From the NCBI RefSeq assembly GCF_000238395.3, contig NZ_CP011025.1, positions 434,001 to 498,000 on the forward strand: a DNA stretch of 64,000 nt. Reading direction: 5' to 3'. The notes beneath the pieces are model-generated. The model saw only the letters and a program-made list of their open reading frames with translations, was not told where the DNA came from and ran no database searches. The translations under genes were made by a program, and so were the position numbers. The stretch's first letter is position 1; each line of letters starts with the position of its first letter. This document shows positions 1 to 64,000 of this stretch, in pieces. The DNA is from Pseudoalteromonas arctica A 37-1-2. GTDB lineage: Bacteria; Pseudomonadota; Gammaproteobacteria; Enterobacterales; Alteromonadaceae.

Positions 1-3
1 CAG

Positions 4-2109
4 ATGGCGCAAATTAATAATAAAAAAGGTAAAAATAGCATGTATAAGGACGTACTTTGGCTTCATCGTATTTCACGAGTATTATTGGTTGCTGTTGCTT
101 TAGTCACTGTAAATACAGCCATTGCAGGGCCATTACTATATGATGTTCGTTATAACCCATTACTTAAAGGCGAGACTGAATTACAGCTTGTTTTTGATGA
201 AGAGTTAACGCTTGAGCCAAAAGTTCAGGTGTTTAATAGCCCAGCCAGAATCGAAATGTTTTTTGATACTGCAGAGTTAGAGGTTGGTTTAAATGATGTT
301 GCAGTTAATCAAGCTGGGATTAGCAATGTAACTAATGTTCTCACTGATAGTGGTTTAAAAGTAACAGTAAACCTAGATAGATTAAAAATTTATGAAACCG
401 AAGTTCATAATAATTTAGTATCAATACGCGTATCGGACAACCCACTTACAGAATCTGAAAACGAAGATGTAGTGATGGATTCAGGTGATGTAAGCGGAAA
501 TTATATTAATCGTATTCAGTCAATTGATTTCAGACGTGGTGAAAAGGGCGAAGCTAAAGTACTCGTATTTTTACAAGACACTCAAGCTGCAATTGAAGTA
601 CATGAGAGCGGCGGAAAAATTTATGCAGACTTCCATCATACTGATATTTTAGATGACTTACTTTATGAGCTGGATGTATTAGATTTTGGTACTGTTGTAA
701 GTAATATTGAGACTTTTAAAGAAGATGGATTAAGTCGTGTTGTTATTGAGCCAAACGCTCAGTTTACATTTACGTACCAGCAAATAGATAATATTTTAAC
801 GCTGACGGTAGAAAAAGATGAAACGCAAAACGCCTATTTAGACGGTGGCGTTGAGTACCAAGGTCGCCCTATGACCTTAAATTTTCAAGATATCTCTGTG
901 CGTGCAGCACTACAAATTATTGCGGGTTATAACGATTTTAACTTAGTAACCAGTGATTCAGTGACAGGTAATATAACACTGCGCTTAGATGGCGTACCGT
1001 GGGATCAAGCGCTTGACGTAGTATTGCGTATTAAAGGGCTAGACAAACGAATGGATGGCTCTATTTTAATGGTAGCGCCTGCAGAGGAGCTTGCGGCACG
1101 TGAAGCTAAGGATTTAAAAGCTAAACAGCAAGTTGAAGACTTAGAACCACTCTATAGTGAATACATTCGATTAAACTATGCTAAAGCCGAAAATTTTGCT
1201 GACTTATTAAAAACAGATAGGAACAGTATTATAACTGCCCGTGGTAGTGTATCGGTTGATCAGCGTACAAATACTTTATTAGTGAAAGATACTGTTAAGA
1301 GTATAGAAAACATTCGCCGGATGATAGAAACACTCGATATTCCGGTACAGCAGGTTGTAATCGAATCTCGAATGGTAACTGTGCGCGATAACGTTACTGA
1401 AGACTTAGGCGTACGCTGGGGCTTTAGTGATCAAGGCAGTAGTGTTGGTATTTCTGGCTCCCTTGAAGGCGCTGAAGGTATTTATAATGCGACATCAACT
1501 TCAAATGCGCCAAGTATTTCAGATCGATTAAATGTAAATTTACCAATTTCTAATCCTGCGGCCAGTATTGGTTTGCACATAGCAAAATTGGCTAACGGTA
1601 CATTAATTGATTTAGAGCTAAGTGCGCTTGAAGAAGAGAATAAAGGCGAAATTATTGCTAGCCCGCGTATCATAGCGGCTAATCAGCAAAAAGCGCGAAT
1701 AGAGCAAGGTACTGAAATCCCTTACACTGAGTCAGCTTCAAGTGGTGCTACTACTGTAAGCTTTAAAAAAGCGGTACTAAGCTTAGAAGTAACCCCTCAT
1801 ATCACACCTGATAATAAAGTAATTCTAGACTTAATTATTACTCAAGACACACGTGGTGATACTGTACAAACGGGAACAGGTGAAGCAGTGTCAATTGATA
1901 CCCAAGAGATTCAAACTCAAGTGTTAGTTGAGAATGGACAAACCGTAGTACTCGGTGGTATTTTCCAGCAGCAGATCATTAATACTACGAGTAAAGTGCC
2001 AATTTTAGGTGACATTCCTTACGTAGGAAGACTATTTAAAACCACAAGTGAGTTTAATGAAAAGCGTGAATTACTTATTTTTGTGACACCAAAAATACAA
2101 ATTGATTAA
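4..2109 (+). CDS. pilQ: Type IV pilus secretin PilQ
   Basis: Outer-membrane secretin through which type IV pili extend and retract. The 701-residue product has a signal-like hydrophobic stretch (about residues 26-42), two AMIN-type beta domains that in the family bind peptidoglycan (about 45-140 and 165-270), an STN/N0 domain near 285-350, a secretin N domain near 385-450 and the secretin barrel in the last 200 residues. The barrel ends in the signature VPILGDIPYVGRLF followed by ELLIFVTPKI. The next genes are aroK, aroB and damX, the usual neighbours of pilMNOPQ, so pilP probably lies just outside. An ATG at 40 would give a more ordinary signal peptide and may be the true start. Confidence 0.95.
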   Translation: MAQINNKKGKNSMYKDVLWLHRISRVLLVAVALVTVNTAIAGPLLYDVRYNPLLKGETELQLVFDEELTLEPKVQVFNSPARIEMFFDTAELEVGLNDVAVNQAGISNVTNVLTDSGLKVTVNLDRLKIYETEVHNNLVSIRVSDNPLTESENEDVVMDSGDVSGNYINRIQSIDFRRGEKGEAKVLVFLQDTQAAIEVHESGGKIYADFHHTDILDDLLYELDVLDFGTVVSNIETFKEDGLSRVVIEPNAQFTFTYQQIDNILTLTVEKDETQNAYLDGGVEYQGRPMTLNFQDISVRAALQIIAGYNDFNLVTSDSVTGNITLRLDGVPWDQALDVVLRIKGLDKRMDGSILMVAPAEELAAREAKDLKAKQQVEDLEPLYSEYIRLNYAKAENFADLLKTDRNSIITARGSVSVDQRTNTLLVKDTVKSIENIRRMIETLDIPVQQVVIESRMVTVRDNVTEDLGVRWGFSDQGSSVGISGSLEGAEGIYNATSTSNAPSISDRLNVNLPISNPAASIGLHIAKLANGTLIDLELSALEEENKGEIIASPRIIAANQQKARIEQGTEIPYTESASSGATTVSFKKAVLSLEVTPHITPDNKVILDLIITQDTRGDTVQTGTGEAVSIDTQEIQTQVLVENGQTVVLGGIFQQQIINTTSKVPILGDIPYVGRLFKTTSEFNEKRELLIFVTPKIQID

Positions 2110-2196
2110 AATACAGTGGTTTTATGTTAACCAACGGGTGATTATTTAGATTAATTGCTCGTTATATGGCTTTTTATGCTAATTGACTTGAAATAC

Positions 2197-2260
2197 CCCC
2201 GCAATTACTGAGATAATCCCCTCCTTAATTTTGGGGCCAGGTCGTTAGGCGGGGTTTTAT
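2197..2260 (+). terminator. Nested hairpins between pilQ and aroK
   Basis: CCCCGC at 2197-2202 can pair with GCGGGG at 2249-2254, which is followed by a TTTT run. Inside this arch a second stem can form between CCCC (2218-2221) and GGGG (2233-2236). The outer stem plus T run looks like a factor-independent terminator ending the pil operon or attenuating readthrough into aroK. The alternative inner pairing would allow a switchable leader. This is seen by eye only and no folding energy was computed. Confidence 0.5.
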
Positions 2261-2293
2261 TTCAAATTTTAGAGTTTGTTTGTACTAAAAGAT

Positions 2294-2812
2294 ATGGCTG
2301 AGAAACGTAATATATTTCTAGTTGGCCCCATGGGGGCTGGCAAAAGCACGATTGGTCGTCACATCGCTGACCAATTACACCTTGAATTTGTTGATTCTGA
2401 TCAAGAAATCGAACGCCGCACAGGTGCAGATATTGCATGGGTATTCGATCTTGAAGGTGAAGAAGGCTTTAGACTTCGAGAAGAGTCTGTTATTGGCGAT
2501 TTAACCGAGATGCAAGGTATTGTACTTGCTACCGGTGGTGGTTCAGTAATGAGCAAAGAAGTTCGAAACAAGCTTTCGGCTCGAGGTATCGTTGTATACC
2601 TAGAGACACCTATAGAGAAGCAAGTTGCACGCACGCAACGCGACAAGCGTCGCCCATTACTGCAAACTGAAGAAGCACCTCGTAACGTACTAGAGCGCTT
2701 AGCAGAAGAACGCGAGCCACTATACAAAGAAGTTGCTGATTTTGTTGTACGTACCGATGAGCAAAGCGCTAAAGTTGTTGCTAACCAAATCATCGAGAAA
2801 TTAGATTTTTAA
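2294..2812 (+). CDS. aroK: Shikimate kinase I
   Basis: Phosphorylates shikimate at the 3-hydroxyl with ATP, the fifth step of the chorismate pathway, in the cytosol. From the ATG at 2294 the protein begins [19 protein letters not shown], nearly identical to E. coli AroK as remembered. The Walker A loop is at residues 11-19, the DSD metal/substrate motif at 34-36, the substrate arginine at 60 and the GGG shikimate loop at 81-83. A reading frame extends upstream to a TTG at 2276, but the conserved family start is 2294. At 172 residues it is full length. aroB follows after 27 bp, the normal order. Confidence 0.95.
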
Positions 2813-2839
2813 AAACCAATAATAAAGGAATAGCCAAGC

Positions 2840-3910
2840 ATGCTTAAATTAACTGTTAATTTGGACGAGCGAAGTTATCCTATTTATATTGGGCAATCTG
2901 CACTTCAAGATAATGGCCGCCTGGTTCACCACATTGGTGATTGTCGGCCTATCATCATTACTAATGACACAATAGCGCCTTTATATTTGCAAAGGTTACT
3001 TGATTCATTAGCTGATCTAAATCCGCTATCTTTTATTATTCCTGACGGTGAGCAATATAAATCACTAGAATGGTTTGAAAAAATATCAGCATTTTTACTA
3101 CAAAATAACTGTGGCCGAGATACGTGTTTAATTGCGTTAGGTGGCGGTGTTGTAGGTGACCTAACTGGTTTTGTAGCGGCTTGTTATCAGCGCGGCGTAC
3201 CGTTTATTCAAATACCAACGACAGTGCTTTCACAGGTTGATTCATCGGTAGGTGGAAAAACGGCAGTAAATCATCCGTTAGGTAAAAATATGATAGGGGC
3301 ATTTTATCAGCCTCAAGCGGTTTTTATTGATACGCAAACATTACACACTCTACCTGCACGAGAGTTTGCAGCAGGTATGGCTGAGGTAATTAAGTATGGT
3401 CTGATTTACGATACCGAATTATTTGCCTATTTAGAGCGAAATGTGACTAATTTACAGCAACTAGATGAAGCATGCTTACAGCATATCATTTTTAGATGTT
3501 GTGAAATAAAAGCGCTTATAGTTGCTCAAGATGAAAAAGAACATGGCTTACGGGCTTTGTTAAACTTAGGCCATACATTTGCCCATGCAATTGAGGCACA
3601 GATGGGTTATGGCGTTTGGTTACACGGCGAAGCTGTTGCAACAGGAATGGTATTAGCAGCTAAACTTGCCAAGACACGCCAAGATTTAAGCGCAGATGAA
3701 GTTGATCGAATTATTAAGCTGCTTGAGCTATATAATTTACCAACAGAAATTCCAAAGCAAATGACTAGCGAGCAGTTTTTAACGCATATGCGTAAAGACA
3801 AAAAGAATAAAAAAGGCACTATCCGCTTTATTCTACCTACCCAATTTGGCCAGTGTGCATTAGTTGATAATGTATCTGATGATCAAGTTAGAGACTTAAT
3901 CGAGCAGTAA
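2840..3910 (+). CDS. aroB: 3-dehydroquinate synthase
   Basis: Converts DAHP to 3-dehydroquinate using NAD and a divalent metal, the second step of the shikimate pathway. The 356 residues carry the nucleotide loop GGGVVGDLTGF, the conserved PTTVLSQVDSSVGGKTAVNH stretch, and the three metal ligands: the Glu in MAEVIKYG, the His in NLGHTFAHAIE and the His in LHGEAVATG. An AAAGGA Shine-Dalgarno precedes the ATG. Its stop codon is immediately followed by the damX start, so the two are translationally close. Confidence 0.96.
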   Translation: MLKLTVNLDERSYPIYIGQSALQDNGRLVHHIGDCRPIIITNDTIAPLYLQRLLDSLADLNPLSFIIPDGEQYKSLEWFEKISAFLLQNNCGRDTCLIALGGGVVGDLTGFVAACYQRGVPFIQIPTTVLSQVDSSVGGKTAVNHPLGKNMIGAFYQPQAVFIDTQTLHTLPAREFAAGMAEVIKYGLIYDTELFAYLERNVTNLQQLDEACLQHIIFRCCEIKALIVAQDEKEHGLRALLNLGHTFAHAIEAQMGYGVWLHGEAVATGMVLAAKLAKTRQDLSADEVDRIIKLLELYNLPTEIPKQMTSEQFLTHMRKDKKNKKGTIRFILPTQFGQCALVDNVSDDQVRDLIEQ

Positions 3911-5254
3911 ATGCAGTCACAAATTTTACCAAGCCGTGCGGCTTTGGTGGATAGAATCGCACTGCAATTTGAGTACGGGCAAAATTTAATTGTTTTACTT
4001 GGCACTTCTGGGCTAGGTAAAAGTTATATGCTCGAAACCTTCATTACAGATAAATACAACGACTTTAATAAAGCCTTCGTGCAAGTAAGTGCGCAAATGA
4101 CTGATGCTCAGCTAATGAGTGAGTTATTAGAGCAAAGCTTTAACTCTCCCCTGATTGATCATAACTTAAGTTTACCTGAAAACTATTACCAATTACTGCA
4201 GCAGCAACCATGCGGGCCATGTTTATGGGTACTTGATGGCGGTAGGCAATTATCTGATGAGATGTTAATTGAGCTTGAGTTACTTTCTAAAAACAGCCCA
4301 AATACGCTATATATTATAATAGCTTCACAGTCTAAACTGGCTTTAAATAACGCTGTTGAAATTTATCTGGAGCCGCTAACGCTTCGAGAAAGCAAGATGT
4401 TATTGCAGTGGTACTTTACAGACTTACCCTATGATGAAGACCCTGTATTTAGTACTTTTTTAGCTGAGGCTCACGGTAATCCCAGCTTATTGCTTGCTTG
4501 GCAACCTAGTGAGCACATAGCCGATATTATTGTTAAAGACAAAGTGTCTTGGCGATTACACTTATTGATTTTGATGTTGCTGATTATGCTTTTAATTATT
4601 GGTCTGCTTTATAAGTCGGATATGACGCAGTGGTGGCAACAGTATTATCAGCAAGAAGAAACACAAGTAGTAAATACAGCAATATCTATAGAGCAAGTAA
4701 GTGAGCCGGCTATAAAGAAAAATGACTCAATAATTAACTTAAATGACCCCAAAGTTGTTGAGCCAGATATTAAGCCAGAGCGTGTACACATTAATGATGT
4801 GCCTGCCATAATGCAAAGCCTTACCGAACCTGGCAACACAGTTAACGTATTAGACAATGATGTTGATGATAGTACTAATAATAAAAGCAGTGTATCAAGT
4901 GACGTTAAATCTGAAGCTCTAAAAGTAAATACAGCAGAGCAAACTCAGATCAGCCAAGATAATATATGGTACATGCAGCAAATAGATACAAATAGTGTTA
5001 TTCAATTATTAGCCGTAACTCAGCAGGAAGTTAGCGATAATTTTATTGCTCAATTCAATCTACAGCAGCAAACTCATACTTACCAAACAAAGCGAAATAA
5101 TAAAATATGGTGGGTTGTTACATTTGGCAGTTTTGAAAGTATAAACGAAGCAAAATCAGCAATGGATACTTTATCTGCTGAGGTTAGAAAAAATAAACCT
5201 TTCTATAAAAAAATTAGTAAAATAAAGCAAGAAATAGCACTCGTTGATCAGTAA
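3911..5254 (+). CDS. damX: DamX-like cell division protein with ATPase and SPOR domains
   Basis: Inner-membrane SPOR protein; E. coli DamX binds denuded septal peptidoglycan and affects division. The N-terminal cytosolic half has a Walker A motif GTSGLGKSYM (about residues 32-41) and a WVLDGG Walker B-like stretch. A single membrane segment LILMLLIMLLIIGLLY lies near 217-232. A long low-complexity periplasmic linker follows, and the C-terminal 75 residues look like SPOR (KIWWVVTFGSF). It starts directly after the aroB stop and precedes dam, the classic aroK-aroB-damX-dam order. The linker is poorly conserved, so identification rests on architecture and context. Confidence 0.88.
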   Translation: MQSQILPSRAALVDRIALQFEYGQNLIVLLGTSGLGKSYMLETFITDKYNDFNKAFVQVSAQMTDAQLMSELLEQSFNSPLIDHNLSLPENYYQLLQQQPCGPCLWVLDGGRQLSDEMLIELELLSKNSPNTLYIIIASQSKLALNNAVEIYLEPLTLRESKMLLQWYFTDLPYDEDPVFSTFLAEAHGNPSLLLAWQPSEHIADIIVKDKVSWRLHLLILMLLIMLLIIGLLYKSDMTQWWQQYYQQEETQVVNTAISIEQVSEPAIKKNDSIINLNDPKVVEPDIKPERVHINDVPAIMQSLTEPGNTVNVLDNDVDDSTNNKSSVSSDVKSEALKVNTAEQTQISQDNIWYMQQIDTNSVIQLLAVTQQEVSDNFIAQFNLQQQTHTYQTKRNNKIWWVVTFGSFESINEAKSAMDTLSAEVRKNKPFYKKISKIKQEIALVDQ

Positions 5255-5307
5255 AACACACTGCTTTAGTGTAAAATCGCGCAACACCAGATTGAAGTAA
5301 AGAGCCA

Positions 5308-6165
5308 ATGCAGCAAAAGAGTAGAGCCTTCCTTAAATGGGCCGGCGGAAAATACAGCCTAGTTGAAAATATTAATGCGCGATTAAACCAAGCTAGCAAG
5401 CATGCTGATACGTTGGTTGAACCTTTTGTTGGTGCAGGCTCTGTGTTTTTAAATAGTGACTTTAAACACTATATTCTCAACGATATAAATGCAGACTTAA
5501 TTAACTTATACAAAGAGCTAAAAAGCTCTCCAGATGAGCTGATTAGTGACGCTAAAAAGTTATTTGTAGATTTGAATAATCACGCAGATGCTTATTACGA
5601 ATATCGTGTGCAGTTTAATCAAAGTCGTGATGTATATGAACGTTCAATATTGTTTTTATACATGAACCGCCATGGTTACAACGGACTCTGTAGGTATAAT
5701 TTAAAAGGTATTTTTAATGTGCCTTTTGGTAAATATAAAAAGCCTTACTTTCCTGAAAAAGAAATGTATTTTTTTGCTGAAAAAGCACAAAAAGCAACCT
5801 TTACCTGTTTAGATTACGATGACGTTTTTAAGTTAGTGCCTAACAATGCAGTTATTTATTGCGACCCACCTTATGTACCATTAAGTAAAACCGCTTCTTT
5901 TACGTCTTACGCTAAAGGGGGGTTTAATTTAGATGATCAGGCTAATTTGGCTAATCTGGCTGAGAAGGCTGCCTTTGAAAATGATACACCAGTGCTTATC
6001 TCTAATCACGATACCGTATGGACTCGAAAAATTTATAGCCAAGCATCACTTGACCAAATTCAAGTAAAGCGCACTATTAGCCCCAAAGGTGGCTCTAGAA
6101 ATAAAGTTGACGAGTTGATGGCTATGTATTTAGCACCCAAGCAACCACAGCGTAAATTGCGATAA
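5308..6165 (+). CDS. dam: DNA adenine methyltransferase Dam
   Basis: Methylates the N6 of adenine in GATC, giving strand discrimination for mismatch repair and timing replication. The 285-residue protein has the AdoMet-binding FLKWAGGKYSL at residues 8-18, VEPFVGAGSVF at 38-48 and the catalytic DPPY at 186-189, the order expected of alpha-class amino-methyltransferases. It lies 53 bp after damX in the conserved operon. The last 44 bp overlap a small gene on the opposite strand at 6122-6307. Confidence 0.96.
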   Translation: MQQKSRAFLKWAGGKYSLVENINARLNQASKHADTLVEPFVGAGSVFLNSDFKHYILNDINADLINLYKELKSSPDELISDAKKLFVDLNNHADAYYEYRVQFNQSRDVYERSILFLYMNRHGYNGLCRYNLKGIFNVPFGKYKKPYFPEKEMYFFAEKAQKATFTCLDYDDVFKLVPNNAVIYCDPPYVPLSKTASFTSYAKGGFNLDDQANLANLAEKAAFENDTPVLISNHDTVWTRKIYSQASLDQIQVKRTISPKGGSRNKVDELMAMYLAPKQPQRKLR

Positions 6166-6307
6166 CAAAAGCAATAAATAGTACAACCGCAATTAGGATG
6201 ATAGAGACAGGAGAGTGTTGTTTAAAATCGACTTGGCGTTTATTTTCAGATTGAACACCAAAAAATGCTGCTAGCACACTTTGCAACGCACTAAAAAATT
6301 GCAGCAT
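6122..6307 (-). CDS. Small DUF2970-type membrane protein
   Basis: A 61-residue protein with one strong transmembrane segment (IILIAVVLFIAFVIAIYAVV, about residues 36-55) and an N-terminal part LQSVLAAFFGVQSENKR typical of DUF2970, a family of small proteobacterial membrane proteins of unknown role. Its 3' end overlaps the 3' end of dam by 44 bp on the opposite strand. It lies 3 bp downstream of another minus-strand gene, so the two are probably cotranscribed. Length and motif fit the family well; function is unknown. Confidence 0.8.
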   Translation of the reverse strand: MLQFFSALQSVLAAFFGVQSENKRQVDFKQHSPVSIILIAVVLFIAFVIAIYAVVAWVLNT

Positions 6308-6310
6308 TAT

Positions 6311-6613
6311 TTAAAATAAAGGTTTTAAAGATGGAGTGTTTTTAGAATCATCAGAGCTAGTAAGTAGCTCTAGTAAATCGAGGTAATGAAACTGAGCACT
6401 ACGGCTATCGCCAGTTAACCACGAAAACCACGATGACTCTTCTTCGGCTTTAATACACGTGATTGTAGTTAATGTGTTTTGAGCACTTACCACTTGTGTA
6501 TTATGACAATTACCCACTGAGCTTAATTCTTGCTCAGAGCTTGAACCAAAGCTAAACGCCCCGATAAGCAGTAATGCCGACGCAATTAATATCCCAGTTT
6601 TAAAAGCACGCAT
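6311..6613 (-). CDS. Hypothetical exported protein
   Basis: About 100 residues with an N-terminal signal-like helix (MRAFKTGILIASALLLIGAFSFG) and a mature part with two cysteines (GNCHNTQ and TCIKAEE) that could form a disulfide. The ATG at 6613 has a GGA eight bases upstream; the reading frame also opens at a TTG at 6625. The family is not recognised. It precedes the DUF2970 gene by 3 bp, suggesting a two-gene unit convergent with dam. Confidence 0.6.
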   Translation of the reverse strand: MRAFKTGILIASALLLIGAFSFGSSSEQELSSVGNCHNTQVVSAQNTLTTITCIKAEEESSWFSWLTGDSRSAQFHYLDLLELLTSSDDSKNTPSLKPLF

Positions 6614-6774
6614 GATGAAATCCAATAATTTGTTACTTTTTTAATCATAGCAAATATTGATTAAATATCAAACTTAAAGTTACCTGAAATAGGGGCTATT
6701 ACGCCATATTACTTGGGTAACATCTTCAATTAAGTTACATTAACGCAATACACTATTTATTGATGGAGTTAATC

Positions 6775-7458
6775 ATGTTTAACCCAGAGCAAAAATATTT
6801 AATAGCCCCTTCTATTTTGTCTGCTGATTTTGCAAAACTAGGCGAAGATGTTGATAAAGTACTCGAAGCGGGCGCTGACGTGGTTCACTTTGATGTAATG
6901 GATAATCACTATGTACCTAATCTCACAATTGGTCCTATGGTGTGTAAAGCACTAAGAGATTACGGCATTACAGCACCTATCGACGTACATTTAATGGTTA
7001 AGCCTGTAGATAGCATTATTCCATTGTTTGCAGAGGCTGGCGCATCAATTATTACTTTTCATCCAGAAGCCAGTGAGCACGTCGATCGTACAATACAGTT
7101 AATAAAAGATCACGGCTGTAAAGCAGGCTTAGTGTTTAACCCTGCTACAAGCTTAAGTTATTTAGATCATGTTATTGATAAGCTAGATACCATTTTACTT
7201 ATGTCGGTTAACCCTGGTTTTGGCGGGCAAAGCTTTATCCCTCATACGCTTGAAAAATTACGCCAAGCTAAACAGCGTATTATTGAGTCAGGCCGAGATA
7301 TTCGCTTAGAGGTTGATGGTGGGATTAAAGTCGATAACATTGCAGCAGCAGCACAAGCGGGTGCTGATATGTTTGTTGCAGGCTCAGCTATTTTTAATCA
7401 ACCAGATTACAAGGTTGTGATTGATCAAATGCGTAAACAGCTTGGAAGTGTTAAGTAA
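6775..7458 (+). CDS. rpe: Ribulose-phosphate 3-epimerase
   Basis: Interconverts ribulose 5-phosphate and xylulose 5-phosphate in the pentose phosphate pathway. The TIM-barrel signatures are all present: [16 protein letters not shown], the metal ligands in [15 protein letters not shown] and FHPEAS, the NPGFGGQSF phosphate loop and LEVDGGIK. The start chosen is the ATG at 6775 because GGAG sits seven bases upstream; the in-frame TTG at 6760 lacks support. The stop overlaps the gph start (TAATG). Confidence 0.96.
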
Positions 7459-8123
7459 TGAAGTACGATGTCGCCTTATTTGATTTAGATGGTACCTTGG
7501 TTGATAGCGTTTACGACTTGTATATTGCTATTAATTTAACCTTGAGTGGTCTTGCTTTCCCTATTGTTAGTCAACGCTTGGTTGAAAGCTGGGTCGGTAA
7601 TGGGGTTGAAGTCCTCGTTAAACGCGCTTTGAGTGGCGATATGCAAGTGAGTGAACATCTAGATGAGTCACTTAGTAGCAAAGCAATATTACAGTTTTAC
7701 AAGCACTATGAACAACAAGTTGGTGAGTATAGTGTGCTGTACCAACATGTAGAAACCGGGCTTGCAGCACTTCGTGGTATGCCTAAAGCATTAATCACTA
7801 ATAAGTCTCGAATATTTACAGAAAAATTACTCGACAAACTGGCACTAACGAGTCATTTTGATGTGATTGTATGTGGTGACGACATGGCAAAAAAACCATC
7901 GCCAGAGCCATTGCTGTTTGCCTGCAAAAAACTAAATGCGGAGCCTAATAAAGCAATAATGATAGGGGATTCTAAAAGCGATATACTTGCAGCTAAAGCC
8001 GCTAATATAGACGTGATTGCACTTAGTTACGGTTATAACCAAGGTGAAAATCTTGAGGATTATAATCCGCAGTACCTATGCGATAACTTCTTAGATATAA
8101 TACCTGTTCTAACGCAGCGTTAA
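7458..8123 (+). CDS. gph: Phosphoglycolate phosphatase (HAD superfamily)
   Basis: Removes phosphate from 2-phosphoglycolate, a product of DNA 3'-phosphoglycolate repair. HAD motif I is DLDGTLVDS at residues 9-17, the motif II serine/threonine region is LITNKSR, the motif III lysine lies near KKPSPEP and motif IV is GDSKSD. The cap domain sits between motifs I and II. The start codon overlaps the rpe stop by one base, indicating translational coupling, and trpS follows 32 bp later as in E. coli. Confidence 0.93.
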   Translation: MKYDVALFDLDGTLVDSVYDLYIAINLTLSGLAFPIVSQRLVESWVGNGVEVLVKRALSGDMQVSEHLDESLSSKAILQFYKHYEQQVGEYSVLYQHVETGLAALRGMPKALITNKSRIFTEKLLDKLALTSHFDVIVCGDDMAKKPSPEPLLFACKKLNAEPNKAIMIGDSKSDILAAKAANIDVIALSYGYNQGENLEDYNPQYLCDNFLDIIPVLTQR

Positions 8124-8155
8124 ATATTATTAATTAAGCAAAATAAAGGAAAATC

Positions 8156-9160
8156 ATGAGTAAACCAGTAGTTTTAAGCGGCATTCAGCCAACCGGTGGT
8201 ATGACAATAGGCAACTATGTTGGCGCTATTAACCAGTGGCTAAAGTTACAGGAAGACCACGAAAGTTTCTTTATGTTAGTAGACTTACACGCTATTACGG
8301 TTCGCCAAGAGCCTGAATTACTGCGCTCTCGAGTGTTGGATGGTATTGCTCTTTACGCAGCATGTGGCATTGATCCTGAAAAATCTGCGTTATTTGTACA
8401 ATCACAAGTACCTGAGCACGCACAGTTAGCGTGGGTATTAAATTGTTACGCGCAAATGGGTGAGCTTAATCGAATGACTCAGTTTAAAGACAAGTCATCT
8501 AAGCATGCAAATAACGTAAACGTGGGCTTATTTTCGTATCCGGTATTGCAAGCTGCAGATATTTTATTATATCAAGCTGATCAAGTACCCGTCGGTGAAG
8601 ATCAAAAGCAACACTTAGAGCTGACTCGCGATATAGCAACACGCTTTAATAATTTATACGGCGACGTATTTAAATTACCAGAGCCGTACATTCCTGAGTT
8701 TGGTGCACGCGTAATGAGCTTGCAAGACCCACTTAAAAAGATGTCTAAGTCTGACGAAAACCCAAATGGTTACATCATGTTATTAGATGGGCCTAAACAA
8801 ATTGTGAAAAAGCTTAAAAAAGCAGTAACAGATTCAGATGAACAAGCACGTATTTATTTTGATCGCACAGAAAAGCCTGGCGTATCAAACTTGCTTACTT
8901 TATTGAGTGTTGCAACTAAGCGCTCAATAGAAGACCTAGTTCCTGAGTATGAAGATAAAATGTATGGCCATTTAAAGAAAGATACAGCAGATGCAGTTGT
9001 AAACATGATTGAGCCAATACAAGCACGTTTTAAAGAGATCAGAGAAGATCAAAACCTACTTAATAGCATAATGAAATCAGGTGCTGAAAAAGCAAGTGTA
9101 CGTGCTGAGAAAACATTGAAATCGGTATACGATGCGCTTGGTTTTATACCTCGCGGTTAA
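8156..9160 (+). CDS. trpS: Tryptophanyl-tRNA synthetase
   Basis: Charges tRNA(Trp) with tryptophan. This class I synthetase has 334 residues, the usual length for the family. It shows the HIGH-equivalent loop in [15 protein letters not shown], the [15 protein letters not shown] substrate helix and the [10 protein letters not shown] signature of the KMSKS loop. It closes the rpe-gph-trpS run and is followed by a clear terminator. A TAAAGGA ribosome binding site precedes the ATG. Confidence 0.97.
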
Positions 9161-9181
9161 ATTATATATAAATTTAAAAAC

Positions 9182-9214
9182 AAAAAATGCCGCTTTACTA
9201 AGCGGCATTTTTTA
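9182..9214 (+). terminator. Rho-independent terminator after trpS
   Basis: AATGCCGCTT pairs perfectly with AAGCGGCATT across a TACT loop and is followed by TTTT; the upstream A run would also let it work for the opposite strand. It lies 22 bp past the trpS stop codon. Confidence 0.92.
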
Positions 9215-9317
9215 TATAATACTGATTAATTGAGTTATATTTTATATAGAAGCTTATTTGCCCGCCACTTTATAACTCTAAAGTACTTAATACCGACTTT
9301 CCTTATGGTGGGTAAGC

Positions 9318-9346
9318 AAAACCTCTATTTATTTAATAGAGGTTTT
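9318..9346 (-). terminator. Terminator overlapping the uvrA stop codon
   Basis: On the minus strand ACCTCTATT pairs with AATAGAGGT, followed by TTTTG. The stem straddles the uvrA stop codon, so the last codons of uvrA form its left arm. The flanking A and T runs make it symmetrical. Confidence 0.8.
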
Positions 9347-12150
9347 AAGTAATGCCCAGTATGTGAACGCTCACATTCGGCTACTTCTTCTGGCGTGCCT
9401 GCAATGAGTATTTCACCACCGCCAGCTCCGCCTTCAGGTCCTAAATCGATAACCCAATCTGCTGTTTTAATTACATCGAGGTTGTGCTCAATAACAACAA
9501 TTGTATTGCCGTGATCGCGCAGACGATGAAGTACAACAAGCAGCTGTTCAATATCAGCAAAGTGTAAGCCTGTTGTTGGCTCATCTAATATGTAGAGCGT
9601 TTTACCAGTATCACGCTTTGATAGCTCGCGCGCTAATTTTACACGTTGCGCCTCACCACCAGAGAGAGTAGTAGCGGCTTGTCCTAAACGCACGTACGAC
9701 AAACCAACGTCCATCAGCGTTTTAAGCTTACGCGCAATAGCCGGTATTTTATCAAAGTAATCATGAGCGTCTTCAACTGTCATCTCAAGCACTTGGTGTA
9801 TGTTTTTACCTTTGTATTGTACTTCGAGGGTTTCGCGATTATAGCGTTTGCTCTTACATACATCACACGGTACATACACATCAGGTAAAAAGTGCATTTC
9901 AACTTTAATTAAGCCGTCACCTTGGCAAGCTTCACAGCGTCCGCCTTTAACGTTAAAGCTAAAGCGACCTACTTTGTAGCCACGTGAGCGCGCTTCTTGT
10001 GTACCTGCAAATAACTCACGAATGCCGGTAAATATACCTGTGTAGGTTGCCGGATTTGAACGCGGAGTACGACCAATTGGGCTTTGATCAATATCGATCA
10101 CTTTATCAAAATGATCTAAACCGCTAATTGATTTATAGGGTGCAGCTTCGGCAGTTGTTGCGCCATTTAGCTCTGTATGAGCAAGTTTAAATAAAGTGTC
10201 GTTTATTAACGTTGATTTACCCGAGCCCGATACACCTGTCACACAGGTCATTAAACCAAATGGGATTTTTAAATCCACATTTTTAAGGTTATTACCCGTT
10301 GCGCCAAATAGCTCTAGCCATTTATCGTTCATTGGGTGACGTTCTTTTGGTATTTCTATTCTACGTACGCCAGATAAAAACTGGCCCGTAACAGACTCTT
10401 TGCTTGCTAAAATATCGTCGCGTGTTCCTTGAGCAATAATATGCCCACCATGAACACCCGCGCCTGGGCCAATATCAATAATATGGTCAGCGGCACGAAT
10501 AGCATCTTCATCGTGCTCTACCACAATAACGGTGTTGCCTAAGTCGCGCAAATGGACCAGTGTTTGTAATAAGCGGTCGTTATCGCGTTGATGCAGCCCA
10601 ATAGATGGCTCATCTAGTACGTACATTACACCTACAAGGCCTGCACCAATTTGGCTTGCTAAGCGAATACGCTGAGCTTCACCACCTGATAGTGTGTCGG
10701 CGCTGCGCTCAAGTGATAAGTAATTTAGGCCAACGTTAATTAAAAACGATAAACGGTCGCGAATTTCTTTTAATATTTTTTCAGCTATTTGGCCTTTTTG
10801 TCCGGTTAGGGTTAACCCTTCAAAAAATTCCATAGCTTCACCAATACTCATGCACGTGATTGCAGGTAAGTTGGTTTTTCCAATAAATACATTTCGAGAT
10901 TCTTCGCGTAAACGCGAGCCATTACAGCTAGGACATGCTTGGCTTGTTTGGTATTTAGCAAGTTCTTCGCGTACTGAGTTTGACTCAGTTTCGCGGTAGC
11001 GGCGATTCATGTTATTTAAAACGCCTTCAAACTCATGATTACGCGTAATTAAATCGCCACGGTCGTTACGGTAATTAAACGCAATTTTAGTGCTACCAGA
11101 GCCATCTAAAATAATTTTTTTCGAGTCGCTGTCTAAATCTTGATAAGGCACATCTAAATCAAAGCTATAATGCTCCGCAACGGCTTGTAGCATTTGATAG
11201 TAATAAAAACTGCGTTTATCCCAGCCTTTAATTGCACCGCCAGCAAGACTTAACTCTGGGTTATGCACTACGCGATTAGGATCAAAATATTGACGTATAC
11301 CTAAACCATCACAGGTTTGGCACGCACCAGCAGGGTTATTAAACGAAAACAAACGCGGTTCTAGCTCAGTCATTGCATAGCCACAAGTAGGGCAGGCAAA
11401 GTTTGCTGAGAATAGAATTTCTTCAGCGCTGCTATCATCCATGTATGCTACATGTGCAACGCCATTAGACATTTCAAGCGCAGTTTCAAACGATTCTGCT
11501 AAGCGTTGTTGTAAGCCATCTTTTACTTTAAAACGGTCTACAACAACTTCTATTGTATGTTTTTTATGAAGCTCAAGTGTTGGTGGATCAGACAAGTCAC
11601 ATACTTCACCGTCTATACGGGCGCGAATATAACCTTGACTTGATAGCTGCTCTAATAACTTAACATGCTCACCTTTACGCTCTTTTACTATAGGCGCAAG
11701 CAGCATTAATTTACTGCCTTCAGGCAGTGCCAAAACAGTATCCACCATTTGACTAACTGTTTGCGCAGCAAGTGGTAAATCATGTGTAGGGCATCGTGGT
11801 TCGCCAACGCGGGCAAACATAAGTCGTAAATAATCGTAAATTTCGGTAATAGTACCCACAGTGGATCGTGGGTTATGAGACGTTGATTTTTGCTCAATAG
11901 AAATTGCAGGAGAGAGGCCTTCGATGTGATCTACATCAGGCTTTTCCATAAGCGATAAAAATTGTCTTGCATACGCAGAAAGTGATTCAACATACCGGCG
12001 TTGTCCTTCTGCATAAAGTGTATCAAATGCAAGTGATGACTTCCCCGAACCAGATAGACCAGTAATAACTATTAATTTATCACGTGGGATGGTTAGGCTG
12101 ATGTCTTTTAAATTATGCGTACGGGCGCCTCGGACTTCAATGTTTTCCAT
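9325..12150 (-). CDS. uvrA: Excinuclease ABC subunit A
   Basis: Damage-recognition ATPase of nucleotide excision repair, loading UvrB at lesions. The 941-residue protein has two ABC modules. Walker [10 protein letters not shown] is at residues 31-39 and a second GVSGSGKST begins the C-terminal half. Two LSGGEAQR signatures are present. Zinc modules show [16 protein letters not shown] with CQTCDGLG, and CEACQGDG with PCDVC. It is transcribed away from yajR-ssb. No LexA-type CTGT-N8-ACAG box was found in the 162-bp divergent region, though uvrA is an SOS gene in E. coli. Confidence 0.98.
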
Positions 12151-12312
12151 GCTATCTCGTTTATTACCAAAATTATTTACTCAGTATCGCATAATACGAA
12201 GCAATATTAATCCTTGATCAATGAAAAATCCTTACTTATAGGCGATTAATTATTGCCAAGCTTATGGTAGAATCCCAACCTCAATTTTTCATAGAGTAAG
12301 ATCACGCAGATA

Positions 12313-13680
12313 ATGACCGCATCTTCACTTAATTCACGAGAAAAACGCGCCGCAGTATCGCTGGCGAGTGTGTTTGCATTTAGAATGCTCGGCTTGTTTA
12401 TGCTGATGCCTGTATTGGCTATTTATGGACAATCGCTTGAAGGTTTTTCGCCTATTTGGATTGGTTTTGCCATTGGTGCGTATGGTTTAACGCAAGCCGT
12501 ATTGCAAATACCTATGGGTCGATTATCCGATAAAATTGGTCGTAAAAAGGTTATTGTTGGTGGCTTAGTCGTATTTGCTATTGGCTCTGTAGTTGCTGCA
12601 TTAGCTGACTCTATTCAAATGGTTACCGTAGGCCGCGCTCTACAAGGTATGGGCGCAATAGCCAGTGCGCTACTCGCGTTTGCTTCAGATTTAAGCCGCG
12701 ATGAGCAACGACCAAAGGTAATGGCCGTTATTGGTATGAGCATAGGAATGAGCTTTGCCTTTGCTATGCTACTTGGGCCAATTGTCGCAGCTTCGTGGGG
12801 TATTGCGGGTGTATTTTGGTTGACTGCTATTTTAGCTGTTTTTGGTATATTTATAGTGACTATGCTAGTGCCAAATGCGGTAAATAAAGCGCCCAAAGGC
12901 GATACATTAGCAAGCTTTAGCGACATTAAAAAACTAATTAAGCACCCTCAGTTAGCACGATTAAATGCAGGTGTATTGCTATTACACTTAACGCTAACCA
13001 CAATATTTGTCGTACTGCCGAGTCAATTAATTAAAGATGGCTTAGTTGCCGACCATCACTGGTATTTATATATTCCAGTGCTATTTTTAGCATTTTTATT
13101 AATGGTACCAATAATGATTGTGGCCATTAAAAAAGAGAAAGAAAAACAAGCATTTATTGGCTCAGTAGCCTTGTTAACTATTAGTATGCTAGCAATGTCG
13201 GTATGGGTTAATAGTGTAGTAGGCATTGCTGTGTGTATGCTGCTTTATTTTGTGGCGTTTAACTTTTTAGAAGCCACTATGCCTGCGCTTGTATCGCGAA
13301 TAGCACCTGCAAGCCAAAAAGGTTCAGCAATGGGTGGCTACTCATCTAGTCAGTTTTTAGGCGCCTTTTTAGGCGGTATGTTAGGTGGTTATGTAGCACA
13401 AACTACAACGACGCAAGCTGTGTTTGCTGCAGCGGCACTTGTTGGGTTAATATGGCTTATTATTGCGTGGAAAATGCAAGTCCCACCCAAAAGTAAAGTT
13501 ATTAGTTTAATGACCAAATTAGATTCTGAAGAGCATGCTCAAACACTTGCTTCTCAGTTAGTTGCTTTACCAGGCGTAATAGAAGCAACTGTGGTTCGCG
13601 ATGAAAGTCGCAGCTATTTAAAGATTAATGATAAAGAATTTGACCTAGACCAAGCACGTAAAGTAGCTGGTTTAATCTAA
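12313..13680 (+). CDS. yajR: YajR-like MFS transporter with C-terminal YAM domain
   Basis: Twelve-helix major facilitator of 455 residues. It shows the MFS motif [12 protein letters not shown] (about residues 73-83) and the [12 protein letters not shown] first helix. A soluble tail from about 395 on ([19 protein letters not shown]...) has the alternating strand/helix pattern of the small YAM domain that distinguishes YajR. E. coli YajR as remembered is 454 residues with the same architecture. The substrate is not established. It sits between uvrA and ssb and is divergent from uvrA; ssb follows 20 bp later, so the two are likely cotranscribed. Confidence 0.88.
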
Positions 13681-13700
13681 CATTTATAGGAGATGGTTCC

Positions 13701-14426
13701 ATGGCACGCGGTGTGAACAAAGTAATTTTGGTTGGTAATTTAGGGCAAGATCCTGAAGTTCGTTATATGCCTAACGGCAATGGTGTAGCAAATATTACCT
13801 TAGCAACTTCGGATAGCTATAAAGATAAAAACACTGGCCAAATGGTTGATAAAACTGAGTGGCATCGTGTTGTGTTCTTTGGCAAATTAGCTGAAATTGT
13901 TGGTGAATATTGTCGTAAAGGTTCACAAATTTATGTTGAAGGTAAGCTTCAAACACGTAAGTGGACCGATCAACAAGGCCAAGAAAAATACACTACAGAA
14001 ATAGTTGTAGATGGCTTTACTGGTCAAATGCAAATGTTGGGCGCACGTGGTGGCGATCAGCAAAGTGGTGGTTACCAAGGTAATCAGCCGCAAGGTGGAC
14101 AACAAGGTGGTGGTTACCAAGGTAATCAAGCGCAAAGTGCTCAACAAAGCGGCGGTTACGGTCAAAATAATCAAGGCCAAAATAACCAGCAACAAGGTGG
14201 TTACGCTCCACAACAGCAAGCAGCACCTGCAGCGCAACCTCAGTCAGCGCCTGCGCCACAACAAAATAATCAATACCAACAACCGCAAGGCGGCTTTGCA
14301 CCACAACAAAATAGTGCACCGCAGCAGCAAGGTGGTTTCGCTCCTAAACCACAAAATGCTCCACAAGGCGGCGCATCAAACCCAATGGAACCAACCATTG
14401 ATTTTGACGACGATATCCCGTTTTAG
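13701..14426 (+). CDS. ssb: Single-stranded DNA-binding protein
   Basis: Coats single-stranded DNA and recruits repair and replication proteins through its C-terminal tip. The OB fold covers residues 1-115 ([20 protein letters not shown] start). A long Gln/Gly-rich linker of about 115 residues follows, with repeated GGYQGNQ and QQGG(F/Y)AP units, then the canonical acidic tip DFDDDIPF. At 241 residues it is longer than the 178-residue E. coli protein, all of the excess being linker. An AGGAG ribosome binding site precedes the ATG. Confidence 0.97.
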
Positions 14427-14480
14427 TTCTGGAACTTTTAAAGTGTTAAGTTAAATGCTTTTATAAAGAAGCAACTTACA

Positions 14481-14506
14481 AACCCAGCGTAATTGCTGGG
14501 TTTTTT
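14481..14506 (+). terminator. Terminator after ssb
   Basis: AACCCAGC pairs with GCTGGGTT around a GTAATT loop and runs straight into a T tract. It separates ssb from the arsenic genes. Confidence 0.92.
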
Positions 14507-14838
14507 GTGCGCACTAAAACGTACAATGAAATAGTAGAAGTAATAATTTTCATTTTTTAATTTATCTATTGGCATGAATACCCATCTTGCAAAGCTTATT
14601 AAACGCAAAATCTACGTAAAACTATAATCCACTATTTAAATAAATACTTGAGTCATTAAAGTGATTTAATGATTACCTATATCAAATACCTACCGTAATA
14701 TTTCCTATTGGCTCGAGCCTAGTTTTTTTAACTTAAAAGAAAAATTTATAAAATAGAATTTGACTCCTAATAATTTATATGTGAAATTCCATATATTCGA
14801 TTTTTCATATATTCATTTCAACAAAGGTTGAGTTATAA
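14507..14838 (+). promoter_or_regulatory. Regulatory gap upstream of arsH with a candidate ArsR-type operator
   Basis: This 332-bp AT-rich gap has no convincing gene. A TTGACT box at 14760-14765 could be a -35 element. Just downstream, an imperfect palindrome ATATGTGAAATTCCATAT (14777-14794) overlaps the first of two direct CATATATTC repeats (14790-14798 and 14806-14814, 16-bp spacing). AT-rich palindromes of this kind are typical of ArsR/SmtB operators, but no arsR gene is present in the window, so any repressor would have to act from elsewhere. The exact promoter could not be assigned. Confidence 0.4.
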
Positions 14839-15555
14839 ATGTTAGAAGTTAATGGGTTACCAAATACAAATAAAGCACACAGTTTTGTTCCACACACTAC
14901 AAATTTTAACGTCAGCTTTTCTGAGCATAAACCTAAAATTTTATTGTTATATGGCTCATTAAGAGCGCGCTCTTATAGCAAATTGGTAGTAGAGGAAAGT
15001 GCGCGTTTATTAACACATTTTGGTGCAGAGGTTAAAATTTTCAACCCTGAAGGTTTACCTCAAACCGATAGCGAAGATGAATCACACCCTAAAGTACAAG
15101 AGCTTCGAGATTTAATGCTTTGGTCAGAAGGGCAAGTATGGTGCTCGCCAGAACGTCACGGCGCAATGACGAGTATATTCAAAAACCAAATTGACTGGAT
15201 ACCTCTTAGTTTAGGTGGTGTAAGGCCAACGCAAGGTAAAACATTAGCTGTGCTGCAAGTTTGTGGTGGCTCACAATCATTCAATGTGGTGAATCAACTG
15301 CGAGTACTAGGGCGTTGGATGCGTATGGTAACAATACCTAATCAGTCGTCGGTGCCACAGGCTCATTTGGAATTTGAAGAAAATGGGCGTATGAAACCCT
15401 CTCCACTTTATAATCGGATTGTTGATGTTATGGAGGAGTTGATGAAGTTTACTTTATTACTGCGGGATCAAAAAGATTACTTTGTAGATCGCTACTCAGA
15501 ACGTGTTGAATCGGCTGATAAGCTTAGTGAGCGAGTCAATCAACGTTCTATTTAG
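14839..15555 (+). CDS. arsH: ArsH-type NADPH-dependent FMN reductase / organoarsenical oxidase
   Basis: ArsH proteins are flavodoxin-like FMN enzymes that oxidise trivalent methyl-arsenicals and give resistance to organoarsenicals. The protein has the FMN phosphate loop [11 protein letters not shown] near residues 37-47, the [22 protein letters not shown] segment split by the insertion typical of ArsH, and [18 protein letters not shown], an ArsH hallmark. At 238 residues it is family length. The next gene, acr3, is 9 bp away and an arsC remnant follows, so this is an arsenic cassette. Confidence 0.93.
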
Positions 15556-15564
15556 GAGGATGTA

Positions 15565-16581
15565 ATGGGGTTGTTTGAACGATATTTATCGGTTTGGGTA
15601 GCATTGGCTATTGCTGCTGGTGTTGCTAGTGGCTCAGTAGTGCCCGAGTTTTTTAACGTTGTTGCAGGTTTGGAGTATGCTCACGTTAACCTGGTTATCG
15701 CTGTACTTATTTGGTTAATGATTTACCCAATGATGGTGAAAATCGATTTTTCATCTATTAAAGACGTTGGTAAAAAGCCAAAAGGATTGTTATTGACGGT
15801 TGTACTTAATTGGCTTATCAAACCATTTACTATGGCGCTGTTAGGTTGGCTATTTTTTAAGGGCATATTTGCAGACTGGGTCGATCCAAAAACGGCAACT
15901 GAATATATTGCAGGTATGATTTTACTCGGTGTAGCTCCATGTACTGCAATGGTGTTTGTATGGAGCGAACTTACTAAAGGCGATGCTAATTATACGCTAG
16001 TACAGGTATCTATTAACGATATAATTATGATTTTTGCGTTTGCACCTATCGCTGGTTTATTACTGGGTGTAACCGATATAACAATTCCATGGGATACGCT
16101 ATTTTTATCGGTGGTGTTATATGTACTTGTACCGTTAATTTTAGGTGCGTTGACGCGTAAAAAACTAGATAACACTGGGGATCATTCTCGTCTCAATCGG
16201 TTTTTAGGCATTATGAAGCCGTATTCTATCGTGGGCTTGTTAGCGACCGTTACTTTGTTATTTGGTTTTCAGTCACAAACTATTTTAGCTAAACCTGAAG
16301 CGATTGTACTTATAGCTATTCCGCTGCTTATTCAAACTTACGGTATTTTTGCTATTGCCTATTTTACTGCAAAAAAAATGAAACTTGAGCACAACATAGC
16401 TGCGCCAGCGTGCATGATCGCAACATCGAACTTTTTTGAATTAGCGGTTGCCGTTGCTATTTCATTGTTTGGATTACACTCAGGAGCTGCACTTGCAACC
16501 GTAGTCGGTGTGTTAGTTGAAGTACCTGTGATGCTGAGCTTAGTTTGGTTCGCAAATAGAACGCGCCATTGGTTTAAGTAA
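15565..16581 (+). CDS. acr3: ACR3-family arsenite efflux transporter
   Basis: Expels arsenite, and possibly antimonite, through the inner membrane using the proton gradient. The 338 residues form about ten hydrophobic helices. [19 protein letters not shown] contains the family's essential cysteine. A strong AGGAGG ribosome binding site lies upstream, and the gene is tightly spaced after arsH. It belongs to the Acr3 type, not the ArsB type. With the downstream arsC broken, the cassette as it stands would handle arsenite and organoarsenicals, unless another arsenate reductase is encoded elsewhere. Confidence 0.94.
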
Positions 16582-16593
16582 GAAGAGCTAGCA

Positions 16594-17012
16594 GTAATTG
16601 TTATACATAATAACCCAGATAGTAGGACTTCCCGTAATGTATTAAGCACTATTAAAGCCTCGGGCTATGGGCCTGTGTAATAGAGTGTCTCAAAGAGGGT
16701 TGAACAAAATTACAATTATAGGCGCTACTTTCAGACGTAGGTATTGCAGTTAAAGCTACGCTTCGCGTAACAAAATTTCCAGCTAGAGAGCTTGCTTTAC
16801 TAAAGGAGGACATAACGGAAGATACGATTTTAGAGACTATGCTTGAGTATTTGATATTAGTTGATAGGCCGATTTTTTGTACTGTAAAGGGTATAGGGCT
16901 TTGTTGCCCTAGTAAAACAGGTTTGAACTCATTAGAAAGGGAGGCAGTGGACGAGTTTTCCAAGCAGATGGCCAAGCAATACTGCCAGAGCACGATAAAG
17001 CAGAAGTATTGA
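16594..17012 (+). pseudogene. arsC: Decayed arsenate reductase gene (arsC remnant)
   Basis: Translated pieces in two frames match glutaredoxin-linked ArsC. The N-terminal piece (16594-16680) reads VIVIHNNPDSRTSRNVLSTI, comparable to the ArsC start IYHNPxCxTSRN but with serine where the catalytic cysteine belongs. It ends at in-frame stops at 16678-16683. After a frame change, 16725-17012 reads LLSDVGIAVKATLRV, then LILVDRPIF and GIGLCCPS, matching the ArsC pattern LxDxGIxxR...PILINRPIV...RLCRPS. No start codon is evident. Loss of the cysteine, a frameshift and stops together make it non-functional. It lies just after acr3, the normal place for arsC. Confidence 0.85.
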
Positions 17013-17051
17013 CTCTATACACATTGCAAATTAAACCTATCGCTTTATAAG

Positions 17052-17077
17052 GTCTCGTTTATGCGAGGCTTTTTTTT
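17052..17077 (+). terminator. Terminator after the ars cassette
   Basis: GTCTCG pairs with CGAGGC (one G-T pair) around TTTATG, followed by eight T. It closes the arsH-acr3-arsC unit 16 bp before mshH. Confidence 0.85.
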
Positions 17078-17092
17078 AAGAACTCCTTATAA

Positions 17093-18856
17093 ATGTTTAA
17101 ACTTAGTTTGAGCCTTGTACTTATGCAGATCTTGAACAACACTTTAGTTAATAATTTAACGAGTGAGTACGCCATGCAACAAAGCAAACTCTGGTTTTTA
17201 AAGCAATTCAAAGGGATTTATTTCACTTTTATAGCGTGTGTACTTCTGAGTTTTAATTTTTTATTAAACGATGCATTACATCAAAAGATACATGCGTCAG
17301 GGCAGCAATTGGTCAAACAAGTACATGAATTAAATTTAGCACCTTTGATAAATAACGAGGTGTTGCTCGCGTTGGCTAAAAGTGAAGGGTTTATGCTTGA
17401 AGCGCAGCCTTCCTCTTCACACTTTATGCATTTAGTGAGTGTTGAGCGCGAAGTATTTAGCTATAAAACACTCAGTTTGAGCTTGTATCATTATCCGGCC
17501 TGGGTGATGCAAAGTTACTTATTTTTATTGCTAAACTTAATTATTATAGGGACTGCAGGTTGGTCTTTTCGCTGGTGGAGCTTACTTAAAATAAGTCGAG
17601 AAACTATAAACACACCAACTGTCTCCACCAAAAAGGCTAAACAAAAGCAGCAAAAAACAATGTTTATTAAGCAAGTGAAAAACTGCGAACTGAGCTCTTT
17701 ATATGGAGTGAACCCAGCAACCCATCACTTATTTTTACTTGTTAGCTGCAGTTGTAACTTTGATCAAAATATAGATATACAAGCGAGCTTTAACGTATTA
17801 GTGGCTAAAACATTTTCTGAACTTAGAGGGCGATCGGTAAACGTCGTTGACTCTAATTACCTAGCGATTACTTTGCGAGGCGTCCCTGTTACTGAATTAG
17901 ATTGCTACGTTGCACGATTACATAAGTGTGTATTTGTATTATGTCAAAATAATCAAAAAGGTATTACTCGTAAAAATATTAAAATAGGCGCATGCGATTA
18001 TAAATTAGGTGCAGACGAAATAATGGTAAATCAATTTGCAAGGTCAGCACTTACATTGTCGCAAAGTAGTTTACTGCAGCATTGCCATCGTTTACCACTG
18101 CATCATAGTCAAGAAAGAGCGCTATCTAGTGAACAAGTAATCGAAAATATTGAAAAGAATAAATTCATATTGTTTTTTCAGCCATTATTTGAACTCTCAA
18201 GTGGTGATATTTTACAGCACGAAGTCCTAATTAGAGTTCGCCACAGCAAACATGGTTTGCTTGCCGCTCGATATTTTATTAATCAAATTTATAGTGATCA
18301 AGATACCTTAATATTAGATAAGGCAGTGATAAACCAAGTTAAAAGATTAATACAAAGTGAGTCATCGGCTTTAACCGTAAGTGTAAATTTGCATCCCAAT
18401 AGCTGGTTTAATGATGAATTTTGGCATTGGTTGTCCGGCCAACTGACACAATTAAAATTCAACGCCAAGTTACAATTTGAGATACGTGAAGAAGATTTTT
18501 TTACACAAAGAAAAAAAATAACGAATGCATTAAATATAATCAAAAAAAATCGCTCTCAAGTAATTATCGATAATGTACAAAATAGTGAGAAAATTACGGC
18601 TTTGATCAATCACAATGAAGTATGCGCTCTTAAACTATCGTATGAACTTGTTCGCTTAGTCCATGAGAAAAATCACAATCAAATACAAATTAAAAAGATA
18701 GTAGAGGCAGCTAAACTACTAAATTTACCAGTTTATGCTGTTGGCGTAGAAACACAAAAAGAGCTATTTATGCTCGAAAAACTAGGGATAGTGGGCGCGC
18801 AAGGGTTTTATTTTTCAGAGCCTTTGCAAGAATTTACTAAAACAGTATTTCATTAG
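17093..18856 (+). CDS. mshH: MshH/CsrD-like protein with degenerate EAL domain
   Basis: First gene of msh loci; the E. coli homologue CsrD targets the sRNAs CsrB/C for decay without c-di-GMP turnover. Two membrane helices flank a periplasmic segment (about residues 40-56 and 140-160), followed by a poorly conserved GGDEF-like region and an EAL-like domain from about 350. Catalytic positions are degraded: HEVLIRVR for EVLLR, EIREEDF for the E(L)TE region, DNVQN for DDFG, KLSYE for KID, AVGVETQ for AEGVET. Enzymatic c-di-GMP cleavage is therefore unlikely. An in-frame ATG at 17174 is an alternative start close to the first helix. Confidence 0.82.
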   Translation: MFKLSLSLVLMQILNNTLVNNLTSEYAMQQSKLWFLKQFKGIYFTFIACVLLSFNFLLNDALHQKIHASGQQLVKQVHELNLAPLINNEVLLALAKSEGFMLEAQPSSSHFMHLVSVEREVFSYKTLSLSLYHYPAWVMQSYLFLLLNLIIIGTAGWSFRWWSLLKISRETINTPTVSTKKAKQKQQKTMFIKQVKNCELSSLYGVNPATHHLFLLVSCSCNFDQNIDIQASFNVLVAKTFSELRGRSVNVVDSNYLAITLRGVPVTELDCYVARLHKCVFVLCQNNQKGITRKNIKIGACDYKLGADEIMVNQFARSALTLSQSSLLQHCHRLPLHHSQERALSSEQVIENIEKNKFILFFQPLFELSSGDILQHEVLIRVRHSKHGLLAARYFINQIYSDQDTLILDKAVINQVKRLIQSESSALTVSVNLHPNSWFNDEFWHWLSGQLTQLKFNAKLQFEIREEDFFTQRKKITNALNIIKKNRSQVIIDNVQNSEKITALINHNEVCALKLSYELVRLVHEKNHNQIQIKKIVEAAKLLNLPVYAVGVETQKELFMLEKLGIVGAQGFYFSEPLQEFTKTVFH

Positions 18857-18859
18857 CAT

Positions 18860-19768
18860 TTAGATTAACCCTCTATATTTGAGCCCATCTAAACCCTGAA
18901 GCCCACCAGTATGAACAGCAATTATTTTACTCCCAGATGGGAAATAATCTTGCTCGATAAGTTGCCACAATGCATACATCATTTTTCCGCTATAAATAGG
19001 CTCAAGCGGTAAATTATAAGTGCGGCCCATATCTTGGCAAAACTGCCATAACTCAGGAGAAAACTTACCATAGCCACCACCATGAAACTCTGTGAGTAAC
19101 TGCCAGTTGTTTTGATTATTAGCTTTAGCGCTCAGCTTTTTTATTTCTTCATTTAAATAATTAGCTTGTTTTAATACCGCAATGCCTATTACCTTTGTTG
19201 TCGGAGCGCTACCTTCGATTAATCCAGCAAGCGTGCCGCCACTGCCAGTGGGGCAAACTAAGTAGTTATGCTCAGGTAAGCTTTGTACTAACTCTTTACA
19301 ACCTAATAAGGCATGCTCATTTGTACCGCCTTCAGGAATTATATAAGCATTGGGGAAGCGCTCTTGCAGAGCATTAAGGTAATCGGTGTCGTGGCGTTTT
19401 CGATACTCTATACGATTAACTACATGTAGGTTCATACCACAATGTTTTGCAAATTGGATTGTTGGGTTGTTGTTATCCTGTTCAGGTCCGCGAATAATCG
19501 CGCGAGTTTTTATATTAAATTCTTTTCCGGCAGCTGCACAGGCGTGAATATGGTTTGAAAACGCACCACCAAAAGTCAGAAGTTCTGTTTTATTTATCTT
19601 TTGCATGTACGCTAAATTATATTTTAATTTACGCCATTTATTGCCACTTATTAGCGGATGGAGCAAATCATCACGTTTTATACCTAAATAAATTTTTCTC
19701 TTTTTTAGAAACGAGCTATGTATTTGTTGAATATAGTTATTTTCATCTATTTTGAATGTTTCATGCAT
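18860..19768 (-). CDS. PLP-dependent ACC deaminase / D-cysteine desulfhydrase family enzyme
   Basis: Fold-type II PLP enzyme. From the ATG at 19768 the PLP-binding lysine is K44 in SGNKWRKLKYN, followed by the FGGAFSNHIHACAAAG substrate/carboxylate loop and the PTGSGGTLAGL phosphate cradle, in family order. The substrate (1-aminocyclopropane-1-carboxylate, D-cysteine or another amino acid) cannot be told from sequence. A frame extends to 19834, but homology begins near 19768. It lies between mshH and mshI on the opposite strand, with its stop 3 bp from the mshH stop, and looks like an accessory insertion in the pilus locus. Confidence 0.82.
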   Translation of the reverse strand: MHETFKIDENNYIQQIHSSFLKKRKIYLGIKRDDLLHPLISGNKWRKLKYNLAYMQKINKTELLTFGGAFSNHIHACAAAGKEFNIKTRAIIRGPEQDNNNPTIQFAKHCGMNLHVVNRIEYRKRHDTDYLNALQERFPNAYIIPEGGTNEHALLGCKELVQSLPEHNYLVCPTGSGGTLAGLIEGSAPTTKVIGIAVLKQANYLNEEIKKLSAKANNQNNWQLLTEFHGGGYGKFSPELWQFCQDMGRTYNLPLEPIYSGKMMYALWQLIEQDYFPSGSKIIAVHTGGLQGLDGLKYRGLI

Positions 19769-19844
19769 TTTTTTGGTTTTCAATTTGGCAAAGTAGTTAA
19801 AATGTACGACACTTATTTCATACACAATTAACAATAGTAGCTAT

Positions 19845-20768
19845 ATGAAAGAAAAGCTGTTTTCATGGTTAAATCGTAGTTTAGATCCAAATACAGCTAT
19901 TGGTGTTGCAACTTACGCAGATACTGTTAACGCAGTATGTTTAAAAAAACAACGCGACCAATGGATGGTTCACAGTTCTCACAGTGTAAATGTGTCTGAG
20001 CAAACCGATTATACCGCTGCAATTGTTGCTTGTACAAATGAGGTTTCTACTGATATTTGTGCAGTTAATTTAGTCATACCGCACTACTTTTATCAAATAG
20101 TGCAAATGGATAAACCAAACCTTAGTGATGAAGAAATCATTCAGTCACTCCCTTGGACTACAAAAGACTTAGTTGATATAGCTTCTGAAAATATTGTGGC
20201 TGATTTTATCGATTATCCAATAACATTACCGATGCAAAGCAGCAAAATGAATGTGTTTATTACGAATAAGCTGCAACTACTTCCGTTTATAGACAGTTTT
20301 GAACAAACTAAACCTGTTTTGCGTGCAATGACCTCTGAAGAAATGGTTTTAGTTACCTTGTTTGGCTCATACAAAGAGGCGCATATGCTGATTGTGCAAC
20401 ATGCTAATCATGAACCTCGAATCTTAATTATTCGTGATGGGCAATTAGTATTAGCTAGGCGATTAAATGGTTTTTTAGGTATTTCAGATAAAGATCAAAA
20501 TCAAGAATTGGTAGAAGCGTTAGGATTAGAAATTCAGCGTTCTATGGACTTTTTTGAAAGCCAGCTCAAGCAACCACCAATTCGCAGCATTCAGTTACAG
20601 TGCGATGATTTATCTTCATTAACTCTTAGAGCCGGGCTTGCAGAGTTTTTACAAGTAAAAGTTGTAGATTTTGAGCCTAACTTAGAATTAGCGCAGCAAT
20701 TAGAGCCAAATTTTTATTATGCGCTTGGGGCAGCCTATCAATTAACAGATCCTGAGTCTGTGTTATGA
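19845..20768 (+). CDS. mshI: MSHA biogenesis protein MshI (PilM-like)
   Basis: Cytoplasmic actin-like adaptor of the MSHA pilus alignment complex, equivalent to PilM. The 307-residue protein has the split ATPase-like fold expected (NTAIGVATYADTVNAVCL near the start, EIQRSMDFFES in the second half, LGAAYQL near the end) but no strong catalytic motif. Its stop overlaps the next gene by 4 bp (ATGA), beginning a chain of coupled msh genes. Confidence 0.85.
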   Translation: MKEKLFSWLNRSLDPNTAIGVATYADTVNAVCLKKQRDQWMVHSSHSVNVSEQTDYTAAIVACTNEVSTDICAVNLVIPHYFYQIVQMDKPNLSDEEIIQSLPWTTKDLVDIASENIVADFIDYPITLPMQSSKMNVFITNKLQLLPFIDSFEQTKPVLRAMTSEEMVLVTLFGSYKEAHMLIVQHANHEPRILIIRDGQLVLARRLNGFLGISDKDQNQELVEALGLEIQRSMDFFESQLKQPPIRSIQLQCDDLSSLTLRAGLAEFLQVKVVDFEPNLELAQQLEPNFYYALGAAYQLTDPESVL

Positions 20769-21364
20769 AAACCCGGATTAACTTTTATCAAAAAACCTTA
20801 CGCGTACGGCGAGACCCAGTCCCTTTATCGGGAATGATTACGTTGTGGTTAGGTGCGCTATTAATTATTGCAATCACGTGGGCTTTTTACAGTTATAAAA
20901 CATATTCTAGTGAGCTTGATTTAGAACAAAATAGGCAATACCTCAAACAAGGAAAAGCTCAGTTAGAAGTTGTAAAACAGCAGTTAGCAGAGAAACAAAA
21001 TAAAACACTCTTTATTAATGAGCTAAAAACACTTCAGCAAGAGGTTTTGCACAAGCAGCAAATATTTAGCTATTTAGAGCAAAGTTCAGATCAGTCTGCA
21101 ACCGACTACGCACAGGTAATGCACGATTTAGCGAAGTATCATGAACCTAATATTTGGCTGACCCACATTAAGTTTGTAGGGCAAAGTGTGACGCTTCAAG
21201 GTCAAACATCGCAATCAAAATTCTTACCAATTTGGTTTGATAATTTAAAACAGTCGCCATTTTTTATTGATAAAGAGTTTTCAGTTTTAGAGTTATCTAC
21301 GCAAGCAGGTGTGAGTGAATTTAATGTAGCGACAGACCTTAGTGATGAGGGCGATAAACCATGA
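20765..21364 (+). CDS. MSHA biogenesis PilN-like protein
   Basis: Bitopic inner-membrane protein equivalent to PilN (often annotated as a second MshI). It has a short cytosolic N terminus beginning MKTRINFYQ, the INFY sequence that contacts PilM in homologous systems, then one helix (MITLWLGALLIIAITWAFYSY), a coiled coil and a small periplasmic domain. ATGA overlaps with both neighbours indicate a translationally coupled alignment-complex module. Confidence 0.8.
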   Translation: MKTRINFYQKTLRVRRDPVPLSGMITLWLGALLIIAITWAFYSYKTYSSELDLEQNRQYLKQGKAQLEVVKQQLAEKQNKTLFINELKTLQQEVLHKQQIFSYLEQSSDQSATDYAQVMHDLAKYHEPNIWLTHIKFVGQSVTLQGQTSQSKFLPIWFDNLKQSPFFIDKEFSVLELSTQAGVSEFNVATDLSDEGDKP

Positions 21365-22056
21365 GCCAAACAACAAGTAGCCAGAATAATAAAAATAAAG
21401 GTTGGCCATTATGGGTCAAATACCAAGCTCAGTTTGCATCGCTGCAAAAACGTGAGAAGTATTCCACCTTATTTGTTGGTTTGTTTATAGTGATTTACCT
21501 CGGTCTCTGGTTCGTTATTTTTCCACAGCAAGATGAAGTTGCCAACATACGTTCAAAGCACAATACAACGCTGCAAGAGTTACAGCAGATAAATGCGCAA
21601 CTCTCCATGTTAAACCAAGCACTAAACTACGACTACACTAAGGTTTTACGCGGTCAAATTGCACAAACCAGAGATGAATTAGCCGAAATAAATAATCAAC
21701 TTAATAGTTTTAGCCAAGGCTTTGTAGCTGCTAAAAATGTACCTGCCGTTTTAAAAGATTTGCTCGTAGATAGTAGCGACGTAAAAGTGAGTAGCTTTAA
21801 TGTAAAACCAGCACGGGCTATCGATGTAGAAAAACTAGGTGAACATGATACGCAAACATTATTTTTTGAGCATCAGATGGTAGTTACTTTGCAAGGTAGC
21901 TACTTTAGCTTACAAAAATATTTAGCCGCATTAAAAAATAATCAAGATAAGTTATTAATACAAGAGTTTAGTTATCAGGTACTAGAGTACCCTCAGGCTG
22001 AATTAACTTTACAAATTGCTACAGTGAGCGCTAATGAAAAATTTATCGCGTTATAG
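21361..22056 (+). CDS. mshJ: MSHA biogenesis protein MshJ (PilO-like)
   Basis: Inner-membrane PilO-type partner of the PilN-like protein. The 231 residues hold one N-terminal helix (STLFVGLFIVIYLGLWFVIF), a coiled coil (about 60-125) and a C-terminal ferredoxin-like periplasmic domain. It overlaps its upstream gene by 4 bp and mshK by 23 bp. Assignment rests on position and architecture. Confidence 0.82.
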   Translation: MSQTTSSQNNKNKGWPLWVKYQAQFASLQKREKYSTLFVGLFIVIYLGLWFVIFPQQDEVANIRSKHNTTLQELQQINAQLSMLNQALNYDYTKVLRGQIAQTRDELAEINNQLNSFSQGFVAAKNVPAVLKDLLVDSSDVKVSSFNVKPARAIDVEKLGEHDTQTLFFEHQMVVTLQGSYFSLQKYLAALKNNQDKLLIQEFSYQVLEYPQAELTLQIATVSANEKFIAL

Positions 22057-22357
22057 TATTTGTACTTTGGCTTTTTACATTATTGCGCCGAGTGCGCTTG
22101 CGCAACTTCGCGATCCGACTCAGCCAAATATGTTTGTGAGTAACAATAGCCCAGTTAAGCAAAGTACAGAACTTAAATTGCAATCTATTATTAAAAACAG
22201 TACAGCATTTAAGGCCATTATTTCAGGCCATATTTATCGAGTTGGTGATGCTGTAGATGATTTTCGGGTGCTAAGCATTAACTCAAAACAGGTTGTGTTA
22301 GCAAATGATGATAAACAAATAAAATTAGAATTATATGACTATGAAATTAAAAAATAA
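22034..22357 (+). CDS. mshK: MSHA biogenesis protein MshK (PilP-like)
   Basis: Small periplasmic protein thought to link the inner-membrane complex to the MshL secretin. The 107 residues have a signal peptide (LAFYIIAPSALA) followed by the LRDPTQPN motif common in MshK/PilP-type proteins, and a single beta domain (IIKNSTAFKAIISGHIYRVGDAVDDF). It overlaps mshJ by 23 bp and mshL by 23 bp. Confidence 0.82.
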   Translation: MKNLSRYSICTLAFYIIAPSALAQLRDPTQPNMFVSNNSPVKQSTELKLQSIIKNSTAFKAIISGHIYRVGDAVDDFRVLSINSKQVVLANDDKQIKLELYDYEIKK

Positions 22358-23999
22358 TTTATCTCATCCGTGGCTTGTTCTTCTATTGTTACCTACATTT
22401 TTAACTGCGTGCCATAGCTTTAAACCAGGTAAAGAGGTTAAAAATCATATAGAGCAAGAGTTATCTGAAAGACCTACAGAGCCTAAAGTAATTGTGCCTT
22501 TACAAATGCCAAGCGAACTTACACAAAGCTTATTGTCATCTATAAATAATGAGCAAACTATAAGTGATGATTTATCTATAAAGCGTTTTGATGTCGCAGC
22601 AAATGATGTCGAAATAGGCGCTTTTTTTGCAGGCTTAACAGACGATACCCCTTTTAGTGTTGCTGTGCATCCTGAGGTAAATGGCACAATTAATTTAAAT
22701 CTTAAAAGCGTTACGTTTAATGAAGTCATTAATGTTATTAAGCGTATGTATCCTTTAGATATTGTTAATGAAGGACGAATTGTACAAGTACTACCAGCCA
22801 AAATGCGCACAGAAACAATACCTGTAAATTATTTAATGATGCAACGCCATGGTCAGTCTACAGTGAGTGTTGTTGCTGGTGGGGTGAGTCAATTTGCACA
22901 AAGTGGCAGTGGTTCTAGTGGTTCGAGTTCAGGTAATAGTAACCAGCAAAATAGTGAATTTGGCGGCGATAATCAAAGCTTAGATTTGAATGGTTCTCGA
23001 ATCCAAACAATTAATAAAAACGATTTTTGGAAGGAATTAGAAGTTGCCCTTAAGTCTTTAATTGGCGCAAGCGATGGGCGCTATGTTGTTGCAAGCCCAC
23101 AAGCTAGTTTGGTAACCGTAAATGCATTACCAAGCGAAATTAGTCAGCTAAAAGAGTTTTTACGTCAAAGCCAAGAAAACCTGCAACGCCAAGTTATTTT
23201 AGAAGCAAAAATAATAGAAGTAACCTTAAAAGATGAGTACCAACAAGGGGTCAACTGGGAGCGCATAGCCAGTGGTTTAGAAGGCGGTATTTCGTTTGCT
23301 ACAACAGCGGGTTCTACAATTAGTAATAGTATTTCGGCTGCCATTGGCGGAGCGTCATCGCTGACAATTCAAAAGGGTGACTTTAACGGGGTTATTAACT
23401 TGCTAGAAACCCAAGGTGATGTGCAAATGTTATCTAACCCTCGCGTTACGGCTACAAACAACCAAAAAGCAGTTATAAAAGTAGGGCAAGACGAATACTT
23501 TGTTACTAATGTATCAAGTACGACGGTAACTGGTACTGCTACAACTACCTCGCCTGAGATTGATTTAACACCGTTCTTTTCTGGTATTGCGCTTGATGTA
23601 ACGCCGCAAATTGACAAGTACGGCTCAGTTATTTTGCATGTTCACCCTTCAGTAACTGAAACAGAAGAGCAGCTAAAGGTAATTACTTTAGACGATCAAC
23701 GTTTTGAATTACCTCTAGCGCAGAGCAACATTCGAGAATCAGATACCGTTATTCGCGCTCAAAGTGGCGAAATAGTGGTTATTGGTGGTTTGATGCAAAC
23801 GTCAACACAGGATGAAGAATCAAAAACACCCGTGCTGGGTGATATCCCCATATTTGGCAACTTATTCAAAAGTATTCGTAAACGCCAAGAGAAAAAAGAA
23901 CTAATTATTTTAATCAAACCAACCGTTGTTATGCCCGATACTTGGAAAAAACAACAAGGTGAAAGCCGTCAGCTTTTAAAAACATGGTATGAAAACTAA
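22335..23999 (+). CDS. mshL: MSHA secretin MshL
   Basis: Outer-membrane secretin lipoprotein for the MSHA pilus. The N terminus has a signal peptide with lipobox LTAC near residues 24-27. The STN domain is around 85-160, followed by a secretin N domain interrupted by a Gly/Ser-rich loop (SGSGSSGSSSGNSNQQN), and the C-terminal secretin barrel ends in VPVLGDIPIFGNLF and KELIILIKP (TPVLGDIPIFG in context). At 554 residues it is typical. The second in-frame ATG at 22341 could also be the start. It is the second pilus secretin in the window, after PilQ. Confidence 0.93.
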   Translation: MTMKLKNNLSHPWLVLLLLPTFLTACHSFKPGKEVKNHIEQELSERPTEPKVIVPLQMPSELTQSLLSSINNEQTISDDLSIKRFDVAANDVEIGAFFAGLTDDTPFSVAVHPEVNGTINLNLKSVTFNEVINVIKRMYPLDIVNEGRIVQVLPAKMRTETIPVNYLMMQRHGQSTVSVVAGGVSQFAQSGSGSSGSSSGNSNQQNSEFGGDNQSLDLNGSRIQTINKNDFWKELEVALKSLIGASDGRYVVASPQASLVTVNALPSEISQLKEFLRQSQENLQRQVILEAKIIEVTLKDEYQQGVNWERIASGLEGGISFATTAGSTISNSISAAIGGASSLTIQKGDFNGVINLLETQGDVQMLSNPRVTATNNQKAVIKVGQDEYFVTNVSSTTVTGTATTTSPEIDLTPFFSGIALDVTPQIDKYGSVILHVHPSVTETEEQLKVITLDDQRFELPLAQSNIRESDTVIRAQSGEIVVIGGLMQTSTQDEESKTPVLGDIPIFGNLFKSIRKRQEKKELIILIKPTVVMPDTWKKQQGESRQLLKTWYEN

Positions 24000-24001
24000 C
24001 T

Positions 24002-24904
24002 ATGTATTTAAGCTTTTTTAATTTAAGTGAAATGCCTTTCACGTTAACCCCTAACACACAATTTTTTTGTGCACTTGAGCCGCACCACGAAGCGATGCAA
24101 GTGCTAACAACAGCCATTGAAATGGGTGAGGGGTTTATTAAAGTCACCGGTGAAGTTGGGACAGGTAAAACGTTGCTTTGTAGGAAGCTATTAAACCAAC
24201 TTGAGCCAGATTACATTGTGGCTTATTTACCTAACTCTTATTTAAGCCCTGAAGAGCTTAGATGGGCGATTGCAATTGAGCTGGGTATGGATGTAGATAA
24301 AGCATTGGACCAACAAGCACTAGGGCAGCTTATAAATCATCACTTACTCGACTTACAAGAAGATAATGAGCGCGTAGTGCTTTTGATAGATGAGGCGCAA
24401 TGCTTGAGTTGGGAGACACTAGAGGCGCTGAGATTATTTACAAACTTAGAAACTGAAAGCGAAAAGCTGATTCAAGTTGTGTTATTTGGGCAACCTGAAC
24501 TTGATGAAAAACTGGCAAACAATAAAGTAAGGCAGCTGCGCCAACGTATTAGTTTTTCTTATAAATTACGGGCGATGACTGGCGCTGAGGTTGTTTATTA
24601 TATTAATCATCGCTTACAAGTTGCAGGATTTAATAGACCTCCTTTATTTAATAATAGTATGGGGCTTAAGATTGCCAGAGCAAGCCGTGGAATTCCTAGA
24701 TTAGTTAATATTTTATGCCACAAAGCACTATTACAAGCTTACGGTGAAGGGTTAAATACAATAACAAATCGCCATATTCAGCTTGCCATAAAAGATACCG
24801 AAGACTGCGCAAAATATCGAACCGGTCAATATTGGAGCTACAGCGCGTTAATGTTTAGTGTTTTAGCTATTGCTGCCATATGGGTATGGAGGCAGTGGTT
24901 ATGA
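24002..24904 (+). CDS. mshM: MSHA biogenesis ATPase MshM
   Basis: ExeA-like AAA+ ATPase believed to help place or assemble the secretin. Walker A GEVGTGKT lies at residues 50-57 and Walker B VVLLIDEAQ near 123-131; a sensor-like GQPELDEKL follows. A single C-terminal membrane helix (YSALMFSVLAIAAIWVW) anchors it. It starts 2 bp after the mshL stop and overlaps mshN by 4 bp. Confidence 0.9.
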   Translation: MYLSFFNLSEMPFTLTPNTQFFCALEPHHEAMQVLTTAIEMGEGFIKVTGEVGTGKTLLCRKLLNQLEPDYIVAYLPNSYLSPEELRWAIAIELGMDVDKALDQQALGQLINHHLLDLQEDNERVVLLIDEAQCLSWETLEALRLFTNLETESEKLIQVVLFGQPELDEKLANNKVRQLRQRISFSYKLRAMTGAEVVYYINHRLQVAGFNRPPLFNNSMGLKIARASRGIPRLVNILCHKALLQAYGEGLNTITNRHIQLAIKDTEDCAKYRTGQYWSYSALMFSVLAIAAIWVWRQWL

Positions 24905-26043
24905 GCGTTATAAATAATATGCTTAAAAATATTGAGCAACGTGAAGCTAAACAAGTGAATATTCAAGAAGGTATAAGCGTAAAGCCAATATATGATGTAA
25001 AAAACATTGTATTTAAAGCCGCAATTTTACTTATTATGCTAAGTGTCATTTTTTTAGCATACCTGTATTTACCGACCGCCGACAAAAAAGAAACTCAACG
25101 TGAGTCTGTGCTACCACAGCAAAAAATGGTCGCGGTTTTGAGCTCTAATTTATCTGATTCTCAAGATGAAAAAAGCACTGTAGAGCCTTTAGTTGAGCAA
25201 GAAGTTGTGAAGAAGGCTGTGCAAGTTGAGCAAATGAAACCGGAAGTGAATGATTTAGCTGAATCCAAGTTGAGTGAAGCAACATCACTGGTTTCTCAAC
25301 CAACGGCTGAGCCGGTTGTAATTGCCGAGGTTAAACAAAGCCCTGCACTAGCTAAAGATAATATGTTAGTGGCTAGCAAAGTTATTGTCAGCAAGCCAAA
25401 AACTACTTCAGTGACTAAAACTAAGCCACAAAATACTATGATCAAAAGCGCGGCAGAAACTAAGTCACCACAGGCTTTATTGGTCGAGCAATTAGCAGCA
25501 GCTAAACAGGCAATACAGTTTGGCTTATACAACGAAGCTATTAGTGATTTAAACATTATTTTAGCGCAATCGCCTTTACATGTTGAGGCTCGAAATTTAC
25601 TGGCTGCAACTTACTTTAAACAACAAGATATAAATTCTGCACAGCAGGTTTTGCAATCAGGTATTCGCCAAAACCCTAACGTACTTGAATGGCGTGTAAT
25701 GCTAAGCAAAATACTCATTATGCAACAACAGTATGAAGGAGTATTACTGCTTTTAAGTGATGAATTTGAATCCCAGGCGAATCTTGATTTTTGGGTGCTG
25801 CAAGGTACTGCTGCGCAAAGTGCGAGTAAGCACCACAAAGCACTTGAAAGCTTTAAACATCTTACACAGCTCCAGCCTAGTCAAGCCAAGTGGTGGCTTG
25901 CACTTGCAACCTCAAAAGATGCACTAGGAGAGTACCTCGATGCTAAACAGCTTTATAAAGTAGCTCTAGATTTAGGTGGGTTAAATACCGCTATGACCCA
26001 GCATGCATTACAGCGTTTAGTTGCACTAAAGGAGGCCGTATGA
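24901..26043 (+). CDS. mshN: MSHA biogenesis TPR protein MshN
   Basis: Bitopic TPR protein of the pilus complex. The start chosen is the ATG at 24901 overlapping the mshM stop (ATGA), giving MSVINNMLKNIEQREAKQ. A helix near residues 39-57 (AAILLIMLSVIFLAYLYLP) is followed by a variable Lys/Val/Glu-rich linker and then tetratricopeptide repeats from about 195 to the end (AKQAIQFGLYNEAISDLN, ARNLLAATYFKQQDINSAQQ). It overlaps mshE by 4 bp. Confidence 0.87.
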   Translation: MSVINNMLKNIEQREAKQVNIQEGISVKPIYDVKNIVFKAAILLIMLSVIFLAYLYLPTADKKETQRESVLPQQKMVAVLSSNLSDSQDEKSTVEPLVEQEVVKKAVQVEQMKPEVNDLAESKLSEATSLVSQPTAEPVVIAEVKQSPALAKDNMLVASKVIVSKPKTTSVTKTKPQNTMIKSAAETKSPQALLVEQLAAAKQAIQFGLYNEAISDLNIILAQSPLHVEARNLLAATYFKQQDINSAQQVLQSGIRQNPNVLEWRVMLSKILIMQQQYEGVLLLLSDEFESQANLDFWVLQGTAAQSASKHHKALESFKHLTQLQPSQAKWWLALATSKDALGEYLDAKQLYKVALDLGGLNTAMTQHALQRLVALKEAV

Positions 26044-27767
26044 GACCTAGTTTAAAAATGCGCTTAGGCGATTTACTTGTCCACGAACACATGATCACCG
26101 AAGCGCAACTAAGTGAAGCATTAAATGTTCAAGCTGCAACGGGCCGTAAATTAGGTTCGACACTTATTACACTTGAGTTTATTAGTGAGCCACAATTATT
26201 ACGCTTTTTAGCGCAGCAATTACAGGTACCTTTTTTAGATATATCACAGCGAAAAATATCACACGATGTATCTAAGCTTTTATCTGAGGTATATGCGCGT
26301 CGTTACAGAGCACTAGTAATCGAAGACAATGGTGACTCTGTTTTGGTCGGGATGAGCGATCCTGCTGATTTAAGGGGCCTTGATCAACTTGCTACTATGC
26401 TTGCTCCTAAACGAATAGATTTAGCTGTTGTACAAGAAAGCCAAATCATGGCTGCGTTTGACAACGTATATCGCCGCACAGATGAAATTACCAACTTTGC
26501 AGCACAACTCCATGAAGAATATCAAGACGTAGAAGAATTTGATTTAAACTCTTTAGGTGATGAGACATCCGATGCAACCGTTGTAAAGTTACTGCAATCA
26601 ATATTTGAGGACGCTGTGCAAGTTCGCGCATCTGATATTCACATTGAGCCAGATGAAGGTTTGCTTCGCATTCGTCAACGTGTAGATGGAATATTACAAG
26701 AGCACACTCTTAACCAAGTAAAAATAGCATCGGCACTAGTGCTACGTTTAAAGCTTATGTCAGGATTAGATATATCTGAAAAACGCCTCCCTCAAGATGG
26801 CCGGTTTAATATAAAAGTGCGCAGCCATAGTATTGATGTGCGCCTATCTACCATGCCGGTTCAGCATGGTGAATCAGTTGTAATGCGTTTGCTTGATCAA
26901 TCTGCAGGATTATTATCGTTAGATGAAACGGGTATGCCGGCACACATATTAAAACGTGTGCGCAGCATTATAAAACGTCCACATGGCATGGTTTTAGTTA
27001 CTGGGCCAACAGGCTCGGGTAAAACAACCACACTTTATGGTGCATTGAGTGAGTTAAACCAACAAGAAAGTAAAATTATTACCGTAGAGGATCCGGTTGA
27101 GTATCGTATTGGACGTATTAACCAGGTACAAATAAATAATAAAATAGGGCTAAGTTTTGCCAGTATTTTACGGACAGCTCTAAGGCAAGATCCTGACATT
27201 ATAATGGTTGGCGAAATGCGTGACCAAGAAACCGTAGATATTGGATTAAGGGCCGCTTTAACAGGCCACCTATTATTATCAACGTTACATACCAATGATG
27301 CAATTACCAGCGCTATGCGCTTAATCGATATGGGTGCACCGGCTTACTTAGTGGCAAGTTCACTGCGAGCGATTATTGCTCAGCGATTAGTAAGGCGAGT
27401 ATGTAATGACTGTAGAGTACCGTACTTGCCAGATCGCCAAGAAATAAGTTGGTTAAAATATTTAGGCGAAGAGATTACAGATGCTCAATTTTCTAAAGGG
27501 CAAGGTTGCACAGCATGTAATCACACTGGTTATAAAGGACGTGTAGGTATTTTTGAGTTGCTCGAAATGGATGATGCAATGATGGATGCCTTACGAGTGA
27601 ACGACACACAAGGTTTTGCGAAAGCCGCTAAAAATAGCGCAAACTTTTCGCCACTCTCAGCAATGGCATTAAATTACGCTAAGAAAGGTATTACCTCTTT
27701 AGATGAAGTATTTAAAGTGGCTGAATATATCCCAGAAATAGTAGGGGATATTGATGCAACTATATAG
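26040..27767 (+). CDS. mshE: MSHA pilus extension ATPase MshE
   Basis: GspE/PilB-type motor ATPase. The N terminus carries MshEN-type motifs known to bind c-di-GMP: RLGDLLVHEHMITEAQLSEA, continuing to a conserved LG, then a second tandem unit LGSTLITLEFISEPQLLRFL. Walker A GPTGSGKT is at residues 322-329, with the Asp box (DPVEYRIGRINQVQIN), Walker B (MVGEMRD) and a zinc-binding CNDC...CTAC pair. The 575-residue length is normal. Because the c-di-GMP motifs look intact, pilus extension is probably switched on by c-di-GMP. Confidence 0.95.
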   Translation: MRPSLKMRLGDLLVHEHMITEAQLSEALNVQAATGRKLGSTLITLEFISEPQLLRFLAQQLQVPFLDISQRKISHDVSKLLSEVYARRYRALVIEDNGDSVLVGMSDPADLRGLDQLATMLAPKRIDLAVVQESQIMAAFDNVYRRTDEITNFAAQLHEEYQDVEEFDLNSLGDETSDATVVKLLQSIFEDAVQVRASDIHIEPDEGLLRIRQRVDGILQEHTLNQVKIASALVLRLKLMSGLDISEKRLPQDGRFNIKVRSHSIDVRLSTMPVQHGESVVMRLLDQSAGLLSLDETGMPAHILKRVRSIIKRPHGMVLVTGPTGSGKTTTLYGALSELNQQESKIITVEDPVEYRIGRINQVQINNKIGLSFASILRTALRQDPDIIMVGEMRDQETVDIGLRAALTGHLLLSTLHTNDAITSAMRLIDMGAPAYLVASSLRAIIAQRLVRRVCNDCRVPYLPDRQEISWLKYLGEEITDAQFSKGQGCTACNHTGYKGRVGIFELLEMDDAMMDALRVNDTQGFAKAAKNSANFSPLSAMALNYAKKGITSLDEVFKVAEYIPEIVGDIDATI

Positions 27768-28974
27768 CTATAAAGCGAAAGACAGCAAAGGTGTATTGGT
27801 AAAAGGCCAATTAGAAGCGAGTAACCAAGCTGGCGTAGCTGATAGTTTAATGAAGCGTCAATTTATACCAATATCAATTTCTTTAGTTGAAACAAAAAAT
27901 AATATTAAAATTTTTGATAATTTATTTGTCGAAAAAATAACGCTAGACGACATGATTATGTTTTCTAGGCAAATGTATTCGCTACTAAAAGCGGGTATTC
28001 CAATTATACGAGCAATGATTGGATTGGCAGATACAACACAAAATAAAGAATTTAAAAATGTATTGATGGAAGTTACCAGGCAACTTGAGCAAGGCCGGGA
28101 CTTATCCAGTGCAATGGCAATTCATAACGAGGTATTTAGCCGCTTAACCGTGTCAATGGTAATGGTTGGTGAAGGTTCTGGCCGATTAGAAGATGCATTT
28201 TATCAACTCGCTATTTACTTTGAAAAAGAACAGGAAACTCGCAAACGAATAAAAGCAGCTATGCGCTACCCTACTTTTGTTATTTTGGCTCTTGTAGCAG
28301 CTATGGTTATTTTAAATATTTTTGTAATTCCTACCTTTGCTAGCATGTTTGCCAAATTCGATGCCGAATTGCCGTTAATGACTCAAATATTAATTGGTAC
28401 TAGCAGCTTTTTTGTTAATTACTGGTGGTTATTGTTGGTAATGGGTATTGGAGCGGTATTTGCGTGGAAGCGTTATTTAAATACAGATGCCGGGCGCTTC
28501 AAGTGGGATCAATATAAATTAAAAATTCCATTTATTGGCGATATTTTAAAACGCACATTGCTTGCGCGCTACAGCCAAAGTCTAGCTATGGTATTGCGCT
28601 CTGGCGTACCTATGACCACGGGGTTATCGCTAACAGCGCATGCCGTAGATAATAGCTATATGGAAAAAGCGATTATTACTATGCGCCAAGATATAGAAAA
28701 AGGCGATAGCTTACTTAGAGCCTCAAAAAGTTCTGAGCTGTTTTCTCAGCTTGTATTACAGATGGTCGCCGTAGGTGAAGAAACCGGTCGGGTTGATGAG
28801 TTACTTCAAGAAGCAGCTGATTATTATGAGCGTGAAGTTGATTATGACTTACGAAGCTTAACTGCAAAAATAGAACCTATTTTAACTGTGTTTGTTGCCA
28901 TTATGGTGCTGATTTTAGCATTGGGTATTTTTATGCCTATGTGGAACATGATGTCGGCAATTAAAGGGAATTAA
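27754..28974 (+). CDS. mshG: MSHA platform protein MshG
   Basis: GspF/PilC-type polytopic inner-membrane platform that works with MshE. It has two repeated T2SSF helical domains (DDMIMFSRQMYSLLKAGIPI and RYSQSLAMVLRSGVPM) and three membrane segments (about 170-190, 215-235 and 375-400). The ATG at 27754 is used; the frame also opens at a TTG at 27751. It overlaps the end of mshE by 14 bp. Confidence 0.94.
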   Translation: MQLYSYKAKDSKGVLVKGQLEASNQAGVADSLMKRQFIPISISLVETKNNIKIFDNLFVEKITLDDMIMFSRQMYSLLKAGIPIIRAMIGLADTTQNKEFKNVLMEVTRQLEQGRDLSSAMAIHNEVFSRLTVSMVMVGEGSGRLEDAFYQLAIYFEKEQETRKRIKAAMRYPTFVILALVAAMVILNIFVIPTFASMFAKFDAELPLMTQILIGTSSFFVNYWWLLLVMGIGAVFAWKRYLNTDAGRFKWDQYKLKIPFIGDILKRTLLARYSQSLAMVLRSGVPMTTGLSLTAHAVDNSYMEKAIITMRQDIEKGDSLLRASKSSELFSQLVLQMVAVGEETGRVDELLQEAADYYEREVDYDLRSLTAKIEPILTVFVAIMVLILALGIFMPMWNMMSAIKGN

Positions 28975-28975
28975 G

Positions 28976-29563
28976 GTGAACACAACAATAGCTTACTCAA
29001 AAGGTTTCTCATTATTTGAGTTAGTTATTGTTGTTATTTTACTGGCAGTAATTTTGAGTTTTGCTATACCTCAATATATAGGTATTAAAAATCAAGCGCA
29101 TAATGCAAGCGCAGATGCTATTGCGGGTAGTTTTTCATCGGCTATTGGCATGGTTAGAGGTCAATGGGAGTTAGAAGGGAGACCAAATAGTAAGACAAAT
29201 ATAACATTCGTTAATTATGGAGGAGTGATAGTTGCTGTTGATGGATCGTTAGGTACACCAACGGGTGATGAAACAGAAAAAAAAGATACTCGCGCAGAGT
29301 CTATAAATGCTCATAAATGCCGCCAAGTATTAAATGTAATTTTACAAGATGCACCAAGCAGTACCTTAAGTAGTGAAATATCGATAATAAAAAGTGTAAG
29401 TTTTTTAGTTAGGTACAATGCAGAAAGTACGCAATGCGTCTATTATTTAACTCATACCATTGATATTAAAAGTATACCAACCAATACGGGTGAAATATCA
29501 GGTTTAACAGGTTTTTCATACTTTGCTAAAACAGGCAAAGTAAAAATATTTAAAACTAAGTAA
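28976..29563 (+). CDS. mshB: MshB-like type IV minor pilin
   Basis: Type IV pilin-like protein of 195 residues starting from GTG one base after the mshG stop. Prepilin site: leader MNTTIAYSKG then FSLFELVIVVILLAVILSF, with Glu at mature +5. Two cysteines in the mature domain (HKCRQV and TQCVYY) could form the pilin disulfide. The position directly before mshA is that of mshB in Vibrio; the mshF that usually precedes it is not seen. Confidence 0.85.
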   Translation: MNTTIAYSKGFSLFELVIVVILLAVILSFAIPQYIGIKNQAHNASADAIAGSFSSAIGMVRGQWELEGRPNSKTNITFVNYGGVIVAVDGSLGTPTGDETEKKDTRAESINAHKCRQVLNVILQDAPSSTLSSEISIIKSVSFLVRYNAESTQCVYYLTHTIDIKSIPTNTGEISGLTGFSYFAKTGKVKIFKTK

Positions 29564-29581
29564 TTAAAAAGAGGCTTATTT

Positions 29582-30109
29582 ATGAAAACGCAATCGTTAA
29601 AAAGTTTACCAATGAATAAACAAGCAGGTTTTACACTTGTTGAATTGATCATCGTAATTGTTATTTTAGGCATTTTAGCCGTTACCGCAGCCCCTCGTTT
29701 TTTAAACTTGCAAGGTGATGCAAATGCTTCAACACTCGAAGGCTTACAAGGCTCTATTCGCAGCGGTATGAATATCGTAAACGGCAAGTCTATTATTGCT
29801 AGTGATCACAAAAAGGCAACGGCTACAGTTACTGTAGATACTGGTGTACCAGTACCTACTGTTTATGGTTACCCAGCAGCAACACTTGCTGCATTTGAAG
29901 CATTTTTAGATGTTAGCTTTGCTCCATCTACAGCACCAGACACAGATGACTTTAATATTGATGCGACAACAACAGGAACAGTTATTATATACCCTAATAG
30001 TTACATTGCTGATGATGAGTGCAGAATTGAATACATACAAGCAACTGCAACTACAGGGCCTGTTGTAGTAACGGCTCCTACAATTAATATTTTTACTGAT
30101 GAATGTTAA
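29582..30109 (+). CDS. mshA: MSHA major pilin MshA
   Basis: Main subunit of the MSHA pilus, used in surface attachment. AAGAGG lies seven bases before the ATG at 29582. The leader of 16 residues ends in Gly and is followed by FTLVELIIVIVILGILAVT, with Glu at +5. The mature pilin is about 159 residues with a C-terminal disulfide pair (DDECRIEY and FTDEC at the very end). A second ATG at 29612 would give a six-residue leader, but its upstream region has a weaker ribosome site. Confidence 0.92.
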   Translation: MKTQSLKSLPMNKQAGFTLVELIIVIVILGILAVTAAPRFLNLQGDANASTLEGLQGSIRSGMNIVNGKSIIASDHKKATATVTVDTGVPVPTVYGYPAATLAAFEAFLDVSFAPSTAPDTDDFNIDATTTGTVIIYPNSYIADDECRIEYIQATATTGPVVVTAPTINIFTDEC

Positions 30110-30119
30110 TTAATATTAA

Positions 30120-30611
30120 ATGATAAGCAGTAGTAAGCAACGATTGCGTGGCTTCACACTCATTGAGTTAATTATTACTCTAGTGATATTGGGAATACTG
30201 TCGGTAACGGCAGTTCCCAAATTTCTGGGCAGCTCAACAGAAGATGCATACTCATATCGAGACCGTACTTTAAATGCACTTAGAACAGTGCAGTTACGTG
30301 CAATGCAAAATACAGCGACAACAAGTTGCCATACTCTTTATATAACCTCCACACTTATTGCTCCCCCCACACCTGATACATGTATCGGTGGCGCTGATAC
30401 CAACAACACCGATCATTTAGTGGTACAAATAAACACGCAAAGAAGTGATATAACATTTAGCGCTTTAGATAGTAACGCAAATATATTTACCCAAATTAGT
30501 TTTGATCCTTTAGGTAAATCAAATCAAACCTGCACTTCGCAGTGTCGAATAGATGTTGGATTAGCTGGCGTATGCATAAGTGGTGAAGGGCTTATATATG
30601 CGTGCCCTTAA
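30120..30611 (+). CDS. mshC: Minor pilin MshC
   Basis: Type IV pilin-like protein of 163 residues with leader MISSSKQRLRG and FTLIELIITLVILGILSVT. The C-terminal part has several cysteines (TCHTLY-like TSCHTLY, PDTCIGG, QTCTSQC, GVCISG, YACP), unusual in number for its size. It overlaps mshD by 14 bp. Assignment is by order in the locus and length. Confidence 0.83.
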   Translation: MISSSKQRLRGFTLIELIITLVILGILSVTAVPKFLGSSTEDAYSYRDRTLNALRTVQLRAMQNTATTSCHTLYITSTLIAPPTPDTCIGGADTNNTDHLVVQINTQRSDITFSALDSNANIFTQISFDPLGKSNQTCTSQCRIDVGLAGVCISGEGLIYACP

Positions 30612-31149
30612 AGTAAAAGGTTTTACTCTAATTGAGCTTATTATTGGCATAGTGATGTTTGCTATTGCATTAAGCATTATTACCGCTTTAATTGCCCCGC
30701 AAGCAAAAAAAAGTGCAGAGCCAATTATTGCTTTAAGAGCCTCTGAATTTGGTCAATCACTAATGAACGAAATTCAAAGTAAATCGTTTGATGAGCACAG
30801 CGATAGAAGCGCACCTTTTAGACGTTGCGGCGAAACAACCTTGGGTGCTGAGCCTTGTACCGCAGAGGGCAATTTAGGCGTCGATAACTTAGGGGCAGGC
30901 CTAGAAACCCGAACCAGTTATAACGATGTAGATGACTATATTGCACTGTCTAACCAGCCTATCACTAATAGCTTAGGTGAGGTGTTAAGCGAGTACAGCG
31001 ACTTTAATTTAGTTGTTACTGTTGAGTACGATAGCGACTTTAACGAATTGACCATCAACGATGGCACAACCTTTAAGCGTATTACTATTGAAGTAACATC
31101 ACCCTTAGGCGAAGTTTACGGATTTAGTGCATATAAAGGGAATTACTAA
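30598..31149 (+). CDS. mshD: Minor pilin MshD
   Basis: Pilin-like protein of about 183 residues: leader MRALKVKG followed by FTLIELIIGIVMFAIALSI. The ATG at 30598 is preferred over the in-frame GTG at 30580 because it gives a normal eight-residue leader and has GGG upstream. It overlaps mshC and abuts mshO (TAATG). Confidence 0.83.
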   Translation: MRALKVKGFTLIELIIGIVMFAIALSIITALIAPQAKKSAEPIIALRASEFGQSLMNEIQSKSFDEHSDRSAPFRRCGETTLGAEPCTAEGNLGVDNLGAGLETRTSYNDVDDYIALSNQPITNSLGEVLSEYSDFNLVVTVEYDSDFNELTINDGTTFKRITIEVTSPLGEVYGFSAYKGNY

Positions 31150-31988
31150 TGCAAAGAGCTAAATACCAAAATGCATTTACCCTTATAGAACTATTACTTG
31201 TCATGGTTATTATTGGTATTTTAGCCGTAAGTGCATTTTCATTTATTGGTGCTGGGGTCAGTATTTACTCACAAGGGGTTAAACGCCAAGAAGCAGTAGC
31301 CCAGGCCCGTTTTTTAATAACGCGACTTAGTAAAGAATTGCGCCACGCTACGCCAAATTCATTAAGGCTTTCTTGTGATAATAATACTAGCGGGGCCTGT
31401 AGTGCTCAGCAGTGTTTAGAATTTACGCCGTTTTTATCGGCCACTCACTATACAAATTACCTACCTACCGTAGCGCCTTTTAATGTTAGCGCTGTTGATT
31501 TTGAACTTAATAATTTAACGCAGCCGCAAGCTGGAGATTGGGCAACTATTTACCCATTAAGCAGTGCTGATATATACGATGAAAACAATAATAAGCGCTT
31601 GCAAGTATCAGCATTTAATAGTTCAGCGAGCGAAATTGATGAGTGGCAATTTAGCAAAGCATTTACCCAAGAGTCGCCGAGTAAACGCCTTTATTTACTT
31701 TCAGAACCTGTAAGTTTTTGCGTTGAAGGGCAGTATTTATATAGATATACCAATTACGGTTTTACTGTTAATCAATTAGATGCCGTGAGCTTACAAATAA
31801 GCAGTGGTGTTAAACGTGATTTATTAGGTATTTACATTGCCAATAATTTAGCGAGCGATTTATTTTTTACTCTTGATGCGCTCTCCCTACAAAGAAACGC
31901 TGTGCTTAATGTGAATGCGCAAATGCAATTTAACGATACTGAAGTAATGAACTTTAACCATGAGGTACATATTCCTAATGTACCTTAA
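31149..31988 (+). CDS. mshO: Minor pilin-like protein MshO
   Basis: PilW/GspJ-like minor pilin of 279 residues. The prepilin segment is MQRAKYQNA followed by FTLIELLLVMVIIGILAVS: the residue before the cleavage point is alanine, not the usual glycine. The mature part has several cysteines (LSCDNNTSGACSAQQC). Start overlaps the mshD stop by one base. Confidence 0.82.
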   Translation: MQRAKYQNAFTLIELLLVMVIIGILAVSAFSFIGAGVSIYSQGVKRQEAVAQARFLITRLSKELRHATPNSLRLSCDNNTSGACSAQQCLEFTPFLSATHYTNYLPTVAPFNVSAVDFELNNLTQPQAGDWATIYPLSSADIYDENNNKRLQVSAFNSSASEIDEWQFSKAFTQESPSKRLYLLSEPVSFCVEGQYLYRYTNYGFTVNQLDAVSLQISSGVKRDLLGIYIANNLASDLFFTLDALSLQRNAVLNVNAQMQFNDTEVMNFNHEVHIPNVP

Positions 31989-32469
31989 AAAAAATCCTCA
32001 CGGAAAAGCCTTACCCAGTAAACAAAAAGGGAACTTAATAATTGTTTCTTTAGTAATTATTGTTGCTTTATTAGCACTAGGATTAGCATTAGTTAAAGTG
32101 CTTTCTGGTGCATCTCAACAAAATACGATTGAGTATTATGGGGCTCGCGCTTTTATGGCAGCACAAAGCGGCCTAGAAAGTGGTTTAACGCAACTATTTC
32201 CAACAAATAGCTCAGTTCAAAGCTGTACATCAGTTACTACTGATTTAACCTTCCAAACTGCATATTTAGCTAACTGTAAAGTAGTGGTGAGTTGCGATGA
32301 ATATATAGACTTACCTGATAGCAGTACAACCAACGGGCTTGTGAATATATATTACTTACAAAGCAGTGCAACGTGCGCCGCAATTGATTGCCCTGCAGGG
32401 AGTAGCTGCAGAAAAGATTATTGGCAAACACAAAGAACGCTCAGTGTGGAGGCTAAAACTTTACCATGA
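31978..32469 (+). CDS. mshP: MshP, PilX-like protein
   Basis: Minor pilin of PilX type with a KGN-LIIVSLVIIVALLALGLAL start, lacking the classical Glu+5 as PilX-like proteins often do, and an AFMAAQSGLESG stretch typical of the family. Four to six cysteines lie in the C-terminal half. The frame also opens at an ATG at 31960, six codons earlier, and the choice is uncertain. It overlaps mshO and mshQ. Confidence 0.75.
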   Translation: MYLKKNPHGKALPSKQKGNLIIVSLVIIVALLALGLALVKVLSGASQQNTIEYYGARAFMAAQSGLESGLTQLFPTNSSVQSCTSVTTDLTFQTAYLANCKVVVSCDEYIDLPDSSTTNGLVNIYYLQSSATCAAIDCPAGSSCRKDYWQTQRTLSVEAKTLP

Positions 32470-35400
32470 TGAAAAACGCATTGGTCATTATATTTTTTAG
32501 CTGCGTGTTACTTTGTAATTACGCAAATGCAGTGCCTCCAAAAATCGAGGGCCGTTATATAGAACTGCAAGATACATATACATCGCCTGTTTGGACAAAA
32601 GTTAATTTTCAACAGCAATATATAACGCCTCCTGCTGTTTTTATGCTCTCAACAAACCAAGGCGGAAACCCTGCAATAATAAGAATACGTAATATAACCA
32701 CAACTAGCTTTGAGGCCTTACCGCTTGAACCTTCAGGAGAGGATGGTGGACATATTAGTATGGGGGCGCACTATTTAGCTGTTGAGTATGGTGTGCATCA
32801 ATTTCCAGACGGCACAATTATGGAAGTAGGTAATACTGATCTATTGCTCGAATTACAGTATGGCTCTAAGTCTGGTTTTGCTCCACTAACACCTAAAGGC
32901 TATAAGCCTTTAACATTTGCTGAACCGTTTACTCAAAGGCCAAACTTTTTTCATTCGTTACAAACACTCAATAGCATAGACAGCAATCCACCAACGCAAG
33001 CATTAATACCATTTTTAACAGTTGCAGTTGAAAGTAATTCTCTATCTGCCAGCGGCGTTAATATTGCTTTAGAAGCATCTGAAACAGCACTTGGGCTTAT
33101 AAAAACCGAAACTGTTGCTTATATGGCCGTAGAGCCAGGAAGTAACCGCACATTTTCTGACGATAATGGCGTTGAGGTATCGTGGGAAACTTTTTTCACA
33201 GGCTTTGAAGTTGACGGTTGGAGCAATGGCTGTAATTACTTTAGTTTTACTAATAATTTTAGTGTGGCTCCGTTAGTTGTAGCAAGTAAAAACTCACGCC
33301 AAGAAGATGATGGCGGGTGGCTACGCAGCTGTAACCTAAGGACCGACAGGTTAGGGCTAGTTGTTGACGAAGATCGTGATGGCGATAACGAGCGCCGTCA
33401 CGTAAACGAGGAAGCATCAATACTCGCCATGACCAGTACCTTTGTATTTAATGGTGATATTTTAGATTGTGATACGTTATTCCCGGGCGCTATTTCTACT
33501 TATAACAATGGTGAAGTGCAGCTGGTGCAGGGAGTAGAAATAACCGATGGTAATGCGCAGTTTGTCACCACCACAAGTTTAATTTCTACAGCGCTGACGA
33601 GCCCTCCATTGTGTAATGGTCAGGCGTGTGTTGCTGGTGGTTATAACTCTTTAGAACCGAATCAAGCGGCGCAGGTGCCAACGGTTACAAATGATGGTAG
33701 CTCAACAGGACCCGTACCTACTTCTTTAGCTGGCGACTATTATTACGATGAGTTGCAGTTAAGTATGCTGGAAACAGAGTACAGAGTAACAGCGCCTACA
33801 CGTATTTTTTTAAAAGACACAACCTCACTTCTATCAACTTCATTTTTGAATATAGGTAAAACCAATATAGTAGTAGAAACTGGCGCGTACTTGGCTATTT
33901 ATGTGGATGGTGCGGTTGCTATTGCAGCCGATGCAAATATTGCGGGCTATATTGTTGCAACTGGTGAGGTAAGAATCGCTCAAAATGTAACGTATCAGGG
34001 ATCAATTACATCGGCTACTCAAATTATTACCGAAGGGAGCTCAACGTTTGACGCTCTACCAGTACCCGAAAGTATCCCTGGTTTTTGTGGTATTTATACA
34101 CCAGAAACACTGGATCATTATCGTTTAACAATAAGCGATAACAAAGGTCTAACGTGTGAAGCTAAAGAAATGACACTAACAGCCTGCGCTAATGATGCCT
34201 GCGATTTATTATTTGCGGAACCCTCTAGTTTAAACCTTTCTCCAGATAATAGTGGTCAGCAAAGTTGGGTTACGGGGGAGAATATTAATTTTACAGGATC
34301 AGCGGTTGTCGAATTTGCTAAACGCACCACAGGCAGTGTTACATTTGGATATAACACTGCGGATCCTTCTGCACCTCTTCGTTGTTATATCGGTGGTAAT
34401 AATGTTGGTTTGAGTGGCTGTAAAGTTACGTTTTCTGATGCTGGATTTATTTTTAATAATGATACTGATGGAAATACTACAATTCCAACTCAGTTATCAG
34501 CAAAGCCTTCAAATACTGGATTTAATGCAAAAGCGCTATTTATTCAAGCGGTAAAAACAAATACCACTACGGGCGTATGCGAAGCTGCATTTCCCGCTGG
34601 TGGCGATGTAAGCTTAGATTTATCGTATAAATGCAGTGCTGGTGCAAGTTGCTCTGATACAGTTTCACTTAGTAATAACAATAATACCTTTGCGGTAGAG
34701 CAAGCCTCTAAATCATTCATACTTAACTTTGATAGTGAGTCTAAAGCCCCGATTGTTATAAATTACCCCGATGCAGGAAAGTTGAGTTTAAATGTAAATA
34801 CCAATTTAATTTTAGACCCACTAACTAATTTATCAGTAAATCTAACAGGTAGTTCAAATGAATATGTTGTAAAGCCATTCGGATTAGCGATGGAAGTTGC
34901 AAGTGATGGTTATGCAGCAGACGCTGATGGGAGTTTATTTAGACTAACGGGCGAAGTATTTGATTTGAAAATGAATGCGGTGCAGTGGCAAACAGGGCAA
35001 GACACTAACAACGATGGTTTCCCAGACAACTACAGCAATATTACAAATAACATCATTGCCAAGCATTTTATTACAGAGCAACCACTTGTAGAGGCATTAC
35101 TTAAAGCGCCTACGCCAGGCATTCAAGGTACGCTTGAAGCGATGAGCACTGTTGCCTTTAGTGACACAGGTAGTTTGAGTGAATCTATATCGCAATATAA
35201 TTACGACCAAGTTGGCATCATTGATTTAACAGCAGGCCTTCAAGATGCCGATTATTTTGGTGCGGGAGATGTAAAAGGTGAGCTATATAACGTTGGTCGT
35301 TTTGCACCTTCGCAGTTTCAGGTAGTGGGGGTTCAAGCTGCCGCGCAATGCACGCAATACGGCAGTAATTTAACTTACCTTGATCAACCTTTTGAACTTG

Positions 35401-36206
35401 GCTTTACAGTACAAGTACAAAATCAAAATGGTGAGCTAATGGCTAATTATAAAGCGGGCTTTGATAAATCAAGTGTAGACGTTAATGCCGAAAATAATGA
35501 AGTAGGTAACTATGTACCTGCAACTAATTTTACTAGCCGCTTAGTAAACCTAGGAAATAACAACTGGGGAGATACAAGCGATGGTCAATGGCAAATGAGC
35601 CAACTCAACACGACACTTAAAAGATTAGGTGTAGGGCAAGCAGACGGACCGTTCGCTATGGTGAGCTTAATGGCAACGCTTTCTAACATAGAAGGAGCAA
35701 CACTCATTGATGCAAATGATAAACCTAATACACAAACAGCATGCTCGGGTGGTTGTAATAGCGTACGACTAAATGCATTACCGATAGAGTTTAGGTTTGG
35801 ACGTTTAGTCCTTGGCAATAACGCAGGCTCCGATCTCGACCCTTTACTTATTCCTATGCAGGCTCAGTATTACAACGGCAGTGGATTTGTAAATAACGCT
35901 GAAGATAACTGTAGTGTATTTGATCATACCCAAATCACTCAAATATCACCTAGCAGCCCACAATTAACCTATAAATATGGGACTGGTGTATCTGGCCAGC
36001 TAGAAGCGGGAGTGTATCCTGCAAACAATGGTATTTATGCACAGCCAAATGGTTTGGGTGAATTTACCTTAGAATATAATACTTATGATTGGTTAAAGTG
36101 GGATTGGCAGGGCGATGGAACACAGCTTGATCCTCGTACTATTTTACAATTTGGACGCTTTAGAGGAAATGATCGGGTTATTTACTGGCGTGAAACACGC
36201 GAATAG
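32466..36206 (+). CDS. mshQ: Large surface protein MshQ
   Basis: A 1246-residue exported protein that closes the msh locus; proposed to act at the pilus tip or on the surface, in analogy with PilY1-like proteins. A signal peptide ends near residue 22 (CNYANA). Residues about 25-290 hold two related beta modules (VWTKVNFQQQYITPPAVF, and FAEPFTQRPNFFHS) that resemble H-type lectin-like repeats. A beta-helix-like stretch follows (360-540), then a long C-terminal DUF6701-like region. Many scattered cysteines suggest disulfides. Its ATG overlaps the mshP stop. Confidence 0.82.
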   Translation: MMKNALVIIFFSCVLLCNYANAVPPKIEGRYIELQDTYTSPVWTKVNFQQQYITPPAVFMLSTNQGGNPAIIRIRNITTTSFEALPLEPSGEDGGHISMGAHYLAVEYGVHQFPDGTIMEVGNTDLLLELQYGSKSGFAPLTPKGYKPLTFAEPFTQRPNFFHSLQTLNSIDSNPPTQALIPFLTVAVESNSLSASGVNIALEASETALGLIKTETVAYMAVEPGSNRTFSDDNGVEVSWETFFTGFEVDGWSNGCNYFSFTNNFSVAPLVVASKNSRQEDDGGWLRSCNLRTDRLGLVVDEDRDGDNERRHVNEEASILAMTSTFVFNGDILDCDTLFPGAISTYNNGEVQLVQGVEITDGNAQFVTTTSLISTALTSPPLCNGQACVAGGYNSLEPNQAAQVPTVTNDGSSTGPVPTSLAGDYYYDELQLSMLETEYRVTAPTRIFLKDTTSLLSTSFLNIGKTNIVVETGAYLAIYVDGAVAIAADANIAGYIVATGEVRIAQNVTYQGSITSATQIITEGSSTFDALPVPESIPGFCGIYTPETLDHYRLTISDNKGLTCEAKEMTLTACANDACDLLFAEPSSLNLSPDNSGQQSWVTGENINFTGSAVVEFAKRTTGSVTFGYNTADPSAPLRCYIGGNNVGLSGCKVTFSDAGFIFNNDTDGNTTIPTQLSAKPSNTGFNAKALFIQAVKTNTTTGVCEAAFPAGGDVSLDLSYKCSAGASCSDTVSLSNNNNTFAVEQASKSFILNFDSESKAPIVINYPDAGKLSLNVNTNLILDPLTNLSVNLTGSSNEYVVKPFGLAMEVASDGYAADADGSLFRLTGEVFDLKMNAVQWQTGQDTNNDGFPDNYSNITNNIIAKHFITEQPLVEALLKAPTPGIQGTLEAMSTVAFSDTGSLSESISQYNYDQVGIIDLTAGLQDADYFGAGDVKGELYNVGRFAPSQFQVVGVQAAAQCTQYGSNLTYLDQPFELGFTVQVQNQNGELMANYKAGFDKSSVDVNAENNEVGNYVPATNFTSRLVNLGNNNWGDTSDGQWQMSQLNTTLKRLGVGQADGPFAMVSLMATLSNIEGATLIDANDKPNTQTACSGGCNSVRLNALPIEFRFGRLVLGNNAGSDLDPLLIPMQAQYYNGSGFVNNAEDNCSVFDHTQITQISPSSPQLTYKYGTGVSGQLEAGVYPANNGIYAQPNGLGEFTLEYNTYDWLKWDWQGDGTQLDPRTILQFGRFRGNDRVIYWRETRE

Positions 36207-36327
36207 TTGTAAACTAATATAATAATTGAACAAAGCTTGTGTTTTGTGCTGCAAGTACATAGCATAAGGCTTTAATTATAAAAAATAATAACGACCAAAT
36301 AATTGCCGCTTTTTGGGACTGGAATAT

Positions 36328-38376
36328 ATGCGAATTACTCCTTTATCTCTGTTAATTTCAGCTAGTTTGTTAGCTAGTAGTGCATTTGCACAAGACACAG
36401 CTACAGTGACTGGAATTGACTCAGAGATTAGTGTTAAACAGACAGAATACGATAACTCGACAAGAATACTTGAAAAACATCTTAAAGAAGAAAGTCAGTT
36501 ACAAAATCAATTAGAGCTACTTCGTTCTCGTTCTACAGAGCTAGATAAAGAAAAAAACCAAGCGCTCGATGCGATGAACGAAATGTACCGTCGTTTAATT
36601 GACGATCCCACTATTAATATTAGTGCGGCTCAATCACGCTATCAAAAAGCGGTGATTGATCATAAGCAAAATAAAGATGACATTTCTATGCAGTTGGCGG
36701 CAATTGCATCCCACCGTAAAGATATAGAACAAATTCGTGTTGCTAAGCATACGCTTTTAAATACATTAGAAAGTTTAAAAGAGCAGTTAACTACAGCCCG
36801 CGTAGAGCGTTTACGTAACGAGTTTACACGTGAAGGTACGCTTGAGGTTAACCACACTATTAACTGTAAGCGAACAGAAACGCTAGCAGCATGTGAGCAA
36901 CGCGGTCAGCAAATGGGTCTACAAAAAGCAACTAAACGCTTTGTTGATCAAATTTTTGCAAATCTAACAGAAGAGCGCATTGTTGAGCCAAAACGTAATT
37001 TGGCGGGCGCTCAAGTACAAATATTAAGTAGCCATGTAGTTAACAGTGCATTTAGCGGTCAAGGTAATTACAACGTTAACTTAAGTGTAACTATGCGCGG
37101 CGAAGTTAATAGCAGCCGTTTATGTAGCTTATTAAGCATAGATAACCGCTATTGTTCTGAGTACGGCACGCCACTTACGGCTGCTTATCAACCAGCGTAT
37201 AACAATACATTTACCGATAGTCAGTTAACATTCAGTAATAGCGCGGATAATAGCAACACAGTGTCGGTTTCTCGTTTAAATGAGCAGCCAGTACGTGATT
37301 ATTCAGTTAAACCTGCATCGGTGAAAAAAGATTACCCTTCTATCCTTAATAAGAAGAAGGATCAATCGGTAGAGCTGACATTACGATCAAACGTATACGA
37401 CGATGAAGTGTTTATCGATGGTGTAAGCTTTGGCTCAACACGCTTGATTACACGTTTACCGCCGGGCATTCATAACATTGAAATACGTAAACTTGGTTAT
37501 AAACCTTATCAAGCACGTGTTGATTTGAATAAAGCGCAAACAATTAATGCAAATTTAGTAAAAAAGCCTAAGTCGATTGCTGCACCGACCTATACTCGAG
37601 AGCAACCAGAAGTAACAACACGCCAGGTTAGTGAAAACGTTAATGTATTAAATGCAAACGTTGAAACGCCGGTTGTCGTTATTCCTGCAGGCAAATTTAA
37701 AATGGGCGATATTAACGGCAATGGTTTAGCTAATGAACGTCCAGTAATTGAAAAAGTAATAGCAAATTCTTTCGCTATGCAAAGTAAAGAAGTAACCGTG
37801 GGTGCCTACGAAAAGTTTGTAGCAAATACAGGTTATAAAACTCAAGCGGAAAAAAATAAAGGGTGTGCGTATTATTTAAATGGCGAACCAGTATGGGAAG
37901 CAAATTTAAATTGGCGTAATCCTGGTTTTGAGCAAGGCAGTGACTTTCCTGCTGTATGTTTAACTTATAACGATGCAAAAGCTTACGCTGAGTGGTTATC
38001 TGGTCAAACAGGACAGCAATTTCGTTTACCTAACGAAGTTGAGTGGGAATACGCAGCACGCGCAGGAACTGAAACAGAATACCCTTGGGGTAACGAAATT
38101 GGTAAAAACCTAGCTAACTGTGGTTGGTGTGGTAGTGAATGGTCAAACAGACGTGCATCACCAGTAGGTTCTTTTTCTCCAAATGCATTTGGATTATACG
38201 ATACCGTAGGCAATGTATGGGAATGGACCGATAAAGAATCAGGTGAGTCTGATGTAGCAGTAAGAGGCGGAGCGTGGAACTTTGCACCAAGCCTTGCTCG
38301 TGCATCTACGCGTTTAATTTTAGCGCCTGATTTTAGATCTAACTACATTGGTTTTCGCTTAGTTCGCGAACGATAA
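36328..38376 (+). CDS. Exported PEGA / formylglycine-generating-enzyme-like (SUMF1) protein
   Basis: From the ATG at 36328 it has a signal peptide (ISASLLASSAFA), a long coiled coil (about residues 30-150), a middle domain with cysteines, a PEGA domain (LRSNVYDDEVFIDGVSFGS, about 370-425) and a C-terminal SUMF1/FGE-sulfatase domain (about 455-680) with RLPNEVEWEYAARAG, GNVWEWTD and VRGGAWNF. Such domains fold as C-type-lectin-like modules and are often non-enzymatic. The role is unknown. It lies between mshQ and mreB and ends in its own terminator. Confidence 0.85.
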   Translation: MRITPLSLLISASLLASSAFAQDTATVTGIDSEISVKQTEYDNSTRILEKHLKEESQLQNQLELLRSRSTELDKEKNQALDAMNEMYRRLIDDPTINISAAQSRYQKAVIDHKQNKDDISMQLAAIASHRKDIEQIRVAKHTLLNTLESLKEQLTTARVERLRNEFTREGTLEVNHTINCKRTETLAACEQRGQQMGLQKATKRFVDQIFANLTEERIVEPKRNLAGAQVQILSSHVVNSAFSGQGNYNVNLSVTMRGEVNSSRLCSLLSIDNRYCSEYGTPLTAAYQPAYNNTFTDSQLTFSNSADNSNTVSVSRLNEQPVRDYSVKPASVKKDYPSILNKKKDQSVELTLRSNVYDDEVFIDGVSFGSTRLITRLPPGIHNIEIRKLGYKPYQARVDLNKAQTINANLVKKPKSIAAPTYTREQPEVTTRQVSENVNVLNANVETPVVVIPAGKFKMGDINGNGLANERPVIEKVIANSFAMQSKEVTVGAYEKFVANTGYKTQAEKNKGCAYYLNGEPVWEANLNWRNPGFEQGSDFPAVCLTYNDAKAYAEWLSGQTGQQFRLPNEVEWEYAARAGTETEYPWGNEIGKNLANCGWCGSEWSNRRASPVGSFSPNAFGLYDTVGNVWEWTDKESGESDVAVRGGAWNFAPSLARASTRLILAPDFRSNYIGFRLVRER

Positions 38377-38385
38377 AACTCAATT

Positions 38386-38408
38386 AAGGAAGCTTTGCTT
38401 CCTTTTTT
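38386..38408 (+). terminator. Terminator before mreB
   Basis: AAGGAAGC pairs with GCTTCCTT around a TTT loop and continues into a T run. It isolates the mre operon from the upstream gene. Confidence 0.9.
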
Positions 38409-38439
38409 CACAAATTCACAAAGGCGCTGCGCTTTATAT

Positions 38440-38457
38440 TGCTCATATAGTTGAGCA
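38440..38457. other. Inverted repeat in the mreB promoter region
   Basis: TGCTCA and TGAGCA flank a six-base spacer, 54 bp before the mreB start codon. It could be an operator or an mRNA leader hairpin. No factor can be named. Confidence 0.35.
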
Positions 38458-38477
38458 TGTTAAAGTGAGGCAGCTAA

Positions 38478-39553
<1,076 letters not shown>

Positions 39554-39554
<1 letters not shown>

Positions 39555-40396
39555 TGAAATTAATGTTTGGACGCACAGTCTCTTTGCAACTGCGACTTTT
39601 TGTCGCAGTGCTTTTGAGTATCGTACTCATTGTTGGAGACAGATATACGCAAGGTGGTACCGTTGTTCGTACCAGCCTCAATACCTTAGTTAGCCCACTA
39701 ATTTATGTTGCTAATTTACCCTACGAATTATTTAGCTTAAGTGCTAAAAGCCTGCATACGCGAGAGCAACTTCTTACTGAAAACGAAGCGCTGAAAAAAA
39801 AGCAAATGCTACAAAGCGAGCAACTTCAGCAGTATCAATTTCTAGCCAGAGAAAATCAAAAACTACGCGCCTTATTAGGCTCATCTGCAAAACAATCAAA
39901 TCGTAAAATTATTGCTCAAGTACTTTCTGTGCATTCAAACCCGTATAGCCATCAAGTTGTTATAAATCGTGGTACCACCGATGGACTTAGTGAAAGCCAA
40001 GCCGTAATTGATGAGATGGGTGTAGTGGGGCAATTAACTAAAGTAGGGTCAACTACGTCACGCGTATTACTCATGACCGACACTACGCATGCCACACCTG
40101 TGCGTATACTGCGTAACGATGTACGAACGGTTGTTGAGGGCATAGGTAAAATTAACGTCGTTAAGCTCTCTCACGTTCCGCACAGCTTAGATGTGCGAAT
40201 TGGCGATGTACTTGTTACATCAGGATTAGGTGGCACATTCCCTGAGGGATACCCGGTGGCTGTAGTAACCGAAATAAACCGTGATGAAGGCCGCCCGTTT
40301 GCACAAGTTTTTGCAGAACCTATTGCGCAATTAGATCGCATTCGTTTGCTGGTTATTTTATGGCGTAATCAACAGGAGCAAATCAGCGATGATTAA
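39554..40396 (+). CDS. mreC: Rod-shape protein MreC
   Basis: Bitopic inner-membrane protein linking MreB to the elongasome (PBP2/RodA). One N-terminal helix (LRLFVAVLLSIVLIVGD), a coiled coil (about residues 70-110) and the beta-rich MreC core (GVVGQLTKVG, TSGLGGTFPEGYPVA). At 280 residues it is of normal size. It overlaps mreB by one base and mreD by 8 bp. Confidence 0.95.
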
Positions 40397-40868
40397 CCGT
40401 TATTCATTGTTAATTGCGCTAAGCATCTTTTTTGCGTTAATAATGGCATTAATGCCGCTCCCTTTTTCGTTTGAACCATTTAGACCTGACTGGGTTTTAC
40501 TTGTACTTATGTATTGGTCGTTGGCAGTACCGCATCGTTTAAATATTGGTACTGCTTGGGTTGTTGGTTTATTAATAGATTTAGCATCTGGCTCACCGCT
40601 AGGTGTGAACTCGCTTACATTTTCAATATGTATATTTGTAACCGCGAGCAACTTTCAAAAAATTCGTAACTTTTCGCTTTGGCAACAAAGCTTATTAATT
40701 GGTTTGTTTTTAACGCTGTATCATTTAATGCAGTTTTGGCTAAATCACTTTTTGTTAGGGGTTTACTTTAATCCACAGTATTTATGGCCAGTAGCAACCG
40801 GAATGGTTAGTTGGTTTTGGGTGTTCTTACTACTTCGTAAATATCGCAGACATTTTAGGATCAGGTAA
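40389..40868 (+). CDS. mreD: Rod-shape protein MreD
   Basis: Small polytopic membrane protein of the elongasome, 159 residues, with about five helices and the conserved FRPDWVLLVLMYWSLAVPHR stretch followed by GTAWVVGLLIDLASGSPLG. It overlaps mreC at its start and maf by one base at its end, in the canonical mreBCD order. Confidence 0.94.
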   Translation: MINRYSLLIALSIFFALIMALMPLPFSFEPFRPDWVLLVLMYWSLAVPHRLNIGTAWVVGLLIDLASGSPLGVNSLTFSICIFVTASNFQKIRNFSLWQQSLLIGLFLTLYHLMQFWLNHFLLGVYFNPQYLWPVATGMVSWFWVFLLLRKYRRHFRIR

Positions 40869-41437
40869 TGACTACCGCAGTATATTTGGCATCAGCCTCT
40901 CCCCGTCGTAAAGAGTTATTAAGCCAATTAGGTGTCGAATTTACACAATTTAGTGTTGATGCAGATGAAAGTCCACTTCCAAACGAGCAACCTAGAGCAC
41001 TTGTTGAGCGTTTAGCTCGCTTGAAAGCCCAAAGCGGTGTAGAGCTTGGATATACCGATCGCCCTGTACTTGGTAGTGATACCGTGGTTGTTATCGATAA
41101 CGAATCACTGGGTAAACCTCGTGATAAAAACGATTTTATACACACATTAAAACGTTTATCAGGTAACACACATCAAGTACTTACCGCAGTAGCATTTGCG
41201 ACGCAAAATGATGTGCTTAGCTGTGTTGTAAGCACAGATGTCACCTTTAAAACTTTAACTGATGAAGAAATAAATACCTACTGGGATTCTGATGAGCCAC
41301 AAGATAAAGCCGGTGGCTACGGTATCCAAGGTTTAGGCGGCCGCTTTGTAACTCACATTGCGGGTAGCTATTTTTCTGTTGTAGGCTTACCTTTATATGA
41401 AACCGAACAATTATTAAAAACATTCTTAAGAAGGTAA
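40868..41437 (+). CDS. maf: Maf-family nucleoside triphosphate pyrophosphatase (YhdE type)
   Basis: House-cleaning pyrophosphatase acting on dTTP/UTP and modified nucleotides. It has the N-terminal LASASPRRKELLSQLG, the DADESP motif, VLGSDTVV with the catalytic Asp and the DKAGGYGIQG loop. At 189 residues it is family size. It sits between mreD and rng, as in E. coli. Confidence 0.94.
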   Translation: MTTAVYLASASPRRKELLSQLGVEFTQFSVDADESPLPNEQPRALVERLARLKAQSGVELGYTDRPVLGSDTVVVIDNESLGKPRDKNDFIHTLKRLSGNTHQVLTAVAFATQNDVLSCVVSTDVTFKTLTDEEINTYWDSDEPQDKAGGYGIQGLGGRFVTHIAGSYFSVVGLPLYETEQLLKTFLRR

Positions 41438-41438
41438 C

Positions 41439-42911
41439 ATGAGTACAGAATTACTGATCAATGTCACACCGAGCGAAAGCCGTGTTGCCCTAATAGAAAA
41501 CGGTGTACTGCAAGAAATACAGCTAGAGCGAATTGGTAATCTAGGTATTGTAGGCAATATTTACCTAGGAAAAATAAGCCGTGTACTTCCGGGTATGCAG
41601 GCTGCTTTTGTTGATATCGGCCTTGAAAAAGCGGCATTTTTGCATGCATCCGATATTGTAAATAGTGCCTCTATTGTTGAAGGCGTAGACGACGTACCAA
41701 TAAAAAAAGTACAAGACATTAGAGAGTTAGTTCGTCAAGGCCAATACATTATGGTGCAAGTGGTAAAAGATCCGCTAGGCACAAAAGGTGCAAGACTCAC
41801 CACTGATATAACTATTCCTTCTCGCTATTTAGTGTTTATGCCAGATGCGACCCATGTCGGGGTTAGTCAGCGCATTGAAACTGAAGAAGAGCGTTCACGC
41901 CTTAAAAAAATAGTCGCAGAATATGGCGATGAAAATGGCAGCTTTATTGTACGTACAGCAGCCGAAGGCGCTAGCGAAGCAGAATTACGACACGATGCCG
42001 GTTTTTTAAGAAAACTGTGGGAAAAAATTACGGCTCGTCGCAAAAAAACCAGTAAGGCCAGTATTCTACACGAAGATTTAACGCTTGCCTTTAGAACCCT
42101 ACGTGACTATGTAGGCGAAGATATGGAACGCATTCGTGTTGACTCTAAACTTACTCATGAAGAGCTAAAGTTATTTACTGAAGAGTTTGTTCCACAACTG
42201 TCTCAAGTACTCGAATACTATCCAGGTGAGCGACCTATATTTGATTTGTTTGACGTTGAAAACGAAATTCAAAAAGCACTACATCGTAAAGTCACGCTAA
42301 AATCTGGTGGTTATATAATTATTGACCAAACAGAAGCAATGACGACTGTTGATGTTAATACAGGTGCATTTGTAGGACATCGTAATTTAGAAGAAACAAT
42401 TTTTAATACCAACGTAGAAGCAACCTCTGCAATTGCTCGCCAGCTTAGGCTGCGTAATTTAGGCGGTATTATCATTATCGACTTTATCGATATGGTAAGT
42501 GAGGATCATAAGCGCCGAGTATTACATTCACTTGAATCAGCACTCGCAAAAGATCGCACTAAAACAAATATTAATGGGCTTTCAGCACTTGGGCTTGTTG
42601 AAATGACACGTAAACGTACACGCGAAAGCTTAGAACATATTTTATGTGATGTATGTCCTGCGTGTTCTGGTCGTGGTTCGCAAAAAACAGTTGAAACGGT
42701 TTGCTACGAAATACTACGTGAAATAGTGCGTGTTAACCGAGCATACGCTGCCGATAAGTTTATGGTATATGCAGCGCCTGCTGTGAGCGAAGCCCTACTA
42801 AACGATGAGTACCATAACCTTGCCGAGCTTGAACTATTTATTGGTAAGCAAGTCAATATTCAAACAGAGAGCTTATACAGCCAAGAACAGTTTGATGTGG
42901 TAATGATGTAA
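41439..42911 (+). CDS. rng: Ribonuclease G
   Basis: Endoribonuclease that matures the 16S rRNA 5' end and shares the RNase E core. The S1 domain is near residues 35-110 (NIYLGKISRVLPGMQAAFVDIGLEKAAFLHA in outline). The catalytic aspartates lie in TTVDVNTG and IIIDFIDM. The zinc link CDVCPACSGRG is in the C-terminal part. The 490-residue length matches RNase G, not RNase E, because the long C-terminal scaffold is absent. One base separates it from maf. Confidence 0.95.
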   Translation: MSTELLINVTPSESRVALIENGVLQEIQLERIGNLGIVGNIYLGKISRVLPGMQAAFVDIGLEKAAFLHASDIVNSASIVEGVDDVPIKKVQDIRELVRQGQYIMVQVVKDPLGTKGARLTTDITIPSRYLVFMPDATHVGVSQRIETEEERSRLKKIVAEYGDENGSFIVRTAAEGASEAELRHDAGFLRKLWEKITARRKKTSKASILHEDLTLAFRTLRDYVGEDMERIRVDSKLTHEELKLFTEEFVPQLSQVLEYYPGERPIFDLFDVENEIQKALHRKVTLKSGGYIIIDQTEAMTTVDVNTGAFVGHRNLEETIFNTNVEATSAIARQLRLRNLGGIIIIDFIDMVSEDHKRRVLHSLESALAKDRTKTNINGLSALGLVEMTRKRTRESLEHILCDVCPACSGRGSQKTVETVCYEILREIVRVNRAYAADKFMVYAAPAVSEALLNDEYHNLAELELFIGKQVNIQTESLYSQEQFDVVMM

Positions 42912-45900
42912 TGAAAGCAAAAGCGGTCTGTTTTTTTTGTTTTAGAAAGTTATGGCAGACCTGCGCCATAATTTTGGTATTACTGGCCGTTATTGTTTCA
43001 ATTTTAAAATATACCCTCCCGTATGCAAACGAATACAAAGGTAATATAGAAAGCTATTTACACGAAAAGTTTGAAATAAGCTTATCTATTGGCGAAATAT
43101 CAGCAAGTTGGCATGGCAGTGGTCCTGCATTAGTACTAGAGAATTTATCGTTTAAAGATAACGAAACTGCACCAATATCACTCACCATTGCTAAAACCAG
43201 CTTAGAGCTAAACTTATGGGAAAGCTTAAAAGCACTGCAACTTAGATCTAATTATTTTGTTATTAATGGTTTTCATACCAGTGTAAATATCACCAATTTA
43301 TTTAAAACCGGTGACAACGACGAAGTCTCTTTTGAGCAAAAAGAGCTAATTGAAGAACTGTTTTTGGGTAAAACGGGTCATTTTGCAATAGAAAATTCCA
43401 GTATTAACTTTGTTCTAGAAGACGGTAAAGAGCGTAAGTTACTCCTCAAAAATATTGTTTGGCAAAATGAAGATGAGCAGCATCTTGGTAGTGGGAGCTT
43501 AGCATTGCCGGGTATTTCGGTCGGTGATTTTGATGCGCGAATAGCACTTACTGGCGATACCCTAGAGCAAGTTGCGGGCGACATTTATGTGCAGGCTAAC
43601 AAAGTCGATGTATCTAACTGGTTAGCGCAATATATAAATACGCAAAAGCAACAACTGTATAGCGATATTAATTTACAAGCGTGGCTAAAACTAGATAAAG
43701 GTTTTGTAAGCGATATAAAAATGCAATGGCTACCAAGCTTTGTGCGTTGGCAGCGAGAAGAGCAAAGCCAACAAGTTAGCTTGAGTGAAGGTGGATTCCA
43801 TCTATATCCCGAGCAAAATAGCTGGCACTTAAAAAGCACCGGTTTAACATTTAATAGTAACGATAAAGCATGGCCAAGTTTAGAGTTTGAAGCTCAACTA
43901 GGTACGACAAATGAAGTGTGGCTCCATCAGGTTGATTTTGAATTACTGAGTAACCTAGCAGGGCTAAGTAATTTTAATGCACTTGAACCATTTTTAGAGC
44001 GCCAACCTAGCGGGCAAATAGATCAAGCTTATTTAAATTTTTCCAATGCACAGCAATGGCAATTATGGTTTGAGGCTGACAATATTGGTTGGCAAGAATT
44101 AAGGTCGGTACCTGCAGCACAAGGACTTAGAGTAAATGGTTTACTTAATCAAAGTAGTGGTCGAATAAATTTATTTGGCGAAAATGGCACATTAGTTACA
44201 GGCGAAAGCTTTAGTAACGACATAAATTATAATCAGCTAAATGTAGAGCTAGATTTAGCTAAGCGAGATGATGGCTGGCATATAAGTAGTGACAATATAT
44301 GGTTTGATAATGATGACGTCATTCTTGCTGCAGAATTACAAATTAGTCTAACAGATGATCCTCGATTAGATCTTTACGCTGAAGCCTTCGCCCCAGATGC
44401 CAAAATTGCAGGTCATTATTTCCCATTAAAAGCAATGAGCCCTGAGCTCGTTAGCTATTTAAATGGGGCAATTAAAGGCGGAGAAGTATCTAAAGCACAA
44501 GTCTTATTTGCAGGTCCATTATCTGGTTTTCCATTCACCGATGGCAGTGGCCAATTTGGTGTACTAGCGCAAGTAGACAACGCAACCTATGAGTTTGATC
44601 CTGATTGGCCTTTGGTCACCAATGCCAATGTACAGCTGCATTTTAATAATGAGCGTATGGACATATATAGCCAGCAAGGTAAGTTGGTTAATTTAGATAT
44701 TGGTAATAGTGTACAGGTAAGCATTGCAGATTTAATGCATGCTGATGAACTTATTGTGCAAATTGATAAAAAAGCACAAATGGAAAAGTTACATGACTTT
44801 TTTGCAGCGACACCTATTGCCAAACCTCTTGCTGAAATTTTTAAAGTTGTGCAGGGCAAAGGCGAAGCCGATGCCAGTATTGAGCTTTTAGTAGGCTCAA
44901 AGTTTAAAGGTGGGGCCAGTGTTAGCGGCAAGGTTAATTTAAATGACTTGCCAGTATTTATAGCAACGCCAGGAATTGAGCTTAAAAACTTAACTGGCGA
45001 GCTTAATTTTAAAAACGACAATATCACACTTAAAAATGCGACTGCGAAATGGTTGGGCATGCCGCTAACTATTAATTACAGCAGTAAAAGTGATGCAAAA
45101 AATTACCAAGCAAACATAGATATAAACGCCAAAATTGACGCCGATACACTAATAGATAGTGGGCAAGGTATATTAAAAAATTATTTAAGCGGGCAAAGTG
45201 ATGTTGATGTTGGCTTAGTACTTAATTTTGAAGAACAAGGTTTTAATTACCGCGCCCAAGTTACTTCGGAGCTACTTGGTTTAACAAGTAATCTACCTGC
45301 ACCTTATAATAAAAATAGTGAACAAGTGTGGGCGCTTGATGCAATAGTACAAGGTGATGACATTTCTAATCTCATAACAGCAAACGCTAATCAACAGCTT
45401 TACTTTAATGCTATTTTAGAAAATGGTAAATCACAGTTTAGCAATGTCCATTTTGTGCTCGGAAAACAAGATTTAGGATTAAACCAAAAAGATTTAAGCG
45501 TAAATATAAATCTAGAACAGAGTGAATTAGTGCCTTGGTTTGATCTGATTGATCAAATAATTAAAGCTGGCAAAGCAAACCCAGATCAAGAATCAAAAGG
45601 GATTATGCCACCGCTTAATGAGGTGGTCGCAAATATAGGTTTACTTGATGCGAGTAACATCATTTTTAATGATTTTGAAATGCGTTTAGCACCATCAAAA
45701 GACGATTTATACCTAAAGCTGAATGCTAAAGAACTTAGAGCTGGGGTTTTTATTCCTACATCACAGCCTAGCCAGCCCATACGAATTAATGCCGATTACT
45801 TAAGGCTTAATTTTGCACCGCACAATGAGCAAGCACTTGAAATAACAGATGTACTTCCTGAGAAAGACTTGAGCTGGCTTACTAAAATACCTGCCATTGA

Positions 45901-46768
45901 GTTTGAATGTAGTGATTGCAAAATTGACCGCTACCAACTTGATAAAGTGAGTGCGTCATTATTAGGAGATGGAGAGCGTTTATCAATATCAGAACTCGTA
46001 GTCGATAAAGGCGATCATGTACTGCGCACTAAAGGGCAGTGGCAAAATGGATTAACAACGCTAAGTGGCGAGCTTAAAAGTGATGACATAGGCGCACTGT
46101 TTGGTGAGTTTGATATAACCTCCGCGATTAAAGATTCAAAAGCCGATCTAAATTATGATCTTACTTGGCAAGCAGCACCTTATGATTTTGATGTGAAAAG
46201 TTTAAGTGGCGAGATAGCTTGGGATTTAGGAGAAGGTCACTTAACTGAAGTTAGCGATGGCGGGGCACGCGTATTTTCGCTGTTGAGCCTTGATTCATTA
46301 GTACGCAAGCTGAAACTTGATTTTAGAGATGTATTTTCAAAGGGCTTTTTTTATAACAGCATGCAAGGCACTATGCAGTTAGAAAACGGTATTGCTTACA
46401 CTAAAGATACCAAAATGGACGGCGTACCCGCCGATTTAACCATTAAAGGTTATGCAAATTTAAACACGTTTGATATAGATTATGACCTTGCTGTAGCGCC
46501 GCAGGTAACCTCGAGTATTCCGGTTATAGTTGCATGGATGGTAAACCCAGTAACAGGGCTTGCTGCCTTAGCAATTGATAAAGTTATTCATTCTGCGCGC
46601 GTCATCTCAGAGATCAACTTTAAAGTAACGGGTAAAATGAACGATCCTATTGTTCAAGAACTCGACAGAAAAAGTCGTGAAGTTACGCTTCCTCAAGCTG
46701 CGCAAAATCAGCCACAAGCATCAGTCGATTTAAAACTTAAAGATGCACAAGTAACAGTAACGCAATGA
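42911..46768 (+). CDS. yhdP: YhdP, AsmA-like phospholipid transport protein
   Basis: Large inner-membrane-anchored bridge protein; in E. coli YhdP works with TamB and YdbH in moving phospholipids to the outer membrane. The 1285 residues have one N-terminal helix (TCAIILVLLAVIVSILKY), a very long repetitive-beta-groove periplasmic region, and the C-terminal AsmA-type part (GEGHLTEVSDGGARVFSLLS, then a hydrophobic VTGLAALAIDKVI). It shares an ATGA-type junction with rng and overlaps nit by 4 bp. Confidence 0.93.
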   Translation: MKAKAVCFFCFRKLWQTCAIILVLLAVIVSILKYTLPYANEYKGNIESYLHEKFEISLSIGEISASWHGSGPALVLENLSFKDNETAPISLTIAKTSLELNLWESLKALQLRSNYFVINGFHTSVNITNLFKTGDNDEVSFEQKELIEELFLGKTGHFAIENSSINFVLEDGKERKLLLKNIVWQNEDEQHLGSGSLALPGISVGDFDARIALTGDTLEQVAGDIYVQANKVDVSNWLAQYINTQKQQLYSDINLQAWLKLDKGFVSDIKMQWLPSFVRWQREEQSQQVSLSEGGFHLYPEQNSWHLKSTGLTFNSNDKAWPSLEFEAQLGTTNEVWLHQVDFELLSNLAGLSNFNALEPFLERQPSGQIDQAYLNFSNAQQWQLWFEADNIGWQELRSVPAAQGLRVNGLLNQSSGRINLFGENGTLVTGESFSNDINYNQLNVELDLAKRDDGWHISSDNIWFDNDDVILAAELQISLTDDPRLDLYAEAFAPDAKIAGHYFPLKAMSPELVSYLNGAIKGGEVSKAQVLFAGPLSGFPFTDGSGQFGVLAQVDNATYEFDPDWPLVTNANVQLHFNNERMDIYSQQGKLVNLDIGNSVQVSIADLMHADELIVQIDKKAQMEKLHDFFAATPIAKPLAEIFKVVQGKGEADASIELLVGSKFKGGASVSGKVNLNDLPVFIATPGIELKNLTGELNFKNDNITLKNATAKWLGMPLTINYSSKSDAKNYQANIDINAKIDADTLIDSGQGILKNYLSGQSDVDVGLVLNFEEQGFNYRAQVTSELLGLTSNLPAPYNKNSEQVWALDAIVQGDDISNLITANANQQLYFNAILENGKSQFSNVHFVLGKQDLGLNQKDLSVNINLEQSELVPWFDLIDQIIKAGKANPDQESKGIMPPLNEVVANIGLLDASNIIFNDFEMRLAPSKDDLYLKLNAKELRAGVFIPTSQPSQPIRINADYLRLNFAPHNEQALEITDVLPEKDLSWLTKIPAIEFECSDCKIDRYQLDKVSASLLGDGERLSISELVVDKGDHVLRTKGQWQNGLTTLSGELKSDDIGALFGEFDITSAIKDSKADLNYDLTWQAAPYDFDVKSLSGEIAWDLGEGHLTEVSDGGARVFSLLSLDSLVRKLKLDFRDVFSKGFFYNSMQGTMQLENGIAYTKDTKMDGVPADLTIKGYANLNTFDIDYDLAVAPQVTSSIPVIVAWMVNPVTGLAALAIDKVIHSARVISEINFKVTGKMNDPIVQELDRKSREVTLPQAAQNQPQASVDLKLKDAQVTVTQ

Positions 46769-47604
46769 ACAAAACTGAAATACTAAGCACTCCCACAATA
46801 GTTGCCCTGCAAATGTGTTCAGGGCTAAACCCTGATGACAACATTGCAAGCTTAAAGCGCGCACTTAAAACACTCCCCGCAACAAGACCATTACTTGTTT
46901 GTTTGCCTGAGGCTTTTTTAGTGTTTAGTAAAAGTGGTAACGATACGTTACGTGTTGCTAAGCAAGTTGAGCGATACAAGCTACAACTTAGTGAATTGTG
47001 CCAACACCATAATATTTGGTTAAATGCAGGGACAATGCCTGAGCCATTTAACGAACATAAATATTATGCAGCATCGCACTTATATAATAATCAAGGCGAG
47101 CTGGTTGCAACGTATAACAAAATACATTTATTTGATGTAAACGTAGATGATCAAACAGGTAGCTATCGAGAGTCAGATTTTACCCAAGCAGGTAGCGATG
47201 TGGTTGTTGTTGATTCTCCCTTTGGTAAAATAGGCTTAACAGTATGTTATGATCTGCGCTTTAGTGGCTTATTCAACGAACTAGTACGCCAAGGCGCCGA
47301 TATTATTTTAGTACCAAGTGCATTTACAGTCGTCACAGGACAAGCGCATTGGCAGCCATTATTAGCAGCTCGCGCAATAGAAACACAATGTTATGTAGTT
47401 GCAGCAGCTCAGTACGGTACACATGAAAATGGCCGACAAACATATGGCCACAGTATTATTATTTCGCCTTGGGGAAGTATCCTGAGTGAATTGCCAACAG
47501 GCACCGGTTTTATAAGCTGCAACGCAGATTTAGACCAGTTACAAAAAATTAGACGAGATATGCCCGTGCAGTCTCATCAACGATTTAGAGAGCATTTATT
47601 ATGA
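46765..47604 (+). CDS. Nitrilase-family amidase, probable deaminated-glutathione amidase
   Basis: Carbon-nitrogen hydrolase. The catalytic triad is visible as E49 in CLPEAFL, K119 in YNKIHLFDV and C161 in TVCYDLRF. Length and the KIHLFDV motif are those of the Nit1/YbeM-like group, which hydrolyse deaminated glutathione. It lies between yhdP and tldD with 4-bp overlaps on both sides, an arrangement common in gammaproteobacteria. Confidence 0.9.
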
Positions 47605-49040
47605 ATTCGGTTGAACAGCATTTACTACAAGACAGCCAGTTAAATAGAGAAGAGCTCGAAAAAACGCTCGCTTACATACATCAGCATAAAGTGGATTATG
47701 CCGATTTATATTTTCAATCAAGCCACCACGAATCATGGGTGCTTGAAGACGGCTTAGTTAAAGAAGGCTCTTATAACGTTGAACGTGGCGTTGGTGTACG
47801 TGCTGTAAGCGGCGAAAAAACAGGATTTTCTTACTCTGATGCAATAAACCTCGAAGCGCTTAATAAAGCGGCTACAGCGGCTCGTAGCATTGCAGATGCT
47901 GGCGAAGATAGAGCGATTAAAGTATTTAGTGATGTTAAAGCTAAAGAGCAGTTTGCACCGCATCAGCCAATTTCGAGTATGAGCGATACCGACAAGGTGA
48001 GTTTATTACGCGAACTTGAAAACTATATTCGTGAACTAGCACCCGATGCAGAGCAAGTAATTAGTTCAATGTCGGCGGTATACGAAGAAGTATTAATCGC
48101 AGCAAGTGACGGTACGTTTGCCACCGATATTCGCCCGCTTATTCGTTTAAACTGCTCAGTGCTGCTTGAAAAAAATGGTCGCCGTGAACGCGGTGGCGCA
48201 GGTGGTGGTGCACGTTTAGATTATGGTTACTTTAAAGAACTTGTTGATGGTAAACCACGTTGGATGGAATTTGCTGAAGAAGCTGTACGCCAAGCTAAAG
48301 TAAATCTTGAGGCTATTGATGCCCCTGCAGGCACGATGGAAGTTGTACTTGGTAATGGTTGGCCTGGCGTGCTTTTACACGAAGCAGTAGGGCATGGACT
48401 TGAAGGCGACTTTAACCGCAAAGGCGCGTCTGCGTTTAGTGGTAAAGTGGGCCAAAAAGTAGCATCTGAGCTGTGTACTGTTGTTGATGATGGCACCATG
48501 GCCGATCGCCGTGGGTCACTTAATGTGGATGATGAAGGCACACCAGCCGCTTACAACGTACTCATCGAAAACGGTATTTTAAAAGGCTATATGCAAGATA
48601 AGCTAAACGCGCGTTTAATGGGTGTAAGCCCTACAGGTAACGCACGCCGTGAGTCGTATGCGCATTTACCAATGCCTCGCATGACTAACACCTACATGTT
48701 AGGTGGTGAGCACAGCCAAGCCGATATTATCAGCTCAGTTAAAAAAGGGGTATTCGCGCCTAACTTTGGCGGCGGACAAGTTGATATAACCTCAGGTAAG
48801 TTTGTATTTAGCGCATCAGAAGCGTATTTAATCGAAAATGGTAAAATTACCCAACCAATTAAAGGCGCAACGCTTATTGGTAATGGACCAGAAGTAATGC
48901 AGCAAATATCTATGGTTGGTAACGACTTAGCACTTGATAAAGGTGTTGGTGTTTGTGGTAAAGATGGTCAAAGCGTACCGGTAGGCGTAGGCCAACCAAG
49001 CCTTAAAATTGATCGGTTAACAGTTGGTGGTACAGCTTAA
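47601..49040 (+). CDS. tldD: Metalloprotease TldD
   Basis: TldD forms a heterodimeric protease with TldE/PmbA that degrades unfolded peptides and matures some peptide antibiotics. The zinc motif is HEAVGH at residues 260-265. The 479 residues also include [14 protein letters not shown] and the [20 protein letters not shown] beta region. It overlaps the amidase gene by 4 bp and ends the long run that begins with mreB. Confidence 0.96.
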
Positions 49041-49050
49041 GTATTACTCA

Positions 49051-49168
49051 AGCGCGAAGTGAATTCGCACCTACGTGCTTGATGTTTATTGTAGGTGAGG
49101 TTTTTACACCTCGCTTTTTACGTTTAAGCTGGACTCTATGAGCGCGAAGTAAGTTCGCGCTCTTTGTT
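49051..49168 (+). repeat. Palindromic extragenic repeats and terminators after tldD
   Basis: AGCGCGAAGTGAATTCGCAC (49051-49070) and AGCGCGAAGTAAGTTCGCGC (49141-49160) are 17/20 identical and 90 bp apart. The second forms a near-perfect hairpin GAGCGCGAA/TTCGCGCTC followed by TTTGTTTT, a good terminator. Between them GAGGT-TTTTAC-ACCTC followed by GCTTTTT (about 49097-49120) is another hairpin. The region lies between convergent tldD and the MscS gene and looks like a dispersed repeat family that doubles as a bidirectional terminator. Confidence 0.75.
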
Positions 49169-49184
49169 TTAATGAAGGTGGGGT

Positions 49185-50021
49185 TTATACCTCTCCTTCA
49201 TCCTCTTTATTTTTTTCAGCCTCTTTATACCATAATGCAAAAAAGCACTCTGTTAATTTATGCTCTATCTCAAGCGCTTTTTCTGTTGGGCAAAACAAGG
49301 TAAAGCTTGCTTTAAATTCACCTAAATCGGTTGTACCAAAGTGAATTACTGGTTCTGGGCCAGATATTTTTGCATCAAGTTTACGCTCAATCATCGAATT
49401 ATAACGGCTTGCTACTTCTTGAAACTCTTCGCAATACAGCTTAGCTTGCTCAGTTAATGTGTCGTGAATAGGGTACGGATTAAAGCTCTCTCTTCGGACA
49501 ATAATAAAATGATGTGTAACAAAGCGTTTTACAAAGTTTAAGTTTTTAATAGAGCTGGTAATCAGCTTATTATTAGGTATGTATATGGTTTTTCTAGAAA
49601 ATTGATAAGTATGTATATCAATTTCATGCATGGTTGTTTTTATCCAATCCGTTTCAGCTACTTCACCAAAATAATCACCAACTTGTATCCAATCACCGAC
49701 TCTAAACGGGCGGGTTGTTACGAGGTAAAAAAAGCCTATTACACACTGAATAAACTCACGCGTTGCAAGCACAATCGCTACAGCAAAAGCAGCAATAGAA
49801 AGTGCAAAGTTTTGAATTTCGGTAGACCACACAAATAGCAGCGATATCATCATTACAAAATTAATAAAATGCTTAATATTGTGTGCGATGTAACGAATAT
49901 CTTTTTCTTTTTTTTCTGCGCGATTTTTAGCCAGCTTATCAACAAGTACTTTTAGTACAAATGCAATTGTGATCATTACAATTGAAAGAAGAAACGGATG
50001 CAGCAATATATCTTTAGTCAT
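49185..50021 (-). CDS. MscS-family mechanosensitive channel
   Basis: Small-conductance mechanosensitive channel family. From the ATG at 50021 (GGA four bases upstream) the protein has about 278 residues with three helices and the pore-lining third helix followed by the beta domain (FRVGDWIQVGDYFGEVAETDW, about residues 103-123, and the IPNNKLI motif). A frame extends three codons upstream to a TTG. It is a compact member without extra N-terminal helices. Physiological gating was not deduced. Confidence 0.88.
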   Translation of the reverse strand: MTKDILLHPFLLSIVMITIAFVLKVLVDKLAKNRAEKKEKDIRYIAHNIKHFINFVMMISLLFVWSTEIQNFALSIAAFAVAIVLATREFIQCVIGFFYLVTTRPFRVGDWIQVGDYFGEVAETDWIKTTMHEIDIHTYQFSRKTIYIPNNKLITSSIKNLNFVKRFVTHHFIIVRRESFNPYPIHDTLTEQAKLYCEEFQEVASRYNSMIERKLDAKISGPEPVIHFGTTDLGEFKASFTLFCPTEKALEIEHKLTECFFALWYKEAEKNKEDEGEV

Positions 50022-50128
50022 AATATCCAATTAAACGCGAGTTGATAAAAACAGGCTCAGTATATTGATTTATTAAACCAATTAGCAAATTTAGTGCAAA
50101 AAAAGTAACCAATAAAAATGGAGCGACG

Positions 50129-50761
50129 CTATTGAGTTACTTCATCAGTGCAATGTTTGTGATTTTTAGCCATTCTTTTTCGGCATATGAGTACAAGCTC
50201 AATGGCTGAAATAAAGATTAGAGTATAGCCAAGCGTTTCTATACCCTCTTCAACAATGTTTTTTACTGCACGTACGTAGTCATCGCCCATTACTGAATGC
50301 CAAAATGCGCCTTTGCCCATCATTCGCGAAAATGCGAGTAAAGTAACCATGCCTGATAAGCAAATTCCATAACTAGGAGTGAGGCTATAGGCTTTTAAAG
50401 AGTTAAAAATACTTCCTCTGTTTGTTATTAAATAAACAAACACGCCAGCTAAAATTGAATAGACGATACTTTGCCAAGCGCCATCAAAAAAGTATAAGTC
50501 GAGGTAGGTATCAAACTCTCTCACAAACATCATTGCAGATAACGCAGCTAGTAATACAGCTGGTATTTTGAGTTGAAAGTTAATTCGCGAAGCATAAAAA
50601 AATAAAATACAACTTAAAAAAGTTAAAACATCTTGCATATGTTCGGTAAGAGTTTCTTCACTGTAAAGTGCATACTGTTTTAATTCAAAACCTTCAAGTT
50701 GAATTAAATGAGCAACACCCGCTAGGCATAATAAATAAATAAAAGATCGCAGTAAAAACAT
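50129..50761 (-). CDS. Hypothetical integral membrane protein
   Basis: 210 residues with about six hydrophobic helices (for example FIYLLCLAGVAHLI, VLTFLSCILFFYAS, TLIFISAIELVLIC) and a loop GKGAFWHSVMGDDYVRAVKN. The family is not recognised with certainty. It lies 98 bp upstream of the MscS gene on the same strand and could share its transcript, but nothing in the sequence gives a function. Confidence 0.65.
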   Translation of the reverse strand: MFLLRSFIYLLCLAGVAHLIQLEGFELKQYALYSEETLTEHMQDVLTFLSCILFFYASRINFQLKIPAVLLAALSAMMFVREFDTYLDLYFFDGAWQSIVYSILAGVFVYLITNRGSIFNSLKAYSLTPSYGICLSGMVTLLAFSRMMGKGAFWHSVMGDDYVRAVKNIVEEGIETLGYTLIFISAIELVLICRKRMAKNHKHCTDEVTQ

Positions 50762-50963
50762 AAATAACCAAGAGAAACTATAAATGCGCGGGATTCTAAT
50801 CGTTAAAATGCTTTAAAGCCAAAACAAAATTTAAACTTTTAACCTTTTTATCGGTCTAAAATTTTTGCTGTTAAAATAATGGCTTGGATGTTTATTTAAT
50901 GTTGAATGGATGTTTTTAATGTGACGTTTTAAGTGGTTTGTTGTGCAAAATATAACAAGCATT

Positions 50964-50999
50964 AAAAAGCCCTTACTAATTACTTAACAAGGGCTTTTT
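50964..50999 (-). terminator. Terminator of gor
   Basis: AAAAAGCCCTT and AAGGGCTTTTT form a perfect stem around a 14-base loop. It is 26 bp beyond the gor stop on the minus strand and is symmetrical enough to act both ways. Confidence 0.88.
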
Positions 51000-51025
51000 A
51001 TAATTGAGCGCTTAGAGTTTAGCGC

Positions 51026-52387
51026 CTAGCGCATAGTAACAAACTCTTCAGAACCTGTCGGGTGAATAGCCACAACGGCATCAAAATCAGCTTTAGTAGC
51101 GCCCATTTTCATGGCAACTGCAAAACCTTGAATCATTTCATCAACCGCAAAACCAATACCATGTAGGCCAACTACTTTTTCGTCTGGGCCGGCACATACA
51201 AGCTTCATTTTACAAGGCTGGCGATGTTTAGTTACCGCTGTGTACATAGCCGTAAAACCAGATTGGTAAATTTTAACGTTTTCTTCGCCGTACTGAGAAA
51301 TAGCTTCTTGCTCAGTTAAACCAATAGTACCAATAGGTGGATGACTAAATACAACAGTAGGGACTAAGCTGTAATCCATTTTTAAATCATCTGGTAGTTC
51401 TTTATTAAATAAACGCTCTGATAAAGTACGCCCTGCTTTAACTGCTACCGGTGTAAGTTCAATACCATTTTCGATGATATCGCCAACCGCGTATACATTT
51501 TTAGCTGTGGTATTTTGATACTCATCAACTTTTACAAAACCACTGCTGTTTACTTCTACGCCCGCTGCTGCAACGTTAATCGCATTGGTTGTTGGTTCGC
51601 GGCCAATGGCCCAAATAACTTGATCAACGTTATGAGTTTTGCCGTTATCTAAATGCAGTGTTACAGAGCCATCATCTTCTTTAACTAATTTATGAGGTAC
51701 AGAGTGAGTATGTAAAGTAGGGCCTTCGGCAGCCATTACTTCAACAAGCGTATCTACAATATATGGGTCAAAACTACGAAGAGGGGCATGCTTACGTACA
51801 AATAAATGTGTCTCAGTACCTAAACCATGTAATACACCAGCAAGCTCAACGGCTATGTAGCCTGCGCCAATAACGGCAACGCGCTTAGGTTGCTCTTTAA
51901 GCTCAAAAAAGCCATTTGAATCAATGCCGTGCTCAGCACCTTCAATATGCGGAATGCTTGGGCGGCCGCCTACTGCAATTAATATATGGTCGGCTGTGTA
52001 GTGCTCGCCGTTTACTTCAACTGTTTTATTATCTACAAATTTAGCAAAGCCTTTAATTACAGTAACGCCATTGCTAGCAAGGCCACTGTCGTAACCTTTA
52101 TGAATTCGGCCAATGTAGGCTTCACGGCTTTCTACTAGTTTGCTCCAATCAAAGCCTTTAACTTCAACATTAAAGCCGTAATCTGGGGCATATAAATTAA
52201 TTGCTTCGGCAACCTGAGCACCGTGCCACATTACTTTTTTAGGTACACAGCCCACGTTTACACATGTGCCGCCCATGTGTTTTGCTTCTATAAGTGCTAC
52301 TTTAGCGCCACGCATTGCCGCTCTATTTGCAGAGGCAATACCACCACTGCCACCACCGATTGCAATATAATCAAAGTGTTGTGTCAT
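51026..52387 (-). CDS. gor: Glutathione-disulfide reductase
   Basis: NADPH-dependent FAD enzyme that regenerates glutathione. It shows the FAD loop [13 protein letters not shown] at residues 11-23, the redox cysteines C42 and C47 in [13 protein letters not shown], the NADPH-binding [13 protein letters not shown] and the C-terminal active-site H442/E447 in HPTGSEE. The 453 residues match the family. It is transcribed away from the DUF2461 gene. Confidence 0.95.
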
Positions 52388-52465
52388 TTTATGTCCTTAG
52401 GCGTTGAGTTTTATGCGCATTAGCATAACATTAAGTTTTAAAAATAAAGAGTGTTTAGGTGACCT

Positions 52466-53140
52466 ATGTTTAGTAAAAAAACATTCGAATTTCTTGCTCA
52501 GCTTGATAAAAACAATAATAGAGACTGGTTTAACGACCATAAATCACAGTATGAGGAATACGTAAGAGAGCCCGCTTTAGATTTCATTAGGCAAATGCAA
52601 GCACCACTTGCTGAGGTTTCTAGCCATTTTGTCGCATCAGATAAAAAAGTGGGCGGTAGTTTAATGAGAATCCATAAAGACGCGCGTTTTAGTAAAGATA
52701 AAACCCCGTATAAAATTAATGTAGGGATTCAATTTCGCCATTTTATGGGAAAAGACGTACATGCCCCGGGTTTTTACTTTCACTTAGCAAATGACGAATG
52801 TTTTGTAGGTGCTGGTATTTGGCGACCAGAATCAAAGGCGCTTAACGCAATTAGAACCTGCATAGATGAAAACCCAAATAGCTATAAAAAAGCAATTTAT
52901 GATGAGCAATTTAAATCTATATTTGAAATGTCAGGAGAATCGCTAAAACGCCCGCCAAGAGGTTTTGAAAAAGCTCATCCCTTAATAGATGAGCTCAAAC
53001 GAAAAGACTTTACAGCCATTAGCTCGTTTACTCAAAAACAAGTATGTAGCAATAATTTAGTTGATACGGTACTAGAGCGTTATAAAGTGGCTGATTCACT
53101 AATGAGTTATTTGTGTTTTGCTCTGGAGCAACCATATTAA
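52466..53140 (+). CDS. DUF2461 family protein
   Basis: A 224-residue soluble protein of the DUF2461 / TIGR02453 family, recognised by FLAQLDKNNNRDWFNDHK at residues 9-26, RIHKDARFSKDKTPYK and FYFHLANDECFVGAGIW. No biochemical role is established. It is divergent from gor with a 78-bp gap and is followed 86 bp later by prlC. Confidence 0.9.
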   Translation: MFSKKTFEFLAQLDKNNNRDWFNDHKSQYEEYVREPALDFIRQMQAPLAEVSSHFVASDKKVGGSLMRIHKDARFSKDKTPYKINVGIQFRHFMGKDVHAPGFYFHLANDECFVGAGIWRPESKALNAIRTCIDENPNSYKKAIYDEQFKSIFEMSGESLKRPPRGFEKAHPLIDELKRKDFTAISSFTQKQVCSNNLVDTVLERYKVADSLMSYLCFALEQPY

Positions 53141-53226
53141 AATTACACAACTTAAAAGCAGTTGAGTTGTTTTTTTACTTTTAGACCCAATTTAAAATGT
53201 AATGCATTAACGCAAAGAGAGTATTT

Positions 53227-55266
53227 ATGAGCAACCCATTAATTGGCCTTGAAGGCTTACCACCATTTTCAAAAATAAAGCCTGAGTACGTAGTACCAGC
53301 ACTAAAAGACGGTATCGAGCTTTGTCGTAAAGCCATTGATGACGTGTTAGCTAAAGGCTCGTATACGTGGGATGACTTAGTATTACCCCTTGAAGAAGCC
53401 GACGATAAATTATCGCGCATGTTCTCCCCTGTATCGCATTTAAATTCAGTAATGAATAACGACGAATTACGTGAAGCTTACGAGCAGTGCTTACCGTTAA
53501 TATCTGAATATTCAACATTTGTAGGTCAGCACCAAGGTTTATACAACGCGTATAATACGCTTTATAACAGTGACGAATTTAAAACGCTGACTACAGCACA
53601 ACAAAAAACAATTACTAATGCGCTACGCGATTTTAAATTATCGGGTATTGCTCTGGCGGCAGAGCAGCAAAAACGCTACGGCGAAATTAGCGCGCGTTTA
53701 TCAGAACTTGCCTCAAAATTTGGTAACAACGTAATGGATGCCACACTTGCTTGGCACAAGCATATTACTGATGAGAGTGATTTAGCAGGCTTGCCAGAAT
53801 CGGCTCTTGCACTTGCAGCTGATACAGCAAAAAGTAAAGAATTAGAGGGTTGGTTATTTACACTCGATTTTCCATCATATTTACCAATAATGGCTTACGC
53901 AGATAACCGCGAATTACGCAAAGAAACTTACACCGCGTTTTCTACGCGCGCATCAGATCAAGGCCCTAACGCCGGTGAGTTTGATAACTCTGATATTATG
54001 AAAGAAGAGCTTGCGCTTCGCCATGAACTTGCACAGTTACTAGGGTTTAACAGCTACGCTGAAAAGTCACTCGCGACTAAAATGGCCGAAACACCAGAAC
54101 AAGTATTCTCATTTTTAGAAGACCTAGCGGCTAAATCAAAACCACAAGCAGAGCAAGAAGTGGCCGAGCTAAAAGCGTATGCTGAGCAAAAACACGGTAT
54201 TTCTGAATTAGAAGCATGGGATTTTGGTTACTACAGCGAAAAACTTAAGCAAGAAAAGTACGCTATTTCAGACGAAGTACTACGTCCTTACTTCCCTGCA
54301 AATAAAGTGCTTAGCGGCTTATTCGAAACCGTTAATCGCTTATTTGGTATTAGCGTAAAAGAAGTTACTGACTTTGATACTTATCACAAAGATGTACGCT
54401 TTTTTGAAATTGTAGATAGTAGCAATACTCTACGCGGACGTTTTTATCTCGATTTATATGCACGCGACCACAAACGTGGCGGCGCGTGGATGGACGACTG
54501 TATGGGTCGTAAAGTACGCGCTAACGGCGAACTACAAACTCCAGTGGCTTATTTAGTGTGTAACTTTAATAAGGCGGTTGGCGATAAACCGGCGCTGTTT
54601 ACTCATGACGAAGTAACTACTTTATTTCATGAGTTTGGTCATGGTATTCACCACATGCTTACACAAGTTGATGCCGCGCCAGTGGCTGGCATTAATGGTG
54701 TAGCGTGGGATGCAGTAGAGCTTCCTAGTCAGTTTTTAGAAAATTGGTGTTATGACGAAGAAGCCCTGAGCTTTATTTCAGGTCATTATGAAACGGGTGA
54801 GCCGTTACCTAAAGAGTTACTTGATAAATTATTAGCGGCTAAAAACTATAACTCAGGCGTACAAATGCTACGTCAAATTGAGTTTTCGTTATTCGATTTT
54901 AAAATCCATAACGATTACAAAGTGGGTGAGCAATGCCAAATTCAAGCAGTACTAAACGATGTACGTAGCCGCACATCAATCGTTAAACCGCCTGAGTTTA
55001 ACCGTTTTCAAAATGGTTTTAGCCATATTTTTGCCGGTGGTTATAGTGCAGGTTACTACTCGTATAAATGGGCTGAAGTACTTTCTGCTGATGCATTTTC
55101 TAAATTTGAAGAAGAAGGTATTTTTAACGCTGAAACAGGGCAAGCCTTCATGCAAAATATTTTAGAAAAAGGCGGTAGCGAAGAGCCAATGGAATTATTT
55201 AAAAAGTTCCGTGGTCGTGAGCCTAATGTTGACGCGTTACTACGCCATAGCGGTATTGCTGTTTAA
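53227..55266 (+). CDS. prlC: Oligopeptidase A
   Basis: Cytosolic M3 metallopeptidase that degrades signal peptides and oligopeptides. The zinc motif is HEFGH at residues 468-472, followed by a downstream Glu ligand region WDAVELPSQFLENW. The 679-residue length is close to E. coli OpdA/PrlC. In E. coli prlC is followed by rsmJ; here rsmJ lies 3 kb downstream after the interrupted regulator gene. Confidence 0.96.
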   Translation: MSNPLIGLEGLPPFSKIKPEYVVPALKDGIELCRKAIDDVLAKGSYTWDDLVLPLEEADDKLSRMFSPVSHLNSVMNNDELREAYEQCLPLISEYSTFVGQHQGLYNAYNTLYNSDEFKTLTTAQQKTITNALRDFKLSGIALAAEQQKRYGEISARLSELASKFGNNVMDATLAWHKHITDESDLAGLPESALALAADTAKSKELEGWLFTLDFPSYLPIMAYADNRELRKETYTAFSTRASDQGPNAGEFDNSDIMKEELALRHELAQLLGFNSYAEKSLATKMAETPEQVFSFLEDLAAKSKPQAEQEVAELKAYAEQKHGISELEAWDFGYYSEKLKQEKYAISDEVLRPYFPANKVLSGLFETVNRLFGISVKEVTDFDTYHKDVRFFEIVDSSNTLRGRFYLDLYARDHKRGGAWMDDCMGRKVRANGELQTPVAYLVCNFNKAVGDKPALFTHDEVTTLFHEFGHGIHHMLTQVDAAPVAGINGVAWDAVELPSQFLENWCYDEEALSFISGHYETGEPLPKELLDKLLAAKNYNSGVQMLRQIEFSLFDFKIHNDYKVGEQCQIQAVLNDVRSRTSIVKPPEFNRFQNGFSHIFAGGYSAGYYSYKWAEVLSADAFSKFEEEGIFNAETGQAFMQNILEKGGSEEPMELFKKFRGREPNVDALLRHSGIAV

Positions 55267-55293
55267 AAATTAATATTTAGCACAAACCAAATT

Positions 55294-55317
55294 AAAGCGC
55301 CTTAATGGCGCTTTTTT
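55294..55317 (+). terminator. Terminator after prlC
   Basis: AAAGCGCC pairs with GGCGCTTT across TTAAT, followed by a T run, 27 bp beyond the prlC stop codon. Confidence 0.92.
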
Positions 55318-55405
55318 ATTATTTTAAAATTATTATCTAATAATTTTTAGTAATTTCATCCTACCGTACTATGCTTTTAGCACACCTAATAAAATGGACT
55401 AAGGC

Positions 55406-56213
55406 ATGGCAAAGTTGGTATTGGCAATTGATGACGACAAGTATGTTCATCATATAATTGAAGAGTCTTTAGCAGGGTTTTGTAAAATAATTCATGCAAA
55501 AGATGGCGATGAAGGATTAAGGCTAACCAATAAATACAACCCAGATATTATTTTACTCGATATTGAAATGCCAGGTATGTCAGGTTATGACGTATGTAAA
55601 ACAATAAAGCAAAGTCAAAATACTCAGGATATTCCCGTTATGTTTCTCTCATCTAAAATAGAGCTAAGCGATCGGGTAAAAGGTTATAGCGTCGGCGCAT
55701 CTGATTACATTACAAAACCTTTTAATGCAGAAGAGTTAATAGCGCGAATAAAGGTACTTTACGAATATAGGCAAAAATGCGCAAAACTAAAATTGGATAT
55801 AGTAAAAGCGAATAAAACAGCTGAAATGGCAATGACAGAGTCAGGCGATATGGGACGTATAATGCGCTACGTTGGACAAAGTTATCACGCTAATAACTTT
55901 CAATCGTTGAGTGAATACTTTTTTACCTTTTTTGCTCCTTTAAATTTAGATGTTGTGGTGGTGTTTTGGTATCAAGGAAAAGGTATTTTTTACAGCCAGC
56001 AAAGTGGTGTTTGCCCGTTAGAGCAAGAGCTGCTTGAGCAACATCGAAATGCTCAACGATTTGTTGATATTGGTAGCAGCACTATCATTAATTACCCCAA
56101 AGTGTCCCTTTTGATAAAAAATATGCCAGTTGATAATGATGCTTTGTATGGGCGCTACAAAGATCTGTTCCCGCATATATTAGAAGTAACCAACGAGAAG
56201 GTTGTTATCGGAG
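55406..56213 (+). pseudogene. Response regulator, N-terminal part (split by IS)
   Basis: The CheY-like receiver is complete: acidic D9-D10 near the start, phospho-acceptor D52 in LLDIEMPG, S82/S83 at the Thr position and K104 in YITKPFN. A second domain begins with SGDMGRIMRYVGQSYHANNF and breaks off near residue 269, where the IS3-family element begins. The frame reads on into the IS and stops at 56299, adding about 29 foreign residues. The receiver could still be made as a truncated protein. The missing C-terminal segment is present on the other side of the IS. Confidence 0.88.
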
Positions 56214-56246
56214 TTTTTCAAGTTAGTTGTCGCATCAAATTAAATT

Positions 56247-57311
56247 TTATGCCGCCCGCATTGCTTCTTTTTTCTCTGGATTTAAATTTACTTCATTGAT
56301 CATCGTCCAATCTCGAGACTTTCCTGACCAACGACTTGGATTCTGTAATTTCGCCATCTCATTTACCTGATGACGTTTCGCTAGTATCGCTTTATCTAAT
56401 CCTAAATGACGCTGGTTTGGCGTGACAAATTTAATACCGCTGTGCAAGTGCTCATCGTTGTACCAATCAACAAATCCGCTAACCCACTTTCTTGCGCTAC
56501 CCATGCTTTCAAAGGCTTTCTCAGGGTATTCCGGGCGATACTTTAACGTCTTAAATAGCGATTCAGAATAAGGATTATCATTACTCACAGACGGTCGGCT
56601 AAATGAAGGAACAATACCTAACTCCTGCAATGTCGCTAATAACGTTGCCCCTTTCATTGGACTGCCATTATCCGAGTGCAACGTGACTTGCTCAGGCTTT
56701 ACCTGCTCTCGCCTGCAAATATCTACCATTAAATCAGCCGCCAGTGTGCTTAGTTGTGTGTCATGAACCTGCCAACCAACTATTTTTCGACTATAAATAT
56801 CCATCACTAAATATAAGTATAAAAACTGACCTTTAACAGCTGTTGGCAAATACGTGATATCCCATGTATAAATTTCGTTTACACGTGTTGCCCTGAGCGC
56901 TTTTGGCTTTTTTATCTTTTTATTTGGTTTAACTTTTTCTCTGTGTGTTAATAATTTATGCGATTTCATAACGCGATAAAACGAGCTTTCTGATGCTATC
57001 CACACATCTTTATCCAATAGTTTAGGGACTATCTTGCTGGGTGGTAAATGCCCATATTCTATTGAATTAACCGTCTTAATTATACGCTGTTGCTCTAATT
57101 CAGTTAGCCTGTTAGGTGGTCGCTTTATCGTACTTGTTCGCTTATCTGTCATATCATCAGCTTCAATCCAGCGTTGAATTGTTCTTGCCGTTAGACCAAG
57201 TAACTCACATGCTTTTTCTTGCCTTGCCCCTGATTTCTGCGCGTCGGTAATGAGCTTTATCAATTCATGACGCTCAGTTGAGCTGGTTAATCGTCCTCGT
57301 TGAAACCCCAA
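56247..57311 (-). CDS. IS3-family transposase OrfB (integrase core)
   Basis: Catalytic half of the IS transposase, 354 residues from the in-frame TTG. The DDE triad is D151 in YTWDITYL, D214 in LHSDNGSP and E250 in DNPYSES, with 35 residues between the last two. An N-terminal HTH-like region (ACELLGLTARTIQRWI) and an HTH_21-like stretch precede it. It lies in the -1 frame relative to OrfA and is probably made mainly as an OrfAB fusion. No internal stop is seen, so the transposase may be active. Confidence 0.93.
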   Translation of the reverse strand: MGFQRGRLTSSTERHELIKLITDAQKSGARQEKACELLGLTARTIQRWIEADDMTDKRTSTIKRPPNRLTELEQQRIIKTVNSIEYGHLPPSKIVPKLLDKDVWIASESSFYRVMKSHKLLTHREKVKPNKKIKKPKALRATRVNEIYTWDITYLPTAVKGQFLYLYLVMDIYSRKIVGWQVHDTQLSTLAADLMVDICRREQVKPEQVTLHSDNGSPMKGATLLATLQELGIVPSFSRPSVSNDNPYSESLFKTLKYRPEYPEKAFESMGSARKWVSGFVDWYNDEHLHSGIKFVTPNQRHLGLDKAILAKRHQVNEMAKLQNPSRWSGKSRDWTMINEVNLNPEKKEAMRAA

Positions 57312-57793
57312 AGCGCATCTGCTTTTTTTTTGAGTACGAGTAAGGCGGCTGTTTCTGCTAACGCTTTGTCTTTACGATTAAGCTCTTTTTGAAGCTGCTT
57401 AATTTCTTGTTTGAGCTGTTTACTGTCTGATTTTACGGGCTTCGTTGAAGGCCCTTTAGCAAAATCTTGCTTCCATTGTTTAATATGATGCGGGTAAAGC
57501 CCCTTAGCACGGCAATATTCATTAAGAGCTGCTTCATCTAAACTCGCACATTCAATAATGGCGTTAAGCCTTTCTTCTAAGCTCCAGTCATGAGGGCGTT
57601 TTTCTGTTGTCATGTGACTACCATTATTTTTAGTTTCAAGTTCATGGTTTTTAGCAAGCGCGATCCATCGTTGCAAGGTTGAATAACCGATGCCTAAATC
57701 AAGCGCAATATCTTCTAGGCGAACATCATCACATTGAGATAATGCTTTTTCAACAGCTTGAACTTTAAATTCTTGTGTAAATCGACGTCTCAT
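57287..57793 (-). CDS. IS3-family transposase OrfA
   Basis: DNA-binding half, 168 residues, starting MRRRFTQEFKVQAVEKAL. It has a helix-turn-helix (LEDIALDLGIGYSTLQRWI, about residues 25-43), a second HTH-like part (LNEYCRAKGLYPHHIKQW) and a C-terminal leucine-zipper-like coiled coil (KQLKQEIKQLQKELNRKDKA). The gene overlaps OrfB by 25 bp. Confidence 0.92.
   Translation of the reverse strand: MRRRFTQEFKVQAVEKALSQCDDVRLEDIALDLGIGYSTLQRWIALAKNHELETKNNGSHMTTEKRPHDWSLEERLNAIIECASLDEAALNEYCRAKGLYPHHIKQWKQDFAKGPSTKPVKSDSKQLKQEIKQLQKELNRKDKALAETAALLVLKKKADALWGFNEDD
57323..57331 (-). promoter_or_regulatory. Slippery A9 run for -1 frameshifting in the IS
   Basis: Nine consecutive A on the minus strand (T on the plus strand) followed by GC lie close to the end of orfA. 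OrfB lies in the -1 frame. A -1 slip there gives a continuous OrfAB protein, as is established for many IS3-family elements. Confidence 0.75.
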
Positions 57794-57840
57794 TTTATCT
57801 GCCTCTATTAAAAGTTAGAGGCGACAACTATCCTGACACA

Positions 57841-58225
57841 GGGGGTTACCATGGAAAGAAGCGAAAGCAGTTATGAGCAGGCAGCTCAAATAAGTACAGC
57901 CCTTCAAGATATTGTTAAGCAGTTAACTACTCAAAATGTAGAGCAAAACAAAAGTACTAAAGAGTTTATAGAGCAGCTACATGAACTTGACTGCGCTATT
58001 AAGCTACAACAAACACAAGCTAATCCTGCGGATCTCACTTTATATATATCTCAATTGGATCAAACAATGCAGTTATTTGTATCGGCTAATAGTGATTTAG
58101 CCTTTATCAAATATCAGCTTAAACAAGTTGCCGAAAGCCGCAATGAACTTATATCTAATTTACGTACTAAAGCGGAAGCCGCAAAGGTCAATACGAATCA
58201 TCATAGTGATATAGAGCTATTTTAG
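57841..58225 (+). pseudogene. Response regulator, C-terminal part (split by IS)
   Basis: The frame continues directly from the IS edge (QGVTMERSESSYEQAAQIS) and gives about 127 residues, mostly helical and probably coiled coil (SNSDLAFIK-like ANSDLAFIKYQLKQVAESR), ending at a TAG. It has an ATG at 57851, but no good ribosome site and no recognisable domain. Together with 55406-56213 it would give a protein of about 396 residues. It lies 57 bp upstream of rsmJ. Confidence 0.75.
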
Positions 58226-58282
58226 TGCTTTAAAGTAAAGCGGTTGATATACTACAGGCGTATTTTATCGTCGGAGTTTATT

Positions 58283-59038
58283 GTGGTTATTCAGTGTGCT
58301 TTTAAAGAGTTACGCCCTTATTTAAATGAATTAGAAACACGCTTTGGTTTAGCCCAATGGGCGCAAAATTGCAGTGGCTTTAGCTTACATTACGATGATA
58401 AAGGGTTAAGTCTATTTAAAACCGACGAGCCTAAACTAGGTGCAATTAACGTTGATTTTGTAACCGGTGCTGCCGCCCATAGGCGTAAGTTTGGCGGTGG
58501 TAAAGGGCAAGCAATTGCCAAAGCAGTGGGTTTAAATAAAGGCGCAACGCCTGTTGTACTTGATGCTACCGCTGGTTTAGGGCGAGATGGTTTTGTACTT
58601 GCCTCGCTAGGGTGCAAAGTTATATTACATGAACGTCACCCGGTTGTAGCTGCACTTTTATACGATGGTTTAAAGCGAGCCTATAGCGATATTGAAATTG
58701 GTTTGTGGATGAAAGAAAACATGAGCCTAATATTTGGCTCAAGCCATACTTTGCTCTCTCAATGCGAAAGCATGCCTGATGTTGTTTATTTAGATCCCAT
58801 GTTCCCGCATCGCGAAAAATCAGCATTAGTTAAAAAAGAAATGCGCGTATTCCAAGAGCTTGTTGGTGCAGACAACGACGCTGACGACCTACTTGATTTT
58901 GCCTATCCACTTGCCAGTAAGCGTGTTGTTGTAAAGCGCCCCGATTACGCTCCATTCTTAAACGAAAAAACTCCAAGTATGCAGATCAAAACCAAAAAGA
59001 ACCGTTTTGATGTCTATGTAAAAGCGGCAATGGTTTAA
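58283..59038 (+). CDS. rsmJ: 16S rRNA m2G1516 methyltransferase RsmJ
   Basis: AdoMet-dependent methyltransferase modifying G1516 of 16S rRNA. It has [40 protein letters not shown] (AdoMet motif I), the catalytic-type [10 protein letters not shown], and the ending [11 protein letters not shown]. The GTG at 58283 is preferred as start, with GGAG six bases before it; a frame open to 58244 is longer than the family. About 251 residues, like E. coli RsmJ. Its 3' end appears to be the target used by the adjacent Tn7-like transposon. Confidence 0.95.
58992..59025 (+). other. Predicted CAST target: CC PAM plus 32-bp protospacer in rsmJ
   Basis: CC at 58992-58993 is followed by 32 bp (58994-59025) ending 50 bp before the first transposon base at 59076. 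Type I-F3 CRISPR-associated transposons use a CC-type PAM 5' of a 32-nt protospacer and insert about 48-50 bp downstream. The geometry and orientation fit, but this is inference, because the matching crRNA is not in the window. Confidence 0.5.
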
Positions 59039-59070
59039 GCATCAAAACAAATCGGCGTTATATCCCTAGA

Positions 59071-59075
59071 ATTTA
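59071..59075. other. Candidate 5-bp target-site duplication (ATTTA)
   Basis: ATTTA directly precedes the TGT terminus of the Tn7-like element. Tn7-family transposons duplicate 5 bp. The second copy would be at the far end, outside the window, so it is unverified. Confidence 0.5.
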
Positions 59076-59084
59076 TGTCGCTGA

Positions 59085-59226
59085 AACCATACTTTGACAT
59101 AATACAAGCATACTGTGACATAATTAAACCATACTTTGACATAAAACTTACTTAAGAAAATGCAGGGAAAATAAATTTATTTACTATCATGAACTTATAT
59201 TTTTATTTAAGCATAGTGTGACATAA
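59085..59226. repeat. Four TnsB-binding-type repeats at the transposon end
   Basis: Site 1 AACCATACTTTGACATAA (59085-59102), site 2 AAGCATACTGTGACATAA (59106-59123), site 3 identical to site 1 (59127-59144), and site 4 AAGCATAGTGTGACATAA (59209-59226). Sites 1-3 start at exact 21-bp intervals, two helical turns, so they lie on one face of the DNA; site 4 is 82 bp further in. The motif resembles, from memory, the AACCATAAAGTGATA-type repeats at the ends of Vibrio I-F3 elements. These are probably TnsB sites. Confidence 0.88.
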
Positions 59227-59254
59227 CCATTTTTTATTTGTATATTATGTATAC
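59218..59254 (+). promoter_or_regulatory. Candidate tnsABC promoter with palindromic operator
   Basis: GTGACA (59218-59223) and TATATT (59241-59246) are spaced 17 bp and could be -35 and -10 boxes. The -35 lies inside TnsB site 4, which would allow TnsB autorepression, as known for Tn7. GTATA-TTATG-TATAC (59240-59254) is an inverted repeat over the -10, a possible operator for another regulator. No clear Shine-Dalgarno precedes tnsA. Confidence 0.4.
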
Positions 59255-59282
59255 GATGATAATAAAAATACTGGTTTAGCGC

Positions 59283-59912
59283 ATGTATATACGTAACTTA
59301 AGAAAACCTTCCCCTAATAAGAATGTATTCAAATTTGCTAGCACTAAAGTTGGCAATGTAATTATGTGTGAAAGTACATTAGAGTTTAATGCTTGTTTTC
59401 ATAATGAATATAACGATTTAATCGAAAGCTATGGTAGTCAACCAGAGGGTTTTAAGTATGAGTTCATGGGTAAAAGCTTGCCTTATACCCCTGACACGGT
59501 AGTCGTATACAAAGATAAATGTGTAAAATATCATGAGTATAAGTATGAAACAGAAACAGCTGAGCCTTTATTTAGAGAAAGGTTCTCTGCAAAAAGAGCC
59601 GCTTGTCTAAAAATGGGCGTTCAGTTGATTTTAGTAACTGAAAACCAGATTACAAAAGGACTTGCTTTGAATAACTTTAAGCTATTGCATCGATACTCGG
59701 GTGTTTACGGTATTAAAAATATTCAGAGTGAAATGCTTAATTTTATTAATAAATCAGGAGCAATAAACTTAGTTGATGTAAAATCTCAATTTAATTTGTC
59801 AATTGGTGAAGCACGGTCTTTTTTATATGCATTGCTTCATAAAGGTTTGTTGAAAGCAGATTTAGAGGATGATGATCTAAGTAATAACCCAACATTATGG
59901 GTTACACCATGA
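59283..59912 (+). CDS. tnsA: TnsA transposon endonuclease
   Basis: Restriction-endonuclease-fold subunit of the Tn7-type transposase that cuts the 5' ends, permitting cut-and-paste movement. The N-terminal nuclease domain shows E34 in ESTLEFNACF, D71 in LPYTPDTVVVY and K87 in HEYKYE (the E...D...ExK pattern), followed by the conserved SAKRAACLKMGVQLILVTE. The C-terminal domain is a small winged-helix-like region (IGEARSFLYALLHKGLL). The 209 residues are typical of the shorter I-F3-type TnsA. Its stop overlaps the tnsB start (ATGA). Confidence 0.93.
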   Translation: MYIRNLRKPSPNKNVFKFASTKVGNVIMCESTLEFNACFHNEYNDLIESYGSQPEGFKYEFMGKSLPYTPDTVVVYKDKCVKYHEYKYETETAEPLFRERFSAKRAACLKMGVQLILVTENQITKGLALNNFKLLHRYSGVYGIKNIQSEMLNFINKSGAINLVDVKSQFNLSIGEARSFLYALLHKGLLKADLEDDDLSNNPTLWVTP

Positions 59913-61750
59913 CAGATTTTTTCGATGAATTTAATGAATCGTTAGCGCCACTCAAACCGCAAACACCTACACGATATCTCAAATTAGATGACGCTAACTT
60001 AATCAAGCGTGATTTGGATACCTTTTCAAATACTTTAAAAAACGAAGCGCTACAAAGGTATAAACTAATTATCTCTATAGATAAAAAGCTGTCAGCTGGG
60101 TGGACCCAGCGAAATTTAGATCCTATTTTAGATGAGATTTTTAAAGAAGATGAGCAAGCTCGGCCAAATTGGCGGACTGTTGCTCGTTGGCGTAAAAAAT
60201 ACATCGAAAGTAATGGTGACCTAGCTTCTCTTGTGGTTAAGAACCATAAAATGGGTAACCGAAACAAACGCATAGAAGGCGATGAGAGTTTTTTTGATAA
60301 AGCATTAGAGCGTTTTTTAGATGCTAAAAGGCCTACCATAGCAACTGCCTACCAGTACTATAAAGACCTTATTGTTATTGAAAATGAGAGTATTGTTGAA
60401 GGTAAGATTCCAATTATATCTTACACAGCTTTTAATAAAAGAATCAAAGCAATACCCCCATATGCTGTCGCTGTGGCAAGACATGGTAAATTTAAAGCAG
60501 ATCAATGGTTTGCTTACTGTGCTGCTCATGTACCCCCTACAAGAATATTAGAGCGTGTAGAGATTGATCATACCCCACTTGATTTAATTCTACTTGATGA
60601 TGAGTTACTTATCCCTATAGGAAGGCCTTACCTAACATTACTTATTGATGTATTTAGTGGTTGCGTTCTTGGTTTTCATCTTAGTTATAAATCTCCTTCG
60701 TATGTATCTGCGGCTAAGGCTATTGCTCATGCGATTAAGCCAAAGTCACTTGATGCTCTGAATATACAACTACAAAATGATTGGCCTTGCTTTGGTAAAT
60801 TTGAAAATTTAGTAGTAGATAATGGTGCTGAGTTTTGGTCAAAAAACTTAGAGCATGCTTGTCAGTCTGCAGGAATAAATATTCAATATAACCCCGTACG
60901 CAAGCCCTGGCTCAAACCATTTATAGAGCGTTTTTTTGGTGTGATGAACCAATATTTCTTGCCGGAAGTTCCAGGTAAAACATTTTCAAATATATTAGAA
61001 AAAGAAGAATACAAACCTGAGAAAGATGCAATTATGCGTTTCTCAACTTTTGTTGAAGAATTTCACCGCTGGATTGTAGACGTATACCACCAAGATAGTA
61101 ACTCACGTGAAACTCGTATCCCAATTAAGCGATGGCAACAAGGATTTGATGTTTATCCTCCTTTAACTATGAATGAAGAGGATGAGGCGCGTTTTACTAT
61201 GCTAATGCGCATCTCAGACTCAAGAACGTTAACTAGAAATGGTATAAAATATCAAGAGCTAATGTATGACTCGACTGCTTTAGCTGATTATCGAAAACAT
61301 TATCCCCAAACAAAAGAAACTTTAAAAAAACTGATTAAAGTCGACCCTGATGATATTTCAAAAATTTATGTTTACTTAGAAGAACTGGAAAGCTACCTAG
61401 AAGTACCGTGTACAGACCCTACCGGTTATACGGATGGGTTAAGTATTTATGAGCATAAAACAATAAAAAAAGTTAACAGAGAAACCATTAGGGAATCTAA
61501 AAATAGTTTGGGTTTGGCTAAAGCTCGCATGGCTATACATGAGCGAGTAAAACAAGAGCAAGAGGTTTTTATTGCATCAAAAACTAAAGCTAAGATAACG
61601 GCCGTTAAAAAGCAGGCTCAAATAGCTGATGTAAGTAATACAGGAAAGGGTACCATTAAGGTCTCTGAAGAAAGTGCAGCTCCTGTGCACAAAAATATTA
61701 GTAACGATGCTTTCGATGATTGGGATGATGACTTAGAGGCATTTGAATGA
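59909..61750 (+). CDS. tnsB: TnsB DDE transposase
   Basis: Binds the terminal repeats and makes the 3' cuts and strand transfer. The ATG at 59909 overlaps the tnsA stop (ATGA); a frame open from 59897 is four codons longer. The DDE triad is D220 in VEIDHTPLD, D304 in LVVDNGAEF and E340 in PFIERFFG, with 35 residues between the last two. An N-terminal HTH region lies around 55-110 (PNWRTVARWRKKYIE). The C-terminal tail (NDAFDDWDDDLEAFE) is acidic and likely contacts TnsC. 613 residues. It overlaps tnsC by 4 bp. Confidence 0.95.
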   Translation: MTDFFDEFNESLAPLKPQTPTRYLKLDDANLIKRDLDTFSNTLKNEALQRYKLIISIDKKLSAGWTQRNLDPILDEIFKEDEQARPNWRTVARWRKKYIESNGDLASLVVKNHKMGNRNKRIEGDESFFDKALERFLDAKRPTIATAYQYYKDLIVIENESIVEGKIPIISYTAFNKRIKAIPPYAVAVARHGKFKADQWFAYCAAHVPPTRILERVEIDHTPLDLILLDDELLIPIGRPYLTLLIDVFSGCVLGFHLSYKSPSYVSAAKAIAHAIKPKSLDALNIQLQNDWPCFGKFENLVVDNGAEFWSKNLEHACQSAGINIQYNPVRKPWLKPFIERFFGVMNQYFLPEVPGKTFSNILEKEEYKPEKDAIMRFSTFVEEFHRWIVDVYHQDSNSRETRIPIKRWQQGFDVYPPLTMNEEDEARFTMLMRISDSRTLTRNGIKYQELMYDSTALADYRKHYPQTKETLKKLIKVDPDDISKIYVYLEELESYLEVPCTDPTGYTDGLSIYEHKTIKKVNRETIRESKNSLGLAKARMAIHERVKQEQEVFIASKTKAKITAVKKQAQIADVSNTGKGTIKVSEESAAPVHKNISNDAFDDWDDDLEAFE

Positions 61751-62748
61751 ATGCCTTAACAGAAATACAGATAGAACAGTTACGTAACTTTAGCGATTGC
61801 ATCGTTATGCACCCACAAATTAAAGCAATTTTTAATGACTTTGATGAATTAAGATTAAACCGTAAATTCCAATCAGATCAGCAAGGTATGCTTTTAATTG
61901 GTGATACAGGAGTTGGAAAAAGCCACACTATTAATCACTACAAAAAAAGAGTTCTAGCTACTCAGAATTATAGTCGAAACACTATGCCAGTCCTAATAAG
62001 TCGTATATCTAGAGGTAAAGGCTTAGATGCAACTTTAATCCAAATGCTGGCAGATCTGGAGCTATTCGGAAGTAGCCAAATGAAAAAGCGAGGCTACAAA
62101 ACAGAGCTTACTAAAAAGCTTGTAGAAAGCTTAATTAAAGCTCAGGTTGAATTACTCATCATTAACGAGTTTCAGGAGTTAATAGAGTTTAAAAGTGTAC
62201 AAGAACGACAACAAATCGCAAATGGGTTAAAGTTTATTAGTGAAGAAGCCAAAGTGCCAATAGTACTGGTTGGTATGCCTTGGGCTGCAAAAATAGCTGA
62301 AGAACCACAATGGGCTTCTCGCTTAGTTAGAAAAAGAAAACTTGAATACTTTAGCTTAAAGAACGACAGCAAGTACTTTCGCCAATATTTAATGGGCCTA
62401 GTGAAGCAAATGCCATTTGATGAGCCACCTAAGCTTGAAAGTAAACATACTACAATGGCGCTATTTGCTGCATGCCGAGGGGAAAATAGAGCACTTAAAC
62501 ATCTACTGATGGAGGCTTTAAAATTAGCACTAAGTTGTAACGAATATCTTGAAAATAAACATTTTATTGCAGTTTATGAAAAATTTGATTTTTTTAATGA
62601 CAAAGATTCACTAAAGCTAAAAAACCCATTTAAACAAGATATTAAAGATATTATTATTTATGAAGTAACGAAGAATTCATCTTATAACCCAAATGCATTG
62701 GACCCTGAGGATATGCTCACAGGTCGGAAGTTTGCAATAGTAAAATAA
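61747..62748 (+). CDS. tnsC: TnsC AAA+ regulator
   Basis: ATPase that forms filaments or rings on target DNA and links the target-selection complex to TnsA/TnsB. Walker A is GDTGVGKSH at residues 52-60. The Walker B stretch is LLIINEFQEL, with asparagine (N140) before E141 where many AAA+ proteins have Asp. A sensor-like PIVLVGMPWA follows, then SRLVRKRKLE with arginines in the finger position. At 333 residues it is close to I-F3-type TnsC and much shorter than Tn7 TnsC (555). No tniQ follows directly. Confidence 0.94.
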   Translation: MNALTEIQIEQLRNFSDCIVMHPQIKAIFNDFDELRLNRKFQSDQQGMLLIGDTGVGKSHTINHYKKRVLATQNYSRNTMPVLISRISRGKGLDATLIQMLADLELFGSSQMKKRGYKTELTKKLVESLIKAQVELLIINEFQELIEFKSVQERQQIANGLKFISEEAKVPIVLVGMPWAAKIAEEPQWASRLVRKRKLEYFSLKNDSKYFRQYLMGLVKQMPFDEPPKLESKHTTMALFAACRGENRALKHLLMEALKLALSCNEYLENKHFIAVYEKFDFFNDKDSLKLKNPFKQDIKDIIIYEVTKNSSYNPNALDPEDMLTGRKFAIVK

Positions 62749-62854
62749 GCTCTACTAGCCTAGGTCGATTAAGGAGATTCTTCAACTATGTTGTGGTGAT
62801 TCAATCAAGTCTGACAGTCGCATATGTGCCACTAGCAGACATTGAAGATTCTTA

Positions 62855-63034
62855 ATGTGTGACCCATACGCTTCTAGACAATGCCCGCATCCAAGAAAAT
62901 CGGATGAAATTGGAAATACACTGACTGAAAACAACGAATTAATACAGCACTATAAACGAGAAATGAAAATCGAAAAATCGAAAAACAGAAGGCAAAAAAT
63001 CACGGTAACGCTCTTAGTCGAAAAAACAGTTTGA
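62855..63034 (+). CDS. Possible small ORF (59 aa), unknown
   Basis: ATG at 62855, stop at 63032-63034. The product is strongly basic in its C-terminal half (HYKREMKIEKSKNRRQKI) with a hydrophobic VTLLVEK end. There is no good Shine-Dalgarno. It lies 106 bp after tnsC, in the same orientation. It may be a small cargo gene, a remnant or chance; nothing identifies it. Confidence 0.25.
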   Translation: MCDPYASRQCPHPRKSDEIGNTLTENNELIQHYKREMKIEKSKNRRQKITVTLLVEKTV

Positions 63035-63076
63035 TAAATAAGTTAAAGACCAATGCTGAATACTTAAGTTCATTCA

Positions 63077-63112
63077 TCGAAGAGAGCTATGAAACATAAA
63101 AGCTCTCTTCGA
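63077..63112. repeat. Perfect 12-bp inverted repeat inside the transposon
   Basis: TCGAAGAGAGCT (63077-63088) and AGCTCTCTTCGA (63101-63112) flank a 12-base spacer, ATGAAACATAAA. There is no T tract, so it is not a classical terminator on the plus strand. It could be an RNA hairpin ending or protecting the tnsABC transcript, or a protein-binding site. Confidence 0.6.
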
Positions 63113-63262
63113 ATTCAACCTTTACCTCCAACAGAAATACTAGTAATTCCCTTTTTTCCTAGGTTGCCCCTTAAACCCTTACCTATTCTGATGCTCTTTC
63201 TACATCTCATGTAGCTGTCCCTGCATTAATTAATGTTTACTATATCTTCATTTAACAAAGCT

Positions 63263-63294
63263 CAAAGTATCAGAGCAACAAAGTATCAGAGCAA
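63263..63294. repeat. 16-bp tandem duplication
   Basis: CAAAGTATCAGAGCAA occurs twice head to tail (63263-63278 and 63279-63294). A further CAAA follows. It is too short and has no spacers, so it is not a CRISPR array. Confidence 0.85.
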
Positions 63295-63371
63295 CAAAAG
63301 AAAACTTAATAAGGTTCATAATGGATGTTAGAAATAGTGTTACATAGCAGTTGAACTTTCATGTATTTTAA

Positions 63372-63390
63372 AGCCTTGTTTTACAAGGCT
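63372..63390. terminator. Hairpin terminator between tns region and cargo gene
   Basis: AGCCTTG and CAAGGCT pair around TTTTA. On the plus strand it is followed by CTATTTTTT; on the minus strand by TTTAAAAT. It would serve the convergent minus-strand cargo gene and any plus-strand transcription from tnsABC. Confidence 0.75.
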
Positions 63391-63405
63391 CTATTTTTTA
63401 ATTAA

Positions 63406-64000
63406 TTATTTTGTATAAGTACATATATATGAACCAGGAGCTTTACCGCCTACACAAGAAACTCGTCCTGCAGAAGAAGGTGATTTAGCAGAGGTACTGT
63501 AAAATTGGGCTCCAGAACGCACGGCTGCATCATAAAAATTTGAGAAAGTTGATAAACCACCTTTTTTAAAGGTATATGTACGTGGTGATGTTACAGGAAG
63601 TGTAGGTTCAACTTTGTTTCCGTCAACATCTCTACCATGTTCAAAATCCCATATAAGCTCATCACCAATAATTCCAAATAACGAATATATTGCAATGCTT
63701 TTGTCATCAAAAGCAACCTGCATAAAGACTTTTTCAATTTCAGCAACGCCAGAAACTTTTGCCGCTGCGATTGTAAAGTTCGATATATCCTGATCTAGGG
63801 TTGTATGTTCATTATAATAAGATGAAACTTCATATTGTTTTGCACCAAATCCAACTAAGTCCCAAGCGCTACCTGCAATCTCTTTAGGCACAATAGTTGC
63901 GCTTACTCCAGCTAAGCTTGCAACAACAGCACTTTTTGCATCAGATATATTATGAAAAGTATTTAAAACGTCCTGCTCTACACCATAGCTATCTACAGTC
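63406..64000 (-). CDS. Hypothetical cargo protein, C-terminal part (cut by window edge)
   Basis: The minus-strand frame is open from the window edge to its stop at 63406, about 198 residues; the N terminus lies beyond 64000. The internal GTG at 63891 is unlikely to be the real start. The visible part has no strong membrane helix and contains AGSAWDLVGFGAKQYEVSSY, GDELIWDFEHGRDVDGNK and a cysteine pair near the end (VSCVGG and YICTYTK). The family is not recognised. It is convergent with tnsABC and probably transposon cargo. Confidence 0.7.
   Translation of the reverse strand, partial: TVDSYGVEQDVLNTFHNISDAKSAVVASLAGVSATIVPKEIAGSAWDLVGFGAKQYEVSSYYNEHTTLDQDISNFTIAAAKVSGVAEIEKVFMQVAFDDKSIAIYSLFGIIGDELIWDFEHGRDVDGNKVEPTLPVTSPRTYTFKKGGLSTFSNFYDAAVRSGAQFYSTSAKSPSSAGRVSCVGGKAPGSYICTYTK

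Follow-up and report, generated by a model that had tools for sequence, protein, structure and literature searches.

The transposon inserted downstream of rsmJ in the Pseudoalteromonas chromosome is, as judged from its sequence, almost certainly a complete type I-F3b CRISPR-associated transposon (CAST) of the PseCAST (Tn7016) lineage. The element is 48,871 bp long (G000:C1:493076-541946) and runs past the end of the window, which is the whole stretch of 64,000 nucleotides that was analysed; its far part was fetched. The gene set, the ends, the target-site duplication, the empty site in a relative, the match of the guide to its target and the distance from the target to the terminus are read directly from the DNA. 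The insertion beside rsmJ appears to have been made via a CRISPR guide RNA. The cargo of the element includes copper-resistance genes, candidate phage-defence genes and putative fructan-use genes.

Features of the CAST and of its attachment site (positions in the window, or on the chromosome where C1 is given)
Feature	Position	Strand	Evidence
rsmJ, 3' end is the attachment target; start as given in the list of open reading frames	58244..59038	+	Pfam SAM_MT PF04445, 1.6e-104
CC PAM of the protospacer	58992..58993	+	sequence
Protospacer of the last CRISPR spacer	58994..59025	+	23/32 bases match
Target-site duplication ATTTA	59071..59075; second copy C1:541947-541951	+	sequence; empty site in G010
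Terminus TGTCGCTG, tnsA side	59076..59083	+	sequence and end-pattern search
TnsB-type site 1	59084..59102	+	0 mismatches to 19-base site motif
TnsB-type site 2	59105..59123	+	3 mismatches to 19-base site motif
TnsB-type site 3	59126..59144	+	0 mismatches to 19-base site motif
TnsB-type site 4	59208..59226	+	4 mismatches to 19-base site motif
tnsA, 209 aa	59283..59912	+	Pfam; PseTnsA part of PDB 30jv, E 5e-99
tnsB, 613 aa from the ATG overlapping the tnsA stop	59909..61750	+	Pfam; PseTnsB 1308 bits
tnsC, 333 aa	61747..62748	+	TniB PF05621; PseTnsC 685 bits
First cargo gene, 311 aa in full; cargo starts here	63406..64000 within the window	-	window part without Pfam match
Far terminus CAGCGACA	last base C1:541946		sequence

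The element is delimited by TGT...ACA termini, TGTCGCTG on the tnsA side and CAGCGACA on the far side, and is flanked by two identical copies of the 5-bp duplication, features that characterise type I-F3 CASTs. The stop codon of rsmJ ends at 59038 and the tnsA-side terminus begins at 59076, leaving 37 bp in between. This spacing, the four TnsB-type repeats and the ATGA overlaps joining tnsA, tnsB and tnsC (59912/59909 and 61750/61747) are as described in the original prediction. In shuffled 100-kb sequences, about five sites with five or fewer mismatches to the 19-base motif are found per sequence when both strands are counted. The four sites also rank top by matrix within the surrounding 100 kb, a ranking that is circular because the matrix was derived from these same sites. 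Independently of this matrix, a 27-base end pattern, allowing up to two mismatches, occurs at nine places in 8 of 108 genomes of the genus, and the reversed-pattern control gave none; in all eight genomes the pattern adjoins rsmJ. At the far end, 48.9 kb from the tnsA-side end, the TnsB repeats are inverted. A far end directly after the CRISPR array was considered and rejected, as no ends are present there and the true end is positioned 18 kb beyond. In the close relative G010 the site between rsmJ and trmJ is empty.

The transposition genes are of Tn7 type, as in type I-F3 elements. Pfam identifies an N-terminal endonuclease domain in TnsA (1.6e-10), a Mu transposase C-terminal domain in TnsB (8.4e-9), where the integrase core remains below the cut-off, and TniB (PF05621) in TnsC (4e-23). 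The array and the genes tniQ, fused cas8/5, cas7 and cas6 are located some 25-30 kb into the element. The original prediction of a probable type I-F3 CAST had placed all of these, together with an att-targeting spacer and a second end with inverted repeats, in the DNA beyond the window; the fetched sequence holds every one of them, including a spacer that matches rsmJ, and the 5-bp duplication at the second end. A classical Tn7-like element, with a long TniQ of the TnsD type and without cas genes, had been named as the refuting outcome. It is ruled out by the 409-aa TniQ, which matches the TniQ_IF profile (5e-124), and by the adjoining cas genes. The arrangement of a short TniQ next to cas8/5-cas7-cas6 inside one element is that of type I-F3. 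The possibility that the element is decayed was also rejected: tnsABC, tniQ and the cas genes are all open reading frames, and the duplication is perfect.

Profile searches place Csy3/Cas7 (9e-51) and Csy4/Cas6 (1e-26) each above its cut-off, and the Csy2 match in Cas8/5 is weak (5e-6, below the cut-off). Neither Cas1 nor a type I-F Cas2/3 (TIGR02562) was detected in a search of the whole genome, absences that fit a type I-F3 CAST; the control for Cas1 is positive in 9 of 14 genomes, and that for TIGR02562 matches in 4 of 14 and exceeds the cut-off in one. The array is short and contains three typical repeats and one atypical repeat at its end. The atypical repeat flanks the att spacer (AACTCTGCCGAAAAGGCAG versus GTGACCTGCCGTATAGGCAG), as is characteristic of type I-F3b. 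In Blast searches of spacers 1 and 2 against phages and plasmids, nothing better than weak matches was obtained (best E 0.9 to 3), and viral contigs scanned for exact matches, with flipped positions left open, contained none. One weak plasmid match to a spacer (E 3) falls in a gene of the ribonuclease H family, and spacer 1 may, in the backward reading, encode a motif resembling RNase H. The element also encodes a 101-aa regulator resembling C.Csp231I (RtbC type), a further trait of the I-F3b branch. Its first match is an unnamed protein (4o8b, 2e-18) and its second is the Csp231I C protein (3lfp, 2e-17).

Eight of the nine mismatches between the guide and rsmJ are at third codon (wobble) positions (P 3.6e-5). 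All 32 loci compared have C as the first PAM base, and the protospacer is separated from the terminus by 50 bp, in line with the distance of about 49 bp in type I-F3. The count of nine mismatches alone is not decisive because shuffled guides (n=200) also get down to nine (minimum 9, mean 12.8 for the best count in the 3.5-kb locus). The predicted guide-target match rests on the position, the PAM and the wobble pattern, and not on the number of mismatches. In the 108 genomes, five elements of the lineage with tns and cas genes were found, and they share one and the same att guide; each rsmJ compared departs from it, mostly at wobble positions. A study of VpCAST reports that full mismatch of positions 25-29 abolished transposition and that mismatch at positions 31-32 impaired it (PMC12774636). 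The mismatches of the present guide include positions 27 and 32, a weak point of the reading. The att site here is rsmJ; rsmJ or ffs is the att site of the I-F3b branch, and rsmJ is a published I-F3b site (PMC11406308).

Knowledge of the family suggests how the element may work, both in its biochemical steps and in its present-day activity. The array would be processed by Cas6, and the crRNA from the last spacer and the atypical downstream repeat would load the complex of Cas8/5, Cas7 and Cas6 with TniQ. The loaded complex would bind the 3' end of rsmJ at the CC PAM. TnsC would then assemble at the rsmJ target and recruit TnsA-TnsB bound to both ends, resulting in insertion 50 bp past the protospacer, with 5 bp duplicated and the tnsA end oriented toward the target. 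Control of the switch is presumed to lie with the RtbC-type regulator.

Relationships were judged from the order of scores against solved relatives for TnsA, TnsB, TnsC, TniQ and Cas8/5. The best matches of TnsA, TnsB, TnsC, TniQ and Cas8 among solved structures are chains of PseCAST, with 333 bits for TnsA, 1308 for TnsB and 685 for TnsC. TniQ scores 853 bits against PseCAST, 297 against Tn6900 and 104 against Tn6677, and Cas8 scores 1419, 529 and 166 bits, respectively. PseCAST (Tn7016; PDB 30ga, 30jv) is from the same genus (Pseudoalteromonas sp. S983); TnsB, TnsC, TniQ and Cas8/5 align along their length with few substitutions, and the TnsA match covers residues 1-209. However, none of the four TniQ proteins of the lineage that were compared is identical to the solved TniQ, indicating a separate element. 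Among sister elements, TnsA is 70-74% identical and less conserved than TnsB and TnsC. Tn6900 from Aeromonas (type I-F3b), to which we take the PDB 7u5d chain to belong, falls on the same I-F3b branch by score order and shares TniQ and the Cas8/5 fusion, but its scores are far lower. Tn6677 from Vibrio cholerae (I-F3a) shares the gene set but is distant, with 85-89 bits for TnsC. On these scores, the element is a further PseCAST-like CAST of known type, with PseCAST as the nearest solved structure. PseCAST is a genome-engineering tool developed for use in human cells and is among the best-studied CASTs. The original prediction is supported, and only its term "real find" is too strong: the closest solved relative is this well-studied CAST, and the attachment site is already published for I-F3b, as noted above. 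No evidence contradicting CAST membership was found.

The 18 kb between the array and the far end are cargo. In the cargo, homologues of SusC and SusD lie side by side together with a glycoside hydrolase, the arrangement of a polysaccharide utilization locus (SusD_RagB 2e-35; TonB plug 2e-16; GH32 N-terminal domain 8e-77, on an N-terminal piece). The GH32, PfkB kinase, sugar transporter and LacI genes suggest that the substrate is fructan. A copy in another species has 93.7% identity to the locus; the core gene sampled from that species has 82%. Inspection of the locus boundaries by eye revealed no obvious capture signature. The name ssl2 denotes a helicase family. Shewanella I-F3b CASTs at rsmJ, which share site and subtype with the present element, average 36 kb and carry defence, metal-resistance and ssl2 genes and, in some cases, complete metabolic operons; unlike here, the available text mentions no sugar-utilisation locus, and "sugar" occurs zero times in its main text (PMC12452197). 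Among the open-licence papers listed, judged by titles and the beginnings of abstracts, none concerns a polysaccharide locus carried by a CAST, which is weak evidence of absence.

The putative fructan locus could instead have been resident as an island, with the CAST inserting next to it. Six genomes of the genus have this SusD, and in four of them the fetched flanks of the locus, some of which end at contig ends, show no CAST ends or tns/cas genes. However, the locus is positioned between two termini sharing the ATTTA duplication and G010 has no such genes at the site, which makes the locus part of the inserted unit, barring a later entry by recombination; a resident island is improbable. Such later addition, through recombination among CASTs or their remnants with shared ends at rsmJ, is a tentative possibility to be taken seriously. 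It is favoured by stacked ends at the rsmJ site in G021, G026 and G052, and by G103, where the array adjoins the far end, in contrast to the 18 kb found here. Also in its favour, another version of the fructan locus is located in P. fuliginea at the same site between eroded CAST end remnants without a shared duplication, and tns or cas genes were not detected there. Nevertheless, the present element has no internal end at the score threshold used and its duplication is perfect, so that insertion of a finished element fits at least as well.

The CAST might instead be real but inactive, an old arrival whose guide has since drifted from rsmJ. The mismatches, at 9 of 32 guide bases, would then represent decay. 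Yet the guide is the same in the five elements even though the tniQ-cas region of the present element is only 88.8-93.3% identical to those of the other four, and drift would not have spared the guide. Together with the empty site in G010, the perfect duplication and the open genes, this makes such a history very unlikely. We give about even chances to the view that RNA-guided homing, always to a single address, serves as a delivery dock and so builds up a catabolic island. A frozen, codon-degenerate guide, which exactly matches no rsmJ compared in the genus, would keep sending CASTs to rsmJ across the genus; the elements would stack on earlier ends, decay and leave their cargo. At least two versions of the Bacteroidota-type SusC/SusD fructan locus would thus have arrived at that one address.

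As an apparently intact natural relative of PseCAST whose ends, guide and regulator are its own and whose cargo is large, the element offers natural variants and a native pair of guide and target. The guide does not vary between elements and shows wobble mismatches to rsmJ in each host examined, which makes it a natural experiment on the mismatch tolerance of RNA-guided transposition. Judging by the putative fructan cargo, entire loci for carbohydrate use may be carried between marine bacteria by RNA-guided transposons.

The original prediction of a CRISPR-associated transposon (CAST) placed a terminus close to rsmJ, TnsB-type repeats, and tnsA-tnsB-tnsC at the end of the window, which spans C1:434001-498000, and these features were confirmed where it had located them. 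The element begins with TGTCGCTG..., finishes with ...CAGCGACA, and is flanked on either side by ATTTA. There are four TnsB-type sites at its tnsA end. In genome G010, which is 93% identical to the window genome across a 2-kb core gene, trmJ directly follows rsmJ. The two halves of this rsmJ-trmJ locus align (blast) to C1:492501-493074 and C1:541946-543489, and G010 therefore represents the empty site. Elsewhere in the window (55406-58225), an IS3-type transposase gene pair (56247-57793) cuts a response-regulator gene in two; the homologue in P. fuliginea is whole (L090:128-1309, 393 aa).

The top solved relatives of TnsA, TnsB, TnsC, TniQ, and Cas8 of the element are all chains of PseCAST, whereas Tn6900 (type I-F3b) and Tn6677 (type I-F3a) score far below PseCAST wherever either appears. 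Published marks of the I-F3b branch include the rsmJ site, the atypical repeat, and the C.Csp231I-like regulator (PMC11406308, PMC12452197). A search of the whole window genome gave no match to Cas1 or to type I-F Cas3.

Features of the transposon of P. arctica A 37-1-2 (C1, contig; L005, fetched locus within C1:492501-592500)
Feature	Position	Content or remark
Complete element	C1:493076 (window 59076) to C1:541946	48,871 bp
tnsA, tnsB, tnsC	inside the window	
First cargo gene after tnsC		311-aa protein of no recognised kind
Copper resistance cargo		multicopper oxidase, CopB, CopC, CopD, response regulator, CusS-type sensor
Candidate defence cargo		PADLOC PDC-S71 match, 6e-235
Candidate defence cargo, ATPase and partner		top matches PDC-M01A (2e-154) and PDC-M01B (3e-57)
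Regulator related to C.Csp231I control protein		101 aa; adjoins helicase and 194-aa partner
tniQ	L005:5627-6856	
cas8/5, cas7, cas6	after tniQ, before array	
CRISPR array	L005:10759 to about 10960	
Xre/ParS-type antitoxin-like gene	L005:11132-11581	after array, followed by fructan locus
Fructan locus	C1:524297-535969	PfkB-type kinase, SusC, SusD, sugar transporter, GH32 enzyme, second transporter, LacI regulator
GGDEF/EAL protein, methionine aminopeptidase, LysR regulator	between fructan locus and far end	read from sequence alone
Two clear inverted TnsB-type sites, far end	C1:541842 and 541865	

The ATPase of the candidate defence cargo additionally matches PtuA of Septu (6e-74). The helicase and its 194-aa partner, which are possibly a conserved accessory module, are located at L005:97-2474, L074:7773-10141, and L071:1741-3921, and are seen next to the C.Csp231I-like regulator in three sister elements (those of P. 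arctica, G103, and G021, with more distant versions in G021). The Xre/ParS-type gene is conserved in G021 (93%), and no partner toxin was recognised beside it. A stretch of about 37 bp positioned 3' of tnsC (window 62826-62863) has further copies, one in the cargo (C1:509531-509567, 95%) and one on contig C3 (22664-22701, 87%).

The last spacer of the array, AAAAACAATCGATTCGATGTTTAAGTTAATGT, the predicted guide, matches window positions 58994-59025 at 23 of 32 bases, with a CC PAM alongside, and the end of the protospacer is 50 bp from the terminus. The mismatches are at guide positions 6, 9, 12, 15, 21, 24, 27, 30, and 32. Eight of the nine fall on third codon positions (P 3.6e-5). Four sit at every-sixth-base positions, the bases that class 1 effectors flip out (PMC12774636). 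The probability of such a match at the predicted place is about 3e-8 if all four bases are equally frequent, and 4e-6 if each base is assumed to mismatch with a probability of 0.68. The mismatch count by itself is not decisive, because shuffled guides also get down to nine mismatches somewhere within 3.5 kb.

The TniQ_IF profile has matches at E <=0.001 in 48 of 108 genomes of the genus, and near full-length matches (E <1e-100) in 23. Five of these 23 contain rsmJ elements of the same lineage (P. arctica, G021, G103, G052, and G026), and the remaining 18 carry no lineage assignment. The tns and cas parts of G052 and G026 are on separate contigs and were counted as one element each. Blemishes are present in three of the five elements (G021, G026, and G052); tnsC of G026 ends after residue 204, close to the contig end. 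In G021, an insert of some 1.6 kb of other DNA splits tnsB (L070:2826-4438).

All five elements carry an identical 32-base last spacer, with an atypical repeat of one and the same kind behind it. The other spacers differ among the elements, except for one common to those of P. arctica and G021. This shared spacer is spacer 1 of P. arctica (L005:10787-10818) and the third spacer of G021; read on the opposite strand, it might code for an RNase H-like motif. Against 32 rsmJ loci from the genus (30 loci listed of 60 matching genomes, plus L073 and L090), the guide shows 282 mismatches, of which 248 fall on wobble positions, 32 on position 32, and two on position 10; the first PAM base is C in all 32. 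When the flipped positions were allowed to vary, a scan of 394 genomes from the order identified a guide match within three mismatches in 18, including P. arctica, although some of these matches are spacers and not rsmJ. In G206, from another family, the mismatches are confined to the flipped positions and position 32. A lone crRNA unit in G434 (L158), also from another family, has an att guide differing only at positions 12 and 32, with repeat-like halves on either side, just 3' of an rsmJ-like stop codon; it is possibly a CAST leftover beside its own target. A wobble-tolerant guide serving many hosts agrees with the view published in PMC11406308. The new detail is the freezing of the guide across elements whose tniQ-cas regions differ by 7-11% from that of P. 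arctica.

The end pattern of the element was found in eight of 108 genomes, always beside rsmJ, with one additional inner end in G026. Three of the eight (G064, G049, and G022) have no tniQ assigned to the lineage; G022 does match TniQ_IF over the full length at another place on its chromosome (C1:2303565), without lineage assignment. All five elements with tns and cas genes are flanked by perfect 5-bp duplications: ATTTA (P. arctica), ACTTT (G021), AGGAT (G103), TTGTC (G052), and AATTG (G026). An older eroded end lies directly behind the newer element in G021. In G026 and G052 the duplicated bases run into the terminus of an earlier element, of which just about 33 bases remain in G052. The elements of P. 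arctica and G103 have no visible older end next to them. Stacking of this kind is expected if insertion always occurs 50 bp from a protospacer that does not change.

P. fuliginea KMM 216 contains, on a single contig (L090), rsmJ, a CAST terminus bearing a single, eroded TnsB site, a fructan locus without the kinase, a CAGCGACA terminus, and trmJ. Neither tns nor cas genes were detected between the termini, and G064, taken as this strain, has no TniQ_IF match. The end-flanking bases, ATGTC and AGAAT, form no duplication, which points to erosion or recombination of the unit. In the other four of the six genus genomes with this SusD, the flanks covered, some of them cut off by contig ends, showed neither CAST ends nor CAST genes.

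The GH32 call of the fructan locus is based on a scan of an N-terminal piece, and the second transporter is our reading. SusD is present in six of 108 genomes of the genus at E <=1e-20. A scan with one genome per species yielded 51 SusD loci, of which the gammaproteobacterial ones are 74-97% identical to that of P. arctica, and those of Bacteroidota at most 50%. In an unrooted tree of 46 sequences (P. arctica and 45 of the 51 loci, six omitted), the 16 labelled gammaproteobacterial rows are together across one branch with support of 100/100, at a join where, as the tree program warned, long branches meet. We read this SusD as an old transfer from Bacteroidota that then spread through marine Gammaproteobacteria. 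The fructan locus shares 93.7% identity over 11,679 bp with its counterpart in P. rhizosphaerae RA15, a strain with 82% identity to the window genome in the sampled core gene. With the close relative P. fuliginea, where core-gene identity is 93%, it shares only 89.2% over 10,588 bp. These identities, with one core gene and rsmJ as the only yardsticks, argue that at least one of the two copies of the locus at rsmJ was not inherited along with the core genome from their common ancestor.

Previous work has described I-F3b CASTs inserted at rsmJ whose cargo covers defence, metal resistance, and metabolism (PMC12452197), and genes for sugar catabolism are on record in Tn7-like elements (PMC8649781). 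Among the literature matches listed, judged on titles and abstract openings, none reports a CAST that carries a SusC/SusD locus. What adds interest is the cargo, together with the frozen guide and the stacking.
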